From Lachnospiraceae bacterium GAM79 (GTDB taxonomy: Bacteria > Bacillota > Clostridia > Lachnospirales > Lachnospiraceae), in contig AP018536.1 in assembly GCA_003584705.1 (NCBI GenBank), positions 62,001-126,000 of the forward strand: DNA of 64,000 bases, read 5' to 3'. The position numbers and the translations under genes were made by a program. Under the pieces are notes generated by a model that was not told the origin of the DNA, did not search any database, and saw only the letters and a program-made list of their open reading frames with translations. Below are positions 1 to 64,000 of this stretch, piece by piece. Numbering within the stretch: position 1 is the stretch's first letter; each line of letters begins with the position of its first letter.

Positions 1-62
1 ACCAGTGTCTCAAGACTACCTGCAAATCTCAAATCATCATCACATATAGCTATCTTTAGCAT
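1..62 (-). CDS. Response regulator, receiver-domain start (partial, AgrA/LytTR-like?)
   Basis: On the minus strand an ATG at 62 opens a frame that runs off the left edge and reads MLKIAICDDDLRFAGSLET. This is the first beta-strand and acidic pocket (Asp-Asp-Asp) of a response-regulator receiver domain. It overlaps the end of the upstream XRE gene (stop at 40), so the two look co-transcribed. Only 20 codons are visible, so the output domain cannot be seen. An AgrA/LytTR type is inferred from the AgrC-like kinase and AgrD-like peptide about 8 kb away. A short G-rich stretch before the ATG may be the ribosome site. Confidence 0.65.
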   Translation of the reverse strand, partial: MLKIAICDDDLRFAGSLETL

Positions 63-438
63 AGTCCCCCACGTCCTTTATATATAATTCCTTTTCTTCT
101 AATTGTGCCTGCTCTAGCCTTTTTAGAACACAAGATAAAGTCTTTTTATTTGTTTCTGTCAGGTTGCGGTAATGAAGCACAATATCGTAACAGTCCTCCA
201 TTTCCTGATTCATTCGCATCTGTCCGTTAAGGTCTCTCTTAATATCAGAAATACCAAGAAGATATCCTGTGGAGACATTAAAATATTCTGACATCATTAT
301 AAGTGCTTTGGCGGTTATGGTTTGCGTATTATTCTCCATTCTGCTTATTGATTGCTGGGTAGAATCAATGATTGTGGCAAGAGCTTCCTGTGACAACCCA
401 TGACTTGTCCTAATTTCACGAATACGATTTACTATCAT
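40..438 (-). CDS. XRE-family transcriptional regulator
   Basis: This 132-residue protein has an N-terminal Cro/C1-type helix-turn-helix at about residues 5-60. Visible motifs are LSQEALATIIDSTQQSISRM for the two recognition helices and ISEY/LLGIS-like wording typical of XRE domains. The C-terminal 60 residues are charged and probably mediate dimerisation. It is transcribed away from the lanthipeptide precursor and reads into a partial response regulator with which it overlaps, so the two may form one regulatory transcript. The target is unknown; the adjacent lanthipeptide or agr genes are candidates by position only. Confidence 0.8.
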   Translation of the reverse strand: MIVNRIREIRTSHGLSQEALATIIDSTQQSISRMENNTQTITAKALIMMSEYFNVSTGYLLGISDIKRDLNGQMRMNQEMEDCYDIVLHYRNLTETNKKTLSCVLKRLEQAQLEEKELYIKDVGDYAKDSYM

Positions 439-755
439 AGTTATAATTTCCTTTCTATTGTCATTTTACACAAAACAATAGCAGAATATTACAACGTATA
501 TGATTATCTAAATACTAATATATGGATATTCTTAAGAATTTTAGTTCTATATAGGGAATTGAATATAAAAGAAAAAATTTAAGGGCATAAATATTTCCCC
601 ACACAAGGGAAAAATGACAAAAAAGTAGGTAAATATTACGAGGTAAGAAAAAAAGCTTTGTTGCTGATATAATAAATAATAGGATTGTAAATTAGTAATA
701 GAGTGCTAAGTTTTTTGAAAAATCATACATTTTAGATTGTAAAAGGAGGTAGCAT
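439..755. promoter_or_regulatory. Divergent intergenic region with lanA promoter candidate
   Basis: This AT-rich gap separates the minus-strand XRE gene from the precursor gene. A TATAAT hexamer at 668-673 is the best -10 for lanA. No good -35 is seen at the usual spacing, which suggests an activator-dependent promoter. The hexamer AGGTAA occurs twice in direct repeat at 627-632 and 641-646, just upstream, where a response regulator could bind. AAAGGAGG directly precedes the lanA ATG. Confidence 0.4.
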
Positions 756-992
756 ATGGGAAATTACAGTGATTTTGATCTTGATATTCGTTCAGGAGAA
801 CCTGCAGAACCTGCAGCAATCACATCAAAGGCTTGTGAGGTTTTATGGGAAATGGCAACAGCTTCAATTGATTATTGTGGTAAAATCAGTGAATTGATTT
901 GCCCAACAGATGCATGTACAGTGGGATGTTCAAGCGATACTTGTTCTGCATGTCATTCATATTGTGGAGCTGCATGTCGTAGAATCGGATAA
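756..992 (+). CDS. lanA: Class I lanthipeptide precursor (LanA)
   Basis: This 78-residue peptide begins with a leader containing FDLDIR near residue 8, the F-(N/D)-L-D box that class I LanB dehydratases recognise in nisin- and epidermin-type leaders. The probable core starts near ITSKACEVLW, although the cleavage site is uncertain because there is no nisin-like PR. The core contains nine Cys residues, concentrated in the last 30 residues (DACTVGCSSDTC, then SACHSYCGAAC), with many Ser and Thr as dehydration sites. A strong AAAGGAGG lies just before the ATG. LanB, an exporter and LanC follow downstream, and a terminator hairpin follows at 1061-1089. The core is longer and more Cys-rich than classical class I lantibiotics. 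Confidence 0.85.
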   Translation: MGNYSDFDLDIRSGEPAEPAAITSKACEVLWEMATASIDYCGKISELICPTDACTVGCSSDTCSACHSYCGAACRRIG

Positions 993-1060
993 TTAAAAAG
1001 TTTAAAACTGTGTTATAGAAAATAAGCATTAAGCAGCACTCTTATTATTAATTTCAATGT

Positions 1061-1093
1061 AAAGCGATAAGGGGAAACCTTATCGCTTTATTA
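1061..1093 (+). terminator. Rho-independent terminator after lanA
   Basis: A 12-bp perfect stem (AAAGCGATAAGG, loop GGAAA, CCTTATCGCTTT) lies about 70 bp after the lanA stop. The tail is only weakly T-rich. The stem is largely symmetrical, so it could also serve the minus-strand membrane gene ending at 1135. Confidence 0.75.
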
Positions 1094-1134
1094 AAAGAAG
1101 AATGTGGGATTGATAATCATTTAATTTTACATAA

Positions 1135-1581
1135 TTAGATGTCAGTAGAAAGTTTATTAATTTTTCTTAGAGCAATACGATAAGAAATGTAAAAAAATAA
1201 CAATGTTACAAGGAAATAAACAGTTAGAAATATTAAGGAGACTATAATTCTTTGATTAATTAGTTCAAGATAGAAAAAAGTATCAATTTGGGAACTCATA
1301 ACAAAAATGGTAATACTATTTAAACTAGAATAGCATAGTGCAAATAGCCAACACCAGTGTGGAAAATGTTGGGTTCCATTAAAAAGAACTCCTTTTATTG
1401 ACATCCAAATGATTAACGCACAAGGCGCTAATGAAATAACCCAACCGTTTAAGCTTGTTTGAAAAAAATAATCTAGTAGATTAGTAAGATTATCTAATAT
1501 AATTATACCCCAAAAAAGTTTAACATAAATTGTGTTCCGAATATTTGTGATCCTTTCATCACAGTGAATGGTGGTTTTCAT
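1135..1581 (-). CDS. Small multi-spanning membrane protein
   Basis: The start is taken at MKTTIHCDERITNIRN (1581), which overlaps the end of the upstream XRE gene by a few bases. The protein has about 148 residues and four predicted transmembrane segments, around VKLFWGIIILDNL, GWVISLAPCALIIWM, WCWLFALCYSSL and IIVSLIFLTVYFLVTLLFF. Membrane proteins of this size translationally coupled to a 65-70-residue XRE regulator are common in Firmicutes. No enzymatic motif is visible. Its position between lanA and lanB on the opposite strand makes immunity or sensing for the lanthipeptide possible but unproven. Confidence 0.7.
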   Translation of the reverse strand: MKTTIHCDERITNIRNTIYVKLFWGIIILDNLTNLLDYFFQTSLNGWVISLAPCALIIWMSIKGVLFNGTQHFPHWCWLFALCYSSLNSITIFVMSSQIDTFFYLELINQRIIVSLIFLTVYFLVTLLFFYISYRIALRKINKLSTDI

Positions 1582-1781
1582 AAGTTGTCCTCCTCCCAAA
1601 ATAAATCGTTTAATGTTTTGTTAAGTACTTTGCATATCCGAATACAAAGCTGAAGACTGGGATTAAACTTTCCGCCTTCTAGTAAGTTGATAGTAGGGCG
1701 TGTAACATTAACTTTGGCAGCCAGTTCTTCTTGAGAAAGATTCATCTCAACGCGCGCTAATTTAAGACGCATATTTTTCAT
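1578..1781 (-). CDS. Small XRE-family regulator
   Basis: The protein has 67 residues and is almost entirely one Cro/C1 helix-turn-helix: LARVEMNLSQEELAAKVNVT followed by RPTINLLEGGKFNPSLQLC. This compact form is typical of regulators that pair with a membrane protein. The stop overlaps the downstream membrane gene. AGGAGG precedes the ATG. Upstream, 1800-1860 is a TATA-rich stretch with several short palindromes that could be its own operator. That stretch also lies in the lanB promoter region, so the regulator may control lanBTC. Confidence 0.85.
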   Translation of the reverse strand: MKNMRLKLARVEMNLSQEELAAKVNVTRPTINLLEGGKFNPSLQLCIRICKVLNKTLNDLFWEEDNL

Positions 1782-1981
1782 TTATATAACCTCCTTTCTA
1801 TATATATTATATGATATATCAAACAAAATGTAAAGTATATAATACAAAAAATAATAAATATATAACGTTATGTGAAAAAGATTATTATGTTTTGGTAATA
1901 GAACTTTTAAGTATTTGATTCAAGTGTCGGAGTAATAAAAGAGTTACGAAATAAAGTAAAAGCAAATTAGGAGGAATTGAT

Positions 1982-4900
1982 ATGATGCCATATGAAGTAG
2001 GAAAGACGTTTATTATTAGGGTTCCATTATTATCTATAGAGACTTATAAGGAATTATGTTCAGAAAAGGATAATGATGCTTTTATACGAAAATGCTATGC
2101 AAACGATGTGCTAATGGAATCAATTGCCATAGCATCTACGAGTCTGTATGAAGCATTAAGAAGATATTGTATAAGCGGAAATGGGAAAACAGAGAATTTA
2201 ATACAAAGTATAAGGAAATTTTTAAATAGAGCTGCAACAAGAACAACTCCTTTTGGTCTGTTCGCAGGAGTAGAGTTTGGTAATTTGGGTGATAAAACGG
2301 ATATAGAGTTAAATTGTATTTCACAATATTATAAGCGCGCTAGAGTTGATATGGAGTGGCTTAGTAAAATAGTTATAATATGTGAAAATAATCCAACATA
2401 TTGGAATCATTTGAGATTTCGATTTAATTCAGATTGTTATGAAGCGGGAAATCGCTTACTCGCACCTGGATTGAAGTTACAAGTACAAAGGGAAGAGTTT
2501 GTCGATTGTGTGGGAGAAGCGATGTCTGTAAAGAATACAGAAGCAGTAAAATTTATATATAATAATTTTGGTACAGATTATTTTATTATGAATGATTTGA
2601 TTTTGAAATTTAAGGAAGAATACTGCGATTTAGATTCAGGCGTATTACTTGTTTTTTTGAAAAACTTGATTAATATGTCAATTTTAGTATCGGAATTGCA
2701 GCCACCACAAGTTGATACAAAACCATTGTGTTATGTAGTGAATATAATTAGAGAATATGAGATAGACGATGGCTTATTAAATAAATTACAGAGAGTTTTA
2801 GATTTAATTGAACAATATAATCAAACTGAAATGGGGAAAGGAACAGACTTATTTTTACGGTGCTGTGATTTGATGGGGGAGATTCAAAACTTAAAATCTG
2901 GACATTATCTGCAGGTTGATATGAGGACTAAGTATGTGCGTTGTGAGTTAAATAGAAGCGTTGCAGATAGTATTGAACATTTTATTGAAATTGTTCGAAA
3001 TGAAGCATTTGTGTGTGAATATCCAGAGTCATTAAGAGCTTATTCTAATTTGTTTATTGAGAAATATGGATATAACAAAGAAATAGCAGTACAACAACTA
3101 TTAGATCCAGATATTGGTTTGGGTGCTCCTGCTGGGTATAGCAATCCCAAAACTAACAATCCATTGGTAGCTTCTAAAAGTTATATTGCAGATAGAATAA
3201 TGAAAATAATTACAGAGAAATTGGCAATTTGTAAAAATAAAGAACTTTCGGTTGATTTGGAAGATTTAGATTTAAAGTGGATATTTAATAAGAAGAATGA
3301 ATTGACAGAGCAAGATTTAGATTCCATGGAATTAGCATTTTACATAATGGGGGAATCAGAGGAGGATATCGAAAAAGGTGATTTTCTATTAGTAACATCG
3401 CCACTTTTAGGAAGTGATTCAGCGTGTAAAGCCATAGGTAGATTTACGGATTTGTTTGAGGATGAGAAAACTAAATTGTTTTTAGAGAATTTATATAACC
3501 AAGAAAGAGCATTGTCACATGATAGGGGAACACTTTTAATAGAAGGACATGAGATGCCAATTAATGGAAGGTATTATAATCTTTGTCAGAATACATATGG
3601 TAATAAATTGCAATTAGCGGTATCTCTAAATTTACCAGACGAAAAAATCAAAATAGAGTTAAATGATTTGTTTGTTGGGATATCGCAAGAGACAAATATG
3701 TTTTATGTTCGTTCTTTAAAAAACAATCAGCATGTTCGAATATTACTGCCTAATATGTTAGTACCGTCTTTGTATAGTAATACACTTCGTTTTTTATATG
3801 AGGTTACTAACATGAATTATAGTAATGTTTTTGCGATACAAAGTTTTTGTATGAGTTCACAATATAAAATTTTCCCACGTATAAAATATGGGAAAATAGT
3901 GTTGTCTCCTGCAAAATGGTATATTTCTATAGAAGACTTACATTTAAAAGAAAAAAGTTTTAAACAATTTAAGCAAGCTTTTGGAGAATACCGAGAAAGA
4001 TATTGTATCCCAGAGGCAGTGTATGCAGGAAATGCGGATAATAGGTTATATTTAAATTGCATAGACGACTGTGATTTGCAAATTTTATATAATATGTTAA
4101 AGAAAACTCCTATTAATTTATTTGAAACATTTAGCATTGATAAAAATTGTTGGGTGAGAAATAGTGAAAAGGAATCTTTTGTGTCAGAAATTATTTTTCC
4201 TGTATTTAAAACTGCTGGTATAAAAGAAGATTTTCCTAAAGAGCGTAAGGAGGTAATAAAATTAGATACAAAATCAAGGTACATGGACAATGCCGCAGCA
4301 ATTCCGCTTAATGCTGAGTGGAGAAATCAATTTCCAGGTCAAAATGGATGGTGGTATCTTAAATTATACTACAACAGTGTTAATTCGGATCGACTTCTTG
4401 GAGAAAATATATATTTTTTGTGCGAGGAATTATTAAAGAGGAAATATATTGATCTATTTTTCTTTATTCGATATGCAGACCCAAAGCCGCATATTCGCTT
4501 ACGAATACATTTATGTGAGAAAAATATGGACGGAGACTTAATAAGTGTGTGGATGCAAAAAATGTATGCGGAATTAAATATTTCTTCGTGTAAAATAGAT
4601 GTATATGAAAGAGAAATTGAGAGATATGGAGGTATAGAATTAATTAATTATGCTGAAAAGTTTTTTTATAGTGATAGTTTATATGTTATGCAATTATTAA
4701 AGTGTCAAAAAAATGATAAAAAAAATACGAAGATTGTAAAAGCGATAATGGGTATTTTGTCGCTAGCTTTGTGTACACAAATATCAGTTGGTAATTTGGA
4801 AAACCTTTTAAGTGAGATGGTTGATAAAAAGAAATATCGTGAAATATATCATGAACAAAGGAAGGAGATATTGAGGATTATTATTAATACAAGACATAAC

Positions 4901-5164
4901 ATTATAGAAGATAATCTCGAATTTATTCAAATATATCATTGGCGAAAAAGGATGTTCGAACAATATTGGAGAGAAATTGTCAAACAAGATGATGATTTGA
5001 AGCTTTCAAATAGTAGAAGAAATATTTTATTTAGTATAATTCATATGTTTTGTAATAGATATTTTGGAGATACCGAAAAGGAGAGGATGATTATGGCAAT
5101 TTTATATCATGGAATACATGATACAAATGAAATGGAAAAGCATAATATTTTAAATGGTAAATAA
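1982..5164 (+). CDS. lanB: Lanthipeptide dehydratase LanB
   Basis: This 1060-residue protein has the length of complete class I LanB enzymes. The N-terminal glutamylation domain carries the family signature RAATRTTPFGLFAG at about residues 84-97. The C-terminal elimination (SpaB-C-like) domain covers about residues 770-1050, including WWYLKLYYN and FFFIRYADPKPHIRLR. In this family Ser and Thr of the precursor are glutamylated using glutamyl-tRNA, then glutamate is eliminated to give dehydro-residues. AGGAGG lies 8-10 bases before the ATG-ATG start. The gene heads a same-strand block with lanT and lanC. Its base composition is far more AT-rich than the window east of 8.4 kb. Confidence 0.93.
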   Translation: MMPYEVGKTFIIRVPLLSIETYKELCSEKDNDAFIRKCYANDVLMESIAIASTSLYEALRRYCISGNGKTENLIQSIRKFLNRAATRTTPFGLFAGVEFGNLGDKTDIELNCISQYYKRARVDMEWLSKIVIICENNPTYWNHLRFRFNSDCYEAGNRLLAPGLKLQVQREEFVDCVGEAMSVKNTEAVKFIYNNFGTDYFIMNDLILKFKEEYCDLDSGVLLVFLKNLINMSILVSELQPPQVDTKPLCYVVNIIREYEIDDGLLNKLQRVLDLIEQYNQTEMGKGTDLFLRCCDLMGEIQNLKSGHYLQVDMRTKYVRCELNRSVADSIEHFIEIVRNEAFVCEYPESLRAYSNLFIEKYGYNKEIAVQQLLDPDIGLGAPAGYSNPKTNNPLVASKSYIADRIMKIITEKLAICKNKELSVDLEDLDLKWIFNKKNELTEQDLDSMELAFYIMGESEEDIEKGDFLLVTSPLLGSDSACKAIGRFTDLFEDEKTKLFLENLYNQERALSHDRGTLLIEGHEMPINGRYYNLCQNTYGNKLQLAVSLNLPDEKIKIELNDLFVGISQETNMFYVRSLKNNQHVRILLPNMLVPSLYSNTLRFLYEVTNMNYSNVFAIQSFCMSSQYKIFPRIKYGKIVLSPAKWYISIEDLHLKEKSFKQFKQAFGEYRERYCIPEAVYAGNADNRLYLNCIDDCDLQILYNMLKKTPINLFETFSIDKNCWVRNSEKESFVSEIIFPVFKTAGIKEDFPKERKEVIKLDTKSRYMDNAAAIPLNAEWRNQFPGQNGWWYLKLYYNSVNSDRLLGENIYFLCEELLKRKYIDLFFFIRYADPKPHIRLRIHLCEKNMDGDLISVWMQKMYAELNISSCKIDVYEREIERYGGIELINYAEKFFYSDSLYVMQLLKCQKNDKKNTKIVKAIMGILSLALCTQISVGNLENLLSEMVDKKKYREIYHEQRKEILRIIINTRHNIIEDNLEFIQIYHWRKRMFEQYWREIVKQDDDLKLSNSRRNILFSIIHMFCNRYFGDTEKERMIMAILYHGIHDTNEMEKHNILNGK

Positions 5165-5221
5165 AGATTTATTTTTGAAAAAGTTAAGAAATTTAATAGA
5201 GAATAGGTGGTGAATTCATAT

Positions 5222-6994
5222 ATGGGGGAAAAAAGTAAGTTTAAAATAACGGAGGCAGTAAAGATTTTTGTAAGACTTCATGGTTTTATCATAAATATTA
5301 CTCCTTTTAGAATAGTATTATCTATAGTAATTACATGCATATTGGGAATATTACCGAGTGTATCAGTATATACTACACAGTTAATTATGAATCAAATACA
5401 AAAAAAAGAACTAGCGGTGTATTCAATTATCATGCTCTGCATATTATATATAGCTGTGGACATGGTAAGCACGATATTAAATTATGTGCAAAGTTACAAT
5501 ACGTTTATTATTAATCAGAAGATTGATTTGGCACTTATTGAAAACGTTTTAAAGAAAACTAAAGAATTAGAGTTAGGTGATTTCGAAACACCAGAAATAA
5601 ATGATTTAATCAGTCGTGCTAATGAACAAACAAGTGGAAAGGCATATGCTTTTTATATGTTAGTATTAGGAATATTTCAGTCATTTGTTCTGATTTTTAG
5701 CAATGCATATATATTGATACATTTAAAGGAATATTTCATCCTGTTAGTACTTATATTTCTAATTATTATACATTCTATTAAAACACTTAGATTAAGTGAA
5801 AAACAATACTTTATTATCAAAGAAAGAACAAATGATTCAAGAAAACAATGGTATTATCAATATTTGTTGACAAATGATATAGCATTTAAGGAGATTAAAC
5901 TATTTGGTAGCCATTCGTTTTTGATTTCAGAATTTAAAAAATTATATTATCTTTTTTTTGAACAAGATAAGGATATACAAAAGGAGATAATAAAAATGGA
6001 TATAAGTATGAATTTGATCGAACAAGCTGTGATTGGTGGTACATTCTTAGGTTCGATGGCAGATGTATACAATGGAAAAAGATTAATTGGAGATGCATTG
6101 GCATATATAAAAGGTATAAGTAATATAAAAAGTGGAATCCAATCAATTTGTACAAAGATAGTAGCAATGTTAAAACAAGCATATTATATTCAACAATTAT
6201 TCGACTTCCTTGATTATAGAAGTGTGATAAATAGTTCCACCGGAACGATTAAAATTGACGAAATTGAGAAAATTGAATTACAGTCTGTTTCGTTTCGATA
6301 TTCTTATAAAAAAAATGATAGTATTAGAAATGTTAATTTTGTTTTGAAAAAGGGTGAACTGTGTTTAGTGGTTGGAGAAAATGGTTCGGGTAAAAGTACA
6401 TTTTTGAAATTGTTATCAGGATATTATATGAATTACACTGGAAAAATTTTGGTTAATGATATCGATTTTAAAGATTTGGATATAGAAAATTATCGAAGCA
6501 AGGTTAGTATCTTATTACAAGATTTTACACGGTATGAAATGACAATTGACGAAAACATTAGGATGGGTGTACTTAATGAAGAAATTTCTAATGATAAAAT
6601 TCAAAAAGTTATGTTTGATGTTGCACTTGATAGTTCATTAACTGCTAATAACAATCAGCAGTTAGGATATTGGTTTCAAAATGGAACTCAACTATCAGGA
6701 GGGCAGTGGCTTAAAATTGCTCTTTGTAGGACATTTTTAAGGCCAGCAGATATAGTAATGTTCGACGAACCCAATGCAGCATTAGATCCAATATCTTCAA
6801 AGCGAATTATGGAAATGATAGAAGAAAAAACTCAAAATAAAATATGTATTATTTCAATTCATCATCTTGCAAATTTAAATTTAATTGGGAAAAAAATATG
6901 TGTATTTAAAGATGGAGAAATTGTTTTGCAAGGGATTTATCAAGAGTTAAGTGACGAACTAGAGAAATATGGGTTAAACCCTGAAAAAAATTAG
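5222..6994 (+). CDS. lanT: Lanthipeptide ABC exporter (LanT)
   Basis: This protein of about 590 residues has an N-terminal six-helix ABC membrane domain (about residues 20-320) and a C-terminal ATPase. The ATPase carries Walker A GENGSGKST, signature LSGGQ and Walker B DIVMFDEPNAALD. There is no N-terminal C39 peptidase domain, so it fits class I LanT/NisT exporters that secrete the modified peptide without removing the leader. Leader removal therefore needs a separate protease, and none is encoded nearby. The ATG at 5222 is preferred over an in-frame GTG at 5207, although its AGGTGG lies rather far upstream. Confidence 0.9.
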   Translation: MGEKSKFKITEAVKIFVRLHGFIINITPFRIVLSIVITCILGILPSVSVYTTQLIMNQIQKKELAVYSIIMLCILYIAVDMVSTILNYVQSYNTFIINQKIDLALIENVLKKTKELELGDFETPEINDLISRANEQTSGKAYAFYMLVLGIFQSFVLIFSNAYILIHLKEYFILLVLIFLIIIHSIKTLRLSEKQYFIIKERTNDSRKQWYYQYLLTNDIAFKEIKLFGSHSFLISEFKKLYYLFFEQDKDIQKEIIKMDISMNLIEQAVIGGTFLGSMADVYNGKRLIGDALAYIKGISNIKSGIQSICTKIVAMLKQAYYIQQLFDFLDYRSVINSSTGTIKIDEIEKIELQSVSFRYSYKKNDSIRNVNFVLKKGELCLVVGENGSGKSTFLKLLSGYYMNYTGKILVNDIDFKDLDIENYRSKVSILLQDFTRYEMTIDENIRMGVLNEEISNDKIQKVMFDVALDSSLTANNNQQLGYWFQNGTQLSGGQWLKIALCRTFLRPADIVMFDEPNAALDPISSKRIMEMIEEKTQNKICIISIHHLANLNLIGKKICVFKDGEIVLQGIYQELSDELEKYGLNPEKN

Positions 6995-7014
6995 ATAAAA
7001 GAGAGGTAAAATAA

Positions 7015-8298
7015 ATGATAGGAACTAAAGAAGTTATGGAAAATGAAAAAAACTTAAAATCAATAATAGAGTTCTATTTAAATGGTGTAGAAAAGTATCT
7101 AGCATATGATACTGTGTCTGATAGCCTACATTCAATATTGCTTTTGGCAGAGCTTTATAATAATTTAGAAAATACTAAAAAATGGGATAAGATAATATAT
7201 TTGAAATGGAACAATATTCAAGAAAAAAGTAAAGGCAATGGGAATTCTTTTTTTGCAAGAATGGGTTTTTTCAATGGGTTGGCAGAAATATGCTTTATAG
7301 CAGATATTTTAAATAGTTCTACGGGAAATTATCAAAAATTAGTATATAAATTACGAACTGCTTTTATAAATACAATCCCTTCATATGTTCATATGTTGTA
7401 TGAACATATGAAGGAGATGAAATGTCCTGATTATGACTGTATTAATGGTGCATCAGGAGTTATTCGTTACTTACTAGATTGTCCGCATGATCAAGCAAAG
7501 GATATGGCAAAACTATTGGTTCAATATTTGGTTGATGTTACTAATAGAAAAGGTGAATATCCTGCATGGTATATTAAGAATTACAATTTACCAAGTGAAG
7601 AGGATAGAATACTATATGCATCAGGGGCGATTAATTTTAGTTTGTCACATGGTGTATCAGGTATATTGGCTATTTTAATAATGGCATTACAAAAGGGAAT
7701 TTGTGTATCAGGGCAAAAAAGTGCAATCGAAATATTAGCTCACAAATATATTCTTGAGTATAAAGTAGTCGAGAATAATATTCCATATTGGCCAGGAATG
7801 CTATCATATGAAAAATTTAAAAAAAGAGAAATAGATGATTTATCAAGACGAATGAGTTGGTGTTATGGTTCAATAGGAATTTTACGTTCATTACAACTTT
7901 ACGAGCAAGCTTTTCCGGATTATAGGTTGAAAAGAGAAATTGAAGATGCGGTTATATTTTTATCAAAAATTCCGTGCGAGGAGTATTTGTTTGATTCGCC
8001 GACAATATGTCATGGATATGCAGGAATGTTAGTTGTTTTGAACGTTATTAACCAGGAGGTTAAGTCCGATGTAATACAAAAGCGTGTACTAGAATTGGTG
8101 GATATATTAAATAATTTCTTTAGTGAAAAAAATAGATTTGGTTTTCAAAATATTGACTTTGTATCTTCGGAAGAAGGGATATTAAAAAATGTAACGGAAG
8201 ATCTTTCTTTTTTGACGGGAAGTACAGGAGTGATATTAAGTATGCTATCTGTAGTAAGAGGAGAAACAACATTTGAAAAACATTTATTAATAAAATAA
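7015..8298 (+). CDS. lanC: Lanthipeptide cyclase LanC
   Basis: This 427-residue protein has the alpha/alpha-toroid repeats of LanC. The zinc ligands are present: Cys in SWCYGS (residue 283) and Cys-His in TICHGYAG (residues 332-333), positions close to those in NisC. The GxxG-type repeats SHGVSGI and NGASGV mark other toroid turns. The zinc activates Cys thiols for addition to dehydro-residues to form lanthionine rings. GAGAGG precedes the ATG, and the gene starts 20 bp after lanT. The AT-rich composition of the lan block ends shortly after this gene. Confidence 0.92.
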   Translation: MIGTKEVMENEKNLKSIIEFYLNGVEKYLAYDTVSDSLHSILLLAELYNNLENTKKWDKIIYLKWNNIQEKSKGNGNSFFARMGFFNGLAEICFIADILNSSTGNYQKLVYKLRTAFINTIPSYVHMLYEHMKEMKCPDYDCINGASGVIRYLLDCPHDQAKDMAKLLVQYLVDVTNRKGEYPAWYIKNYNLPSEEDRILYASGAINFSLSHGVSGILAILIMALQKGICVSGQKSAIEILAHKYILEYKVVENNIPYWPGMLSYEKFKKREIDDLSRRMSWCYGSIGILRSLQLYEQAFPDYRLKREIEDAVIFLSKIPCEEYLFDSPTICHGYAGMLVVLNVINQEVKSDVIQKRVLELVDILNNFFSEKNRFGFQNIDFVSSEEGILKNVTEDLSFLTGSTGVILSMLSVVRGETTFEKHLLIK

Positions 8299-8324
8299 TT
8301 TTGATATTGTATAAAGTATAAAAG

Positions 8325-9533
8325 ATGAATAATAATATTTTTCTGTTTCTTACAAATAAGGTCTTTCACGTGTCGCCATTAGTATTGATTACAGGAAATA
8401 TCATTCTGGTATTTCTGATTAGTACTGTTACTGCCAGAAAAAGCATAAAGCTGAGGTGTATGTTTACCATACTGATCTGTTCTGTATGGATGCTGGTTGA
8501 GGTTCTGTGTGCAATGGTACTGACGGTAGCCGGAGCGCAAAACGCTACCCTTTCAGATGCCGGCAATGTCATCTCCAAGCTCTGCATGCTTCTGCTTTCC
8601 GTCCTGATCAGCCACTATATGAAAGTCAAAAACAGTCCTGAGATTTCCCTCAGGTATTTTCTTGTCATCCTGCTGGTTCCGGCAAGCAGCATATATATCA
8701 TGCACAACATATTTATCATTGCAGCAGTATATGATGAATTCTCCAAATTTTCTGTTTTTGCCAGTCTCATGCTTCTCCTTGTCAATTACGTGGTTTTTGA
8801 GATATATGACTGGATGAGCCGGGATGCAATGGTCAGGGAGCAGAACCGCCTCTACGGACAACAGCTTGAACTATGTAGCCGGCAGGCAGAGGAACGGGAA
8901 AGTCTTTATCTTGAAATAAGGCGTCTCCGTCATGACATGAAGAATTATCTTTCCTGCCTTCTGGGTGCAGTGCAGACAGGTGAAAAGAAGGAAGCGGAGA
9001 TGCTTATACAGGAAATGCTGAATGACGGAATCAGCAACAGAACTTCGGAAGTTTCCCGCAGCGGTAACATTGTGGTGGATTCGCTGGTCAACTATAAACA
9101 TGACCTTGCCGAAAAAGAAGGGATTATGTTTGAAGCCAATGTATTCATTCCTGTGTCCCTGCCATTCCAAAGCGGACACCTTGCAGTTATTTTGGGGAAT
9201 CTGCTGGACAATGCTCTGGAGGCATGCCGAGGCGTACCGGAAGGACAGCGGTACATAAAGCTGGATATATCCTATGTAAAGGAAATGCTTCAGATATGCA
9301 TACGCAACAGTTATCATGCAACACATAGAAAAGACAGTTCCGGCAGATATCTTACCACAAAGAAGGACACGCTGGATCACGGCATCGGGCTGTCATCCGT
9401 AGAACAGGCAGTATCCTGTTATCACGGCGAGATGACTGCTGAAGGAACAGGGAACGAGTTCCGGGTGTCAGTGGTAATGTATGGCTCTGACGGGGAAAAT
9501 GACGAGTTGTGTCGTATTTTCAACATACAATAA
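8325..9533 (+). CDS. AgrC-like sensor histidine kinase (GHKL type)
   Basis: The 402-residue protein has about six transmembrane segments in residues 10-175. An H-box-like LRHDMKNYLSCLLG follows near residue 205, then a GHKL ATPase with N-box ILGNLLDNALEAC and G-box DHGIGLSSV. This is the AgrC/ComD-type quorum-sensing kinase architecture, without HAMP or PAS domains. An AgrD-like peptide gene follows 60 bp downstream. The first 20 codons are AT-rich like the lanthipeptide block and the rest is near 48% GC, so the N-terminus may have been replaced or trimmed at a recombination junction near 8370. No ribosome site is obvious before the ATG. Confidence 0.85.
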   Translation: MNNNIFLFLTNKVFHVSPLVLITGNIILVFLISTVTARKSIKLRCMFTILICSVWMLVEVLCAMVLTVAGAQNATLSDAGNVISKLCMLLLSVLISHYMKVKNSPEISLRYFLVILLVPASSIYIMHNIFIIAAVYDEFSKFSVFASLMLLLVNYVVFEIYDWMSRDAMVREQNRLYGQQLELCSRQAEERESLYLEIRRLRHDMKNYLSCLLGAVQTGEKKEAEMLIQEMLNDGISNRTSEVSRSGNIVVDSLVNYKHDLAEKEGIMFEANVFIPVSLPFQSGHLAVILGNLLDNALEACRGVPEGQRYIKLDISYVKEMLQICIRNSYHATHRKDSSGRYLTTKKDTLDHGIGLSSVEQAVSCYHGEMTAEGTGNEFRVSVVMYGSDGENDELCRIFNIQ

Positions 9534-9594
9534 TGTAGAATGCAAAAATATACTATACTTACACCTATCAGATCAAAGAGGGAGGTGTCATTTT

Positions 9595-9741
9595 ATGACA
9601 AAGAAAGCAAGTAATGCAGTAGCAAAAGTTTTAGAGAAAGTTGCAAGTAAATCAGTAAAGATGGCGGCAGACAGCAGGTGTATGTATATTTATCATCAGC
9701 CGAAACAGCCTGCCGGGGTCAAAGAATTTCGCAATAAATAA
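9595..9741 (+). CDS. AgrD-like cyclic-lactone autoinducer precursor
   Basis: This 48-residue peptide has an amphipathic, Lys-rich N-terminal helix (MTKKASNAVAKVLEKVASKS), then a Cys-containing segment ADSRCMYIYHQPKQP and a charged tail. It matches the clostridial AgrD layout: N-terminal membrane helix, autoinducer core starting at Cys, then a conserved Pro-rich recognition motif. GGGAGGTG gives a strong ribosome site. It directly follows the AgrC-like kinase. AgrB, the membrane protease that would process it, is not visible in this window. A terminator follows. Confidence 0.75.
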   Translation: MTKKASNAVAKVLEKVASKSVKMAADSRCMYIYHQPKQPAGVKEFRNK

Positions 9742-9766
9742 GTCATTTATAAAGTGCGAAGTGAGA

Positions 9767-9814
9767 ATGCAGTCATAGACATGGGAATGATTCATGGCTT
9801 GGCTGCATTTTTTA
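9767..9814 (+). terminator. Terminator after agrD-like gene
   Basis: AATGCAG pairs with CTGCATT, with an inner CATG/CATG stem, and the hairpin is followed by a run of six T. Confidence 0.7.
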
Positions 9815-9977
9815 TGTATAGCTGAAAAAAGATTCCTTGAATACACTTCCTGAAGCAGATAAGACATTACGAGGGGAGAAACAGTCTGTTGGTGGGAAGG
9901 AAGTTATGGATAAATTCTGCTTATTTTTCGGAAAAGGCAAAAAATAAAAGAATAGGAAGTACACAGACCGCTACTTG

Positions 9978-10022
9978 GCGTGCAGTTTTATCGGAAAGGG
10001 TAATGACTGCACGCTTATTTTT
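9978..10022 (+). terminator. Terminator-like hairpin upstream of sigma-like gene
   Basis: A 9-bp perfect stem (GCGTGCAGT/ACTGCACGC) is followed by TTATTTTTT. It lies between the agrD terminator and the sigma-like gene, in a stretch (9815-10119) with no convincing protein. It could terminate a short leader transcript. Confidence 0.55.
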
Positions 10023-10119
10023 TACCCTTTCTGCTGTTAAAGACGTAGCAGAACTTCATAACAAGAGTCCACCAGATGTCCTTCATTTCAAGAAAAATCA
10101 CGAAATGGAGGACATTTTT

Positions 10120-10542
10120 ATGTCAGAATGGAGAAAAATCCGAATACAGGACTATTACAAAGAAGCTGTAGGAGAGGAAGAATATACCTATGTCACCCCG
10201 GAGGTTTATGAGATACTGGCGAACACTTTCAGAAAAGAAGCGCATGCAGAGCAGATGCGGGATTTGAGGAACAGAACCGCAGAAGGATATACGGAAGGCG
10301 ATACGGAGGACTTACTAATGGAATCCCCGGAGTCATTGGAAGATATGGTCATCCGGCAGATGGAAATAGAAACCTTACAAAAAGCGATGCAGACACTTTC
10401 GGAAATCCAAAGAGAGCGCCTGCATCTTTATTTTTTTGAAGGGATGACTACGAGGGAGATTGCCGACAGACAGGGAACAAATCAGAATGCAGTGTGGAAA
10501 TCCATACAGAGTGGTGTAGCAGTTTTGCGTCGTTTTTTCTAA
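10120..10542 (+). CDS. Sigma-70-like factor (region 4) of a mobile element
   Basis: The start at MSEWRKIRIQDYY (10120) is chosen for the TGGAGGAC just upstream. The frame is open further 5' but has no ribosome site there. The 140-residue protein ends in a sigma region 4 helix-turn-helix: LSEIQRERLHLYFFEGMTTR, then EIADRQGTNQNAVWKSIQ. Small sigma-like proteins of this form are common in Clostridia conjugative elements. The neighbourhood (toxin-antitoxin pair, serine recombinases) fits that setting. The promoters it would recognise are unknown. Confidence 0.75.
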   Translation: MSEWRKIRIQDYYKEAVGEEEYTYVTPEVYEILANTFRKEAHAEQMRDLRNRTAEGYTEGDTEDLLMESPESLEDMVIRQMEIETLQKAMQTLSEIQRERLHLYFFEGMTTREIADRQGTNQNAVWKSIQSGVAVLRRFF

Positions 10543-10605
10543 GCGGAAATTATTTCCCAATGTGCTAAGTGTGTTATGTTTACAAATCATTTTATGGTAC
10601 AAAAT

Positions 10606-10637
10606 GGGGAGCCTCACAGATTGGAGGCTCCCCGTTT
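10606..10637. terminator. Bidirectional terminator between sigma-like gene and toxin
   Basis: A perfect 10-bp stem (GGGGAGCCTC/GAGGCTCCCC, 8-nt loop) lies between two convergent genes. Its low-T flanks mean it may act in both directions. Confidence 0.65.
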
Positions 10638-10941
10638 AATGCAGGAAAGAACCATAGTTCTGCCTGTCATCAATAATATAATCAATTTTTACACAGTTTT
10701 CTTCTTCCTTTATCTGGAAAACGAACCAGAGATGCGGCCAGAAATTCAGGACACGGTATCTGGCAGGAATATATTTCAGTCTGGCACAGCCGATGAGCGG
10801 CTGGTTTTCCAGATAAGAGATTTTCTCATCATAGGAATCCAGCAGGCGCATGGCACATTCCAGTCCGTTGTCCGCATGACAGCGGTCAATATAGTCTTCA
10901 AGTACGGCGTTAGCCGCAGGGGAAACATCTACTTTATACAT
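10636..10941 (-). CDS. RelE/ParE-type toxin
   Basis: This 101-residue protein has the RelE/ParE fold signature: VDVSPAANAVLEDYID near the N-terminus, then YRVLNFWPHLWFVFQI and a C-terminal VKIDYIIDDRQNYGSFL. Toxins of this superfamily are either ribosome-dependent mRNA interferases or gyrase inhibitors. The catalytic type cannot be decided from sequence by eye. Its start overlaps the antitoxin end by 8 bp, the usual coupling for such pairs. It probably stabilises the mobile element. Confidence 0.85.
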   Translation of the reverse strand: MYKVDVSPAANAVLEDYIDRCHADNGLECAMRLLDSYDEKISYLENQPLIGCARLKYIPARYRVLNFWPHLWFVFQIKEEENCVKIDYIIDDRQNYGSFLH

Positions 10942-11218
10942 GGGCAGCTTTCTCCTTTAAACGGCTGCGTAAGTTTTCGCTGACGGTACGCGCAGGAATA
11001 TCCGCAATACCGGCACGCCGCTGTTCCTCGACTTCAATCAGCTTTTCACGAAGTTCAAGCTGTTTTTCTCTCTGGTCATACGCTGTGATATCCATAACCA
11101 CCAGATCGCCTTCCCCATTTTTGGTCAGGAATACCGGCTCACCGGTCTGTTTGCAAAGATTGGCTATTTCTGAATAATTCTGCCGGATTGCAGCAGAAGG
11201 TTTAATCAATGTCTGCAT
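10934..11218 (-). CDS. Phd/YefM-type antitoxin
   Basis: The start at MQTLIKPSAAIRQNYSEI (11218) is preferred because GGAG precedes it. The 94-residue protein has the Phd/YefM N-terminal DNA-binding fold (IRQNYSEIANLCKQTGEPVF, then TKNGEGDLVVMDITAY). A charged helical C-terminus follows that would wrap the toxin. Transcription runs antitoxin first, toxin second, with an 8-bp overlap. Autorepression by the antitoxin or the complex is expected for the family. The AT-rich stretch 11219-11340 holds its promoter. Confidence 0.87.
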   Translation of the reverse strand: MQTLIKPSAAIRQNYSEIANLCKQTGEPVFLTKNGEGDLVVMDITAYDQREKQLELREKLIEVEEQRRAGIADIPARTVSENLRSRLKEKAAHV

Positions 11219-11339
11219 GGTCAAAACTCCTTTCATAGTAAAATTCTGAATCAATTCTAATCTTATTATACAATAAATGGCAGAAAAAAATACAGCAGAA
11301 AAGAAAAAAATATTTTTTTTTTAATTTTTAGGGTGGTCA

Positions 11340-12020
11340 AAATGCGTTTTTGTGTGAGTACCTTATGAGAGGAATTATTTTCGAACAGATGGTCTCTTTC
11401 GGGAACGCCTCTCATGGTACATTGACAAACGCCGGAGAGGAGCTTCCAGAAGGAAACTTAAACCGAGAGCAGCGGCATATCACGAGTGAGCTGCCAGCCA
11501 TATCCAACAATCTGGATACATTAGCCATTCCAAGAGCCGTTACCGGGGCGCAATGACAGTCCTGCGGCAACAGGGCAAGAAAGGGCTGACAGTTCTGACT
11601 GTCAGCATCCGCTGCCGTGTATGTCGTGAAAAAGATCGCATCTAAGGATTCGAGCGGGAAAGCCGGGGAACAGCCCATCCGTGGCGGGTGGGTGCGAAGA
11701 CGGGAATGAGCCTATAATGATACTCCTTGAGATAGCCAGCACGCAGTGATGGAGGTGAGATGCCAGTGATGTCTGTCTGCCGTAAGGCAGATGCCAGCAG
11801 ACAGTCCAGATTGTTGCCTAAGGGTGTACCGGGACAGAGAGAACGCAGGAAATTCTTTTCATGCTCCTCTGTTTTTGCGGCACATCCGGCTCCGGGGAGT
11901 AGTGTCGAATAGGAGCAGTCATTTCATAATAAATGAGATGAAGGACAAAAGGAAGTAAGGCTTAATAACAGAATTCATGCGGTGGAGGTTATGGCTTCCA
12001 CCGTATTCTTGTGGGATTAA
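11340..12020 (+). ncRNA. Candidate structured non-coding region in mobile element
   Basis: About 680 bp without a convincing protein: the open frames here lack ribosome sites and recognisable domains. It is GC-richer than its surroundings and full of hairpins. Examples are ATGAGAGG/CCTCTCAT (about 11366-11417), GCTGACAG/CTGTCAGC, TCTGCC-GTAA-GGCAGA nested inside TGTCTG/CAGACA (around 11779-11810), and CGGTGGA/TCCACCG (about 11979-12002). A large structured RNA of the kind found in Clostridia mobile elements is possible. A decayed gene is the main alternative. Strand is inferred from the direction of neighbouring genes. Confidence 0.35.
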
Positions 12021-12026
12021 GCACAG

Positions 12027-12479
12027 ATGAATATGAAAAATGAAAGATGCCGCAAATGTGGCAGGGAAAGGACGGATATGGATATGAAGAAAGAAGATAT
12101 GAAACAGGTAGAGAAGGTCTTGGATACGGAGCAGGTTGGCTATGCATTTCTCTATCCGAGTGGTAGTGGAGCAAGAAAAGAGTACATGATTTCCACAACG
12201 CCGGAGAATCTGGCAAACTTTTTAGGAAGCCATTTCATGGATGCAGAAAAGATGATTGTCACAGATATGTGCGACAGACTGATTCTGGATACCTTTGGCG
12301 GTTTTATCAATAACTGTCCGGATCAGAAGCTCTGCGGAGAGATTGTGGCGAAGTTGGCTCCCATTCAGATGGGCGAGGCAGAGGCCGGAGAAGTCATCAT
12401 GGTAGACCGCGATGTGGCAGATGCTTTCTTTGCGGCAGAGGATGAGGCAGTAACAATGGCAGAATGTGCCATCATGTAG
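12027..12479 (+). CDS. Uncharacterised mobile-element protein with Cys motif
   Basis: I do not recognise this 150-residue protein. Near its N-terminus is CRKCG, half of a possible zinc site with no second Cys pair close by. The rest is acidic with alternating helices (MVDRDVADAFFAAEDEAVTM). An internal Met near 12078-12084 could be the true start. It is the first gene of a same-strand row leading to three serine recombinases, so it probably belongs to the element's integration module. Confidence 0.55.
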   Translation: MNMKNERCRKCGRERTDMDMKKEDMKQVEKVLDTEQVGYAFLYPSGSGARKEYMISTTPENLANFLGSHFMDAEKMIVTDMCDRLILDTFGGFINNCPDQKLCGEIVAKLAPIQMGEAEAGEVIMVDRDVADAFFAAEDEAVTMAECAIM

Positions 12480-12537
12480 GAAAAGTGTTTGTAGCTGAGA
12501 TTTTAAGATTAGTATTCGTGAAATGGAGGAATGGAAG

Positions 12538-12645
12538 ATGCGGGTATTAGTTGGAATAGGGATTGCAGCAACCGTAGTTGTGATTGGAACACTGGTGCTT
12601 TTTGCAATGGCGGTAAATACAGCAGGAAGCTATCAGAGGGATTGA
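12538..12645 (+). CDS. Small single-pass membrane peptide (35 aa)
   Basis: A short frame starts MRVLVGIGIAATVVVIGTLV, continues as one hydrophobic helix and ends NTAGSYQRD. A GGAGG lies nine bases before the ATG. The stop is close upstream of the next small gene, suggesting coupling. Hydrophobicity and the ribosome site are the only evidence, and the function is unknown. Confidence 0.5.
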   Translation: MRVLVGIGIAATVVVIGTLVLFAMAVNTAGSYQRD

Positions 12646-12662
12646 GGAAGGAGTATGGCGGT

Positions 12663-12827
12663 ATGGGGAATATGCAGCAGGGAGCCAATGAGGTCATGTA
12701 TAAGATTGCTTCACATCTGCTTTCAAAGATGCAGGAAAGCGGTCTGATAAGCGAGGAAGAAAGAGAAAAAATTAATGTTTTGAACATTGAAACCTTTTCT
12801 CCGGAACTTGCCAAAGTATATCTGTAA
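12663..12827 (+). CDS. Small SHOCT-like protein
   Basis: This 54-residue protein starts at MGNMQQGANEVMYKIASHLL. The segment MQESGLISEEEREKIN resembles the short helical SHOCT motif (GLI-(S/T)-EEE) found in many oligomerising bacterial proteins. AAGGAG precedes the start. It is the gene immediately before the first recombinase and is commonly seen at this spot in Clostridia elements; a helper role in recombination is only inferred. Confidence 0.55.
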   Translation: MGNMQQGANEVMYKIASHLLSKMQESGLISEEEREKINVLNIETFSPELAKVYL

Positions 12828-12915
12828 TAATGCTAGATATATTTTGGTTAGTGTGGTAGTGTATGTAGCTGACAAGGGCAAAAACCCTTGAAAAATAAGG
12901 AAAGGAGAGACAGAT

Positions 12916-14532
12916 ATGGCAAAAAAGATAACGGTCATTCCGTCAGTTTCCGAGAGTCTACATACACAGATGAAACCGAGAATCCGGGTATGCGGATATG
13001 CCAGAGTGAGTACGGCCAGTATGGCACAGGCAGATTCCTATGCCGCACAGGTGGGGTATTACACGGAAAAGATACAGAGCAATCCCTTATGGGAATTTGC
13101 CGGGGTATATGCAGACGAAGGGATCACGGGAACCAAGGCGAAAGGCAGATACGATTTTAATGAAATGATAGCTGCCTGTGAAGACGGCGATATCGACCTG
13201 ATTCTGACCAAATCCATCACAAGGTTTGCAAGGAACACGGTGGATTGCATCCAGACCATACGAAAGCTGAAAGCCATCGGTGTGGGGATTACCTTTGAAA
13301 AAGAGAATATCAACACACTGGAAGAAAAGAGCGAGCTTCTGCTCACCATCATGGCATCCGTGGCGCAGGGAGAATCCGAAGATTTTTCAGGAAACAACCG
13401 CTGGGCGGTTATCAGCCGGTTTGAGAAAGGGACCTTTATTGTCGGCACACCGGCATACGGATACCGGAAGGATGAGGATGGGAACCTGATGATCGAAGAA
13501 AAAGAAGCGGAAGTGGTAAGGCTCATTTTTGAATCCTATCTAAACGGTACCGGAACATACCTCATCAGTAAAATGCTGAATGAGCAGAATATCCCGACCA
13601 TACGTGAGAGCGAGCAGTGGCAGGACAGCGTGATTAAGGAAATCCTGAAGAATCCGGTGTATGAGGGAGATGCCCTGCGGCAGAGGACATACACAGAAAA
13701 GCAGTTCCCGTTTGTCCGAAGGGGAAATACTGGGCAGATGCCAATGTATCTGACAAGGGATGCCCATCCGGCGATTGTCACCCACGAAGAAGCGGAGGCG
13801 GTAAGAAGCATCATGGAGTACCGGAGCAGGACCCTTCATATGGGAGGAGAGAAGTGCCAAAACAGATACTTATTCAGCAGCAGAATCATCTGCGGGGAAT
13901 GCGGAAGCCATTTCCGTAGACAGAAGATATACATCGGAAAGCCTTATGAAAAGATTATCTGGACCTGCCACCGTCATGTGGAGGATAAGGAGAGCTGCCA
14001 GATGAAGGCAATCCGGGAGGATATGCTGCAGCAGGCATTTATCACCATGTGGAACAAGCTGTACACCAATCAGGGGACGGTGTTAGAACCCCTGCTGAAA
14101 GCACTGACCGGGCTGGCAGCAAACCAGCCGGATACCGAAGAAATGGAACAACTGGATAGAGAAATAAATAGTTTGAGCGAGCAGAGCCGAATCCTGAATC
14201 AAGTCATGATGAAGGGATATATGGACTCTGCTCTTTTTATGGAAAAGAACAATCTGCTGGCACACCGGCTGACAGAATGCAGGAGAAAGAAAACGCTCCT
14301 TGCAAGAAAGCAGAAACGGACAAAGGAGATTGTAGGGACCGAGCAGCTCATAGGGCTTCTGAAAAAGGAAGGATACCAAAGGGAATTCAACGAGGAATTG
14401 TTTGACCTTACAGTTAAGGAGATTCGGATATCCCTAACCCACGAAATCACCTTCTGCCTGCATAACGGGCTGAGCCTGACGGAAGAGGAAGGAGGAGATG
14501 CGGATGCAGTGGCATACACCAATCGGGTATAA
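12916..14532 (+). CDS. Large serine recombinase 1
   Basis: The 538-residue protein has an N-terminal resolvase domain with the catalytic serine in CGYARVST (about residue 32) and the arginine-containing ITRFARNTVD. A recombinase domain follows (VGTPAYGYRKDEDGNLMIEE), then a zinc-ribbon domain with CGECGSHFRR and a downstream Cys pair (WTCHRH...CQM), then a C-terminal coiled coil. Such enzymes catalyse integration and excision of conjugative or mobilisable elements via a covalent phosphoserine. GGAGAG precedes the ATG. It is the first of three adjacent family members, and the next gene overlaps its end. Confidence 0.93.
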   Translation: MAKKITVIPSVSESLHTQMKPRIRVCGYARVSTASMAQADSYAAQVGYYTEKIQSNPLWEFAGVYADEGITGTKAKGRYDFNEMIAACEDGDIDLILTKSITRFARNTVDCIQTIRKLKAIGVGITFEKENINTLEEKSELLLTIMASVAQGESEDFSGNNRWAVISRFEKGTFIVGTPAYGYRKDEDGNLMIEEKEAEVVRLIFESYLNGTGTYLISKMLNEQNIPTIRESEQWQDSVIKEILKNPVYEGDALRQRTYTEKQFPFVRRGNTGQMPMYLTRDAHPAIVTHEEAEAVRSIMEYRSRTLHMGGEKCQNRYLFSSRIICGECGSHFRRQKIYIGKPYEKIIWTCHRHVEDKESCQMKAIREDMLQQAFITMWNKLYTNQGTVLEPLLKALTGLAANQPDTEEMEQLDREINSLSEQSRILNQVMMKGYMDSALFMEKNNLLAHRLTECRRKKTLLARKQKRTKEIVGTEQLIGLLKKEGYQREFNEELFDLTVKEIRISLTHEITFCLHNGLSLTEEEGGDADAVAYTNRV

Positions 14533-15460
14533 GGTCATAAACGGAAAAATCGAGGTTTATGAGGAACACAGAAAACTGGTGGAACAGATTTTCAGGGATT
14601 ATGACAGCGGCATATCCGCATGGCAGATTGCGAAGAGTCTGAAGGGGCTGGGCGTGAAAAATGCAAATGGAAGAGTGGCATGGACCCATGCTTCCATAGG
14701 AAGAATCCTGGAGAATCATAACTATCTGGGAACGGAGTATTATCCACAGATTATAGAGAAGGAACTCTTTGACAGAGTCCAGAAAAGACGGGAGCAGGTA
14801 AGAATCGAAGGAAGCCGGGGAAAGCACAGACCGGAAAAGAGGGAACGGCTGTTATTTGGAGGGGTTTTAGTATGTGCGGAATGCGGTAGTGTTTACAGCC
14901 ATATTCAGGCACACAACAAAAAGAAAAAGAACGAGATTCCGAAGTGGAAGTGCAAGAACTATGTGTATCAGAATAGAGTAACCTGCAAAGGCGGCTTTAT
15001 CTCGGACAGGCAGGTGGAAGAGGTGTGCATTCATGCCATCAACAGCCTGATACAGAACCCGGAGTTGACGGAGAAGTACCAGGAAAAGCCGCAGCAGATC
15101 AGCCCAGCATACCGGAGACTTGAGACACGGCTGGAGAACATAAGAAAAGCAGCTTTAGAAGAGGGTACAGATACGGATATGGATACCGGGCAGCCCTGCA
15201 CCGGAGAAACCGGTACGGAGAAACTGACAGCACTGCTTTTTGAACGGGCGGTGGAACGCTACAAAACCCTTGAGGTAAGGGATGAGGACATCCGATCAGA
15301 GGAGATGAAAGAAACACTTGCCGGCAGGGAAGAAATCACAGAATTTGATGAGGAACTGTACCGGAAGCTGATAAAACAGATTTTAGTGTACAAGGACAAC
15401 TCAGTCAAAATCATTTTTCACAATAACAACAGTATAAAGATTGGATACGGAGAGGAATAA
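14504..15460 (+). CDS. Serine recombinase 2 lacking the catalytic domain
   Basis: This protein of about 318 residues begins directly at the recombinase domain (MQWHTPIGYKVINGKIE). It contains the zinc ribbon (LVCAECGSVYSHIQAH, later WKCKN and TCKGGF) and a C-terminal helical region. The N-terminal 150-residue resolvase domain with the nucleophilic serine is absent. AAGGAGG sits eight bases before the ATG at 14504, and the gene overlaps recombinase 1 by about 29 bp. The clean start and ribosome site argue against a simple deletion. It may be a DNA-binding partner or directionality factor for its neighbours. Confidence 0.85.
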   Translation: MQWHTPIGYKVINGKIEVYEEHRKLVEQIFRDYDSGISAWQIAKSLKGLGVKNANGRVAWTHASIGRILENHNYLGTEYYPQIIEKELFDRVQKRREQVRIEGSRGKHRPEKRERLLFGGVLVCAECGSVYSHIQAHNKKKKNEIPKWKCKNYVYQNRVTCKGGFISDRQVEEVCIHAINSLIQNPELTEKYQEKPQQISPAYRRLETRLENIRKAALEEGTDTDMDTGQPCTGETGTEKLTALLFERAVERYKTLEVRDEDIRSEEMKETLAGREEITEFDEELYRKLIKQILVYKDNSVKIIFHNNNSIKIGYGEE

Positions 15461-15495
15461 AATCCCTGCCATCCGTATCCGGGAAGGAGGAGAAT

Positions 15496-17154
15496 ATGCC
15501 GGCTACAGCAGTCCAAAAGAAAGTATCCATGATTCCGGCAAAACCCCAGTATGACAGAAGCATTAAGCTGTCAGAGAAGAAACTGCGGGTAGCGGCCTAC
15601 TGCCGGGTCAGCACGGAGCTTGAGGAGCAGGAAAGCAGCTATGAGGCACAGGTGGAATACTACACCAGAAAGATACAGGAAACAGAGAACTGGAAACTGG
15701 CGGGCATCTATGCCGATGACGGAAAGAGTGCCACCAACACCAAGAAGCGTGACGATTTCAAGGCCATGATTAAAGATGCAGAAGGCGGTAAAATCGACAT
15801 GATACTGACGAAATCTGTCAGCCGTTTCGCCAGAAACACCGTAGACTCACTGCTGACCATCCGCAAGCTGAAAGAAAAGAACGTGGCGGTGATCTTTGAA
15901 AAAGAGGGCGTCAACACACTGGACGGAACAGGGGAAATCCTGATTACCATTTTAAGCAGTCTGGCACAGGAGGAAAGCCGGAACATCAGCGAGAACACCA
16001 GATGGGGCGTGGTAAGGAAATTTGAAAAGGGAAAGGTCATTGTCAACCATAACAAATTCATGGGATACACCAAGAATGAAAACGGAGACCTGGTCATAGT
16101 CCCCAAAGAGGCAGAAATCGTCCGGCTGGTTTTCCGGCTTTATCTGGAGGGATACAGTACAGGAAAGATAGCAAAATATCTGGAAGAACAGAAGATTAAA
16201 ACGGCAACCGGACTGGAAAGATGGCATGATACGGTTGTGCTAAAGATGCTCCGGAATGAGAAATACATGGGAGATGCCCTGCTGCAGAAGACCTATACGG
16301 TGGATTTTATGACCAAGAAAAAGGTCATGAATAAAGGAATCGTGCCGCAGTATTATGTGGAGGATGACCATGAGGCAATCATACCGAAAGACCTTTTTTA
16401 CAGAGTACAGGAAGAACTGGCAAGGCGGGCTTCCGTTAATAAGTCAGCAGTCACAAGAGAGAAGAAAAAGAATGGCAAGCATTCTTCGAAGAGTAAATAT
16501 TCCTCGGAGTATGCCCTGACAGGAATCCTGCTCTGCGGGGAATGCGGACAGGAATACCGGAGAGTCACCTGGGCAAGAAACGGCAAGAAAAAGATCGTCT
16601 GGCGATGCAGCAACCGCCTGACAAACGGCACCAAATACTGTAAGGATTCCGTCACACTGGAAGAAGGAATATTAAATAGGGCGGTCATGGAGGCTATCCA
16701 CCGGATTACCCGCAATGACGGAAACTTCGCATCCGCACTCAGGCAGAATGTCATACGGGTAATCGGAAGCTACGGAATGGAACAGGAACCGGACGAATAC
16801 GATGGGAAAATCAAGGCGAAGCAGGAAGAGATGGTGTCGCTGATTGCAGAGAATGCCGCCATCAGTTCTTACACAGACGAATTCGATGAGAGGTACCGCA
16901 GAATCGCAGAGGAAATCAGCACCTTAAAAGAGGAACAGCTAGAAGCCAGAAGAAAGAAAAAACTGGCAGAGAGCTATGACCAGCGGTTAAAGGATATGGA
17001 CAGCTTCTTAAAACAGCAGACCTACCAGATGCCGGAATTTGATAATGACCTTGTACGAAGACTGATAGCAAACATCAAAGTGGTGTCAGCGGACAAGCTG
17101 CTGATACAGTTCCAGTCGGGAATTGTCATGGAACAGGAAATCAGATATGACTGA
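15496..17154 (+). CDS. Large serine recombinase 3
   Basis: The 552-residue protein is complete. The catalytic serine lies in AAYCRVST (about residue 38) and the resolvase motif SVSRFARNTVD follows. The recombinase domain includes GYTKNENGDLVIVPKEAEIV. The zinc ribbon has LCGECGQEYRRVTW and CSNRL...YC. The tail is a coiled coil. It shares the layout of recombinase 1 but is clearly diverged, so the two are not a recent duplication. AAGGAGG precedes the ATG. Together with recombinases 1 and 2 it probably forms a multi-subunit integrase system for the element. Confidence 0.93.
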   Translation: MPATAVQKKVSMIPAKPQYDRSIKLSEKKLRVAAYCRVSTELEEQESSYEAQVEYYTRKIQETENWKLAGIYADDGKSATNTKKRDDFKAMIKDAEGGKIDMILTKSVSRFARNTVDSLLTIRKLKEKNVAVIFEKEGVNTLDGTGEILITILSSLAQEESRNISENTRWGVVRKFEKGKVIVNHNKFMGYTKNENGDLVIVPKEAEIVRLVFRLYLEGYSTGKIAKYLEEQKIKTATGLERWHDTVVLKMLRNEKYMGDALLQKTYTVDFMTKKKVMNKGIVPQYYVEDDHEAIIPKDLFYRVQEELARRASVNKSAVTREKKKNGKHSSKSKYSSEYALTGILLCGECGQEYRRVTWARNGKKKIVWRCSNRLTNGTKYCKDSVTLEEGILNRAVMEAIHRITRNDGNFASALRQNVIRVIGSYGMEQEPDEYDGKIKAKQEEMVSLIAENAAISSYTDEFDERYRRIAEEISTLKEEQLEARRKKKLAESYDQRLKDMDSFLKQQTYQMPEFDNDLVRRLIANIKVVSADKLLIQFQSGIVMEQEIRYD

Positions 17155-17234
17155 ATTTCAGGCAGGGATGACAACTGAATAAGGAAAGGTGGTTCCTGCC
17201 TGTAAAATCAATCCTACGGATTTACGGTAAGAAT

Positions 17235-17262
17235 AAAATGCCTGGAGAGCCGGGCGTTTTAT
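17235..17262 (+). terminator. Terminator after recombinase block
   Basis: An 11-bp stem (AAAATGCCTGG, loop AGAG, CCGGGCGTTTT, two G-U pairs) is followed by ATTG. A second, weaker hairpin (CAGGCAGG/CCTGCCTG) lies at about 17159-17201. Confidence 0.6.
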
Positions 17263-17323
17263 TGTTGGCGTAAGTGCAGCAGAAAAAAGGACAATTGAGA
17301 AAAATGATTGTCAGAAGATGGAA

Positions 17324-17373
17324 GAACAGATGTTCTAAAAAGTATTTACGCAAAACAAATGTTCTGGTATAAT
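17324..17373 (+). promoter_or_regulatory. SOS (LexA) boxes and promoter of the polymerase operon
   Basis: GAAC-AGAT-GTTC at 17324-17335 is a perfect match to the Gram-positive LexA box GAAC-N4-GTTC. A second partial box (AAAC-AAAT-GTTC) lies at 17353-17364. The promoter TTTACG (17345-17350), 17-bp spacer and TATAAT (17368-17373) sits between and over them, with an extended TGG before the -10. LexA bound here would occlude RNA polymerase, so the downstream operon should be induced by DNA damage. Confidence 0.8.
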
Positions 17374-17495
17374 TTAAAAACAAGAAATAGGATACACAGA
17401 AAAGAAACAGGCAAGAGTGTGAGAACTTTTGTCTGTTTATCTCTCTGACGAAAAGCAGAATAGAGCAAAATAGAGCGGAAAGGAGCAGGCAGGAT

Positions 17496-18764
17496 ATGAG
17501 TGGCAGGGTTATTTTTCATATAGATGTAAACAGTGCATTTTTATCGTGGGAAGCTGTGTACAGAATCAGGCACCTCGGCGGAAAACTTGACCTGCGGACC
17601 ATTCCATCTGCGGTAGGAGGCGATATCTCAAAGAGACACGGTATCATCCTTGCAAAATCCATTCCGGCTAAGAAGTATCATATAAAGACAGGAGAGCCGG
17701 TGGTAGATGCTGTGCGGAAATGTCCGGGACTGGTGCTGGTGCCGCCAAACTACGAATTGTACGAAAAAAGCTCGAAGGCGTTTATGGCGATTTTAAGGAA
17801 GTATTCCGGACAGGTGGAACAGTACAGCATAGACGAAGCATTCGTGGATATGACAGGCACAGAGAGCTTATTTGGAAACCCTGTGATTGCTGCCAATACC
17901 ATGAAAGATGAGATATGCCAGACGCTTGGATTTACGGTGAATGTGGGAGTGTCAAGCAACAAACTGCTGGCGAAAATGGCGAGTGATTTCAAGAAACCGA
18001 ATCTGGTGCATACCCTGTTCCCGGAGGAAATCGAAAAGAAGATGTGGCCACTGCCGGTCCGGGATTTGTTCTTTGCAGGCGGTGCTTCAGAAAGAAAACT
18101 GAATTCACTTGGTATACGAACCATCGGAGAATTGGCAAAGACCGATGTTAATACATTAAAAAGTGTGTTAAAAAAGCATGGAGAGGTAATCTTGGATTTT
18201 GCAAACGGCAGGGATGTATCTGTTGTAGAGCCGGTGCCAGCGGATAATAAAGGATACGGAAATTCAACCACCATATCCTTTGATGTCACAGATGCCAGTA
18301 CCGCAAAAATGGTATTGCTTTCTTTGGCTGAAACCGTTGGAAAGAGACTGCGGAAAGATGATGTAAGAATTGAAGTGGTTGCAATCAGCATCCGCTTCCA
18401 TGATTTGACTTATGCATCCCACCAGATGGTGCTGCAGTCGGCAACCAATATCACAAAAGAAATACACGATGCCGCCTGCCGGTTATTTGACGAATTGTGG
18501 GACGGCAGAGCAATACGGCATTTAGGGATACACACCAGCAGGGTATCACGAAATAGTGGCAGCAGACAGCTTTCCCTTTTTGACGATACAGACTATGAGA
18601 AACTGGAAAAGCTAGACAGGGCGGTAGACAGCATCCGGGAGAAATATGGCATGGATGCAATCCAGAGGGCCGCATTTTTGAAACAGACGGGAGTAGACCA
18701 CATGAATGGTGGCATTTCCAGAGAAAAAAGGACAGTGGATTATAAAAACGAGAAGGAGATGTAA
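17496..18764 (+). CDS. Y-family DNA polymerase (DinB/UmuC-like)
   Basis: The 422-residue protein is a translesion polymerase. It has the N-terminal FHIDVNSAFLSWEAV with the metal-binding Asp, then YSIDEAFVDMTG carrying the second Asp-Glu pair (S-I-D-E). A thumb/HhH region follows (FFAGGASERKLNSLGIRTIGEL) and then a little-finger domain. It copies damaged DNA with low fidelity. The SOS boxes upstream mean LexA control. AAGGAG precedes the ATG. The next gene starts one base after this stop, and further genes follow, so it heads an operon. Accessory Y-polymerases on conjugative elements are well known. Confidence 0.92.
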   Translation: MSGRVIFHIDVNSAFLSWEAVYRIRHLGGKLDLRTIPSAVGGDISKRHGIILAKSIPAKKYHIKTGEPVVDAVRKCPGLVLVPPNYELYEKSSKAFMAILRKYSGQVEQYSIDEAFVDMTGTESLFGNPVIAANTMKDEICQTLGFTVNVGVSSNKLLAKMASDFKKPNLVHTLFPEEIEKKMWPLPVRDLFFAGGASERKLNSLGIRTIGELAKTDVNTLKSVLKKHGEVILDFANGRDVSVVEPVPADNKGYGNSTTISFDVTDASTAKMVLLSLAETVGKRLRKDDVRIEVVAISIRFHDLTYASHQMVLQSATNITKEIHDAACRLFDELWDGRAIRHLGIHTSRVSRNSGSRQLSLFDDTDYEKLEKLDRAVDSIREKYGMDAIQRAAFLKQTGVDHMNGGISREKRTVDYKNEKEM

Positions 18765-19076
18765 ATGGGATTCCGGTTGGGAGATATAGCGGACCACACT
18801 GACAACGGCACCCTGCGTGGCATCCAGCGGGAGATTGCCTGTGAGTGTTGGTTTACGAGCAAGGGAAAAACCATACCAAAGATAATCAAAGTCATGGACG
18901 AAGAAGGGATGCTGCATACTATACGGGAAATACAGTTACTGACTTCGGAGGAAAAGAGCTACTCCGGCATCCAGACGGTAGAGCATTTATGCAGAATAAA
19001 CCTGGGCGGAAGAATGGAAACCGTGAAGCTGGTGTATACGAAAGAAAGTTGTAAATGGGCGATTGTGGAATTATAA
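18765..19076 (+). CDS. Polymerase-associated small protein
   Basis: This 103-residue protein directly abuts the polymerase gene and must be co-translated with it. The fold looks mostly beta: IACECWFTSKGKTIPKIIKV, then MLHTIREIQLLTSEE and METVKLVYTKESCKW. I do not recognise a named domain with certainty. Firmicute Y-polymerase operons often carry a small partner such as YolD-like proteins at this spot, and this may be a functional counterpart, inferred from position only. Confidence 0.6.
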   Translation: MGFRLGDIADHTDNGTLRGIQREIACECWFTSKGKTIPKIIKVMDEEGMLHTIREIQLLTSEEKSYSGIQTVEHLCRINLGGRMETVKLVYTKESCKWAIVEL

Positions 19077-19109
19077 TTGTTTTATGAATATGTGAAAGAA
19101 GGAACAAAA

Positions 19110-20078
19110 GTGAGTGAGAAGATAATTTTTAATTTCTTTGATGATTCGATAGAGGATAATATACAAAAACTGGTAGACTACTTTCGTTTAGAGAAGGACA
19201 AGGTTATAGAATATATAAGCAGTTTTGATAATCCGGCTGATATTACGGTTGAGAATTTTATAGTCGAGTTCGGTATTAACTTAACGAATTTTGACTGTGC
19301 AAATGTAGATATAGTATGTAGGCATATGACCGTATTGACAGAAGAAGGACTAGAGGATGTCAAAACGAAAGGATTGCTGGATTTAGTAGGAGTGCTTACT
19401 GAAGATACGGTGTTAAAGAGATTTTTATATGAAAATCAGGTTGTATTCGATGTGCAAGGGAAACGCTTAATTGTTGACGGACAGGATTATGTAATTACAA
19501 CTAGTGACGATTCTTGCTTGTTTTGTATTGAGAATAAAGAAATTCGATGCGGAGTCTTCGAACGCTGCGATATAAGAGAGAAAATGGATTTTGTTGGACG
19601 CAAGTTGTATGAATTGGGCGGAACACTAGAATTTTTTGTATCTGGAACGAAAGAAGATATGGAGAGATATTCTGTCATTCACTTGAATCCGGAAATCCTT
19701 GAAACCTTAGATCAGCTATTAGGAAAAATAAAAGTAAAGACAAATCGCAAATTACCTTATGCACTATCTTATAAATGGAGAGAGCAGGAAAAAAAGACAT
19801 ATATATTACAATTTGCGGTAAATATGTCGGAAGTAGAAGCCTATTGTGTGTGTAACTATGAAAGAGCATATTATAATTATGAAGAAATTCTGGAATATAG
19901 CGGTTACACGCACAGCGACTACCTGATGAATAAGATACCTGAAAGAGTCTATCAAAATATGAAGATAATCGACTGGTTTTTAGCAGCCTGTTTATGTAAG
20001 GCTTGTGAATTTGGTTCTTTATTGCCAGGAAAGATAGCTGAGCCGTCAAAGATAGAGGTGTTTTTAGAATATGAATAG
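19110..20078 (+). CDS. Uncharacterised protein A in SOS operon
   Basis: I do not recognise this protein of about 322 residues. The GTG at 19110 (VSEKIIFNFFDDSIEDNIQK) is preferred because AAGGA sits six bases before it; a TTG at 19077 is possible. A segment at about residues 75-125 reads CRHMTVLTEEGLEDVKTKGL, then LTEDTVLKRFLYENQVVFDV. The same pattern (H-x-T, LTE, spaced Leu) recurs in the next gene. There are no membrane segments. It lies between the polymerase partner and protein B, overlapping B by 8 bp. Confidence 0.65.
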   Translation: MSEKIIFNFFDDSIEDNIQKLVDYFRLEKDKVIEYISSFDNPADITVENFIVEFGINLTNFDCANVDIVCRHMTVLTEEGLEDVKTKGLLDLVGVLTEDTVLKRFLYENQVVFDVQGKRLIVDGQDYVITTSDDSCLFCIENKEIRCGVFERCDIREKMDFVGRKLYELGGTLEFFVSGTKEDMERYSVIHLNPEILETLDQLLGKIKVKTNRKLPYALSYKWREQEKKTYILQFAVNMSEVEAYCVCNYERAYYNYEEILEYSGYTHSDYLMNKIPERVYQNMKIIDWFLAACLCKACEFGSLLPGKIAEPSKIEVFLEYE

Positions 20079-20910
20079 CAGAAGGATACAGATGTTAGAC
20101 ACAAGAAGTGAAGAAACAATATGTAAATCGTTAGGAAACATATTGGGAATAAGAAAAGAAGCTCTTGAAGTTTTTTGGGCGAGAACCATGCCAGATTATG
20201 TGTGCAAGCATTATTGGGAGATTGATACGGGCATATTTTATGATTACTTTAACTTAACTAAAGACGAATTTGTTCTCAATGAAGTAGTGTTTTATCATGT
20301 TACAACAAGGCTCACCGAACAAAGATTGGGAGAGTTCAAAATCGATAATCTTGAAGAAGTACTACTGTCAGATAACCCAATGACACAATTGTGTAAAAAG
20401 CATGATATTTTGTTTAAACGCGTGGATGGAATTGCAGTATATTATAAGGGAAGTAGAAAAATCTTTGATAAACCAATGGAAGCAAGACTTCGAAACAGGT
20501 TGGATAGAGTAAATGACTCTTGTGTAAATGGATTTTTCTTTCCCGAATGGATGGATAATAGTTATACAGGATTGACAGGAATGCCAGAGATTTTTTCTGA
20601 TATTATGGTGTCCTTAGACAGACGAGATATTCGGCAAGAATATTTTGAGAAGAAGACATGTTATTTAGCAACTGTTGAAACTAAAATAGAAGATGTGGTT
20701 TTTGATGGGAGTAATCCCAATATGACATCCCAAGAGAAGACACAGAAAATCATGCAATATCTGTTGTGCTATATGGGATATAAAAAAACTGCATCAGATT
20801 TTTATGTTTCAAATCCGATGGTAAGACTTGCGGATAGTTATAATGTTCCAACGGATGAGATTATAGAGATAAAAGAAATTCATGATTGGAAAGAAATTTT
20901 TGAACATTAA
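20071..20910 (+). CDS. Uncharacterised protein B in SOS operon
   Basis: This 279-residue protein has no recognised domain. At about residues 75-130 it reads FYHVTTRLTEQRLGEFKIDN followed by LLSDNPMTQLCKKHDILFKR. That parallels the VCRHMTVLTEEGLEDVKTKG segment of protein A and suggests a shared ancestral domain. The C-terminal half differs. It overlaps protein A by 8 bp, so the two are translationally coupled and may work as a complex. Control by the SOS promoter at 17.3 kb would make it DNA-damage inducible. Confidence 0.65.
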   Translation: MNSRRIQMLDTRSEETICKSLGNILGIRKEALEVFWARTMPDYVCKHYWEIDTGIFYDYFNLTKDEFVLNEVVFYHVTTRLTEQRLGEFKIDNLEEVLLSDNPMTQLCKKHDILFKRVDGIAVYYKGSRKIFDKPMEARLRNRLDRVNDSCVNGFFFPEWMDNSYTGLTGMPEIFSDIMVSLDRRDIRQEYFEKKTCYLATVETKIEDVVFDGSNPNMTSQEKTQKIMQYLLCYMGYKKTASDFYVSNPMVRLADSYNVPTDEIIEIKEIHDWKEIFEH

Positions 20911-20981
20911 ATTCTTGTATTAACAAGGATTTTTGAGTATACTAAGGTTAAAGATATACAATAAAGAAAGAGGTGATTTGT

Positions 20982-21146
20982 ATGAGTCCGACACAACAGA
21001 TGTTAGAGTATCAAAAAGAACTGGATGAGAATCAGATGCAGGTTCGGAAAATGGTGCTTGAGAGCTATCAGGACATTGCTGCAGGCAAAGGTCGTGACTG
21101 TAACGAATTCTTCGATGAACTGGAGAAGAGATACTCTCATGCATAA
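20982..21146 (+). CDS. Small antitoxin-like protein
   Basis: A 54-residue frame starts MSPTQQMLEYQKELDENQMQ and ends DELEKRYSHA. It is highly charged and helical, like antitoxins that cap ParE/RelE toxins. AGAGGTG sits six to eight bases before the ATG. Its end overlaps the following toxin gene by 8 bp, the hallmark of a toxin-antitoxin pair. No DNA-binding motif is clearly visible, which is usual for short antitoxins of this type. Confidence 0.7.
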   Translation: MSPTQQMLEYQKELDENQMQVRKMVLESYQDIAAGKGRDCNEFFDELEKRYSHA

Positions 21147-21471
21147 TTACAAAGTGATTACTTTGCCGATGGCTGAAGATGACATTCAAGATCAGACAGA
21201 TTATATTGCGTTTGATTTAAAGTCGCCGGAAACAGCAATTAATATGGCAAGAGGATTTAGAAAGACAATAAATAACCTTAGTATATTTCCGCAAAGCCAT
21301 GAATTTGACGAAGATGAGGAACTGGCAAAACTCGGCATCAGAAAGACTTATTATAAAAACTATAAAATATACTTTCTGATTGATGAGCCGGAGAAAACGG
21401 TTTACATACTTCGAGTGTTCCATATGCTGGTTGACAGCAAAGCAAAGATATTGAAATTTTTCAAAGAGTAA
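21139..21471 (+). CDS. ParE/RelE-type toxin
   Basis: The start at MHNYKVITLPMAEDDIQDQT (21139) overlaps the antitoxin. The 110-residue protein shows the RelE/ParE layout: an N-terminal strand, then a helix (LPMAEDDIQDQTDYIAFDL), then ARGFRKTINNLSIFP with the NL.. FPxx signature. The strands YYKNYKIYFLIDE and VYILRVFHMLVD complete it. Family members inhibit gyrase or cleave mRNA on the ribosome. This is the second toxin-antitoxin pair of the mobile module. A terminator follows. Confidence 0.85.
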   Translation: MHNYKVITLPMAEDDIQDQTDYIAFDLKSPETAINMARGFRKTINNLSIFPQSHEFDEDEELAKLGIRKTYYKNYKIYFLIDEPEKTVYILRVFHMLVDSKAKILKFFKE

Positions 21472-21487
21472 ATGGTCGGAATCAAGC

Positions 21488-21519
21488 CTCCAAGTCAGAG
21501 AAGATTTGGAGGTTTTCTT
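21488..21519 (+). terminator. Terminator after second toxin-antitoxin pair
   Basis: CCTCCAA pairs with TTGGAGG around an 11-12-nt loop and is followed by TTTTCTTC. Confidence 0.7.
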
Positions 21520-22168
21520 CTGCCCATTTTATACGGAATTATATTTCCGAAACAGACAAAACTATGGTAGAATATCCATGTTGAGGATAGACCATAGGAA
21601 GAGAGCAGAATATCAAATCACTTAGAGCCATTCAATGGCTTGTCAAAAGTACACATCTTATCTTTTTCTATGTGTTAATGAAACACATTGGCATGCAGGA
21701 CGATAAAGTATGCCGTTTAGCAGGCTCCGAAAGGGAGCATTCTGCATCTTTTTAAATCCAAGGCTTAACGGAAAGCCAGGGGTTGTGCATCTTTATTGGC
21801 AACTCATGGCATGTGGAGACAGTTGTTCTTTTGTCCCAACTGAAACAAAAGCCGGATGATTATATTAATGTCAACAATTGAACTTGATGATGTGGATATA
21901 ACATCTGCAGAGACTAAGGCATCTCACAGGTGAAGAGAAAATGCGGAATTGAGGTTGCAAAGAATTTGCGCGTTGCAACAAGGAGAATGGACTGCTTGCA
22001 GGGCAATTCGACGACTGCCGCGACAGACTTGGAACTTGTTCCAAGTCCTAATTTACCTAAAAATGAAGATAGCAGACAACCGCAGTGTCCAGAAGATAAA
22101 GAGAGTGCAATTGTGGAGGCATTGAAGCATTTTAAGATGAATAGTTAATAAAGAGAGGTGCAGATGCT
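21520..22168. other. Decayed or non-coding stretch at the element's right side
   Basis: About 650 bp hold no convincing intact gene. A terminator-like hairpin at about 21719-21755 has stem GCTCC-GAAA-GGGAGC with outer GCAG/CTGC and a following T-run. A frame at 21930-22148 encodes 72 residues (SAIVEALKHFKMNS at its end). It starts with an alternative codon, lacks a good ribosome site and reads like the C-terminal remnant of a mobile-element protein. The boundary between the mobile module and the two-component locus probably lies here. Confidence 0.35.
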
Positions 22169-22858
22169 ATGCCAGGTATACTCGTGGTTGAAGATGATGA
22201 AAATTTAAATCGTGGAATTACATTCTCACTGAAAAAATCCGGATATGAGGTTTTTTCAGCAGAATCAGTGGAAAAAGCGAAAAGAATTGTAAGTGATCAT
22301 AATGTGGATGTTACCATTTGTGATGTGAATCTTCCGGATGGGAATGGACTGGAATTTGTAAGGTGGATGAGATGCAATCATAATATATACATTATTTGCC
22401 TCACAGCACTAGATCAGGAGATGGATCAGGTTATGGGATATGAAGCAGGGGCAGATGATTATATTACAAAGCCGTTTAGTCTTTCGGTACTTCTTTTGAA
22501 AATAGAAGCACATTTCCGCCGCAGACAGGAGAAAACGGAAGCCGGAAAGATGATTTCCGGAGATATCGTATTTATCGCAGGAGAAATGAAAGTCCTGATA
22601 AAGAGTCGTGAAATCAGTCTGACGAAAACGGAGTTGAAAATGCTGACTCTTTTTCTTCAGAATCCGAAACAGATTCTTTCAAAAACACAAATATTGGAAA
22701 ATGTGTTTGATCTGGAAGGGGATTTTGTGGATGAAAATACAATCGCTGTTAATGTCAGAAGACTCCGTGAGAAAATCGAAGACAATCCGGCTGCACCGGT
22801 CTATATAAAGAATATCAGAGGTCTTGGGTATATATGGAATCAGGAGGTAAGGCAGTGA
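22169..22858 (+). CDS. OmpR-family response regulator
   Basis: This 229-residue protein has a receiver domain (ILVVEDDENLNRG) with the phospho-acceptor Asp in DVTICDVNLPDGNG, near residue 52, and Lys in DYITKPFS. The winged-helix DNA-binding domain ends in VNVRRLREKIEDN and RGLGYIW. The kinase gene begins at its stop codon and an ABC transporter follows. It most likely activates that transporter in response to a cell-envelope or antimicrobial signal. GAGAGGTG precedes the ATG. Confidence 0.93.
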   Translation: MPGILVVEDDENLNRGITFSLKKSGYEVFSAESVEKAKRIVSDHNVDVTICDVNLPDGNGLEFVRWMRCNHNIYIICLTALDQEMDQVMGYEAGADDYITKPFSLSVLLLKIEAHFRRRQEKTEAGKMISGDIVFIAGEMKVLIKSREISLTKTELKMLTLFLQNPKQILSKTQILENVFDLEGDFVDENTIAVNVRRLREKIEDNPAAPVYIKNIRGLGYIWNQEVRQ

Positions 22859-24099
22859 CAAAGAGGTATCGCAAGAAGATCACAGTAGCGCTCTCCTTGG
22901 TATTGCCTGTCATAGTATTGTTTGCAATATTAAATTGCTTTACCACATATGTGTTTTATGAAGATTATAAATATAAAATGAATCTTATGACAGAGATTGC
23001 TGCAAAGGAAGAATTTTCCGGGCTGGATGCTGTTTCGGAATTGCTTAAGGATAAGGATATTGAAACCAACGAACAAGGAAGGCAATTATTGGAGCAATAT
23101 GGATACTGGGGGAATAAAGGGAATGCATTTTATTTGCAATTCCGGCATCACATTATGGTGACCGGTGCTGTAAGCACTGTGATATGCATGCTTCTTTTGA
23201 CTTTTTTACTTTATTGGAAGAAAAAAGAAGATGTGTGTCATCAGAAAATTTTAGACCAGTTGGAAGAAATTCTGATCAGATTCCGTGAAAATAAATTTGA
23301 TGATTTACTGAAAACGGAAAATCATGCTGAACTGGAAAAATTGAATGACCAGCTTGAAGCAATCGGACATCATATTCAGCTGCTAAAGGAAGAAGCACGG
23401 GAAGAAAAAGAGAGCACAAAAGAAATGGTTTCTGATATCTCTCACCAGTTAAAGACACCGGTTGCAGCTTTGGATACATGTTTTAGTGTGCTGATGCAGA
23501 ATGACTTAAGTGCCACAGAACAGGAGGAGTTTCGTATCCGTTGTCGGAGTGCTCTGGATGGATTGGAGACATTATTGCAGTCGCTTCTTGAAATATCCAA
23601 GATGGAAACTGGACTGATTCAGATGAATAAGAAAAAACTTCCGCTTATGGATACTGTCATATCTGCTGTGAACTGTACTTATCCAAAAGCGGATGAGAAA
23701 GAAATTGAATTCGTTTTTGACTATGCAAAAGAGCTGGAAACATGCATGGTTATGCAGGATAAAAGATGGCTTGGTGAAGCTGTGATCAACGTTTTAGATA
23801 ATGCGGTCAAGTACAGTCCGGGTGGTTCAAAAATATTTATCCGATTACAAAAAAGAAACGATCTTGTAAGAATGGAAATTGAGGATCAGGGAATTGGTAT
23901 TCCGCAGAATGAGTATCACAAAATTTTTCAACGATTTTACAGAGGAAGTTCCAAGGAGGTCATGGAAAAGAGTGGTACAGGAATCGGACTTTTTCTATCG
24001 AGAGAAATTATCGAAAAACACGCAGGTACGATTACGGTAACCTCCGGCAAAAAGAAAAAAGGAAGCACGTTTGTGATTCAATTACCATATGTTGGTTAA
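22855..24099 (+). CDS. Sensor histidine kinase
   Basis: The GTG at 22855 overlaps the regulator's TGA by 4 bp and has AGGAGG seven bases upstream, so it is preferred over an ATG at 22834. The protein of about 414 residues has two transmembrane helices (ITVALSLVLPVIVLFAIL and TGAVSTVICMLLLTFLLYW) around an extracellular loop of about 80 residues. The dimerisation domain has the phospho-accepting His in VSDISHQLKTPVAAL. The ATPase has NVLDNAVKYSP, GIGIPQ and GTGIGLF. It is the partner of the adjacent regulator. No HAMP domain is evident. Confidence 0.92.
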   Translation: MTKRYRKKITVALSLVLPVIVLFAILNCFTTYVFYEDYKYKMNLMTEIAAKEEFSGLDAVSELLKDKDIETNEQGRQLLEQYGYWGNKGNAFYLQFRHHIMVTGAVSTVICMLLLTFLLYWKKKEDVCHQKILDQLEEILIRFRENKFDDLLKTENHAELEKLNDQLEAIGHHIQLLKEEAREEKESTKEMVSDISHQLKTPVAALDTCFSVLMQNDLSATEQEEFRIRCRSALDGLETLLQSLLEISKMETGLIQMNKKKLPLMDTVISAVNCTYPKADEKEIEFVFDYAKELETCMVMQDKRWLGEAVINVLDNAVKYSPGGSKIFIRLQKRNDLVRMEIEDQGIGIPQNEYHKIFQRFYRGSSKEVMEKSGTGIGLFLSREIIEKHAGTITVTSGKKKKGSTFVIQLPYVG

Positions 24100-24108
24100 A
24101 TTTTAAGT

Positions 24109-24151
24109 GAGCAGAAATCTTACAATTCTGTAAGACTTCTGCTCGTTTTTT
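24109..24151 (+). terminator. Terminator between kinase and ABC genes
   Basis: A 16-bp stem (GAGCAGAAATCTTACA pairing with TGTAAGACTTCTGCTC, one mismatch) with a 4-nt loop is followed by GTTTTTT. It separates the two-component genes from the transporter. The transporter then probably uses its own promoter near 24169-24196 (TTGCCC, 16 bp, TAGGAT), a likely target of the response regulator. Confidence 0.8.
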
Positions 24152-24212
24152 GAAAGTGAAATGAAAGATTGCCCTGATACAATTTGGATGTAGGATGAAA
24201 AGGAGGCAACAC

Positions 24213-24887
24213 ATGAGTGTGATATTAGAAACCAAGCAGCTTTGTAAGTTTTATGGCGCAGGTGAGAATCAGGTCAAAGCGGTCAATCAGGTGAACATTC
24301 AGATTGAGCAGGGAGAATTTGTCGCAATTGTTGGAAAGTCAGGTTCCGGTAAAAGTACATTACTTCATATGCTTGGAGGACTTGATACTCCGACAAAAGG
24401 CAGTGTTACTTTAGCAGGGAAAGATTTATACAGGATGAAGGAAGATGCCCTTGCTGTTTTCCGCAGAAGAAAAATCGGATTTGTTTTTCAGGCATTTAAT
24501 CTGGTTTCATCTATTAATGTCTGGGAAAATATTGTACTGCCACTGGGGCTGGATGGAAGAAAAGTGGATGAAGCGTATGTAAATGATATCATTGCAACTC
24601 TGGGGATTGAAAACCGGATTTATAATCTGCCAAATCAGTTATCCGGAGGACAGCAGCAGAGAGTAGCAATTGCAAGAGCACTGGTGAATCGTCCGGAAAT
24701 TATATTTGCAGATGAGCCGACAGGAAATCTTGATTCTAAGACCAGTGATGAGGTAATCGCTCTGCTTAAGATGACAGCAAAAAAATATGGACAGACAATT
24801 GTAATGATTACCCATGATGACGAAATTGCACAGGTCGCTGACCGTATTCTGGTGATTGAGGACGGACAGGTGGTGGATTTCAGATGA
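24213..24887 (+). CDS. ABC transporter ATPase (MacB/LolD type)
   Basis: The start at MSVILETKQLCKFYG has AGGAGG just upstream. The ATPase of about 224 residues has Walker A VGKSGSGKST, Q-loop FQAFNLVSS, signature LSGGQQQR and Walker B IIFADEPTGNLD, with the switch His in MITHDDE. It belongs to the MacB/LolD/FtsE group that powers FtsX-type permeases. The permease gene overlaps its end by 4 bp. Because that gene is interrupted by an insertion sequence, this ATPase probably has no functional partner from this locus. Confidence 0.92.
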   Translation: MSVILETKQLCKFYGAGENQVKAVNQVNIQIEQGEFVAIVGKSGSGKSTLLHMLGGLDTPTKGSVTLAGKDLYRMKEDALAVFRRRKIGFVFQAFNLVSSINVWENIVLPLGLDGRKVDEAYVNDIIATLGIENRIYNLPNQLSGGQQQRVAIARALVNRPEIIFADEPTGNLDSKTSDEVIALLKMTAKKYGQTIVMITHDDEIAQVADRILVIEDGQVVDFR

Positions 24888-27103
24888 AGACAATAAGCAG
24901 GATTGCATATAGCAATGACAAAAGGAACAGGACAAGAAGTATACTGATCATGATGGCAATCTGTCTGACCATGATGCTGCTTGTTACCATCAGTACTGTG
25001 GGAAATGGGGTAATTCATTTACAGAAAAGTCAGGCGGCAGGCTCATATGGAAGCAACTACGGCCTGTTTATCGCCGCAGATGGTACGCAATTAAAAGAAG
25101 TGGAACGCAGAGCTGAGATATCTGATATCGGCATCATGTGTACGGAGGGCATCCTGAAAGGAAATGAAAATGGCGGCTTTGTCAGTGCGGATGAAACGGT
25201 CAGGAAAATGCTTCCCTATAATCAGGAATATGTGTTGAAGGAAGGTACCTATCCGGAAAAGGCGCAGGAAATTGCCGCAGGACGCGCTTTCTTTGATGCA
25301 GTGGGATACCATGATGTAAAGGTCGGAGACACCGTAACATTGGAGTACCGTTCCGGCATGCAGTCGGAATACGCACCGGTGGAATTTACTGTCAGCGGGA
25401 TTTTATATGACCGGGATGAATATACCATCGAGGCTTCCTATGTTGTATTCGGTTCGCAGGATTTTTATAATGAGCGTGTTGCGGAGGGTGACAGGCAATA
25501 TAATATCTATTTTACCTTGAGCGATTCTGCAAATATATCTATGAATAATGTTGCGCCTGTTATAAAAGAAATCGCAGATTCCTGCGGCATTGACCAGAAA
25601 AACGTGATCATCAATGACCTCTACCTGCAGTGGGTATTGCAGCCGAGCTATGAAATGATTGTGGTTTGTGGAACCCTGATTCTCGGAATCGTGCTGTTTT
25701 CCGTTGTGGTCATTTATAATATCTTCCAGGTCGGAATCGCCCAGAAGGTTCAGGAGTACGGAAAAATCAAGGCGCTGGGTGCAACCAGAAAGCAGATGAA
25801 GCAGTTGATCTTTCGTGAGGGCATTCTTCTGGCGGTTCCTTCGATACCGCTGGGGCTGCTGTTTGGTTTCCTGATTGCAAAAGTCAGCTTCAACTGGCTG
25901 GTGGAGCAGGGAAATCTGGTATCGTCCGGAATCAAGAACCATCAGGTGCCTCTGTTTTCACTGACAATTATGCTCATCTGCATTTTTGTATCGTTTCTTA
26001 CGGTCGTTTTGGCTCTGCGCAAACCCATGAAAATTGTTTCCCGGATTTCACCCATCGAAGCGACACGGTATCTTGACGGCTCCAAAACGCAAAAACAGGG
26101 CAGACGAAAAGGGAGAAAAGATGTCAACGTTTTCTCCATGGCAATGGCAAATGTGACAGGCAATCCGAAAAGAACCATTGCTACGATTCTTACCATGGGG
26201 CTTTCCTGTGTATTGTTTGTAATTATCTCTAATTATGTTGGGAATATTGACACGGAGCACGAGGCGCGGATTGCAATCAACCATGGACAATTTGAGTTGC
26301 AGCTGGATTATTCCCAGAATTATGATGAAGCTTATCCGGAGAATAATCTGGATACGATTCTGACGGATAATCCATTGAATGATTCAATGATTGAAGAAAT
26401 CAAAAGCATTCCGGGAGTGACAGATGTCATGACGAGAGAGATTGTCTCTGTAAATCTGAACGGAACAAGATTTCCGGCTGATATTGTGAGTAAAAATGAT
26501 TTTGATTTTATGCGCCAAGACGGGGATATTGGCTCTATGGACTATGATCAGGCGGTAAAGAATGGTGAAATTTTCTTTGGCTGGTCGGCGTGGATGGAAC
26601 AAGATGGATATGCTCCGGGTGAATCTATTGTATTTGACTTTGAGAATGGAAGTGAAACCTATACCTATCAGGGAAAGATTGCAGGATCCTTTGTAAGCGC
26701 AGACACTTATCTTGTCATTCCGGAAGGTGTATACCGTTCCATGAATCCGAGGGGAACAGCCTATGGCTATCTGTGGGTGGACTGTGATAAAAAAGATGTT
26801 ACATCTGTGGAACAGAGTCTGAATACTTTGATTTCTAATACTTCGCATATAAAAATGGATACCTATCATGCACAGTTACAATCTGCAGAATACGCAAGCC
26901 GTATGATGAAGCTTGGCTGCTATCTGTTCATGGCAATTGTCGGTCTCATTGGGTTTATGAATCTGGCAAACACCATGATCATCAATATCACCACGAAGAA
27001 GCAGGAATACGGTGTGCTGCAAGCGGTAGGCATGACCAATAAGCAGTTGAATTTGAGCTTACAAATACAGGGCTTGATTGAGACCGTTTCAAGTTTTGTG
27101 TAA
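24884..27103 (+). pseudogene. FtsX-type ABC permease, 5' part (interrupted by IS256 element)
   Basis: The first part encodes a MacB-like permease. It has an N-terminal membrane helix (ILIMMAICLTMMLLVTIST), a large extracellular domain, a three-helix FtsX core around residues 260-380, a second extracellular domain, then MMKLGCYLFMAIVGLIGFMN. True coding sequence ends at 27079 in LQIQGLI; the last eight codons are insertion sequence. Joining it in frame to 28570 restores QGLIFTVGTICVALAAGLPL. About 80 C-terminal residues with the last membrane helices are separated, so the permease is most likely non-functional. Confidence 0.9.
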
Positions 27104-28561
27104 ACGTTAAAAACTGATATAAGATTTGTGAATAGTTACAAATGGGCAGAGCCGATTTTCCGGATTCTGCCCATATCTGCATTATACAGGAGTTTTTGGG
27201 TATGTCAATAAAACCTGCCTAAAGCAAGCTGTTTTTACAGGTTGCGTCCGATTAGACGTTCTTCAAAATAGATTTCCAGCTGGGAATGGATCTGCCCCCA
27301 GTCCTGCCTGTGTCCGGTCCATTTTTTCGTGATATCCATAGTTGCCAGATACAGCATTTTTAAAAGGCTATCATCTGACGGAAAAACTGTCTTGCTTTTG
27401 GTCACTTTCCGAAGCTGACGGTTGAATCCTTCAATGGCATTTGTGGTATAAATCAAACGTCTTACAGCTTCTGGATACTTGAAATAAGTGGACAGTGTTG
27501 CCCAGTTATCATGCCAGGATTTATAGATTTTCGGGTACTTGGAATCCCATTTATCTTTGAATAATTCTAACTCATTTAAAGCTGTTTCTTCCGTTGGAGC
27601 CGCATATACAAGCTTCAGATCAGCCATCAGTTTTTTGATATCTTTGTAGGAGACAAACTTCGTTGAATTGCGGATCTGGTGAATGATACACTGCTGAATC
27701 TCTGTTTTTGGATAAACCGCCTCGATTGCCTGTGGAAATCCATTTAAACCATCAACGCATGCAATTAGGATATCCTCAACGCCTCTGTTTTTTAATCCAT
27801 TCATGATAGAAAGCCAGAACTTTGCACTTTCGTTTTCTCCAACATACATTCCAAGAACATCTTTTTTCCCATTCATATCGATACCAAGGGCAATGTAAAC
27901 CGCACGTTTTACAATACGTCCTTCACTGCGGACGTGATAGTGGATTGCATCCATAAATACTACAGCATACACTTCTTCCAAAGGGCGTTCCTGCCATTCT
28001 TTTACAATCGGCAGGATTTTATCTGTGATCCTGCTGATTGTACTGTCAGAAATATCAATATCGTATAATTCACGCATGTGGGATTCAATGTCTCCAGTTG
28101 TCATTCCCTTGGCATACATGGAAAGTATTTTTTCTTCCATGTCCTGAGTTACGGTATTTTGATATTTTTTAATCAGCTGTGGTTCATAATCACCGTTACG
28201 ATCCCTTGGAATCGCCACATCCATATCTCCATAACTGGTGTGCATGGTTTTGCTGGAATGTCCATTTCTACTATTGTCTGTTTCTTTGTTTCGATAGTCA
28301 TACTTGGAATATCCTAATTCCTCATCCAGTTCTTCATCCAAAGCACCTTCCAAAAGGACAGACATCATGTCACGCATGATGCTATTTACATCGGTGCCGT
28401 CTTTGATGCTGATATCATTATTTTTCAGATAGTCACGCATCATTTCTCTCATTGCTGCTTTTTGTGGGCTGTCTTTTCTTCTTGCCATAAAAATAACCTC
28501 CAAACTGAGTAATTTTATCTTACATCAGTTTGGAGGTTTACACAAACTTTAGGATACTCCC
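27080..28561 (-). mobile_element. IS256-family insertion sequence
   Basis: This 1482-bp element has imperfect 26-bp terminal inverted repeats (27080-27105 and 28536-28561). They share GTGTAAAC at their inner part and an extended AAACTGATxTAAGAT just inside. It is flanked by an exact 8-bp direct duplication GCTTGATT (27072-27079 and 28562-28569), the size usual for this family. The single gene is a minus-strand transposase. The clean duplication and intact transposase suggest a recent insertion. Confidence 0.92.
27235..28488 (-). CDS. IS256-family (mutator-type) transposase
   Basis: The start at MARRKDSPQKAAMREMM is chosen for the GGAGG just before it. The protein of about 417 residues shows the DDE mutator features: FMDAIHYHVRSEGRIVKRAV with the first Asp, ILIACVDGLNGFPQAIEAVY with the second, and the C-terminal TTNAIEGFNRQLRKVTKSK containing the Glu and the signature. 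The N-terminal GYSKYDYRNKETDNSRNGHS is also typical. It is intact and therefore potentially active. Confidence 0.96.
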   Translation of the reverse strand: MARRKDSPQKAAMREMMRDYLKNNDISIKDGTDVNSIMRDMMSVLLEGALDEELDEELGYSKYDYRNKETDNSRNGHSSKTMHTSYGDMDVAIPRDRNGDYEPQLIKKYQNTVTQDMEEKILSMYAKGMTTGDIESHMRELYDIDISDSTISRITDKILPIVKEWQERPLEEVYAVVFMDAIHYHVRSEGRIVKRAVYIALGIDMNGKKDVLGMYVGENESAKFWLSIMNGLKNRGVEDILIACVDGLNGFPQAIEAVYPKTEIQQCIIHQIRNSTKFVSYKDIKKLMADLKLVYAAPTEETALNELELFKDKWDSKYPKIYKSWHDNWATLSTYFKYPEAVRRLIYTTNAIEGFNRQLRKVTKSKTVFPSDDSLLKMLYLATMDITKKWTGHRQDWGQIHSQLEIYFEERLIGRNL

Positions 28562-28803
28562 GCTTGATTTTTACGGTTGGCACCATCTGCGTCGCACTTG
28601 CTGCCGGTCTGCCCCTTGGCTATGCACTGTTTTCCTATGCGAAGCATAATGGGATTTTTGGAATGAACGTTTATCACGTTCCTCTTATCCCGATTCTTGT
28701 TATGATTCTTCTGGTTGGTATTCTACAAATTGTGCTTTCCTGTGTTTTAAGCAGTAATCTGAAAAAGGAAACGCTGGTAGAAAGAATAAGGTATCAGGGA
28801 TAG
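28562..28803 (+). pseudogene. FtsX-type ABC permease, 3' part
   Basis: After the right target duplication the frame continues LIFTVGTICVALAAGLPLGY and ends with the last membrane helix (IPILVMILLVGILQIVLSCV) and tail KKETLVERIRYQG, typical of FtsX permeases. The nearest in-frame TTG at 28564 has no ribosome site, so independent translation is unlikely. It is the continuation of the gene that starts at 24884. Confidence 0.88.
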
Positions 28804-29014
28804 CAAGTAATATGTAATGAACTAGGTCTTAACGAAGAGGAGAAATAGATAACTTCCATTTTGTATGTATGATAAATCTAAACAGTATTTTAGCAACATT
28901 TCCTACTGGTTAATTAAATTGAATAGAAATTAAACACTGTTCAATTGAGCAATCTATATGAATCTGATATGCTGAGTATACAAAAGCTTTTGAATTTTTT
29001 AGGAGATGAAGCAA

Positions 29015-30052
29015 ATGGATATAGGCGTTGTTATAAAAAAATACAGAAAAGAAGCTGGTATGACGCAGGAGGAGATGGCAAACAGATTAGGCGTGACGAC
29101 ACCGGCTGTAAACAAATGGGAGAATAGTAATTCCAAGCCGGATATTGAACTGCTGGCACCAATTGCAAGACTGCTTGATATTTCACTTGATACATTACTT
29201 TCTTTTCATGAAAAACTTTCAGATACTGAAATCGAAGAAATTATCAGGAAGATGGACAGGATGTTTTCAGAAGAAGGCTATGAAAAGACTTATGAATGGG
29301 CATTGAGACTTATAAAGGAATATCCGAATTGTAATATGCTTATCTGGCAGACTGCGGTAATGCTTGATGCAAGAAGAATAACGGATAAATGCACGAATCA
29401 GGAAAAATATGATAAGCAGATTAACGCATGGTATGAGCTGGCACTACATGATGAGAATGAAGAGATACAGCATCATGCAGCAGATTCCTTATTTGGATTT
29501 TATTTACGTAAGAAGGATTACACCAAGGCAGAAAAATATCTGGACTATTTTTCAGAATACGATCCTATGAAAAGTTATTATCAGGGAAGATTACTCCAGA
29601 AGCAGGGAAAAATCAAAGAAGCATATGAAAAATATGAAAATATTATTTTTTCCGGCTTTAGTACACTTAATTTTGTTCTTTCCACAATGGCGGGACTGGC
29701 ATTGCGGGAAAATGATATCGGTTATGCGAGATTTTTGTCAGGGAAGGTACAGGCAGTTGCACATACATTGGAAATGGGAAAATATAATGAGTATTCGCCA
29801 ATGCTTGATATTGTATGTGCAGGGAAAGATGTAGAGGGAACATATAAGGTGGTAAAACATCTTCTTGATAATGTGGGTACTATGTATGATTTTAGAAAGT
29901 CCGGTTTATATAAGCATATGAAGTTCAGAGATATTGATGAAGCTATATTAGATGGTGTAAAAGAAAAACTTCTTGAAGGATTCAGAAAGGAGGAAGAATT
30001 CGGCTACATGGCAGGATATGAACCGTGGGAGAAATTAATTTTTGACAGATAA
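29015..30052 (+). CDS. XRE regulator with TPR-like C-terminal region
   Basis: The start at MDIGVVIKKYRKEAGMTQEE follows AGGAG by nine bases. The 346-residue protein has an N-terminal helix-turn-helix (GMTQEEMANRLGVTTPAVNK, then WENSNSKPDIELLAPIARLL). A long helical region follows with TPR-like pairs (DYTKAEKYLDYFSEYDPM, then GKIKEAYEKYENI). This layout resembles regulators that bind signalling peptides or partner proteins. It stands alone on its transcript. The target is unknown. Confidence 0.85.
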   Translation: MDIGVVIKKYRKEAGMTQEEMANRLGVTTPAVNKWENSNSKPDIELLAPIARLLDISLDTLLSFHEKLSDTEIEEIIRKMDRMFSEEGYEKTYEWALRLIKEYPNCNMLIWQTAVMLDARRITDKCTNQEKYDKQINAWYELALHDENEEIQHHAADSLFGFYLRKKDYTKAEKYLDYFSEYDPMKSYYQGRLLQKQGKIKEAYEKYENIIFSGFSTLNFVLSTMAGLALRENDIGYARFLSGKVQAVAHTLEMGKYNEYSPMLDIVCAGKDVEGTYKVVKHLLDNVGTMYDFRKSGLYKHMKFRDIDEAILDGVKEKLLEGFRKEEEFGYMAGYEPWEKLIFDR

Positions 30053-30177
30053 GTTTTTTGAAAACTGTCGTTTGGTAAAATCTATTCCATTTTTAAAAGT
30101 CTTGCGATAAAATATGTTCTGTGAGACGGTGTGCCTGTTGACGAGGAAGAAATAGTAAAGAGAATATAGGAATGAGA

Positions 30178-30204
30178 AGGAATCGAGAGATCGGTTCCTT
30201 TTTT
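30178..30204 (+). terminator. Terminator after XRE-TPR gene
   Basis: AAGGAATCGA and TCGGTTCCTT pair around a short loop, followed by a run of T. It lies about 130 bp after the XRE-TPR stop. Confidence 0.6.
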
Positions 30205-30303
30205 ATGCTTAGAATTAATTGATGACAAAATCAAATTGACATATAGAAGCTTGATTGATATGATATAGACAAAATGAAAATGGCATATTGGAGGAACATT
30301 AAG

Positions 30304-30582
30304 ATGGATAAAGTTATAAATATTGAAGAGGCATTAAAAAGAATTGAGGAGTTGGAAAAAGAGAATGCAAAACTTCGGGAGGAATTGGAGTATTACAGAA
30401 ATCGTAAGTTAAGCGGTCGTCAGAAACATAACGCCAAGTGGATGGCAATATATAATGATTTTGTTGTTGGGTATGAGAGCGGCATGACAATGGTAGAAAT
30501 TGCGAAGCGGAACAATGTCAGTGAGAGGACGATCTATAGGTATAAAGCGTATTATGACAAAATGAAGGAAAAAGAGGAATAG
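30304..30582 (+). CDS. Small coiled-coil/helix-turn-helix protein
   Basis: This 92-residue protein starts at MDKVINIEEALKRIEELEKE with GGAGG upstream. Residues 5-40 form a heptad-rich coiled coil (IEELEKENAKLREELEYY). The C-terminal half resembles the DNA-binding domain of DNA invertases: GYESGMTMVEIAKRNNVSER, then TIYRYKAYY. There is no catalytic domain. It directly precedes the first ORF6N gene and could regulate it, or be a remnant of a recombinase. Confidence 0.7.
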   Translation: MDKVINIEEALKRIEELEKENAKLREELEYYRNRKLSGRQKHNAKWMAIYNDFVVGYESGMTMVEIAKRNNVSERTIYRYKAYYDKMKEKEE

Positions 30583-30619
30583 ACCATTTTGCTGATGTCA
30601 GCAATATGTTATATGAGAG

Positions 30620-30645
30620 TTGCGGACAATTTTTTTGACCGCAAA
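30620..30645. repeat. Leader palindrome 1 upstream of ORF6N gene 1
   Basis: TTGCGG, 13 bases, CCGCAAA lies 15-20 bases before the ORF6N gene. The same outer sequence and spacing occur in a perfect palindrome inside that gene (30887-30919). It could be a protein operator or an RNA hairpin near the ribosome site GGAGG at 30652-30656. Confidence 0.6.
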
Positions 30646-30662
30646 ATGGATGGAGGAATTCT

Positions 30663-31712
30663 ATGGCAGAAGATAAAAAGAAAGAAATCGATGTTACAGT
30701 AATAGAAGTAACAGAAGAATATCTAAAAGAAAAACTGTATAAAATTAGGGGTAAAAGGGTATTGCTTGATGCTGATTTAGCAGAGATATATGGCTATGAT
30801 ACGAAGGGATTTAATAGACAGGTAAAAAATAATATTGAAAAATTTGATGAAGATTTTATGTTTGAATTGACAGATGAGGAATTAGAAGATTTGCGGTACA
30901 AAAATTGTACCGCAAATCTAAGTTCAAAAAGTCGTTATAATCCTCATGTATTTACAGAGCAAGGATTATATATGCTGATGACTGTCTTGAAAGGACCGTT
31001 GGCTGTTAAACAGAGCAAGGCATTAATAAGAACCTTTAAGAAAATGAAAGATTACATATTAGAAAATCGTGATTTAATAGGTCAGAGGGAAATACTTCAG
31101 TTAAGCATGGAGACTGCTAACAACAGAATAGAAATTAATAAAATCAATTCAAATATGATATCTTTGGAAAAACAGATTTCAGATGTTGCAGAAGGATTGA
31201 AGGATGTTGTGACAAAATCTGAGTTAGCTGACATGATGAACAGCTTTGTTTCAGATGATGACGAGAAGTGGCTCATGTTTAATGCAAAGTTCAGTAGTGC
31301 GGATGAAGTTTATGAGTCCATTTATAAGCAGGCAAAGTCGTCAATATACGTCGTTGATAATTATATTGGATTAAGAACGCTGGTACATCTTAAAAATTCT
31401 CCTACAGGAGTAAATATTACTTTATTCAGCGATAATGTCGGAAATAATAAACTTCACAATATAGAATTTACGGATTTCTGTAAAGAGTATCCATCCGTAA
31501 AAATATCAATGAAAAAGACCGGCGGTATATTCCATGATCGTTTTATCGTGCTTGATTATGGAACTGATGATGAAAGAGTTTTCTTATGTGGTGCTTCATC
31601 AAAGGATGCAGGGGCAAGAATAACCAGTATTGTTGAAGACTATGGAGTATCTAAATATACCCCGGTTATTGCCACACTGTTGAAAAATCCAACTTTGATT
31701 TTACCACACTAG
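30663..31712 (+). CDS. ORF6N DNA-binding protein with PLD-like C-terminal domain (copy 1)
   Basis: This 349-residue protein has an N-terminal ORF6N domain (IRGKRVLLDADLAEIYGYDT, then FNRQVKNNIEKFDEDFMFEL and VFTEQGLYMLMTVLKG). A helical linker covers about residues 125-205. The C-terminal domain resembles phospholipase-D/nuclease folds: SIYVVDNYIGLRTL, then HDRFIVLDY and FLCGASSKDAG. The classical HKD lysine is replaced by Arg in HDR. ORF6N domains occur in phage and mobile-element DNA-binding proteins. The palindrome 30887-30919 falls in codons for LRYKNCTANL, in the DNA-binding domain. The second copy lies 4 kb downstream. Confidence 0.85.
   Translation: MAEDKKKEIDVTVIEVTEEYLKEKLYKIRGKRVLLDADLAEIYGYDTKGFNRQVKNNIEKFDEDFMFELTDEELEDLRYKNCTANLSSKSRYNPHVFTEQGLYMLMTVLKGPLAVKQSKALIRTFKKMKDYILENRDLIGQREILQLSMETANNRIEINKINSNMISLEKQISDVAEGLKDVVTKSELADMMNSFVSDDDEKWLMFNAKFSSADEVYESIYKQAKSSIYVVDNYIGLRTLVHLKNSPTGVNITLFSDNVGNNKLHNIEFTDFCKEYPSVKISMKKTGGIFHDRFIVLDYGTDDERVFLCGASSKDAGARITSIVEDYGVSKYTPVIATLLKNPTLILPH
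30887..30919. repeat. In-gene palindrome 1 (ORF6N copy 1)
   Basis: A perfect 15-3-15 palindrome (AGATTTGCGGTACAA, AAA, and its complement) lies inside the ORF6N coding sequence. Its outer part matches the leader palindrome at 30620-30645. Confidence 0.9.
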
Positions 31713-31726
31713 AGGAGATTGAGCCT

Positions 31727-31772
31727 GCGAACATTAGAAATAAAATCAGACGTTCGCAGGCTTTTTGTTTAC
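31727..31772 (+). terminator. Terminator after ORF6N gene 1
   Basis: GCCTGCGAAC and GTTCGCAGGC form a 10-bp perfect stem with a loop of about 20 nt, followed by TTTTTGTTT. Confidence 0.8.
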
Positions 31773-31855
31773 AAAGAATTTTTCACAGGTATAATAAACA
31801 TGACAGATAGTTGTCATGTTGAGTTAGATATGATAGGTATGGAGTATGAGAAACG

Positions 31856-32773
31856 ATGAAAATAGATAGACTTATCGGTATATTGTCAATCTTACTGCAG
31901 GAAGAAAAGACAACGGCTCCTGAACTGGCAGAAAGATTTGAGGTATCTCGAAGGACAATAAATCGGGATATTGAAGACCTTTGTAAAGCAGGTATTCCTA
32001 TAAAAACTGCACAGGGTACCGGTGGTGGTATCAGTATTATGGATGGATATCGTATGGACAGGACGATTTTGAGTTCCAAAGATATGCAGATGATTCTTGC
32101 GGGTTTGCGGAGTCTTGACAGTGTGAGCGGAAGCAGGTACTACAGTCAGCTGATGGAGAAAATCCAGACCGGATCATCAGAGTTCATCAGTGGAAGAGAC
32201 TCTATGCTGATTGACTTATCTTCATGGTATAAGGGTTCTCTTGCTCCAAAGATCGAGGTAATACAGAGTGCAATAGAAAACAGGCGCATCATACGATTTA
32301 AGTATTATGCTCCGTCCGGAGAGAGCAACCGAAGGGTAGAACCATATTATCTGGTTTTCCGGTGGTCGAGCTGGTATGTATGGGGGTGGTGTTTAGAACG
32401 TAAAGATTACAGGCTGTTCAAACTGAACCGTATGGATTGTGTTGTTGAAACAGACCATGGATTTCTGCGCAGAGAAGTACCAATGCCGGATTTGTCAAAT
32501 GAGAAGATATTTCCGGGTGGGATAAATGTAAAAGCTCTTTTCACACCGAATATGAAGTGGCGGCTGGTTGAAGAATTTGGACCGAACTGCTTTACAGAAA
32601 CGGACGATGGAAGGCTGCTCTTTTCAGCAGACTATACGGATATGGATAATCTTGTGACATGGCTTATGACATTTGGAGCAAAAGTAGAGGTGCTTGAGCC
32701 GGAAGAAGTGCGGGACATTATTCGCAGGAATGCAGAGGAAATATTAAAAATCTATGGAGGATTAGGAAAATGA
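31856..32773 (+). CDS. WYL-domain transcriptional regulator (YafY-like)
   Basis: This 305-residue protein has an N-terminal winged helix-turn-helix (ERFEVSRRTINRDIEDLCKA). A WYL ligand-sensing domain follows at about residues 138-220 (FKYYAPSGESNRRVEPYYLV, then WSSWYVWGWCLERKDYRLFK), and a C-terminal WCX-like extension ends it. WYL proteins sense nucleic acids or small molecules and regulate stress or defence genes. It starts a four-gene operon: the glyoxalase-like gene overlaps its stop by 4 bp. It likely controls that operon. Confidence 0.92.
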   Translation: MKIDRLIGILSILLQEEKTTAPELAERFEVSRRTINRDIEDLCKAGIPIKTAQGTGGGISIMDGYRMDRTILSSKDMQMILAGLRSLDSVSGSRYYSQLMEKIQTGSSEFISGRDSMLIDLSSWYKGSLAPKIEVIQSAIENRRIIRFKYYAPSGESNRRVEPYYLVFRWSSWYVWGWCLERKDYRLFKLNRMDCVVETDHGFLRREVPMPDLSNEKIFPGGINVKALFTPNMKWRLVEEFGPNCFTETDDGRLLFSADYTDMDNLVTWLMTFGAKVEVLEPEEVRDIIRRNAEEILKIYGGLGK

Positions 32774-33189
32774 GATTAGACGGTTTGGGGTTGTTTGTTG
32801 ATGATATGGCAAAGATGATTCGTTTTTACAAGGATGTTCTCGGATTTGAAATTAAGGAAGAAGAGAACACTTCCAATGTTTATCTTGTGAAAGACGGAAC
32901 ACTTTTTTTACTGTATGGACGGAACGATTTTGAGAAGATAACAAACCGACGATATGAGTATATCAAGGGTTTGAATGGTCATTCTGAAATAGCGCTATAT
33001 GTTGATACTTTTGAAGAGGTGGACGAGGCATACAAGAAGGCTGTGGAAAATGGTGCAACATCTGTGCTTGAACCGGAACTTGAACCTTGGGGACAGAGAA
33101 CCTGCTATATTGCTGATCCGGAAGGAAATATGATAGAGATTGGTTCCTGGAATAAGCCTTATGAAGAGAAGGACTTAGAGGGGGTGTAA
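32770..33189 (+). CDS. Glyoxalase/bleomycin-resistance-like protein
   Basis: The 139-residue protein has the vicinal-oxygen-chelate fold: MRLDGLGLFVDDMAKMIRFY, FYKDVLGFEIKEE in the first half and EIALYVDTFEEVDEAYKKAV, then YIADPEGNMIEIGSW in the second. Family members bind a metal ion and act as glyoxalases, dioxygenases or antibiotic-binding proteins. The exact substrate cannot be told. It overlaps the WYL gene by 4 bp and is followed 5 bp later by the GyrI-like gene. Confidence 0.88.
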   Translation: MRLDGLGLFVDDMAKMIRFYKDVLGFEIKEEENTSNVYLVKDGTLFLLYGRNDFEKITNRRYEYIKGLNGHSEIALYVDTFEEVDEAYKKAVENGATSVLEPELEPWGQRTCYIADPEGNMIEIGSWNKPYEEKDLEGV

Positions 33190-33194
33190 AGGAT

Positions 33195-33881
33195 ATGGCT
33201 TTTGACTACAAGAAGGAATATAAAGAATTTTATATGCCAAAAGGCACATCGTCTATCGTAACTGTTCCGAAAATGAACTATATAGCGGTAAGGGGAAGCG
33301 GCAATCCAAATGATGCAGACGGAGAATACAAGCAGGCTATCGGACTTCTGTATGGAATTGCATTTACGATTAAAATGAGCAAAAAGGAAGATCATCAGAT
33401 TGATGGATATTTCGATTATGTCGTGCCGCCATTAGAGGGATTCTGGTGGCAGGGTGAGCGGCGTCTAGGGGATGCCATGCTGCGAACCGACCGAGCCGGC
33501 AGGCGAGATGGAGTATCCGGAATTGATTATGCTCGTAAGGAAGATTTTAAGTGGATCTCTGTTATTCGACTGCCGGATTTTGTTACCAGGGAAGATTTCG
33601 ACTGGGCTGTCAGGAAAGCTACGGCAAAGAAAAAGCAGGATTTTTCTAAGGCTGAGTTTTTTTCCTATGAGGAAGGTCTTTGTGTACAGTGTATGCATAT
33701 CGGAGCGTATGACGATGAGCCTGTTACGGTAGATGCAATGCACAGGTTTATGGAAGAACAGGGATACGCATTGGATATAACGGATCGGAGAATGCACCAC
33801 GAGATTTATCTGAGCGATGCGAGGAAGGTAGCGCCGGAGAAGCTGAAGACTGTAATCAGGCATCCGATAAAGAGAGCCTAA
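33195..33881 (+). CDS. GyrI-like small-molecule-binding protein
   Basis: This 228-residue protein has the layout of stand-alone GyrI-like proteins. It starts FDYKKEYKEFYMPKGTSSIV and contains MNYIAVRGSGNPNDADGEYK and YAIGL-like strands, and DDEPVTVDAMHRFMEEQGY, ending ISDARKVAPEKLKTVIRHPI-like. Such proteins bind hydrophobic or cationic compounds, and some hydrolyse cyclopropanoid toxins. It belongs to the WYL operon, suggesting a xenobiotic or stress response. Confidence 0.88.
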   Translation: MAFDYKKEYKEFYMPKGTSSIVTVPKMNYIAVRGSGNPNDADGEYKQAIGLLYGIAFTIKMSKKEDHQIDGYFDYVVPPLEGFWWQGERRLGDAMLRTDRAGRRDGVSGIDYARKEDFKWISVIRLPDFVTREDFDWAVRKATAKKKQDFSKAEFFSYEEGLCVQCMHIGAYDDEPVTVDAMHRFMEEQGYALDITDRRMHHEIYLSDARKVAPEKLKTVIRHPIKRA

Positions 33882-33900
33882 GGGTATGGAGGAAAATAAT

Positions 33901-34227
33901 ATGGCATCAACAAAAGAGTATTTGGATTTTGTTATGGAACAATTATCAGGACTGGATGAACTCAGCAGCCGGGCAATGATGGGCACATACATCCTTTATT
34001 ACCGTGGAAGGATTTTTGGTGGGATATATGATGACAGACTTTTGGTGAAGCCGGTCCCGATGGCATTGAGGTTGATGCCAGATGCCGAGATGGAACTACC
34101 TTATAATGGTGCTAAAGAAATGATTTTGGTTGATAATGTGGATGATCGGCAGTTTTTGTGTGAACTGGTTGAGAGTATGTGGGAAGAATTGCCGATGAAA
34201 AAATCTAAAAAGAAAAAAGGTATCTGA
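33901..34227 (+). CDS. TfoX N-terminal-domain protein
   Basis: The start at MASTKEYLDFVMEQLSGLDE has GGAGG eight bases before it; an ATG at 33886 is possible. The 108-residue protein consists of the TfoX N-terminal domain: SSRAMMGTYILYYRGRIFGG, then YDDRLLVKPVP and MILVDNVDDRQFLCELV. Stand-alone versions are frequent in Firmicutes and their role is unclear. It is the last gene of the WYL operon. Confidence 0.88.
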   Translation: MASTKEYLDFVMEQLSGLDELSSRAMMGTYILYYRGRIFGGIYDDRLLVKPVPMALRLMPDAEMELPYNGAKEMILVDNVDDRQFLCELVESMWEELPMKKSKKKKGI

Positions 34228-34296
34228 TATTTATTATTGAACTTATAATTTTATCAGTTATAACTTATAAAATGGTAATTTAATGATTGAGATTCA

Positions 34297-34342
34297 GATA
34301 TAAAAAAGTTCGAAGAACTTTTGTTTTCGAACTTTTTTATAT
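34297..34342 (+). terminator. Terminator after WYL operon
   Basis: AAAAAAGTTCGAA and TTCGAACTTTTTT form a long stem with a short loop; the flanking A- and T-runs let it work on both strands. The rest of 34228-34425 is AT-rich promoter sequence for the next gene. Confidence 0.75.
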
Positions 34343-34425
34343 TTATATTGAATATATGATTACCATGGTATAATATACATTCACAAAAATGAAATTTATA
34401 AGAATGAAATACAGGGGGAAATGGA

Positions 34426-34787
34426 ATGACTATCAGTGAAAGAATATTAAAGGTATTAAAAGACAGAAATATGACGCAGGTTGAGTTTGCAAAACAGGTT
34501 GGTATTGCGACCAGTACGATCAGCGAATGGAAGAAAAAAAGACCAATCCTACAGCCGATAAGATTATGGATATCTGCAATGTATTACAGATTACCCCGGA
34601 GCAGCTTCTTACCGGAAAGGGAATTGAAGACGAGGAAGAGATTGTTGCGGCAAGCCCGGAGAGTCGGTTTACACCTTATGACATTCAACTGATTGAAGAC
34701 TACCATGGCCTTAAAGAAGAGCAGAAGAAGAGACTGATGGCTTATGTGGAGGCTTTGAAGAAAATAGAAAGCTTGGAAAACATGTAG
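34426..34787 (+). pseudogene. XRE-family regulator with a frameshift in a poly-A run
   Basis: The frame from 34426 gives a helix-turn-helix (RNMTQVEFAKQVGIATSTIS, then EWKKK). It changes after seven A at 34534-34540. The expected continuation (KKTNPTADKIMDICNVLQIT, then PEQLLTGKGIEDE) is in the +1 frame from 34527. One extra A would restore SEWKKKKTNPTAD and a protein of about 121 residues. It may be a true mutation, a sequencing error, phase variation or transcriptional slippage. The ORF6N copy 2 follows 40 bp downstream. Confidence 0.8.
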
Positions 34788-34789
34788 TT

Positions 34790-34814
34790 GTGAAGTCGCA
34801 AATTGCGACTTCAC
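34790..34814. repeat. Leader palindrome 2 upstream of ORF6N gene 2
   Basis: A perfect 12-1-12 palindrome (GTGAAGTCGCAA, A, complement) lies 14 bases before the ORF6N copy 2 start and directly beside its ribosome site GAAAGG. It is the exact reverse complement of the palindrome inside the gene at 35032-35056. Confidence 0.92.
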
Positions 34815-34827
34815 GAAAGGACGGTTT

Positions 34828-35841
34828 ATGGGAGAAGTATTAGAATTAAATACAGTAGATAATATCATAAATAGTATTTACATAATTCGTGGACAGCAAG
34901 TTATGCTGGATTCTGATTTAGCAAAAATATATGGCTATGAGGTAAAACGATTAAATGAACAGGTAAAAAGAAACATTAAGAGATTTCCGGAAGATTTTAT
35001 GTTTCAGCTAACAAGAGAAGAAATTGATTTCGTGAAGTCGCAATTTGCGACTTCACGGATTACGTCTTTGTTTGAAGGACAAGAAGGTGGTCGAAGAAAA
35101 CTACCATATGTTTTCACAGAGCAGGGAATTTATATGTTAGCTACAGTACTGAAAGGAGAATTAGCAGAACAGCAAAGTATTTTTATCATGCGTGCATTCA
35201 AAGAAATGCGCCATTATATCAGACAGAACAGGCAGTTTGTCACACAATCGGAAATGAATCTGGTTACGGCAAAAGTATCGGAATTATCTGTTCAGATGGC
35301 AGGTGTAGTAGATCGGCAGAAACAAACAGAAAAATCAATGGAAGAGATTCGAAAGAGCATTGATGTTATGAATGAGAATTTTATAACAGAGAAAGATTTC
35401 AAAAATTTTGTAATCTATAAGGGACAGAAGTTTGAAGCAGATGCAGCTTACATAGATATTTATCAACAGGCAGCAAAATCTATTTATGTGGTGGATGATT
35501 ATATGAATACCAAGACATTACAACTTCTGTCGCAAAAACAATCCGGTGTTGAGGTAATTCTTTTTACAGAGAATGGTCATGGGAAAAAAGGTTTTCTCAC
35601 AAGTGCTGTGGTCAATGATTTTATAAATCAATATCCAACACTTAGAATCAAACCCAATCCAGATTGTCATGATAGATGGATTGTTCTTGATTATGAATTA
35701 CCTACGGAGGCAGTATATCATTGTGGTGCGTCAAGCAAAGATGCTGGTAAAAAGTTATGTGCAATAAATAAAGTGGATTCTGTTCAAATGATTCATCCAG
35801 TAATAGATAGATTACTTTTATTGCCAGATAAACAGATATAA
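34828..35841 (+). CDS. ORF6N DNA-binding protein with PLD-like C-terminal domain (copy 2)
   Basis: The 337-residue paralogue of the gene at 30663 has the ORF6N domain at about residues 10-115: IIRGQQVMLDSDLAKIYGYE, RFPEDFMFQLTREEIDFVKS, and YVFTEQGIYMLATVLKGELA. A coiled linker precedes the C-terminal PLD-like domain (SIYVVDDYMNTKTLQLL, CHDRWIVLDY, YHCGASSKDAG). As in copy 1, HDR replaces the usual HKD. The segment VKSQFATSR is encoded by a 25-bp palindrome that recurs in the leader. It follows the frameshifted XRE gene and may share its transcript. Confidence 0.87.
   Translation: MGEVLELNTVDNIINSIYIIRGQQVMLDSDLAKIYGYEVKRLNEQVKRNIKRFPEDFMFQLTREEIDFVKSQFATSRITSLFEGQEGGRRKLPYVFTEQGIYMLATVLKGELAEQQSIFIMRAFKEMRHYIRQNRQFVTQSEMNLVTAKVSELSVQMAGVVDRQKQTEKSMEEIRKSIDVMNENFITEKDFKNFVIYKGQKFEADAAYIDIYQQAAKSIYVVDDYMNTKTLQLLSQKQSGVEVILFTENGHGKKGFLTSAVVNDFINQYPTLRIKPNPDCHDRWIVLDYELPTEAVYHCGASSKDAGKKLCAINKVDSVQMIHPVIDRLLLLPDKQI
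35032..35056. repeat. In-gene palindrome 2 (ORF6N copy 2)
   Basis: GTGAAGTCGCAA, T, and complement lies inside the coding sequence for VKSQFATS. It extends one base pair further on each side and equals the leader palindrome 34790-34814 read on the other strand. Confidence 0.95.
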
Positions 35842-35848
35842 CTTACAG

Positions 35849-36769
35849 CTATAATTTTTTAACTTTATCGCCCTCAAACATACTATATCCTGTGGGATTT
35901 TTCCGAAATTCCGATGGTGAAATCCCAAGGTATTTTGTAAATTGCCGGTTGAAGTAGGAACCATACTTAAAACCACATTGATTGGCAATATCATCGATCT
36001 TAAGATTGGTATTAGATAATAGTTCCTGTGATATTTTAAGACGATAATGAAGCAGATATTCAATGCAGGTACAGTTAAGCTGTTGTTTGAAACGCTGGTT
36101 AAGTGTGGTTCGATTTAAGTGAACAAGCTCGCATAGAAAATTCAATGAGATATTGTTCCGGTAATTGGCATGAATGTAATCAGTGCAGATGGTAACTGGA
36201 TTCGAATTCTCAGATAATTCGTAGAAATTTAATTTGCATTGATCCACATATATATCATAAATACAATTAAGTGCCTGACGAAGCATTCTTCTGATACGGC
36301 AAGTCCAGTAATCATCACTTTGTGCGTATGTTTCAGCACCAATCATAAGCATAAGTTCATTCAAGCGAATATATTGCTGTGGTGTTAAGTTAAAAATCCC
36401 CTGAAAATATCCATGATGCTTTGTGAACATATAAAGCATGTTTCTATCATAAACATATTGTTTGTCAATGGGAACTGAGTCATCAAGATTTTCAAAGTTT
36501 AAACAGGCTTTTATATACCATGGATCAAAATGAAATACCTTGGCACTTAAATGTGTGCGTTCCAGACATTGAAAATTATCGTATTGTGAGATACAAAGTA
36601 CGGCAGGAGCCGTAACTGTCTGAATATGTTCATTGATTTTGACAGTTGTGCTTCCACAGGAAATCATAATGATAGTGCATCTGTTATCTACTGGCAATGA
36701 TTCTAATGTATTATAAAAATCAAATTCAATGGGTATTTCTCTTTCCTTATGTCTATCATTCTGAGGCAT
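35849..36769 (-). CDS. AraC-family transcriptional regulator
   Basis: The 306-residue protein has an N-terminal cupin-like sensory part. Its C-terminal AraC domain has two helix-turn-helices: ISLNFLCELVHLNRTTLNQR, and LKIDDIANQCGFKYGSYFNR followed by QFTKYLGISPSEFRKNP. Such regulators respond to sugars or stress signals. GGAG lies just before the ATG. It diverges from a GNAT acetyltransferase gene, and the 160-bp gap between them is AT-rich with a TATA-rich palindrome around 36880-36903, which may be an operator. Confidence 0.92.
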   Translation of the reverse strand: MPQNDRHKEREIPIEFDFYNTLESLPVDNRCTIIMISCGSTTVKINEHIQTVTAPAVLCISQYDNFQCLERTHLSAKVFHFDPWYIKACLNFENLDDSVPIDKQYVYDRNMLYMFTKHHGYFQGIFNLTPQQYIRLNELMLMIGAETYAQSDDYWTCRIRRMLRQALNCIYDIYVDQCKLNFYELSENSNPVTICTDYIHANYRNNISLNFLCELVHLNRTTLNQRFKQQLNCTCIEYLLHYRLKISQELLSNTNLKIDDIANQCGFKYGSYFNRQFTKYLGISPSEFRKNPTGYSMFEGDKVKKL

Positions 36770-36928
36770 ATAAATCTCCTTTTGAAAATGAAATATTAAA
36801 ATACATTATATGCAATTCTTAATTGTAAAAAGTATAAATATCTACTGCATATATGTAATTGAAAGTATAATTTACACACTATATACTTGTATATAGTATA
36901 AAATAAAGAAAAAGAGGTGTCTATAAAA

Positions 36929-37402
36929 ATGGTCATACGATTTGCAAAAGAAAATGAATTAATACGGGTAAATGAATTAAGAAAACAGGTAAATGACCTG
37001 CATGTTGAAGGAAAATCCGAGATTTTCAAGGCCGGTTTTAATAAGGAATTACAAGATCATGTATATACCATCTGGAAAGATCTCGAGCAGAAAATTATTG
37101 TGGCGGAATCGGAAGGAATGATCTGTGGTTTTGCTGTACTTCATCATATTCATAAACCGGAAACTCCTTTTATGCAGGAACGTGATTTTATGGATATTGA
37201 TGAATTCTGTGTGGATAAAAAATACCGAAGGCAGGGAATTGCATCGGAAATGATAGCATTTATAAAAGCTTATACAAAGGAGCAGGGAATAAATCGTATG
37301 GAACTTAATATGTGGGAGTTTAATGAAGATGCACTTGCCTTTTATGAAGCAGTAGGATTCAAAACATACCGAAGATATATGGAAATGATGTTAAAAATCT
37401 GA
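36929..37402 (+). CDS. GNAT-family acetyltransferase
   Basis: The ATG at 36929 has AAGAGGTG nine bases upstream and is preferred over a GTG at 36917. The protein of about 157 residues has the GNAT core: IIVAESEGMICGFAVLH (strand 4), then FMDIDEFCVDKKYRRQGIAS with the acetyl-CoA pyrophosphate loop (R-R-Q-G-I-A), and LNMWEFNEDALAFYEAVGF. The acceptor is unknown. It is divergent from the AraC gene, which may regulate it. Confidence 0.9.
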   Translation: MVIRFAKENELIRVNELRKQVNDLHVEGKSEIFKAGFNKELQDHVYTIWKDLEQKIIVAESEGMICGFAVLHHIHKPETPFMQERDFMDIDEFCVDKKYRRQGIASEMIAFIKAYTKEQGINRMELNMWEFNEDALAFYEAVGFKTYRRYMEMMLKI

Positions 37403-37421
37403 ATAGACAAGGAAAACGAAA

Positions 37422-37540
37422 TATGGGTAGGTTTCCAGAAGACTTTATGTTTCAGTTTACGTAAACCGAATATGATAATCTGCGGGCCAAAATGTCATCG
37501 AAATCAATTTTCAGTTTTACAGAGACAATCCAATCATCAA
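37422..37540 (+). pseudogene. ORF6N gene remnant
   Basis: A short stretch reads MGRFPEDFMFQFT, stop, TEYDNLRAKMSS. It matches RFPEDFMFQLTREEIDF in ORF6N copy 2 at the same domain position, but an in-frame stop and loss of the rest show it is a fragment. It lies between the GNAT gene and the glycosyltransferase gene and is the third trace of this family within 7 kb. Confidence 0.7.
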
Positions 37541-37591
37541 TATGATAAAATGAAAATAAATATTGGAAAGCAAAAAGGATATAAAAGACCT

Positions 37592-39175
37592 ATGACATTA
37601 AAGAAAACAATAGAACAACATAAATACACCATATTGTTTTGTCTCATATTAGTATTTGGTTCTATATTGCGGTTGGTGCAGCTGGGGAAGGTTCCGGGCG
37701 GTTACCAGATGGACGAGGCTTATGGGGCTTTTAATGCGTATTCACTGTTTCACAGTGGGATCGATTCCACAGGACACTCCTATCCTGTGTATTTCGAGTC
37801 CTGGGGAGGCGGGCAGAATGCACTGAACTCGTATCTCATGCTTCCCTTTATGGTGTTCACCGGAGGTAAGATCACTCCACTGGTAGTAAGACTACCGCAG
37901 GCCATTGTAGCAATTTTATCTCTGGTGGCGGTTTATTTTCTGATGAAAGAGATGGTGGATGAAGCGGCCGGACTGTGGGCCATGCTTCTTCTCAGTGTAT
38001 GTCCCTGGCATATTATGATGTCAAGATGGGGGCTGGAGTCCAATCTGGCACCCGGGTTCCTGCTTTTTGGACTGACCTTTTTTGTTTATGGCCTGAAAAA
38101 ACCGAGATTACTTATTCTGTCGGCACTTTCCTACGGTCTGAGCCTGTATTGTTATGCGACCATCTGGCCTATTGTTCCACTCCTTCTGTTGTTAGAATGG
38201 GGATACGGATTTCTTACAAAGACTTTGAAGATCGACAAATATTTCGTGATCCATGTGGTGATCATTGGATTACTGGCACTTCCGTTGCTGGCGTTTTTGC
38301 TGGTAAACAGAGGAATCCTCCCAGAGTTCTCCATAGGCCCTTTTTCGGTCTATGTAATGACGGATTTCAGAGTGAATGAAATAGCATCCTCTTTCCGTGA
38401 TATTTTATACAATTTCAAAAATCTGCTGTATCTTCTGTATCGGCAGGATATCGGTCGTCCCTACGATGTGATCATGCCGTTTGGATTTTTCGGAATCACA
38501 GCCAGAGTACTGATCTTTCTGGGAGTTTTTTTACTGGTGATCTGCCTGATCCTGGCCTTACAGAAGAGACAGACAACATTATTATGGATGATATTCTTTC
38601 AACTGACCGGCGCATTGCTGCTGGGATTACTGGTTACCGTGGGAATGACCCAGATCAACTGCATCTATATTCCTCTTGTTCTGTGCGGAGCATTGTGCGT
38701 GTCTTCTTTGACAGATTTTCTGGGGAAAAAAGTGAATTTCTATGGAAAAATTGCAGTAAGCATTCTTTTGGCGGCACTTCTGCTGGGGGAAAATGTACAG
38801 TTTGAAAAGGCATATTTTACTTCTTATAAAGAGCTGGTCAGTGCCTATTTTCAGGAAGGCAGCGAGGAAGCTGTACAGAAAGCCATGGAGATTGCGGCGG
38901 AAAGCGGTCGTGAGATCGAGATCGAAGATGCCATCAAATATCCCAGTGTTTTGCTCTACGGAGAGATTGACGCTGCAGAATACCTTGCCAACAGGAACTT
39001 AAGCGATGCACCTCCCAAGCCGAAGGATTTTCTGGGAAAAGGAATCCGCTTCACCATGGGAATCGACTGGGAGCGCATCGACAGAAATAAGATATATATT
39101 ATTTACTATACAGATGCGGAAAAATTCGATGGATTCACTCTCCTGCCCTGCCGGGACTGGTATGTGGCGTATTAA
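37592..39175 (+). CDS. Membrane glycosyltransferase (PMT/ArnT-like, GT39/GT83 type)
   Basis: A protein of about 528 residues has roughly 11-12 membrane helices. After the first helix (YTILFCLILVFGSILRLVQL) comes the extracellular loop PGGYQMDEAYGAFNA, with the Asp-Glu motif that binds metal and lipid-linked sugar in this superfamily. A large C-terminal extracellular domain follows the last helix. It would transfer sugars from polyprenyl phosphate outside the membrane. The start is uncertain (ATG 37592 or 37550): no strong ribosome site is visible, and upstream frame in this direction is remnant DNA. Confidence 0.82.
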   Translation: MTLKKTIEQHKYTILFCLILVFGSILRLVQLGKVPGGYQMDEAYGAFNAYSLFHSGIDSTGHSYPVYFESWGGGQNALNSYLMLPFMVFTGGKITPLVVRLPQAIVAILSLVAVYFLMKEMVDEAAGLWAMLLLSVCPWHIMMSRWGLESNLAPGFLLFGLTFFVYGLKKPRLLILSALSYGLSLYCYATIWPIVPLLLLLEWGYGFLTKTLKIDKYFVIHVVIIGLLALPLLAFLLVNRGILPEFSIGPFSVYVMTDFRVNEIASSFRDILYNFKNLLYLLYRQDIGRPYDVIMPFGFFGITARVLIFLGVFLLVICLILALQKRQTTLLWMIFFQLTGALLLGLLVTVGMTQINCIYIPLVLCGALCVSSLTDFLGKKVNFYGKIAVSILLAALLLGENVQFEKAYFTSYKELVSAYFQEGSEEAVQKAMEIAAESGREIEIEDAIKYPSVLLYGEIDAAEYLANRNLSDAPPKPKDFLGKGIRFTMGIDWERIDRNKIYIIYYTDAEKFDGFTLLPCRDWYVAY

Positions 39176-39185
39176 AATGAAAATA

Positions 39186-39222
39186 AAAAAGCCCTCACAT
39201 ATCATAAAAGGTGGGGGCTTTC
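39186..39222. terminator. Bidirectional terminator
   Basis: AAAAGCCCTCAC pairs with GTGGGGGCTTT around a loop of about 12 nt, between convergent genes. Confidence 0.75.
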
Positions 39223-39245
39223 GCGTGTCAAAAATTATGTTTCAT

Positions 39246-39767
39246 TTACGCACTCAGATCCAGATTCCGTCCAATCAGCATGGCAGCATCGGCAGATTTC
39301 TTATTTTGCTGGTAAGGATTGCTCTCGTCACGGTAACTGATCTTGGTCGTGGTGGTGCCGCCGGCGGTGTAGACGGTGCCGCATTCGGGACATACCGCGG
39401 TCCGCAGGGACACTGTGGCGGAGAGAACCTTGCCGTTGTTCTGTGCGGCCTTGTTGTAAGCGTTCGTTACATGCTCCTGTTCGTGGGCACGAACTTTGGA
39501 GGAGGAAGCCTGTGGTGAAATATGAGATGCAGATTTGAAGGAGACCATTTCGTTGGAACCATCCTGATATTTCCGGTTCTTGCAGGTTTCGCATTCTGCG
39601 GGAGAAGACTTTCTGCCGGGCTTTTCTACATCGGATTTTCCGGGATTCAATACAACACCTTCCTCCTCGGGCTGTGCGGAGGATACCGAGCCGGCAGAAT
39701 AACCGTATCCGTAATTACCGGACAGACTATAATTATTATAATTACCGATTCCGTAAATACCTGTCAT
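39246..39767 (-). CDS. SprA-related putative metallopeptidase
   Basis: The 173-residue protein starts MTGIYGIGNYNNYSLSGNYG with GGAG upstream. A Cys-rich segment ECETCKNRKYQDGS is followed by the zinc-peptidase-like helix VRAHEQEHVTNAYNKA (HExxH-type, His-Glu-Gln-Glu-His). CPECGTVYTAGGTTTTKISY gives a second Cys pair. This combination is that of the SprA-related family found in sporulating and other Firmicutes. The substrate is unknown. No signal peptide is seen. Confidence 0.78.
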   Translation of the reverse strand: MTGIYGIGNYNNYSLSGNYGYGYSAGSVSSAQPEEEGVVLNPGKSDVEKPGRKSSPAECETCKNRKYQDGSNEMVSFKSASHISPQASSSKVRAHEQEHVTNAYNKAAQNNGKVLSATVSLRTAVCPECGTVYTAGGTTTTKISYRDESNPYQQNKKSADAAMLIGRNLDLSA

Positions 39768-39865
39768 AAGACTTCTCCTTTCTGCATAATGTTTTCATTG
39801 GTTGATTCGATATTCTTCTATTTGCCCTCATTGTAGCACCTGTATCTGGTAAGGGCAAGTTAAGA

Positions 39866-41221
39866 TTACTGAAAAATCTGCTCAACTTCTGAAATCACGG
39901 AGGTCGTACCTAATATTACAATGGGATCCGAAAAAGAATCCGCCAGAGTAAGTGCCTGTTCCACCGAGTCTGTCCATTCTGCACCAATGCCCGCTCCCGC
40001 TAATGTCTCTTGCTGTTTTTTGGAAAAATGATAGTGCGGATTTCCGGATCTGGTGAGGATAATCCGGTTTGCCATACCTTTCATGGATCTGACCACCCCG
40101 GCATAATCCTTATCCTCCGGAATTCCCACAATAACAGTGCAATTCCGAACCCCCAGATGTCGCAGGACTTCCTTTACATTCTCACAGCTGGTGGCATTGA
40201 TACAGGCATCCAGCAGAACAAACGGCTTGGAACGCAGGACTTCCATGCGTCCCGGCCAGTGCAGCAGAGACAGATTTTTCCGGATGTCTGGCAAAGAAAA
40301 AACTGCGGATTCCCTGCGCAGATCAGACAGCACATCCACACACACAGCAAGTGCCAGAGCACAGTTTTTTGCCTGATGTTCTCCCAATAACGGAATCTGT
40401 AAATCCGGATAAATGTTATCTCCGATCACCACATCAAATAGCATGCCGGAACATGCATAGCGGATATTTTCTGCCTGAAAATCCCGACCGTATATTTTAT
40501 AGGGAACCTGCATAGCCTTAGCACGGCGAACCAGAACCTCCAGTACTTCCGGTTCCTGCTCCGCAAAATAGACACACTTCTGCTCTCCGGTGATAACGTG
40601 GGATTTATCTTCCGCAATGGCAGTCAGCGTATCACCCAGTTCCCTCGTATGCTCCAGAAAAATCCGGTTGATCACGGCATAATTGTGACGTACATTATTC
40701 ACATCATCGTATTTTGCACCTTTACCGCATTCCAGTACATTGAAATCCGTATGTTTTTCCGAAAAATAAGCCAGTGCCAGATCGGCCTGGATTCCCATGG
40801 GACTGATACATACTGACTCCGGCAGATCAGAGGCAATATTCAGAATCTCTGGCTGGATCTCTGTCATCAGACGGCAGAAGTCAGATTCACTGATCATCGT
40901 ATTATTGACACGGAAGCGTTCGCGAAAGTCCGTGATATGAGGGCTGGTCATCAGTCCCACAGAGAATCTTGTCTGCAGGATTCGGGAGATCATGTTGGAA
41001 ACGGAGCCTTTTCCCTTGCTTCCGGTGACAACGATGCAGGGAGTAACGGATTTTTGCCAAAGCAGGGATCTGGTCAGTTCCGGGTGTCGTTTTCTGGCGT
41101 CCTTTGCAGCATAATCCTGATGTGAGGCAGCTCGCAGATAAGAGGCATAGACAAAGTCTTCCGCCTCCTTACGCGTAGTGATTTTATGAAATTGCAGTGA
41201 TGTTTCGGAAGTGTTATTCAT
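39866..41221 (-). CDS. FolC-like Mur ligase family protein
   Basis: The start at MNNTSETSLQFHKITTRKEA (41221) follows an A/G-rich site; an earlier ATG at 41296 is less likely. The 451-residue protein has the ATP-binding loop VTGSKGKGSVSNMISRI and FolC-like TSPHITDFRERFRVNNTMIS, then a Mur central domain and C-terminal domain (WPGRMEVL, VIVGIPEDKDYAGVVRS). The enzyme joins an amino acid to a carboxylate with ATP; folylpolyglutamate synthase is the nearest analogue. The ATP-grasp ligase gene ends about 105 bp before it on the same strand, so the two probably act on one substrate. Confidence 0.82.
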   Translation of the reverse strand: MNNTSETSLQFHKITTRKEAEDFVYASYLRAASHQDYAAKDARKRHPELTRSLLWQKSVTPCIVVTGSKGKGSVSNMISRILQTRFSVGLMTSPHITDFRERFRVNNTMISESDFCRLMTEIQPEILNIASDLPESVCISPMGIQADLALAYFSEKHTDFNVLECGKGAKYDDVNNVRHNYAVINRIFLEHTRELGDTLTAIAEDKSHVITGEQKCVYFAEQEPEVLEVLVRRAKAMQVPYKIYGRDFQAENIRYACSGMLFDVVIGDNIYPDLQIPLLGEHQAKNCALALAVCVDVLSDLRRESAVFSLPDIRKNLSLLHWPGRMEVLRSKPFVLLDACINATSCENVKEVLRHLGVRNCTVIVGIPEDKDYAGVVRSMKGMANRIILTRSGNPHYHFSKKQQETLAGAGIGAEWTDSVEQALTLADSFSDPIVILGTTSVISEVEQIFQ

Positions 41222-41325
41222 ATAAATACCTTTTTGTAGCCTGCAATTTTCCAGATACTTTAGTATCATGTATTTTCGTACACTGTGCAGGCACATATTT
41301 GCGCATGAAAAAACTATTTTTTACA

Positions 41326-42186
41326 CTAAGTCTTTGATGTAAAGTCAGATTGTATCGTCTCAATAATTTTTCCCGCAACATTTATGCCGGAAGCCTTTTC
41401 AATACCTTCCAGTCCCGGCATGACATTGATTTCGCAAAAATAAGGTTTTTCTCTGCCAAAGAGCAGATCAATTCCCAGAAAATCCAGTCCGGTCTGTTCG
41501 TAAATATCTGCGGCTATGGTACGGATGCCGGAAGTGACAGGGTAAGGCTCTACCGAAGCGCCCAGAGCTACATTTGCACGGAAATCCCCCTGGGATGTGC
41601 GCTGCATACAGGCAACGGCTTCTCCGCGGATGCTGTAAAAGCGCAGATCTCTGCCGTAGCTTTCTGAGATAAATTCTTCGAAGAGCCATTCCTTGGAGGA
41701 AGGGTAGTTAAGAGAGAGTTCCTCATAAGAAGCTTTATCCCGGATGCAGACGATTTCTTCTCCCATGGAGCTTTCCAGTCCTTTACCGACAAAGGGAAGG
41801 CCCAGTTGTTCTACAATAGAAGAAAAAGGCAACCGTGAAGTTCCCAGAAGATATTTCGGGATCAAAAAGGCTTTGGAATGAAGCCTTCGTACCTGTTCAA
41901 ATTTATTAATATAGATATTATAAGCAGTTAATGGATTATAGCTTCGGGTGGCAAGTGCATTTATAGCATCCTTTTCCCGTCCCCATTTATAGCGGTTGAT
42001 GACAAAATCCACGGGTTTCAGTATTTTACCATGATTTATAACACCATGCGGAGAGACCGCAGTATCATGGATCCCTACAATCTGCAGATCCATATCCAGG
42101 GCAGAAGCTTCCTGTACCAGACGGTTGCAGGTATAAGCGTTAGTCATAGTATTATATTTTTCTATGATATATCCTCTGATAGGCAT
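41326..42186 (-). CDS. RimK-type ATP-grasp ligase
   Basis: The start at MPIRGYIIEKYNTMTNAYTC (42186) follows GAGGTG; the open frame extends further but has no such site. The protein of about 287 residues has an ATP-grasp fold: LGLPFVGKGLESSMGEEIVC for the nucleotide loop, WLFEEFISESYGRDLRFYSI, and the metal-binding LDFLGIDLLFGREKPYFCEI followed by NVMPG. RimK-type enzymes ligate glutamate or other amino acids to peptide or cofactor carboxylates. With the downstream FolC-like Mur ligase it forms a two-gene operon. Confidence 0.85.
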   Translation of the reverse strand: MPIRGYIIEKYNTMTNAYTCNRLVQEASALDMDLQIVGIHDTAVSPHGVINHGKILKPVDFVINRYKWGREKDAINALATRSYNPLTAYNIYINKFEQVRRLHSKAFLIPKYLLGTSRLPFSSIVEQLGLPFVGKGLESSMGEEIVCIRDKASYEELSLNYPSSKEWLFEEFISESYGRDLRFYSIRGEAVACMQRTSQGDFRANVALGASVEPYPVTSGIRTIAADIYEQTGLDFLGIDLLFGREKPYFCEINVMPGLEGIEKASGINVAGKIIETIQSDFTSKT

Positions 42187-42337
42187 AAGGCACCTCGTGA
42201 TTTCAGTATTCTCATGGTTAACATAGCAAAATGTTGTCAAAATAGCAAGAAATATAGTTCTTCTATTGAAAAAGGAGCAATATCCTGCGTATAATAAGAG
42301 ACATAAGAGCATAAAAGAGGGATGATAATTCCACGAT

Positions 42338-42394
42338 ATGCGAATATTGGGTAGAATTGTGGTAGTGCGTAGCACGAAGCAATTCGTAGGTATC
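42338..42394. repeat. Structured repeat motif, copy 1
   Basis: It begins ATGCGAATA. A 6-bp outer stem follows (GAATTG/CAATTC) enclosing the small hairpin GTG-CGTAG-CAC and then GAAG, and the motif ends TAGG-TATC. The same layout with compensating base changes occurs at 53623-53680. It lies in the divergent region between the ATP-grasp and xpt genes. Confidence 0.5.
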
Positions 42395-42396
42395 AA

Positions 42397-42420
42397 AGTC
42401 GGGGGCTTTTGACCCCGACA
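42397..42420 (+). promoter_or_regulatory. Hairpin in xpt leader
   Basis: GTCGGGG and CCCCGAC form a 7-bp GC-rich stem about 45 bp upstream of xpt. No T-run follows, so it is probably not a terminator by itself. No purine-riboswitch core (UAUGG...UUUCUACC-like) was found in 42187-42462. Confidence 0.4.
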
Positions 42421-42462
42421 TCATTAAAATATATTAAGAAGAAACAAAAGAGGAGACATACA

Positions 42463-43041
42463 ATGAAATTACTCGAAGAGCGCATTCGCAAAGACGGTAC
42501 GGTAAAAGCAGGGAATGTATTAAAAGTAGATTCTTTTCTGAATCATCAGATGGACATTGATCTGTTCAATGAAATGGGAAAAGAGTGGGCGCATCTTTTT
42601 GCAGACCGTAAGATTACGAAGATTCTGACTGTGGAGGCTTCCGGTATTGGTATCGCCTGTGTGGCAGCCCAGCATTTTCATGTGCCTGTGGTATTTGCAA
42701 AAAAGTCCCAGTCCGTAAATATTGACGGTGAAGTATATTCCACCAAGATCGAATCCTTTACGCACAAGAGAGTATATGACGTGATCGTTTCCAAAAAATT
42801 CCTGCATCCCGAAGATCATATTCTGATCATTGATGATTTTCTGGCCAACGGATGCGCACTGGAGGGTCTGATTGACATTGTCAATAAAGCGGGAGCTTCT
42901 GTAGAGGGTGTCGGCATTGCCGTTGAGAAGGGATTCCAGAAGGGCGGCGACCTGATCCGTTCCAAGGGTATCCGTGTAGAGTCGCTCGCTATTGTGGAAA
43001 GCATGGATGACAAGACCGGAGAGATCACATTCCGATCTTAA
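42463..43041 (+). CDS. xpt: Xanthine phosphoribosyltransferase
   Basis: The ATG at 42463 ([20 protein letters not shown]) has GAGGAG just upstream. At 192 residues it has the usual length. The PRPP-binding loop is [20 protein letters not shown] and the N-terminal [11 protein letters not shown] binds the purine side. The enzyme converts xanthine and PRPP to XMP for purine salvage in the cytoplasm. The BMP-type nucleoside transporter genes follow, so uptake and salvage are coupled by location. A strong separate promoter precedes the transporter. Confidence 0.93.
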
Positions 43042-43065
43042 TAGTTATCAAATTTAATACTTCTC

Positions 43066-43095
43066 TTGACAAGAAGTCGGACAAATGCTTATACT
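43066..43095 (+). promoter_or_regulatory. Promoter of nucleoside transporter operon
   Basis: TTGACA (43066-43071), an 18-bp spacer and TATACT (43090-43095) give a near-consensus sigma-A promoter for the BMP gene. The transcript start would be near 43102. Confidence 0.7.
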
Positions 43096-43119
43096 GACTA
43101 ATGTTGAGAGAATACAATA

Positions 43120-43154
43120 AAGGGGTTGTATGAAAGATCATACTACCCTTTTTA
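43120..43154 (+). terminator. Terminator/attenuator hairpin in the BMP leader
   Basis: A 13-14-bp stem (AAGGGGTTGTATGA, loop AAGA, TCATACTACCCTT, one mismatch) runs into TTTTT. It starts only about 18 nt after the predicted transcript start, so it is either the xpt terminator or an attenuator of the BMP transcript. Further down the 140-nt leader, GCGCTGC/GCAGCGC can form another stem. Confidence 0.65.
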
Positions 43155-43243
43155 TGTTAAGGCTCAGCAGTTTATTCGCAGATCTGTGTCCGCGCTGCCA
43201 CCATGGATCTGTGACGAAGCAGCAGCGCAGAAAGAGGAGAATT

Positions 43244-44539
43244 ATGAAAAAGAAAGTCGTAAGTTTACTCGCAGCTATGGCTCTCGCAGTTACTGCTCTG
43301 GCAGGATGCGGATCCAATGATGCAGCTACCACCGGCACAGATGCAGCAACCGTTGCAGCTACCACCGAGGCAGCAGGTACTAGCGAAGCAGCAGGTACTA
43401 CCGAAGCAGCAACCGACAGTGAAGCTGTTACCGGTGTAAAGGCAGGTTTCATTTTCCTGCATGATGAGAACTCTACTTATGATCTGAACTTCCTGAATGC
43501 AGCAAAAGCAGCTTGTGAGAAGCTTGGTATTGAGTACATGACCAAGACCAACATTCCTGAAGGACAGGAAGCTTATGAAGCAGCTTGTGAGCTTGCTGAT
43601 GCAGGTTGTAATTTCATTTTCGCAGACAGTTTTGGACATGAGGACTACATCATTGAGGCTGCTAAGGAATATCCAAATGTTCAGTTCAGCCATGCAACCG
43701 GAACCAAGGCTCATACTGAGGGCCTGGACAATTTCCACAATGCATTTGCTTCCATTTATGATGGTCGTTACCTTGCAGGTATCGTTGCAGGCATGAAGCT
43801 GAATGAGATGATCGCTAACGGTGATATTACTGAGGATCAGGCTAAGATGGGTTATGTAGGTGCTTATACTTATGCAGAAGTTATGTCCGGTTATACATCC
43901 TTCTTCCTGGGCGCTCGTTCCGTATGCCCCAGCGCTACCATGGATGTAACCTTTACCGGTTCCTGGTACGATGAGACCGCTGAGAAGGAAGCAGCTAACA
44001 AGTTGATCGAGGGCGGATGTGTACTGATCAGCCAGCATGCAGACTCCATGGGTGCTCCTACCGCATGTGAGACCGCAGGCGTTCCCAACGTATCTTACAA
44101 CGGAAGCACTGAGGCAGCCTGCCCCAATACTTTCCTGGTATCTTCCAGAGTTAACTGGGAGCCTTATTTCGAGTATGCTATCAAATGTGTAGCAGACGGA
44201 ACTCCTATTGATACCGACTGGTGCGGTACTCTGGAGACCGGTTCTGTAGAACTGAGTGACCTTGGTACTGCTGTAGCAGAGGGTACTGCAGAAGCAGTAG
44301 AAGCTGCAAAGGCTGATCTGATCGCAGGCAAGACTCACGTATATGATGTCACTACCTTCACTGTAGACGGCAAGACACTGGACAGCTATGAGGCTGATAT
44401 CGATACCGATCCTGATTATACTCCCGATCATGAGGTAGTAAGTGACGGATACTTCCATGAGTCCGATGTTGCATTCCGTTCCGCTCCTTACTTCAATGTA
44501 AGAATCGACGGCATCAACCTGCTGGACGAGCAGTATTAA
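43244..44539 (+). CDS. BMP-family nucleoside-binding lipoprotein
   Basis: The start at MKKKVVSLLAAMALAVTALA has GAGGAG upstream; an earlier in-frame ATG is leader sequence. Residues 1-20 are a lipoprotein signal with lipobox LAGC. A low-complexity Ala/Thr/Glu linker follows (residues 24-62), then the BMP (PnrA-like) domain: KAGFIFLHDENSTYDLNFL, FADSFGHEDYIIEAAKEYP, and GVLISQHAD-like CVLISQHADSMGA. It captures purine nucleosides outside the cell for the ATPase and permeases encoded next. A GC-rich terminator after it probably keeps its expression above that of the downstream genes. Confidence 0.93.
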   Translation: MKKKVVSLLAAMALAVTALAGCGSNDAATTGTDAATVAATTEAAGTSEAAGTTEAATDSEAVTGVKAGFIFLHDENSTYDLNFLNAAKAACEKLGIEYMTKTNIPEGQEAYEAACELADAGCNFIFADSFGHEDYIIEAAKEYPNVQFSHATGTKAHTEGLDNFHNAFASIYDGRYLAGIVAGMKLNEMIANGDITEDQAKMGYVGAYTYAEVMSGYTSFFLGARSVCPSATMDVTFTGSWYDETAEKEAANKLIEGGCVLISQHADSMGAPTACETAGVPNVSYNGSTEAACPNTFLVSSRVNWEPYFEYAIKCVADGTPIDTDWCGTLETGSVELSDLGTAVAEGTAEAVEAAKADLIAGKTHVYDVTTFTVDGKTLDSYEADIDTDPDYTPDHEVVSDGYFHESDVAFRSAPYFNVRIDGINLLDEQY

Positions 44540-44548
44540 TTCTTAAAA

Positions 44549-44627
44549 AGCCTGGACGGCGCCGCGTTTATCGCCGCGCCGCCCTTTTTCTACCCTGTTA
44601 ATTTGTAAGAATCGACAGGGTAGAAAA
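44549..44627 (+). terminator. Tandem overlapping hairpins between BMP gene and ATPase
   Basis: A GC-rich stem (GGACGGCGCCGCG with CGCCGCGCCGCCC, two mismatches) is followed by CTTTTTC. Its T-run overlaps the left arm of a second, perfect 13-bp inverted repeat (TTTTCTACCCTGT 44586-44598; ACAGGGTAGAAAA 44615-44627). Confidence 0.75.
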
Positions 44628-44678
44628 GGGGCGACTCAAAGTATACAGGTTATGGATAATTTGGAAAGGTGACAGAGG

Positions 44679-46223
44679 ATGGAAAAAGAGACAAAAGTAG
44701 CTGCGGTTTCAATGAAAAACATTACCAAGACTTTTGGATCCGTGATCGCCAATGACAAGGTGAATCTGGATATCTACAAAGGTGAGATCTTATCACTGCT
44801 TGGAGAAAACGGCAGCGGTAAGACGACACTGATGAATATGCTCTCCGGTATTTATTTTCCGGATGAGGGGCAGATCTTTATTAACGGTAAGGAAGAGGTC
44901 ATCAGATCTCCCAAGGATGCATTGCGGTTGGGAATCGGTATGGTGCATCAGCATTTCAAGCTGATCGATGTACTGTCTGCCACCGAGAATATTATTCTGG
45001 GTCTGGAAGGTAGACTGAACATTAAAGAAGCTTCCCGTAAAATCGAGGAGATCTGCAATAAATACGGTTTTGAAGTGGACCCGAAGCAGAAGATCTATGA
45101 TATGTCCGTATCCCAGAAGCAGACGGTAGAGATCGTAAAGGTACTGTACCGTGGTGCGGATATTCTGATCCTGGATGAGCCTACCGCCGTACTGACACCG
45201 CAGGAGACCGAGAAGCTGTTTAATGTCCTCCGGAAAATGAGAGATGACGGCAAGGCTATCGTCATCATTACCCATAAAATGCATGAAGTCGAATCTCTGT
45301 CCGACAGAGTGGCTGTACTCAGAAACGGCCAGTACATCGGCAGTATGCTGACGAAGGATACCACCGTCACCGAAATGACCAATATGATGGTAGGCCACGC
45401 TGTGACACTGAATATCGAGAGACCGGAGCCTGTGAATCCCAAGCCCCGTATCGAGGTAGAGGGACTGACGGTTCGTAATGAAGAAGGAATCGTCAAGTTA
45501 AAGGATGTGTCCTTTACCGCCAACAGCGGTGAGATTCTGGGAATCGCCGGTATCTCCGGCTGCGGACAGAAGGAACTTCTGGAAGCTATCGCCGGATTAC
45601 AAGTGGTGGAGACCGGTACGATTCATTATGTAGAGGACGATGGCAGCAAGGAAATGCTGATCGGCAAGGATCCGTTGAAGATCGCAGAGATGGGTGTTTC
45701 ACTTTCCTTCGTGCCGGAAGATCGTCTCGGCATGGGTCTGGTGGGCAATATGGACCTGACAGACAATATGATGTTACGTTCCTTCCGACAGGGACATACA
45801 CCGTTTACGAACAGGAAACCTTCCAAACAGCTTGCGACTGATGTGGTAGAAAATCTGGAGGTTGTAACCCCGGGTATCACCACTCCGGTACGCAGATTGT
45901 CCGGTGGTAATGTACAGAAGGTTCTCGTTGGAAGAGAGATTGCGTCTGCACCTACCGTATTGTTAACGGCTTATGCGGTACGTGGACTGGATATCAATTC
46001 TTCGTATACTATATATGACCTGATCAATGAACAGAAGAAAAAGGGCGTTGCCGTAATTTTCGTAGGTGAGGATCTGGATGTGCTGATGGAGCTGTCCGAC
46101 CGTATCATGGTGCTGTGCGGCGGAGAAGTCAGCGGTATCCTCGATGCGAGAAAGACAGATAAAAATGAGGTCGGTATGCTGATGACCAGAGTAGGAGGCA
46201 AAGAACATGAAGGAGAAGAATAA
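44679..46223 (+). CDS. Nucleoside ABC transporter ATPase (two-domain)
   Basis: This 514-residue protein has two ABC domains in tandem. The first is complete: GENGSGKTTLMNML, signature MSVSQKQTVEI and ILILDEPTAVLTPQE. The second has GISGCGQKELLEAIAGL in place of Walker A, signature RRLSGGNVQKVLVGRE, and LTAYAVRGLDINSS instead of a canonical Walker B, as is usual for the BMP-linked group. It powers the two permeases encoded next; the first overlaps its end by 17 bp. GAAAGGTG precedes the ATG. Confidence 0.93.
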   Translation: MEKETKVAAVSMKNITKTFGSVIANDKVNLDIYKGEILSLLGENGSGKTTLMNMLSGIYFPDEGQIFINGKEEVIRSPKDALRLGIGMVHQHFKLIDVLSATENIILGLEGRLNIKEASRKIEEICNKYGFEVDPKQKIYDMSVSQKQTVEIVKVLYRGADILILDEPTAVLTPQETEKLFNVLRKMRDDGKAIVIITHKMHEVESLSDRVAVLRNGQYIGSMLTKDTTVTEMTNMMVGHAVTLNIERPEPVNPKPRIEVEGLTVRNEEGIVKLKDVSFTANSGEILGIAGISGCGQKELLEAIAGLQVVETGTIHYVEDDGSKEMLIGKDPLKIAEMGVSLSFVPEDRLGMGLVGNMDLTDNMMLRSFRQGHTPFTNRKPSKQLATDVVENLEVVTPGITTPVRRLSGGNVQKVLVGREIASAPTVLLTAYAVRGLDINSSYTIYDLINEQKKKGVAVIFVGEDLDVLMELSDRIMVLCGGEVSGILDARKTDKNEVGMLMTRVGGKEHEGEE

Positions 46224-47307
46224 AGAGCCTTTGTTTCATATCGTAAAAAGAGATGCTCTCCCCTGGTATAAATCTCTGGGTATCCGTTTCGTAGCGATTC
46301 TGTTGGCGTTGATCCTGTGCGGTATCATTACGACGATCACCACGGGAATCAATCCTTTACAGGTATATCAGTCTATTATTCTGGGAGCTTTCGGATCCGT
46401 CCGTAAGACCTGGGTTACTTTTCAGAATATTGCGATCCTGTTGTTGATTGCACTGGCACTGACTCCGGCATTCAAGATGAAATTCTGGAATATCGGCGGT
46501 GAGGGACAGGTCTTGATCGGGGGTCTGGCATCCGCAGCCTGCATGATCTGCCTGGGGGACAAGCTTCCGGGTGCAGTTGTGATCCTGTGCATGATCGTGG
46601 CCAGCCTGGCAGCAGGAGCCATCTGGGGCTTCATTCCTGCATTTTTCAAGGCAAAATGGAATACCAATGAGACACTGTCTACACTGATGATGAACTACAT
46701 AGCTACCCAGCTTGTGGCATTCTATACCATTGTATGGGAGGTTCCCAAGGGATCCGGTAAGATCGGTATCATCAACCAGAATACCAACGTGGGCTGGCTG
46801 CCCCAGATATTTGGTTCAAAGTATCTGTTAAGTATTGTAGTGGCGGTAGTGATTACGATTTTCATGTATGTATATCTCAACTATAGCAAGCAGGGATATG
46901 AGATCTCCGTTGTGGGTGAGAGTGAAAATACCGCAAAATATGTGGGTATCAAGGTAGAAAAGGTAATCATCCGTACTATGCTTCTGTCCGGTGCGCTGTG
47001 CGGACTGGTAGGTTTGCTTCTGGTAGGCGGTATCAACCATACTGTTACCACCACCATTGCAGGTGGACAGGGATTTACTGCTGTACTGGTATCCTGGATG
47101 TCCAAGTTCAATCCTCTGACCATGGTGTTCTCCAGCTTCCTGATCATTTTCATGGATCGTGGTGCCAGTGAGATCTCTACCAATTTTGGACTGAATCATT
47201 CCTACTCCGATATTCTGACAGGTATTATCCTGTTCTTTATTATCGGCTGTGAGTTCTTCATTACCTATCGCCTGCAGTTCCGTAAAAAGGCAGAAAAGTC
47301 CAGCTAA
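46207..47307 (+). CDS. Nucleoside ABC transporter permease 1
   Basis: The 366-residue protein of the BPD_transp_2 type has about ten membrane helices. These include FVAILLALILCGIITTITTG, IAILLLIALALTPAFKMKFW and LSIVVAVVITIFMYVYL. It contains the family loop FWNIGGEGQVLIGGLASAAC (family G-x-E-G motif). It pairs with permease 2, which would normally follow at once. Here an IS110-family element sits between them. Overlap with the ATPase gene shows translational coupling. Confidence 0.93.
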   Translation: MKEKNKEPLFHIVKRDALPWYKSLGIRFVAILLALILCGIITTITTGINPLQVYQSIILGAFGSVRKTWVTFQNIAILLLIALALTPAFKMKFWNIGGEGQVLIGGLASAACMICLGDKLPGAVVILCMIVASLAAGAIWGFIPAFFKAKWNTNETLSTLMMNYIATQLVAFYTIVWEVPKGSGKIGIINQNTNVGWLPQIFGSKYLLSIVVAVVITIFMYVYLNYSKQGYEISVVGESENTAKYVGIKVEKVIIRTMLLSGALCGLVGLLLVGGINHTVTTTIAGGQGFTAVLVSWMSKFNPLTMVFSSFLIIFMDRGASEISTNFGLNHSYSDILTGIILFFIIGCEFFITYRLQFRKKAEKSS

Positions 47308-47415
47308 TAAATGTCAATAGGTAAATGAAAAATATTTTTCTTTAAAAAAGGGCGTGCTTACCCCTTGGGGAAAATATCATTCAAAAAAGATATTGATTCA
47401 GTAGGTGGTATTATT

Positions 47416-48732
47416 TTACGCAGCTACGTCGCATTTAGCAGCGTTGTATTTTTTTATATGTTCCTGCGGTGTAATGATTTCAAAAGGTTTGCTATCTCGA
47501 AGGATTGCAAATATCATGTTGCATACCTTGTGTGAAACAGCTCCCATTGCAACTAGTTTTGGTTTTGATTCACACTTTTTGAGATAGTAATCACGGAGTA
47601 CTGGATTTTTTGATTCACCGGTACGGGAAGCACTGATACTTTGCAAGGTCAGTGTGTGAATAACCCGTCTTGCTATGGCAGAGCCTCTTTTCGACATCTG
47701 GATTTTAGTACCTTCAAATTTTCCAGACTGTTTTACAGCTGGATCAAGACCAAAGTAAGCAAAAAGTTGTTTTGGTTTTGAAAATGCAGAAAAATCACCA
47801 ATCTCTCCCATAAGGGACATAGCGGACAAGAAACCAGCCCCTTTGAATGTTTCAATTAGGCGAATCTGTTTCACAAAATCGGTATCCTCATTAGCGGCAA
47901 CAAGCTCATGCATGGATTCCAGAATGCTGTTGATTTCTTCATCATATTTACGGATAAAACCAATATATAGACGGATTCTCTTGATGTTGCTGTCAAGGAT
48001 GTAACCGAACTCGTCTGCATCATTAGCAGCCTGAATAATGGCATTATACTTGTTACAAGCGTATGTAAGTCCAAAACGAGCTGTTGACCTGATGAGATCA
48101 ATAATCTCTTGTTTGTCTGCGTTAATAAAGGCAGATGGAGATGTGTAAGTTTCCAACAAGATAAGAGACGTATCAATCGTAACCTTGGAAAAAATGCCAA
48201 GATACTGAGGGAAAACCATACGCAGTTCGCCAATAAGCTTGTTCACGTAAGCATTACGGCTGTCCATCAAATCGTAGTATTCACGGCATAGATTGCGACA
48301 GTTCAAAGCAAGGTCAGATGGCATAAGAGAAACTTTTAAATCAGGTTTTAAGCCAACTAAAGCAGCTTTTTTAGAATCAAAACGGTCATTATGTACTTTT
48401 CGTATATTGATATTTGTGCTATTCTTTGTGATGATAGGATTGATAACTGAGCAGTTAAAACCCTTATCACGAAGATAGCAGAAGAGTGGGTAATGATAAA
48501 TTCCCGTGGATTCAAGGAAAATGCGACTTTCCAAAGAATACATCTCTTCTGCTTCTTTTATTTTAGAGACAGCCAAAGCAAGGGAATTCATGCTATTGTG
48601 TAGGATTTTGTAAGGCTTTCCTACAAACTGTTGGTTAGGAAGTACAATCGACATCCAGGAGAAGTCGGCACCGACATCAATACCAACGGAGATGAATAAT
48701 TCATCGAAATTAAAAATAACATTGTTTGACAT
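47416..48732 (-). CDS. IS110-family DEDD transposase
   Basis: The start at MSNNVIFNFDELFISVGIDV is supported by AGGAG ten bases upstream. The 438-residue protein has the RuvC-like DEDD domain: GIDVGADFSWMSIVL (Asp), IFLESTGIYHYPL (Glu) and VHNDRFDSKKAALV (Asp-Asp). The C-terminal Tnp domain reads FKGAGFLSAMSLMGEIGDFS and contains the serine segment KIQMSKRGSAIARRVIH. Enzymes of this family recombine DNA under guidance of an element-encoded RNA. The gene is intact. Confidence 0.93.
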   Translation of the reverse strand: MSNNVIFNFDELFISVGIDVGADFSWMSIVLPNQQFVGKPYKILHNSMNSLALAVSKIKEAEEMYSLESRIFLESTGIYHYPLFCYLRDKGFNCSVINPIITKNSTNINIRKVHNDRFDSKKAALVGLKPDLKVSLMPSDLALNCRNLCREYYDLMDSRNAYVNKLIGELRMVFPQYLGIFSKVTIDTSLILLETYTSPSAFINADKQEIIDLIRSTARFGLTYACNKYNAIIQAANDADEFGYILDSNIKRIRLYIGFIRKYDEEINSILESMHELVAANEDTDFVKQIRLIETFKGAGFLSAMSLMGEIGDFSAFSKPKQLFAYFGLDPAVKQSGKFEGTKIQMSKRGSAIARRVIHTLTLQSISASRTGESKNPVLRDYYLKKCESKPKLVAMGAVSHKVCNMIFAILRDSKPFEIITPQEHIKKYNAAKCDVAA

Positions 48733-48783
48733 GTGGATAAGCTCCTTTCGGATAGGAATCCATTTCCAATCTGGCAGGTACAC

Positions 48784-49060
48784 AACCTAGCGCGTTATTC
48801 GGGTATTGCCTACCGGCTCCCAACCAGCTAAAACATAAAACCCTGTCGAATGGACTAATTGACTTTTTTGTAGGTATCAGTCACAGAAGTGACTTCCCAA
48901 GGAGGAATACATTCTTTGTCCTATCCTTAGAGATAATACCTTATGTTTTATTGGGTGTCTATCAGGAGCCGTCAGACATGCTAGTCATTAATAACATCTG
49001 ATGAAGGAAGAATTCCTTCTTCTGTTATCTGATTTATAGAAACTTATTAACCAAGTAGTC
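48784..49060 (-). ncRNA. Candidate bridge RNA of the IS110 element
   Basis: This non-coding segment lies just upstream of the transposase, the location of bridge RNAs in IS110-group elements. It contains hairpins expected of such an RNA: a GTCAC-AGAA-GTGAC stem near 48890, and a long nested stem around 48990-49040 (ATAACA/TGTTAT enclosing GAAGGAA/TTCCTTC). The target- and donor-binding loops were not assigned because the element ends are uncertain. Confidence 0.5.
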
Positions 49061-49102
49061 TTGATTGACTACACCATTATTATACTAGGAGGAACAGTAA
49101 TC

Positions 49103-50104
49103 ATGTGGACATTTTTACTTGCATTTATTCCGAGAGCTATTGTACAGGGAATTCCTCTGTTATACGGAAGTACCGGTGAGATCATCACGGAGAAATCCGG
49201 TAACCTGAATCTGGGAATCCCCGGCGTTATGTATGTGGGAGGTATCTGCGGTGTCATCGGCTCCTTCTTCTATGAGAGATCGGCAGGCGGTGCGGCAAAT
49301 ATGAACGGATTCCTCGCTATTGCGATTCCTATGCTTTGCTGTCTGCTGGGTTCCCTGCTGATGGGACTGCTGTACTGTTTCCTGACCGTTACCCTGCGGG
49401 CGAACCAGAACGTGACCGGTCTGGCCATGACCACCTTCGGTGTCGGCTTCGGTAACTTCTTCGGCGGCTCCCTGATCAAGCTGGTGAACAGTGATGTACC
49501 TTCCATCGCATTGTCCGCTACCAGCAGCTATTTCAGCAAATCCCTTCCTTTTGCGGTGAAGCTGGGATGGTTCGGCAAGTTGTTTTTATCCTATGGATTC
49601 CTGGCGTATCTGGCAGTGATCATAGCGTTTGCGGCATCTTATATTCTGAGTCATACCAGAACCGGTCTGCATTTGAGAGCGGTCGGTGAAGGTCCCAATA
49701 CCGCAGATGCGGCTGGCATCAACGTATCCCGGTACAAATACATCGCTACCTGTGTGGGATGTATGATCGCAGGTCTGGGAGGTTTGTATTATGTAATGGA
49801 CTATGCCTGCGGTGTCTGGTCCAACGATGCCTTTGGTGACAGAGGCTGGCTTGCTATCGCACTGGTCATCTTCACCATCTGGAGACCGAATATCAGCGTA
49901 TTCGCATCCTTCCTTTTCGGCGGACTGTATATCCTGTATCTGTATCTGCCCACCGGTATCGAGCATATGGAGTATCAGGAGCTGTACAAGATGATTCCTT
50001 ATGTCGTAACATTACTGGTACTGGTCATCACCAGCATGCGGAGCAAGAGAGAGAATCAGCCCCCTGCAAGTCTGGGACTGGCGTACTTCCGAGAAGAAAG
50101 ATAA
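49103..50104 (+). CDS. Nucleoside ABC transporter permease 2
   Basis: The ATG at 49103 (MWTFLLAFIPRAIVQGIPLL) has AGGAGG ten bases before it. The 333-residue BPD_transp_2 permease has about nine membrane helices and the family motif GEIITEKSGNLNLGIPGVM. GLHLRAVGEGPNTADAAGIN is the cytoplasmic coupling loop. It is the second permease of the xpt-linked transporter. The IS110 element inserted upstream cuts it off from the operon promoter unless the element reads through or supplies a promoter. A terminator follows. Confidence 0.93.
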   Translation: MWTFLLAFIPRAIVQGIPLLYGSTGEIITEKSGNLNLGIPGVMYVGGICGVIGSFFYERSAGGAANMNGFLAIAIPMLCCLLGSLLMGLLYCFLTVTLRANQNVTGLAMTTFGVGFGNFFGGSLIKLVNSDVPSIALSATSSYFSKSLPFAVKLGWFGKLFLSYGFLAYLAVIIAFAASYILSHTRTGLHLRAVGEGPNTADAAGINVSRYKYIATCVGCMIAGLGGLYYVMDYACGVWSNDAFGDRGWLAIALVIFTIWRPNISVFASFLFGGLYILYLYLPTGIEHMEYQELYKMIPYVVTLLVLVITSMRSKRENQPPASLGLAYFREER

Positions 50105-50125
50105 TAATTTTATAGAAAGACGATT

Positions 50126-50168
50126 AAAAACGGCGTTTTCCGGAAATTTCCGGAGAATGCTGTTTTTT
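50126..50168 (+). terminator. Terminator after nucleoside transporter
   Basis: AAAAACGGCGTTTTCCGG pairs with CCGGAGAATGCTGTTTTTT (a few mismatches) and ends in a T-run. Confidence 0.8.
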
Positions 50169-50293
50169 AGTGCACATTTTGGAAAAAACTCACAGAAACT
50201 TTAGGAAAACTTTTGATTTTATTCGGATGGAATTTACCTGTGTCTGTTATGCTGAGATCAATTCAGAGAAAATAAACGGAAGGGAGAAAAAAG

Positions 50294-51499
50294 ATGAAAG
50301 TATTGATCACAACAGACTGGTACAAGCCGGCCATCAACGGAGTTGTTACTTCGGTATGCAATCTGCGGGAGGAATTACAGCAAAGAGGACATGAAGTGAA
50401 GATCCTGACCTTGTCCCGTACAGCTCGTTCCTACGAAGAAGAGGGTGTGATCTATATGGGTTCCGTGAATGCCGGATATATTTATCCGGGAGCAAGACTT
50501 CGGGTGTCCCCGGGACGCGAACTGTATCGCGGGATTATAGAGTGGAATCCGGATATTGTACATTCCCAGTGTGAATTTTCTACCTTTTTCATGGCAAAAA
50601 AGATCGCAGAGGAATGTAAGATCCCTCTGGTGCATACTTACCATACTGTATACGAAGATTATACCCACTATTTTTCCCCTTACAAGAAATGGGGCAGGGA
50701 TATGGTACAGTTCCTGACGCGACAGATCTCCGAGAAGGTGGACAGTATGATCGCTCCCAGCACAAAAATAGAGACATTACTAAAAGACTATGGCATTCAT
50801 TGTCCGGTATCAGTGATCCCATCGGGGATTGATCTGAGTAAATATGACGCGCAGACCCGGACGGATTCCCGGGAGAGAATCCGAAGAAAATATAAAATGG
50901 ACCGGAAGACCACAGTGCTTTTATATGTAGGTCGTCTGGCAAAAGAGAAGAATGTGGAAGAATTGCTGGAGTACCAGCAGAAAGTTCAGGAGAGCGGCAC
51001 AATGCTGATGATTGTAGGCGGCGGTCCTTATTTGGAGACTTTACGGAAAAAGGCAGCAGAACTGGGTGTGACGGAAAGCGTTATTTTTACCGGAATGGTA
51101 TCACCCGCTGAAGTAGCATCTTATTATCCGGCAGGAGATCTGTTCGTCAGCGCTTCCACCAGTGAGACCCAGGGGCTTACCTATGCGGAAGCACTGGCAG
51201 CAGGATTACCGTTATTATGCAGAAGGGATCAATGCCTGCGGGCGGTTGTGGAAGAGGACAAAAACGGCTGGCAGTACCGGACCGAGGAGGAATTCTTGAA
51301 AGACCTGAAGAACTGGAAGGAGAAAGAAGACGATGAACGCAGAGGAATGTGCAGTTATGCAAAACAGTCCGCAGAAATATTTTCCCAAAAAAGATTTGCG
51401 GGAAGTATGGAGCAACTATACCAGCGGCAGATCGAAGAAAAACAGGTCGAAAGAGAAAAACACCTGGCAAAGGGCCATCAATATTGCATCCTGGGTTAG
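50294..51499 (+). CDS. GT4-family glycosyltransferase (diacylglycerol glucosyltransferase-like)
   Basis: This 401-residue GT-B enzyme starts MKVLITTDWYKPAINGVVTS, typical of UDP-sugar:diacylglycerol glycosyltransferases, with a GGGAG ribosome site. The acceptor side has HTYHTVYEDYTHYF. The donor domain has LLYVGRLAKEKNVEELL and SASTSETQGLTYAEALAAGL, with the E-x7-E motif. It probably adds a sugar to a membrane lipid. Its C-terminus (about 55 codons) overlaps the next gene in another frame. A second GT4 gene lies downstream, fitting a glycolipid locus. Confidence 0.88.
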   Translation: MKVLITTDWYKPAINGVVTSVCNLREELQQRGHEVKILTLSRTARSYEEEGVIYMGSVNAGYIYPGARLRVSPGRELYRGIIEWNPDIVHSQCEFSTFFMAKKIAEECKIPLVHTYHTVYEDYTHYFSPYKKWGRDMVQFLTRQISEKVDSMIAPSTKIETLLKDYGIHCPVSVIPSGIDLSKYDAQTRTDSRERIRRKYKMDRKTTVLLYVGRLAKEKNVEELLEYQQKVQESGTMLMIVGGGPYLETLRKKAAELGVTESVIFTGMVSPAEVASYYPAGDLFVSASTSETQGLTYAEALAAGLPLLCRRDQCLRAVVEEDKNGWQYRTEEEFLKDLKNWKEKEDDERRGMCSYAKQSAEIFSQKRFAGSMEQLYQRQIEEKQVEREKHLAKGHQYCILG

Positions 51500-52043
51500 T
51501 CTGATCCTCTGTGGAATACTGGCAGTCTGGGGCTATCAGAGCGGCATTTTCCAATCGGTGGAGACCATGCAGCAGTTTGTGAACCGCTTCGGAATGATCG
51601 GTGCACTGATCTTCGTGCTGATCCAGATCGTTCAGGTGGTGTTTCCCATCATACCGGGTGGCATCAGCTGTCTGGCAGGAGTGCTGCTCTTTGGAGCGGT
51701 GCCGGGATTTTTCTATAATTATATAGGAATCAGTGTGGGTTCCTGTATTGCTTTTGGAATAGCAAGAAGTCTGGGAAGACCGGTGCTGTACAAGATGTTT
51801 CCCGGGAAAATGATTGAAAAATACCTGACATGGACGGAGTTGAAGGGGAGATTTTTGAAATTATTTGCACTGGCAATCTTCCTGCCGGTGGCACCGGATG
51901 ATTTTCTCTGTTATCTCGCCGGAACAACGAACATGACATGGAAACAGTTTGTGACAGTCATCTTTCTGGGGAAGCCTTTCTCCATTGCGCTGTATAGTCT
52001 GGGACTGACGACACTGTTCCAGGTGATTTTCCACCTGGTATAG
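51333..52043 (+). CDS. TVP38/TMEM64-family membrane protein
   Basis: This 236-residue protein has about five to six membrane segments and the SNARE-associated Golgi core: IVQVVFPIIPGGISCLAGVL, GFFYNYIGISVGSCIAFGIA and FLPVAPDDFLCYLAGTTNM. Family members (DedA superfamily) are implicated in lipid transport across the membrane. The ATG at 51333 has AAGGAG close upstream, but this makes the first 55 codons overlap the glycosyltransferase gene. No later good start precedes the first helix, so the overlap may be real. Its place between two glycosyltransferase genes suggests handling of their lipid product. Confidence 0.82.
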   Translation: MNAEECAVMQNSPQKYFPKKDLREVWSNYTSGRSKKNRSKEKNTWQRAINIASWVSLILCGILAVWGYQSGIFQSVETMQQFVNRFGMIGALIFVLIQIVQVVFPIIPGGISCLAGVLLFGAVPGFFYNYIGISVGSCIAFGIARSLGRPVLYKMFPGKMIEKYLTWTELKGRFLKLFALAIFLPVAPDDFLCYLAGTTNMTWKQFVTVIFLGKPFSIALYSLGLTTLFQVIFHLV

Positions 52044-52055
52044 GAGAGTATACTT

Positions 52056-53060
52056 ATGAAAATTTATATATATAAAGGCGGACTTTCACTGGTGGCAAAA
52101 AGCGGCGTCGGCAGCGCCATCCGCCATCAGGAGAAGATGCTGCGAGCAGCAAAAGTGACCGTGACGGACGTCTGGAAAGAGGCGGATATCGTACAGATCA
52201 ATACTGTATTGCCTGATTCGCCGCTGATGGCACGGCGGGCAAGACGGCAGGGGAAAAAGGTCGTCTATTACGGACATTCCACCATGGAAGATTTTAAGAA
52301 TTCTTTTATCGGTTCCAATCTGGCGGCTCCTTTATTCAAAAAATGGATCCGCCATTGTTATAGACAGGGAGATGTGGTTATCACACCAACGGAATATTCC
52401 CGGAAATTGTTAATGAAATATGATCTGCATCGGGAGATTTATGCACTGACCAATGGTGTGGACACTGAATTTTTCCACAAAACAGAGCAGGCAGGTGGAC
52501 GATTCCGGATATTTTTTCATCTTCCTGTGGATAAAAAGGTCGTGATATCCGCCGGGCATCTGATTCACAGAAAAGGAATCGAGGATTTTCTGGAAATGGC
52601 AAAAAGGATGCCAGACATTATTTTTCTATGGTTTGGGGGCGGGAACAATGCGTTGATTCCGGCAGAGATCAAAAAGGCTGTGGCAGAGAAGCCGGAAAAT
52701 GTGATCTTTGCCGGTTTCCAACCGTCCGGGATCCTGCGGGATGCGTACTGTGGTGCGGATGCATTTGCTTTTTTCAGTTATGAAGAGACGGAAGGAATCG
52801 TGGTATTGGAGGCATTATCCTGTGAGATTCCTGTGATCGTGAGAGACATTCCGGTGTATGAAGGGTGGCTTACCGACGGCGAGCAGGTGCGCAAAGCCAG
52901 CAATCTGGATTCCTACGAGCAGGCAGTCCGAGACATCTTGTATGAAGAACCGCGGGAAAAAGTAAGACGCAGAATCCGGGCAGGCAGGGCACTGGCGGAG
53001 GAACACAGCATGCGGGCGACAGGTGAGAAACTGTATCAGATAGAGCAGAAGCTTTTGTAG
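52056..53060 (+). CDS. GT4-family glycosyltransferase 2
   Basis: This 334-residue GT-B enzyme starts MKIYIYKGGLSLVAKSGVGS. The N-terminal domain includes YYGHSTMEDFKNSFIG. The donor domain has KKVVISAGHLIHRKGIEDFL, ENVIFAGFQPSG and FFSYEETEGIVVLEALSCEI with the E-x7-E pattern. It begins 12 bp after the TVP38-like gene, so the three genes form one operon. It probably extends a glycolipid started by the first enzyme. The sugar cannot be told. Confidence 0.87.
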   Translation: MKIYIYKGGLSLVAKSGVGSAIRHQEKMLRAAKVTVTDVWKEADIVQINTVLPDSPLMARRARRQGKKVVYYGHSTMEDFKNSFIGSNLAAPLFKKWIRHCYRQGDVVITPTEYSRKLLMKYDLHREIYALTNGVDTEFFHKTEQAGGRFRIFFHLPVDKKVVISAGHLIHRKGIEDFLEMAKRMPDIIFLWFGGGNNALIPAEIKKAVAEKPENVIFAGFQPSGILRDAYCGADAFAFFSYEETEGIVVLEALSCEIPVIVRDIPVYEGWLTDGEQVRKASNLDSYEQAVRDILYEEPREKVRRRIRAGRALAEEHSMRATGEKLYQIEQKLL

Positions 53061-53127
53061 ACATCCCTCTTGCAAATTCAGAGTCTTTATCATAAAATGA
53101 GAGTACCTTACAAAGGAGGTGCTTACG

Positions 53128-53613
53128 ATGAACCTTGTAATTACTATCAGCCGAAGATTCGGAACAGGAGCCAGTCTGATCGCACAGGAGTTGTCTGAGA
53201 AGCTGGGGGTGCCGGTATATGATAAGGCGTACATAGAGCATGAGCTGGATGGTGACAGCTATGCTACGGAAGCGGAGGTCATTAAGGAATTGGCGGAACA
53301 TCCCTGTATTATTCTGGGACGTTGTGCATCCGAGATCCTGAAGGATCAGCCGAATGTATTTAACGTGTATGTGTGCGCGGATAAGGAAGATCGTATTGAA
53401 CGTATCATGAAGAAGGAAAGTCTTCCTCATGATGAGGCAAAAGAAATGCTTGAGAAAAATGATGCGGAGCGTGCCGACTATTATTATGAAAATACCGGTA
53501 AAGTGTGGGGTGATGTGAACAATTATCATATGATCCTCGATACCACCAAACTGGGAATCGAAAATTGTGCGGATATCCTGATCCGGTATTTTGAAAGAGT
53601 GGAAATTATTTGA
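53128..53613 (+). CDS. Cytidylate-kinase-like protein (short form)
   Basis: The ATG at 53128 has AGGAGG eight bases before it; a GTG at 53119 is less likely. The 161-residue protein belongs to the AAA_26 cytidylate-kinase-like family. It has VITISRRFGTGASLIAQELS in place of the usual P-loop (R-R-F-G-T-G-A-S), then VPVYDKAYIEHE, CIILGRCASEIL and a C-terminal LID region RADYYYENTGKVWGD. It is about 40 residues shorter than common members, missing part of the segment after the first helix. Nucleotide binding is plausible, the substrate unknown. Confidence 0.8.
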   Translation: MNLVITISRRFGTGASLIAQELSEKLGVPVYDKAYIEHELDGDSYATEAEVIKELAEHPCIILGRCASEILKDQPNVFNVYVCADKEDRIERIMKKESLPHDEAKEMLEKNDAERADYYYENTGKVWGDVNNYHMILDTTKLGIENCADILIRYFERVEII

Positions 53614-53622
53614 CAGCCCGGA

Positions 53623-53680
53623 ATGCGAATAGGCGTTACGATTTCGAGAGTATGCAGTACGAAGAAATCGTTTAGGATAT
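53623..53680. repeat. Structured repeat motif, copy 2
   Basis: It begins ATGCGAATA. An 8-bp outer stem (ACGATTTC/GAAATCGT) encloses GTA-TGCAG-TAC and GAAG, and the motif ends TTAGG-ATAT. It matches copy 1 at 42338-42394 in order and spacing, with base-pair changes in both stems. Confidence 0.5.
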
Positions 53681-53698
53681 AAATAGGGAATAGATTGT

Positions 53699-53733
53699 AA
53701 ACAGATGTCTCACACGGACATCTGTTTTTCTAT
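53699..53733 (+). terminator. Terminator after glycolipid operon
   Basis: ACAGATGTC and GACATCTGT form a 9-bp stem, followed by TTTTT. Confidence 0.8.
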
Positions 53734-54063
53734 GAAAAACATCTTAAACACAGTAATAAAATTAATCAATTATACAACGTTATAAAATTAAAAGTATGAT
53801 TTTAAATATAACAAAAAATGATATATACAATTGAAAATTTTAATCAAATAATAAAACGGAATAATCACCGAATAAAATGACCTTTTTCTTGAATTTATAG
53901 ATATATGACAAAAATGTCACATTAAAATACATCAATTAACAAGATAAGAATATATCTTGCTTACAGAAATTATGAGTGTTAAGATAATGCAATCAGATAA
54001 GTGAAAATAGTAAAAACAACAGGTTTTGAAAATAAAAAGTAATCATATGGCAGGAGGATTCCC
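53734..54063 (+). promoter_or_regulatory. AT-rich promoter region of the leuA-araC fusion gene
   Basis: About 330 bp of very AT-rich DNA precede the gene. TTGCTT (53957-53962), 17 bp and TAAGAT (53980-53985) are the best promoter candidates. TGACA-AAAA-TGTCA (about 53906-53919) is an inverted repeat suited to a dimeric regulator. No T-box or leader-peptide attenuator of leucine operons was seen. Confidence 0.4.
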
Positions 54064-56070
54064 ATGAACAGCGCAGACATTGCAGCAAAATATCAGAAAA
54101 CTTATTTTATGCCCCCCGAGGTGACCTACGACTGGGTAAAAAAGGACAGTATTACCAAGTCCCCTATCTGGTGCAGCGTTGACTTAAGAGACGGCAACCA
54201 GGCATTGATCGATCCCATGAGTCTGGAAGATAAGCTGGAATTCTTCAAGATGTTGGTAAAGATCGGTTTCAAGGAGATCGAGGTTGGTTTTCCCGCTTCC
54301 TCCGATACGGAGTACAATTTTATCCGTGCATTAATTGAGCGCGACATGATCCCGGAGGATGTGACTATTCAGGTATTGACGCAGGCGAGAGAGCATATCA
54401 TCCGCAAGACCTTCGAAGCAGTCAAGGGAGCGCCCCACGCAGTGATCCATCTGTATAATTCTACTTCCGTAGAGCAGAGAGAACAGGTATTTAAGAAGGA
54501 CAAGGAAGCCATCAAGAAGCTGGCAGTAGACGGTGCCCGGATGTTAAAGAATCTGGCAGATGAGACTGAAGGTAACTTCACCTTTGAGTACAGCCCGGAG
54601 AGCTTTTCCCAGACCGAGGTGGATTATGCATTGGAAGTCTGCAATGCAGTACTGGATGTATGGAAGCCTACTGCTGACTGCAAGGCAATCATCAATCTAC
54701 CCACCACCGTACAGGTGGCAATGCCCCATGTATTTGCGTGTCAGGTAGAATATATGCATAAGCATTTGAAATACCGTGAAAACGTAGTACTCAGCGTTCA
54801 TCCCCATAACGACAGAGGCTGCGGTATCAGCGATGCGGAGTTCGGCGTACTGGCCGGAGCAGACCGTGTGGAAGGTACTTTGTTCGGCAATGGCGAGCGT
54901 ACCGGTAATGTGGATCTGGTAACCGTTGCACTTAATATGATGTGTCACGGTGTGGACAGTGGACTGGATTTCTCTCATATTATGGAGATCCGTGAAGCTT
55001 ATGAGAATTTCACCGGTATGAAGGTGCATGAGAGAGTTCCTTATGCGGGAGATTTGGTATTTACCGCATTTTCAGGTTCCCATCAGGATGCCATCAGTAA
55101 AGGTATGGCATGGCAGAAGGAAGGCAGGACCGGCAAGCGCTGGGATATTCCTTACCTGCCTATCGATCCTGCAGATGTGGGAAGAGAGTACGAATCCGAT
55201 GTTATCCGTATCAACAGCGTATCCGGTAAGGGCGGCGTAGCATTCGTATTGAAGCAGCAGTTTGGTTTCTCGCTGCCTGCAGCCATGAAGGAAGAAGTAG
55301 GCTACCTGGTAAAGGGTATCTCCGACAGGCGCCATCAGGAATTACTTCCCAAGGAGATTTATGCGATCTTCGAGGAAAATTATATTTATCCCCGCAGCAT
55401 CTTCAATGTTCCGGAGTGTCACTTCAAGCAGGAGAACGGCATTCAGGCAGAGGTGACCATCGAGCAGGGCGGCGCTTCCAGAACCATTACCACCATGGGT
55501 AACGGACGTCTCGACGCAGTCAGCAATGCGATTAAGACATACTTCGGTATTACCTATGAACTGTCTGTTTACGAAGAACATGCGATTTCCAGAGGTTCCA
55601 ACTCTAAGGCAGCTACTTATGTAGGCATCGTCCATGACGGTAAGTTCTACTGGGGTGTCGGCGTGGATGAAGATATCATCAAGAGTTCCATCGCAGCATT
55701 GGTATCCGCTGTGAACAAGCTGGCAGCAGAGCAGCATATCACTTCCGGCAGAGAGGAGCGGATCGTGGAGATCATCAGTTTCATCCAGAAGAACTACGTG
55801 GATGTAACACTGGATATGCTGGTAGATACCTTCCATCTCTCCAAACCGTATTTGTCCAAATACATTAAGGAAAAGGCCGGCATGACCTTCCAGGAGGTTG
55901 TAAGGGAAGAACGCATGAAGAAGGCAAGAATGCTCTTGAAGGAGACCAACCAGACAGTAGAGACCATAGCAGCTAACGTTGGTTACGAGAATGTGGAGCA
56001 TTTCAATCGCCTGTTCAAAAAGGCTTATGATATGACTCCGGTACAGTATCGAAAACAGAGCGCGGAATAA
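54064..56070 (+). CDS. leuA: 2-isopropylmalate synthase fused to an AraC-type DNA-binding domain
   Basis: The 668-residue protein first has a complete LeuA of the long (LeuA2) type. The catalytic TIM barrel begins SPIWCSVDLRDGNQALIDPM and has the metal-site histidines in LSVHPHNDRGCG; the C-terminal regulatory domain covers about residues 430-560. The enzyme condenses acetyl-CoA with 2-oxoisovalerate, the first step of leucine synthesis. Residues 565-668 add an AraC domain: VTLDMLVDTFHLSKPYLSKY, then QTVETIAANVGYENVEHFNR and LFKKAYDMTPVQYRK. The junction is continuous in one frame. AGGAGG precedes the ATG. No other leucine gene is adjacent. The fusion may let the enzyme act as its own regulator. 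Confidence 0.9.
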   Translation: MNSADIAAKYQKTYFMPPEVTYDWVKKDSITKSPIWCSVDLRDGNQALIDPMSLEDKLEFFKMLVKIGFKEIEVGFPASSDTEYNFIRALIERDMIPEDVTIQVLTQAREHIIRKTFEAVKGAPHAVIHLYNSTSVEQREQVFKKDKEAIKKLAVDGARMLKNLADETEGNFTFEYSPESFSQTEVDYALEVCNAVLDVWKPTADCKAIINLPTTVQVAMPHVFACQVEYMHKHLKYRENVVLSVHPHNDRGCGISDAEFGVLAGADRVEGTLFGNGERTGNVDLVTVALNMMCHGVDSGLDFSHIMEIREAYENFTGMKVHERVPYAGDLVFTAFSGSHQDAISKGMAWQKEGRTGKRWDIPYLPIDPADVGREYESDVIRINSVSGKGGVAFVLKQQFGFSLPAAMKEEVGYLVKGISDRRHQELLPKEIYAIFEENYIYPRSIFNVPECHFKQENGIQAEVTIEQGGASRTITTMGNGRLDAVSNAIKTYFGITYELSVYEEHAISRGSNSKAATYVGIVHDGKFYWGVGVDEDIIKSSIAALVSAVNKLAAEQHITSGREERIVEIISFIQKNYVDVTLDMLVDTFHLSKPYLSKYIKEKAGMTFQEVVREERMKKARMLLKETNQTVETIAANVGYENVEHFNRLFKKAYDMTPVQYRKQSAE

Positions 56071-56150
56071 AGTACGCCGTGGAACTGCGCCATGCACATT
56101 CATAGACGTACTGCGTCTACTTCATGTACGGCTGTCGCCGTATAAATCCA

Positions 56151-56203
56151 AAAAGAAAAGCACGTCCTCGTGAGCAAGCTCCCAGGGCGTGTTTTTCTTT
56201 TTG
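56151..56203 (+). terminator. Terminator after leuA-araC fusion
   Basis: AAAAAGAAAAGCACG with CCT pairs with AGG and CGTG-TTTTTCTTTTT around a 15-nt loop. Small hairpins (TAGACG/CGTCTA, TACGGC/GCCGTA) lie just upstream at 56103-56142. Confidence 0.75.
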
Positions 56204-56353
56204 AATTTGCATGGCTCGTAGTTTTTAACATAATGACAGGTTTTGAAAACATAAATAAATAGAAAAAACCGTTTTTTTTTATTATGATGAAAACATAGAG
56301 CAAGAGAATTCGCAGTCTGGCATTCCGCCGGAGCGTAACGAAAGAAAACATAA

Positions 56354-56370
56354 ATGTAAGAGGCTTACAT
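56354..56370 (+). promoter_or_regulatory. Inverted repeat in galK leader
   Basis: ATGTAAG-AGG-CTTACAT is a perfect 7-3-7 inverted repeat about 24 bp before the galK start. It could be an operator or an mRNA hairpin. No clear promoter was found in 56204-56353. Confidence 0.45.
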
Positions 56371-56393
56371 CGTAAGCAGACAGGAGTAGAAAA

Positions 56394-57563
56394 ATGGAAA
56401 TGAAAGAGACGATTCTGAAAACTTTCGCAGAAGTATTTGGAGATGCAGAGGGCACCAAGGCTTATTTTGCACCGGGACGTGTGAATCTGATCGGTGAACA
56501 TACCGACTATAACGGCGGACACGTTTTCCCCTGCGCACTGACCATCGGTACCTATGGTGTGGCAAGAAAGAGAAACGACAATAAGCTGCGTTTCTATTCC
56601 ATGAATTTCGGACATCTGGGAGTGATCGAATCTTCTCTGGAGGATCTGGTACCCAGCAAGGAAGCAGGCTGGACCAATTATCCCAAGGGAGTGATCTGGG
56701 CTTTCGGTGAGAAGGGCATGAAAGTGACTTCCGGTATGGATCTGCTGCTGAACGGTAATATCCCCAACGGTTCCGGACTTTCCTCTTCCGCTTCTGTAGA
56801 AGTGCTGACCGGCTACATTCTGAGAGATTTCTTCGGATTTGATGTGACCAATCAGGATCTTGCACTGATCGGACAGTTCTCCGAGAACAAATACAACAAG
56901 GTAAACTGCGGTATCATGGATCAGTTTGCCATTGCCATGGGCAAAAAGGATAATGCTATTTTTCTGGACACCGCAACTCTGGAATATGAGTACGCACCGA
57001 TCCATCTGGAAAATGCGAAGATCGTGATCGCATGCAGCAATAAAAAGAGAGGCCTGGGAGATTCCAAGTACAATGAGCGTCGCAGCGAGTGCGAGACTGC
57101 ACTGGCAGAACTGCAGCAGGTAGTGAAGATCAAGACTCTGGGTGATCTGGACGAGGAGACTTTCGAGAAGTTCAAAGCTATTATCAAGAGCGATGTCCGC
57201 AGAAAGCGCGCAAAGCACGCTGTATATGAGAATCAGAGAACCGTTCGTGCGGTAGAAGCTCTGAAGAACAACGATGTGAAGCTGTTTGGTGAGCTGATGA
57301 ATGCTTCCCATGTATCTTTGCGGGATGATTATGAGGTAACAGGTATCGAGCTGGATACTCTGGTAGAAGAAGCATGGAAGGTAGACGGTGTTATTGGTTC
57401 CCGTATGACAGGTGCCGGTTTCGGCGGATGTACCGTAAGCATTGTAAAGGATGAGGCTATTGACACCTTTATCGATCAGGTAGGCAAGGCATATAAGGAG
57501 AAGATCGGTTATGCAGCTGATTTCTATGTAGTAGAGATCGGTGACGGCCCCCAGACCCTGTAA
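56394..57563 (+). CDS. galK: Galactokinase
   Basis: The 389-residue protein has the usual length. The galactokinase signature GRVNLIGEHTDYNGGHVFPC lies at residues 29-48. The GHMP ATP-binding loop is LLLNGNIPNGSGLSSSASVE. The C-terminal motif GSRMTGAGFGGCTVSIV is present. It phosphorylates alpha-galactose to galactose-1-phosphate for the Leloir pathway. ACAGGAG precedes the ATG. galT follows in the same direction after a 69-bp gap containing a strong hairpin. Confidence 0.95.
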   Translation: MEMKETILKTFAEVFGDAEGTKAYFAPGRVNLIGEHTDYNGGHVFPCALTIGTYGVARKRNDNKLRFYSMNFGHLGVIESSLEDLVPSKEAGWTNYPKGVIWAFGEKGMKVTSGMDLLLNGNIPNGSGLSSSASVEVLTGYILRDFFGFDVTNQDLALIGQFSENKYNKVNCGIMDQFAIAMGKKDNAIFLDTATLEYEYAPIHLENAKIVIACSNKKRGLGDSKYNERRSECETALAELQQVVKIKTLGDLDEETFEKFKAIIKSDVRRKRAKHAVYENQRTVRAVEALKNNDVKLFGELMNASHVSLRDDYEVTGIELDTLVEEAWKVDGVIGSRMTGAGFGGCTVSIVKDEAIDTFIDQVGKAYKEKIGYAADFYVVEIGDGPQTL

Positions 57564-57591
57564 GAAATTAAGATCCGACGAGAATAGAGAG

Positions 57592-57619
57592 TGCGATGCC
57601 GGAGAAATCCGGTATTGCA
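57592..57619 (+). promoter_or_regulatory. Intercistronic GNRA hairpin between galK and galT
   Basis: A 12-bp stem (57592-57603 with 57608-57619, two G-U pairs) is closed by a GAAA tetraloop. It ends 13 bases before the galT ATG, and no T-run follows. It could stabilise or separate the two cistrons' mRNA, or affect access to the galT ribosome site. Confidence 0.6.
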
Positions 57620-57632
57620 GAATGGAGAAAAA

Positions 57633-59135
57633 ATGGATATTCAGGTATTAATTCGTAAATTGGTATCCTACGGAGTACAGACAGGACTGGTTCCGGAGGA
57701 AGATGTGATCTACACGACCAACCGTCTGTTGGAGCTGTTTGAACTGGATGAACTGGAAGAGCGCGACAATGTGACCATGCGTGAGGATGAACTGGAAGAG
57801 GTTCTGAAGGGTATGCTGGATTATGCTTACGAAAAAGGCATTCTCAAGGAGAACAGTGTGGTGTATCGTGACCTTTTCGATACGAAGATCATGGGCATGC
57901 TGATGCCCAGACCCAGTGAAGTAATCCGTCATTTCCACGAACTGTACGAGCAGGTATCTCCCGAGGCAGCTACCGACTATTATTACAAATTAAGCAGAGA
58001 TTCCGACTATATCCGTCGTTATCGTATCTGCAAGGATATGAAATGGGTAGCACCCACCAAATACGGCGATCTGGACATTACCATCAACCTGTCCAAGCCT
58101 GAGAAGGATCCCAAGGCTATTGCTGCAGCGAAGCTGGCAAAACAGGCCGGTTATCCGAAATGCCTGCTGTGCCGTGAAAATGAAGGTTATGCAGGCCGTG
58201 TGAATCATCCCGCCCGCCAGAACCACCGCATCATTCCGGTGACCATCAATGGCAGCCAGTGGGGATTCCAGTATTCTCCGTATGTATATTACAATGAGCA
58301 TTGCATCGTATTTAATTCTCAGCATGTACCTATGAGGATTGAGCATGCGACCTTCTGCAAGCTGTTTGATTTTGTAAAGCAGTTCCCTCATTATTTTGTA
58401 GGTTCCAATGCGGACCTGCCCATCGTAGGCGGTTCTATTTTAAGTCACGATCATTTCCAGGGTGGTCATTATGAGTTCGCCATGGCCAAGGCGCCTGTAG
58501 AGAAAAACTTCTCTGTAGCAGGTTATGAAGATGTGGATGCCGGTATCGTGGCATGGCCTATGTCTGTGATCCGCCTCAGCGGTATGGATACCGACCGCAT
58601 TATTGCACTGGCAGATGTGATCCTGAATAAATGGAGAGAATATACGGATGAAGAGGCTTTCATCTATGCCTATACCGATAACGAGCCTCATAACACCATC
58701 ACTCCCATTGCCAGAAAGCGCGGAGACAAGTTCGAACTGGATCTGGTGCTGCGTAACAATATCACTACTGAGGAACATCCTCTGGGTGTATATCATCCGC
58801 ATGCAAAGCTGCATCATATCAAGAAGGAGAACATCGGTCTGATCGAGGTTATGGGTCTGGCCGTACTGCCCGCCCGCCTGAAGGGTGAGATGGCGCATCT
58901 GAAGGAAGCAATCCTCGCCGGTAAGGACTTAAGAGCCGATGAAGAACTGGCAAAGCATGCAGACTGGGTAGATGAATTCCGACCGAAATACGATGCTATC
59001 ACTGCAGAGAACATCGACGGTATCGTAGAGAAGGAGATCGGTCTGGTATTCATGCAGGTATTGGAAGATGCCGGTGTCTACAAGAGAACTGAGGAAGGTC
59101 AGAAGGCGTTCGACCGTTTTGTAAAGAGCTTGTAA
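57633..59135 (+). CDS. galT: Galactose-1-phosphate uridylyltransferase (Firmicute type)
   Basis: The ATG at 57633 (MDIQVLIRKLVSYGVQTGLV) is used; the frame is open upstream but GGAGA precedes this ATG. The 500-residue protein belongs to the large Firmicute GalT2 type. It shows LLCRENEGYAGRVNHPARQN, then ILSHDHFQGGHYEFAMAKAP with the His-x-His active-site motif, and EEHPLGVYHPHAKLHHIKKE. It exchanges UMP between UDP-glucose and galactose-1-phosphate in the Leloir pathway. It is paired with galK; galE is not in the window. Confidence 0.93.
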   Translation: MDIQVLIRKLVSYGVQTGLVPEEDVIYTTNRLLELFELDELEERDNVTMREDELEEVLKGMLDYAYEKGILKENSVVYRDLFDTKIMGMLMPRPSEVIRHFHELYEQVSPEAATDYYYKLSRDSDYIRRYRICKDMKWVAPTKYGDLDITINLSKPEKDPKAIAAAKLAKQAGYPKCLLCRENEGYAGRVNHPARQNHRIIPVTINGSQWGFQYSPYVYYNEHCIVFNSQHVPMRIEHATFCKLFDFVKQFPHYFVGSNADLPIVGGSILSHDHFQGGHYEFAMAKAPVEKNFSVAGYEDVDAGIVAWPMSVIRLSGMDTDRIIALADVILNKWREYTDEEAFIYAYTDNEPHNTITPIARKRGDKFELDLVLRNNITTEEHPLGVYHPHAKLHHIKKENIGLIEVMGLAVLPARLKGEMAHLKEAILAGKDLRADEELAKHADWVDEFRPKYDAITAENIDGIVEKEIGLVFMQVLEDAGVYKRTEEGQKAFDRFVKSL

Positions 59136-59266
59136 TAATAGTTCAGCCATAGAATGACAGAACCGGCGATTGGGTGCTTGCACACAAAGCGACGGAGAGC
59201 GTGATAATGCGACTTTGCGAATGGCGCGGTCTGAACGTTTGTTGTAAAATGTTTGTTGCGAGGAAA
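59136..59266. other. galT downstream spacer
   Basis: No gene is visible here. Imperfect inverted repeats such as CAAAG/CTTTG lie in the first 100 bp. A 24-bp repeat that also follows the IS1182 element begins at 59267. Confidence 0.4.
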
Positions 59267-59290
59267 AGGAATTGTGGTGACACAATTCTT
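59267..59290. repeat. 24-bp direct repeat, left copy (hairpin)
   Basis: It begins AGGAATTGTGG and ends ACACAATTCTT. GAATTGTG-GTGA-CACAATTC forms an 8-bp stem, probably the original galT terminator. An exact copy lies at 62952-62975, directly after the IS1182 element. Confidence 0.95.
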
Positions 59291-59340
59291 CAGACTGTAG
59301 ACAAAGCTCCTTCCTGTGAGGGAGCTTTGTCTACAGTCTG
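59291..59340. mobile_element. 50-bp palindromic miniature end of IS1182-type element
   Basis: This perfect palindrome has 20-bp arms (starting CAGACTGTAGACAAAGCTCC) and a 10-bp centre. Its first 38 bp are identical to the left end of the IS1182 element at 61306. It begins exactly where the 24-bp repeat ends. Followed by TTTATTT, it may also terminate galT transcripts. Confidence 0.85.
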
Positions 59341-59576
59341 TTTATTTATCGTTATCTTCTCTTTTCCGAATCATGCCTCTTACTTTTTATAGTACCATCT
59401 TCCTGTATAGGGTGCAAGTCGTCACTGATGGTTCGTATAAATAATTTTACGCGTTTTTGCTGTATTTTTAAAGGTGCGAGATTTGTATAATTCCGATAAT
59501 TGTAGTATACTGTAGGAAAAAATTTTTCGTAACACATCAGTTCACCATGTATTACAGAAAAGAGGTTATATTTCAA

Positions 59577-61259
59577 ATGAAAAAGCAAAGCAAAGTAACC
59601 AGTCAGTCTGCCATGCTGCAGCAAAACACAAGATCAACCTATCGGATACTGATCATCAGCATCGTTATGCTGATCCTGTTCATCGGATCCAACATGTATC
59701 TGAGCCGGATCAATTCCCAGCAGCTGGAAGCTACCATGTATCTGAACCAGTATCGTCTGGGTTCCAAGACGCTGACCGCTGCCGTACAGTCTTACGCAGT
59801 CACCGGAGACCAGACCTACTATGACAATTATATGAAGGAATTAAACGAGGACAAAAATCGTGACATTGCCTGGGAAGGTCTTCAGAAAGACGGTCTGACC
59901 GACAATGAATGGGCACTGTTAAACCATATTGCTGAAATGTCCAACGGTCTGGTTCCTCTGGAAGAAGAAGCCATGGATAAGGCCGGTTCCGGAGATACAC
60001 AAGCAGCTATTTCTTATGTATTTGGTGAGGAATATGAATCTACCGTACAGGAGATCACTGCAACCACAGATAATTGTATCAATGATATCCAGGCACGTAT
60101 GGCTCAGAAGCAAAATACTCTGAATCTGATAATGATCACTACCATGGTGATTTTCATTCTCTGCTTCCTGACCATTGCCCGCAAGATTGTCACCACACTG
60201 ACCTTTGCAAAACAGGAACTGCTGATTCCCATTGTAAAAGTATCCGAGCAGATGAAAGTACTTGCGCAGGGACATTTTGACAGCCGTCTGGATCTGCCGG
60301 AGGATGACAGTGAAGTCGGCATCATGGTGCAGGCCGTTCATTTCATGAACGACAACTTTACCAAGATGATCACCGAGATTTCCGAGATCTTAGGTCAGAT
60401 GGGTCAGGGCAATTACCGTGTAGAGCCTACGGAAGAATATGTCGGTGACTTTGTACAGATCAAGGATTCCATGGTGAAGATCATTGCCGATATGAAGAAG
60501 ACACTGTCCACCATTCAGGTCAGCGCACAGGAGATCGATGGTGGTTCCGAGCAGCTGGCACAGGCAGCTACCGATCTGGCAGAAGGTTGTACCGCACAGG
60601 CCTCCAAGATTTCCGAAGCATCCCAGATGATCGACGCTATGGCAAAGAGTATTGAAGAAAAAGCCAGAGTTGCACAGGAGACCGCAGATATCTCCAAGCA
60701 GTCCGCACAGACGGTTGCTGATGGCAATGCCAAGATGCAGGAACTGAAAGTCGCAATCGGTGAGATCAGTAAATGTTCCGAGGAGATTCGTTCTATCATT
60801 CAGGTCATTGAGGATATCGCTTCCCAGACCAACCTCCTGTCACTGAATGCCTCCATCGAGGCTGCCCGTGCCGGAGAAGCAGGCCGCGGATTTGCTGTCG
60901 TAGCCGAGCAGGTCAAGAATCTGGCGGAACAGTCCACCGAGGCTGCCGGAGAGACCACAAAGCTGATCGGGAGCACCATCGATGCTGTCAACAAGGGAAT
61001 CGCCATTGCAGAAGAAACCGAAGCCAGCATGGATCAGGTAATGGAAGAAGCCGAGGCTTCTACCAAGCGTATGGTTGATATGGCACAGGCCCTTCAGGCT
61101 GAAGTGTCCAGCGTCCAGCAGATCGATGAAAACATCGCTCATGTGGCCGGAATCGTGGACAACAACTCCGCATCTTCTCAGGAGACCGCCGCTGTCAGCG
61201 AAGAACAGTCCGCGCAGGTACATACTATGTTACAGCTGATGCATCAGTTCCAGATCTAG
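59577..61259 (+). CDS. Methyl-accepting chemotaxis protein
   Basis: The start at [20 protein letters not shown] (59577) has GAGGTT nine bases upstream. The 560-residue protein has a first membrane helix ([20 protein letters not shown]), an extracellular four-helix-bundle sensor, and a second helix ([20 protein letters not shown]). A HAMP region follows, then a long signalling hairpin with tip [20 protein letters not shown] and [20 protein letters not shown]. It would control CheA kinase. No other chemotaxis or flagellar gene is near. It lies between two IS1182-type ends and may be cargo of a composite transposon. Confidence 0.93.
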
Positions 61260-61272
61260 TTTTCAGAATGAT

Positions 61273-61305
61273 AAAGCCTGAGTGCTTCTAAAGAAGCCTC
61301 AGGCT
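61273..61305 (+). terminator. Terminator stem of the chemoreceptor gene
   Basis: AGCCTGAG and CTCAGGCT enclose an inner GCTTC-TAAA-GAAGC stem. The IS1182 element begins at the base after the stem, where a T-run would be expected. Confidence 0.8.
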
Positions 61306-61390
61306 CAGACTGTAGACAAAGCTCCTTCCTGTGAGGGAGCTTTTCTTGTGTCATGACTGCAAAAATTATGTACTTACAAGCATATAAGAA

Positions 61391-61441
61391 GTAGTGAAAA
61401 TGCCGTATTTACGGGACTTTTCACTACTTTTTTGGTATAAT
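61391..61441 (+). promoter_or_regulatory. Insulating hairpin and transposase promoter
   Basis: AGTAGTGAAAA (from about 61390) and TTTTCACTACTTTTTT form a terminator-like hairpin whose T-run leads straight into GG-TATAAT (61436-61441), the likely -10 of the transposase. Read-in transcripts would stop here while new ones start just after. No strong -35 is seen. Confidence 0.55.
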
Positions 61442-61471
61442 GAAAGTATCAAAATAAAGGCGGTGTTTCCT

Positions 61472-62926
61472 ATGATGACACAGAATGCAGATAAGAAAAG
61501 AGAGCAGATTCAGATGTTCTGCATGGATGACCTTGTTCCGCAGGATCATCTGCTGCGCCTGATTGACCAGGCAATCGACTGGAGTTTTATCTATGATCTT
61601 GTGATCGATAAATACAGTGCAGACAATGGCCGCCCCAGCATGGATCCGGTCATGCTCATTAAAATTCCATTCATCCAGTATCTGTACGGCATCCGAAGTA
61701 TGCGCCAGACAGTAAAAGAAATCGAAGTCAATGTCGCATACCGATGGTTCCTCGGTCTGGAAATGATGGACAAGGTTCCCCATTTCTCTACGTTTGGAAA
61801 GAATTATACCAGACGCTTTAAGGATACTGATCTTTTTGAACAGATCTTTTCCCGTATCCTGCAGGAATGCTATAAATACAGACTGATCGATCCTTCCGAG
61901 GTCTCCACCCATGTAAAAGCACGGGCAAACAGCAAAAAGATGCGGAAACGGATTGCAGATGAGGAAGCACTGTTCTTCGAAGAGCAGTTAAAGAAGGAAA
62001 TCAACGAAGACCGGGAAGCGCATGGGAAAAAGCCTCTGAAAGAAAAGAAGGAAGATCCCAAAGATCCCCCCTCCTGTGGTGGCAGCTCTGATGGAAAAGA
62101 AGAAAAAACGGTCAAGGAAAGTACAACGGATCCGGAAAGCGGATGGTTCCGAAAGGGTGAGCATAAAAATGTTTTTGCGTATTCCGTGCGGACAGCCTGT
62201 GACAAAAACGGATGGATTCTGGGTTATAGTGTAAATCCCGGCAACCAGCATGACAGCCGGACATTTAAATCCCTGTATGATAAGATAAAAGACATTGGCA
62301 TTCAGACACTGGTAGCCGATGCAGGATACAAAACACCAGCGATAGCAAAGTTACTTCTGGATGATGGTATCACACCGCTTCTACCGTATAAACGCCCCAT
62401 GACCAAAGATGGTTTTTTCAAAAAAGCCGAGTATGTGTATGATGAATATTTTGACTGCTATGTATGCCCGAATGATCAGGTGCTGGCTTATCATACGACG
62501 AACCGTTCCGGATACCGGGAATACAAGAGCTGCGGAATCGTCTGTGAAGGATGTCTATATCTGAAGCAGTGCACAGAAAGCAGGGATCATGTGAAGGTAG
62601 TGACCCGGCATATCTGGGAGCCGTACATGGAAAAGTGTGAGGATATCCGGCATATGATTGGGATGAAGGAAGTGTATGCGCAACGGAAAGAGACCGTAGA
62701 GCGCCTCTTCGGAACAGCAAAAGAAAACCATGGATTCCGCTATACACAGATGATAGGAAAAGCCTGGATGGAAATGAAAGTCGGGCTTACATTTGCCTGC
62801 ATGAATCTGAAAAAACTGGCAAAGATGATAGCCAGGAAGGGAAAAAGGGGAACCCAAAAGTGTTTATTATTGATCAAGTACACACTTTTTGAACCGAAAA
62901 CAAGAAAAACGCTTCTGGAGTGCTGA
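61472..62926 (+). CDS. IS1182-family transposase
   Basis: The start at MMTQNADKKREQIQMFCMDD is used; the frame is open further upstream but no ribosome site is seen there. The 484-residue protein has the IS1182 N-terminus (VPQDHLLRLIDQAIDWSFIY, then MDPVMLIKIPFIQYLYGIRS). It also has the DDE core with NVFAYSVRTACDKNGWILGY, TLVADAGYKTPAIAKLL (Asp) and QRKETVERLFGTAKENHGFR (Glu). A Cys-rich insertion (CYVCPN, SCGIVCEGCLYLKQC) is typical. The gene appears intact. Confidence 0.95.
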   Translation: MMTQNADKKREQIQMFCMDDLVPQDHLLRLIDQAIDWSFIYDLVIDKYSADNGRPSMDPVMLIKIPFIQYLYGIRSMRQTVKEIEVNVAYRWFLGLEMMDKVPHFSTFGKNYTRRFKDTDLFEQIFSRILQECYKYRLIDPSEVSTHVKARANSKKMRKRIADEEALFFEEQLKKEINEDREAHGKKPLKEKKEDPKDPPSCGGSSDGKEEKTVKESTTDPESGWFRKGEHKNVFAYSVRTACDKNGWILGYSVNPGNQHDSRTFKSLYDKIKDIGIQTLVADAGYKTPAIAKLLLDDGITPLLPYKRPMTKDGFFKKAEYVYDEYFDCYVCPNDQVLAYHTTNRSGYREYKSCGIVCEGCLYLKQCTESRDHVKVVTRHIWEPYMEKCEDIRHMIGMKEVYAQRKETVERLFGTAKENHGFRYTQMIGKAWMEMKVGLTFACMNLKKLAKMIARKGKRGTQKCLLLIKYTLFEPKTRKTLLEC

Positions 62927-62951
62927 CCAAAAGCGTTTTGTCTACATTCTG

Positions 62952-62975
62952 AGGAATTGTGGTGACACAATTCTT
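62952..62975. repeat. 24-bp direct repeat, right copy (hairpin)
   Basis: It is identical to 59267-59290 and lies directly after the IS1182 right end. Here the hairpin is followed by a run of six T, so it can act as a terminator for the transposase. Its loop GTGACA also serves as the -35 of the next gene. Confidence 0.95.
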
Positions 62976-62990
62976 TTTTCTTAGTATAAT
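62962..62990 (+). promoter_or_regulatory. Promoter of radical SAM gene, probably giving a leaderless mRNA
   Basis: GTGACA (62962-62967), a 17-bp spacer and TATAAT (62985-62990) lie so that transcription would begin at or next to the ATG at 62997. No ribosome site is present. The -35 is inside the 24-bp hairpin repeat. Confidence 0.65.
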
Positions 62991-62996
62991 AATCCC

Positions 62997-64000
62997 ATGA
63001 AATTCTTATTAACAGCTATTAATGCAAAATTCATACATTCCAATCCTGCTATTTACAGTCTGCGGGCCGGTGTGGGAGAAAAGTTACAGCCCTATGTGGA
63101 ACTGGCGGAATTCACCATCAATGAATCTCTGGAAAGTATTTTGGAGGGAATCTGGAAGCGTCAGCCAAAGGTAATAGGATTTTCCTGCTATATCTGGAAC
63201 TGGAAGCTGATCCGGGAAATTCTGACGGAACTGCCGAAAATCCTGCCGGATACGGAGATCTGGCTGGGAGGACCGGAGGTGACTTATGATGGACCGGGGC
63301 TTTTAAGAGAGTTTCCTCAGGTTACCGGAATCATGGTGGGAGAAGGAGAAGTCACCTTTCGGGAGGTACTGGGCCAATATGTGCGGGAAGCAGAAAGCAC
63401 CGGACAGTCCGAACAGCAACCCGAACCCGACAGCATAGAACAGCAGGCAGCAGATCGAACGGGAACGGTTGCAGGAAAGAACGTTGCAGAACGCTTTGGG
63501 CAGATCTCCGGCCTGTGTCTTGCCTCCGGTTATACGGCACCTAGAGAACTGACGGATTTGACCACACTTCCTTTTCTCTATGAGGATATGGAGCCTTTTA
63601 CGAATCGTATCATCTATTATGAGACCAGCAGAGGATGCCCTTACCGATGCAGCTATTGCCTGTCCTCCATAGATAAGAAAGTGAGACTACGTGACATAGA
63701 TGTCGTAAAAAGAGAACTGCAGTTTTTTCTGGATCAAAACGTAAAACAGGTGAAGTTCATTGACAGGACGTTCAATTGTGACCACAAGCATGCCATGGAG
63801 ATCTGGCGGTATATTTATGAACATGACAATGGCGTCACCAACTTCCATTTCGAGATTTCCGCCGATATTTTGCGGGAAGAGGAGATTGCCCTGCTGAACC
63901 GCTTCCGTCCGGGACTGGCACAGCTGGAGATCGGGGTGCAGTCTACGAATCCGGAGACAATACGAGCTATTCACCGTGTCATGGATGTGAACAAGCTGGA
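62997..64000 (+). CDS. B12-binding radical SAM protein (partial, runs off the window)
   Basis: The first 334 residues are visible. The N-terminus MKFLLTAINAKFIHSNPAIY is typical of B12-binding radical SAM proteins. The cobalamin-binding-like domain spans about residues 1-135 (VIGFSCYIWNWKLIREIL, then GGPEVTYDG and GIMVGEGEVTFREV). A low-complexity insertion of about 35 residues follows (residues 125-165). The radical SAM cluster is in YETSRGCPYRCSYCLSS (C-x3-C-x2-C), with QVKFIDRTFNCDHKHAMEIW and LEIGVQSTNPETIRAIHRVM in the barrel. The substrate is unknown. The fit of the N-terminus to the family supports the ATG despite the absent ribosome site. Confidence 0.9.
   Translation, partial: MKFLLTAINAKFIHSNPAIYSLRAGVGEKLQPYVELAEFTINESLESILEGIWKRQPKVIGFSCYIWNWKLIREILTELPKILPDTEIWLGGPEVTYDGPGLLREFPQVTGIMVGEGEVTFREVLGQYVREAESTGQSEQQPEPDSIEQQAADRTGTVAGKNVAERFGQISGLCLASGYTAPRELTDLTTLPFLYEDMEPFTNRIIYYETSRGCPYRCSYCLSSIDKKVRLRDIDVVKRELQFFLDQNVKQVKFIDRTFNCDHKHAMEIWRYIYEHDNGVTNFHFEISADILREEEIALLNRFRPGLAQLEIGVQSTNPETIRAIHRVMDVNKL

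Follow-up and report, generated by a model that had tools for sequence, protein, structure and literature searches.

ORF6N genes carry, within the codons of the ORF6N domain, a palindrome whose bases follow the residues at two positions of a predicted helix outside the palindrome-coded segment: residue 48 predicts base d3 and residue 44 predicts base d4, where d is the distance from the palindrome dyad and bases are read on the left strand. This covariation makes it probable that the ORF6N HTH binds its own in-gene palindrome as a symmetric dimer, with autoregulation as the likely outcome. The features discussed here lie in a window, the whole stretch of DNA that was analysed, of 64,000 nt from Lachnospiraceae bacterium GAM79 (contig AP018536.1, positions 62,001–126,000, forward strand):

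30620–30644, no strand: imperfect leader palindrome of gene 1, with outer arms TTGCGG/CCGCAA, the same as in gene 1 itself
30663–31712, plus strand: ORF6N gene 1, with helix residues G41, R44 and N48
30887–30919, no strand: in-gene palindrome of gene 1, 15-3-15, AGATTTGCGGTACAAAAATTGTACCGCAAATCT, with C at d4 and A at d3 as predicted
34426–34787, plus strand: Cro/CI-type HTH gene upstream of gene 2, in two frames split at an A run near 34527
34790–34814, no strand: leader palindrome of gene 2, 12-1-12, GTGAAGTCGCAAATTGCGACTTCAC, an optional second site; d5d4d3 is CGC, matching the prediction from the gene 2 helix
34815–34822, plus strand: probable ribosome-binding site GAAAGGAC (GAAAGGA), assigned by eye, abutting the 3' end of the leader palindrome
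34828–35841, plus strand: ORF6N gene 2, 337 aa, with an N-terminal ORF6N domain, long helices and a C-terminal PLD-like domain
34942–34971, plus strand: predicted recognition-helix codons of gene 2, residues 39–48 (VKRLNEQVKR), from AlphaFold helices and covariation with the palindrome
34948–34950, 34957–34959 and 34969–34971, plus strand: codons of R41, E44 and R48 in that helix
35031–35057, no strand: in-gene palindrome of gene 2, 13-1-13, in the codons FVKSQFATSR, the predicted cognate site

Palindromes in the codons of the ORF6N domain

Gene 2 belongs to the Pfam ORF6N family PF10543 (129.7 bits; cut-off 27.8). A sequence-only reading of this DNA had placed a 12-1-12 palindrome in its leader at 34790–34814 and a copy at 35032–35056, within ORF6N-domain codons; both the coordinates and the form hold, and the in-gene copy falls in codons for (F)VKSQFATS(R). 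The inner 25 bp of the in-gene palindrome (35032–35056) read GTGAAGTCGCAATTTGCGACTTCAC, and the leader and in-gene copies form an inverted match of 29 bp with no mismatches (34790–34818 against 35028–35056). Described in that reading as an exact reverse complement, the arrangement amounts to the same palindrome occurring twice, because both copies are palindromic and differ at the central base only. Allowing up to 3 mismatches, the window contains the core GAAGTCGCAANTTGCGACTTC at two places, where 100 dinucleotide-preserving shuffles give an expectation of 0; a shorter core, AAGTCGCAANTTGCGACTT, occurs at the same two places alone in the whole 4.08-Mb genome, again with up to 3 mismatches. 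A promoter scan around the gene 2 leader returned one promoter-like site, under the shuffle mean of 3.2.

The in-gene palindromes of genes 1 and 2 differ from each other. With up to 3 mismatches allowed, the 25-base core of the gene 1 palindrome has no second place in the genome, and no further gene contains the core palindrome of either gene. The gene 1 leader palindrome pairs at fewer than 10 of 12 positions and is therefore outside the 62 leaders counted below; its d4 base, read by eye, is A, against the rule. A third ORF6N gene, broken and with an internal stop codon, lies at 37363–37524 and has no palindrome remaining by eye.

The Cro/CI-type HTH gene upstream of gene 2, which has counterparts upstream in loci L006 and L067, raises the alternative that another regulator, such as this HTH protein, reads the palindrome. 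Its probability is negligible: the gene is frameshifted in this genome, annotated plasmid loci have other neighbours beside their ORF6N genes, and the palindrome bases track ORF6N residues. The copy in the window is either frameshifted or carries a sequencing error, since the relatives in L006 and L067 read through the A run. Upstream of the HTH gene, at 34298–34342, there is also a 17-bp perfect inverted repeat, ATATAAAAAAGTTCGAA/TTCGAACTTTTTTATAT.

The in-gene palindrome is a feature of the family. In a first set of 81 genes, consisting of the window gene and the top 80 among 575 homologous stretches from a scan of genome contigs, a perfect palindrome with arms of at least 10, upstream of a conserved FTEQG motif, was present in 67, and in those 67 genes the observed arm was reached 0 to 4 times per 2000 synonymous-codon shuffles. 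The longest of these palindromes is 22-1-22 (L050). A larger set held 191 genes (129 + 62 rows, two mis-anchored ones, L176_1 and L209_1, included), of which 187 have an open frame. These are mostly from Lachnospiraceae, with others from further phyla, plasmids and phages; the set takes in Spirochaetota, Bacteroidota, Campylobacterota, Fusobacteriota, Legionella plasmids, phage records and viral contigs. At least 10 of 12 positions are paired in 177 of the 187 genes, compared with 97 of 3740 synonymous-codon shuffles, and all 12 are paired in 82 genes, compared with none of the 3740. In several distant ORF6N genes the perfect arms are short, at 3 to 7. Chance or codon bias as the source of the palindrome is ruled out by these synonymous shuffles, and the constraint extends beyond the codons. 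The palindrome sequence varies among ORF6N genes while the symmetry is retained.

Some domains carry more than one copy. Tandem in-frame palindromes, two to three per ORF6N domain, are seen in L020, L046, L048, L050 and L055, where the loop is lengthened by KSQxATS-like repeats. A Segatella plasmid gene (L143:1340–1680) has three palindromes, in the leader, in an N-terminal extension (AACTGGTC arms) and in the domain, all three readable in the VANCD/VTNCD frame, and a Parabacteroides plasmid (L144:1504–3237) has three tandem ORF6N genes.

Varying sequence with symmetry kept, tandem copies and the patchy occurrence of ORF6N genes (88 of the 397 genomes of the family and 4 of the 249 of the phylum) would also suit a mutational palindrome with no binding role, produced by template switching or as a palindromic mobile unit, in which residue–base correlation would arise by joint inheritance or exchange of short blocks. 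We give this explanation a very small probability. The palindrome class is not dispersed: among 299 family genomes, 18 contain the pattern GAAGTCRCAANTTGYGACTTC, at 23 places in all, and none contains the reversed pattern. A single locus was inspected in each of these genomes, the window's own counting among the 18; 14 have an ORF6N match at or beside the palindrome, two (L092, L097) have decayed ORF6N remnants by eye, and at the other two (L096, L100) the palindrome stands alone between genes. A dispersed palindromic repeat of the REP or RPE type is not supported, with two places in the window's own genome and 16 of the 18 family loci being ORF6N genes or remnants. Viral contigs yielded five palindrome stretches, three in ORF6N genes on contigs already in the homologue set and two intergenic; a viral-contig scan for one TTGCGG-class palindrome gave no matches. 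The intergenic copies at L096, L100, L132 and L133 may be further targets; the copy at L096 has a terminator-like T run after it, and that at L132 precedes a ribosome-site-like AGGAGG.

Covariation of helix residues and palindrome bases

The AlphaFold model (33 sequences; mean pLDDT 70.6, pTM 0.44) has helices at residues 28–35 and 39–48, the second of which contains residues 41, 44 and 48. Read from this predicted secondary structure, the two helices would constitute an HTH.

The residue–base rules were derived from 121 genes, three of them without an aligned helix; 8 of 129 genes lacking the anchor were left out (L012, L039, L047, L066, L113, L125, L139 and L158). In this derivation set, R48 occurs with C at d3 in 94 of 95 genes and N48 with A in 20 of 21; the assignment of H48 and S48 to A rests on one gene each. 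At d4, E44 occurs with G (48/49), Q44 with A (56/59) and K44 with C (1/1), whereas R44 occurs with C on the left arm in 8 of 8 genes and on both arms in 4. The rules were then applied to a test set of 60 genes outside the rule derivation, each with a shared 6-mer fraction below 0.8 to every gene of the derivation set (of 89 loci, 75 supplied 77 distinct rows, from which 15 near-derivation rows and the mis-anchored L176_1 and L209_1 were removed). The d3 base was right in all 60 (R48 with C, 36/36; N48 with A, 24/24), and d4 followed residue 44 for E with G (14/14), Q with A (22/23) and K with C (1/1); for R44, C was present on the left arm in 21 of 22 genes and on both arms in 10 of 22. Across 178 genes, d3 is right on both arms in 176, and d4, predicted as G, A or C from E, Q or R, is right on both arms in 156, on one arm in 18 and on neither in 4. 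The four failures at d4 are L026 (A44), L055 and L073 (Q44 with G) and L119, which fails both rules because its palindrome is mis-centred.

R44 sites are often asymmetric, with C on the left and A on the right in 11 of 22 test genes. A post hoc observation is that d5 is G in R44 genes (left-arm d5d4 is GC in 28/30), versus C in E44 and Q44 genes. The in-gene palindrome of gene 2 obeys the rule, with C at d3 for R48 and G at d4 for E44; in gene 1, d5 is A, not the G usual for R44 genes.

The relationship holds where the palindrome is read in another frame. Ten such 'frame 2' genes were called and seven accepted, L119 being mis-centred and L039 and L047 having broken frames. The seven (L124, L143, L149, L155, L156 and L157 from the derivation set and L218 from the test set) encode VANCD, VENFD or IKKFD-like peptides where SQxAT is otherwise encoded, and all seven obey both rules. 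Coevolution of residues 44 and 48 with the palindrome-coded residues 72 and 74 was rejected, because these genes have different amino acids there and keep the same rule. The sequence-only reading had proposed a protein whose DNA-binding domain has codons that double as its binding site, and the covariation, which also holds outside the derivation set and in both reading frames, strongly supports that proposal. From this covariation alone we infer sequence-specific DNA binding by ORF6N.

Normalised to base entropy, the mutual information between residue 48 and d3 is 0.92; residue 44 reaches 0.91 with d5 and 0.87 with d4, residue 41 reaches 0.66 with d4, and residue 40 reaches 0.63 with d7. The median of the best values over residues is 0.14, and residues 43, 45, 46, 47 and 49 stay at or below 0.19. 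Background with d3 amounts to 0.35 for residue 42 and 0.38–0.42 for residues 105, 118, 120, 121 and 129; part of the covariation is therefore attributable to common descent. Residues 85–91 covary with d8–d12 (0.51–0.80), a signal that may reflect wing contacts or coupling to palindrome-coded residues.

Descent was addressed on a tree built from 96 columns, excluding the helix and the palindrome-coded segment, with 3 of 181 genes (L046, L048, L050) lacking an aligned helix. Changes on this tree number 18 at residue 48 and 18 at d3, 35 between E and Q and 34 at d4, and 17 to or from R/K and 18 at the left C. Independent pairs on supported branches change in the same direction for 48–d3 (6 same, 0 opposite; p 0.031), for 44–d4 (6 same, 0 opposite, 1 without difference; median p 0.031) and for R/K–C (5 same, 0 opposite; p 0.0625), these informative pairs being 17 in total and the three tests possibly sharing branches.

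The weak covariation of residues far from the helix with d3 would agree with the mutational origin considered above. Against that origin, the strong correlations at d3–d5 are confined to residues 41, 44 and 48 of one helix, each at one or two bases, and the code fits known residue–base chemistry, recurs on independent pairs and holds across frames. Gln–adenine and Glu–cytosine are known pairings. Arginine bonding to guanine and asparagine to adenine are described in the available text of a MerR-family paper (PMC5045206).

Leader palindromes

The in-gene site is the constant partner, nearly universal among the genes examined, and the leader is an optional second site. A leader palindrome with at least 10 of 12 pairs is present in 62 of 189 ORF6N genes, some loci ending short of the stretch searched. 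In 60 distinct genes, the best leader and the in-gene site of the same gene agree at 16.13 of 26 positions versus 14.23 (sd 0.33) after permutation, a value reached in 0 of 20,000 permutations; the permutation keeps the relatedness among genes, and local copying would yield the same match. Leaders match their own in-gene palindrome better than those of other genes, a comparison suggested in the sequence-only reading. The predicted d5d4d3 triplet is present in 20 of 35 ORF6N-type leaders (permuted mean 11.1, sd 2.2; 3/20,000), and 15 of the 35 are without the triplet predicted by their own helix. Genes with unusual specificities are informative here: in L139 (R44 R48) the leader CATCGAGATGCCAATTTGGCATCTCGATG is near-identical in the gene (24/26), and in L206 and L224 the leader agrees with the in-gene site at 25 of 26 positions. 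The claim that the two sites must evolve together is borne out to the extent that the own-gene match beats permutation, and it is weakened by the 62 of 189 genes with a leader and the 20 of 35 leaders with the triplet.

A common helical phase between leader and in-gene sites was considered and dropped, spacings such as 242, 256, 259, 265 and 293 bp showing none by eye. A different leader palindrome, approximately GTGCAACAG-N-CTGTTGCAC, is located at about −29 to −55 in L016, L021, L026 and L066 and is perhaps the operator of another regulator. Further upstream, at about −170 to −305, the palindrome TTTATGCAATGCATAAA recurs in L008, L009, L011, L013, L018, L019 and others.

The palindromes might instead act in mRNA as hairpins, the leader arm pairing with the in-gene arm and hiding or freeing the ribosome site. 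In the window, the predicted RNA fold does pair the leader copy with the in-gene copy (MFE −87 kcal/mol; z −7.2 relative to shuffles) and the ribosome site adjoins the leader copy; among leaders, G–T mismatches (19) outnumber A–C mismatches (10). At the 122 in-gene sites, however, mismatches are 19 G–T and 23 A–C, with no wobble bias on the mRNA strand. Moreover, 127 of 189 genes have no leader palindrome within the stretch searched, where some loci end short, and an RNA role would not predict the associations R48–C, N48–A, E44–G and Q44–A. Pairing of the two arms, as raised in the sequence-only reading, is therefore disfavoured as a general explanation by the missing wobble bias and may occur in the window; overall, an RNA role is quite improbable.

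The C-terminal domain, probable autoregulation and known systems

Residues 186–337 of the gene 2 protein were compared with solved folds. The C-terminal model has the PLD-like fold found in TrmB-type regulators, and among its closest structural matches are the nuclease NucT (Z 11.9), the sugar-binding domain of TrmB (2f5t; Z 11.7; rmsd 3.3 over 126 residues) and the nuclease Nuc (Z 10.9). Other PLD-like folds tie with TrmB, so the fold match does not single it out, and TrmB sequence models gave no match for gene 2 (Pfam, E 0.001: ORF6N alone). The PLD HxK(x4)D motif is absent: H281, D282, R283 and D288 are invariant in 33 aligned sequences, and the replacement of the HxK lysine by arginine in 33 of 33 argues against normal PLD catalysis. 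Gene 2 matches seven PHROG families, all in the category transcription regulation, with anti-repressor families including phrog_4792 (E 1e-22).

The protein might bind its own palindrome for other ends: the PLD-like domain could cut, nick or recombine DNA there, or binding could help the gene to spread or mark it. In structure, the C-terminal model resembles the PLD nucleases NucT and Nuc no less than TrmB, and the tandem in-frame palindromes in L020, L046, L048, L050 and L055 favour a role other than repression. Such ends are nevertheless unlikely. The invariant arginine at H281-D282-R283 speaks against cutting or nicking. Cutting is also hard to reconcile with an ORF6N gene that retains an intact site, in contrast to homing endonuclease genes, in which the own site is not intact. 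All seven PHROG families matching gene 2, being families of transcription regulation, count against a non-repression role.

Autoregulation is the preferred reading. The ORF6N HTH would bind, as a symmetric dimer, the palindrome in the codons of a loop (about residues 67–78) of the same domain. Residue 48 would read pair 3 from the dyad (R with C, N with A, on the left strand) and residue 44 pairs 4–5 (d5d4: E with CG, Q with CA, R with GC), aided by residue 41 and perhaps 40; reader and site, within about 120 bp, would change together. When abundant, the protein would occupy the in-gene site as a dimer, acting as a roadblock, together with the leader operator where one is present, and its own transcription would be blocked. 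For the C-terminal PLD-like domain, the simpler guess is a part in signal sensing or in dimerisation.

Several known systems resemble parts of this arrangement. Escherichia coli PurR has operators in its leader and in its coding region (purRo1/purRo2). An ORF6N gene with a leader palindrome would likewise have a second operator within its codons; PurR is a single gene, whereas ORF6N is a domain family in which the in-gene site covaries with its reader. Rickettsia palindromic elements are located in frame within protein genes and are scattered over unrelated genes. ORF6N palindromes are likewise in frame in protein genes but stay with ORF6N genes at the loci examined. We know of no in-gene operator for TrmB or TrmBL2. 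These archaeal regulators (2f5t, 3qph, 5box) share with gene 2 a PLD-like C-terminal domain in a DNA-binding, or here putatively DNA-binding, regulator; in gene 2, unlike TrmB, ORF6N is the only Pfam match. Phage ORF6N/KilA-N anti-repressors (PHROGs; FNU1, PMC6591296) have the domain in common with the window proteins, which match their families; they are known by annotation, and the available text of the FNU1 paper mentions no operator (PMC6591296).

Family-wide codes obtained through local regulation or residue–site correlation are already known, and the in-codon site is what differs here, as far as the available text of the two papers goes. For the LacI family, a recognition code was found through autoregulation, relating two helix residues to two bases of local sites (PMC2978694); those sites were sought in non-coding DNA beside the gene, whereas the predicted ORF6N site lies within the codons of the DNA-binding domain. 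The MerR study (PMC5045206) made the same kind of residue–base inference in another family, and its available text does not mention the domain's own codons. Among literature on ORF6N and palindromes, the FNU1 phage paper (PMC6591296) has 'palindrom' solely in the CRISPR name in its available text. The sequence-only reading knew of no description of a self-encoded site, and the mostly open-access literature searched, in the portions available, for in-gene or own-coding operators and KilA-N palindromes likewise gave none for ORF6N, a weak form of absence.

It seems rather likely, on the strength of these genomic patterns, that ORF6N is a self-addressed module: about 120 bp would encode both the recognition helix and its operator in overlapping codons, and selection at the DNA level would keep the address through changes of amino acid, specificity and even reading frame. 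An address under selection on the DNA would therefore accompany the domain when genes are transferred and domains shuffled. For most regulators the cognate site is unknown, which makes protein–DNA recognition codes hard to establish; each ORF6N gene seems to carry its own site, so that the family code would be readable from genome sequences and testable by single point changes. If true, this would be a clean case of overlapping protein and operator codes, jointly selected across phyla; it would also hint at a way for a mobile regulator to retain its own control wherever it is inserted.
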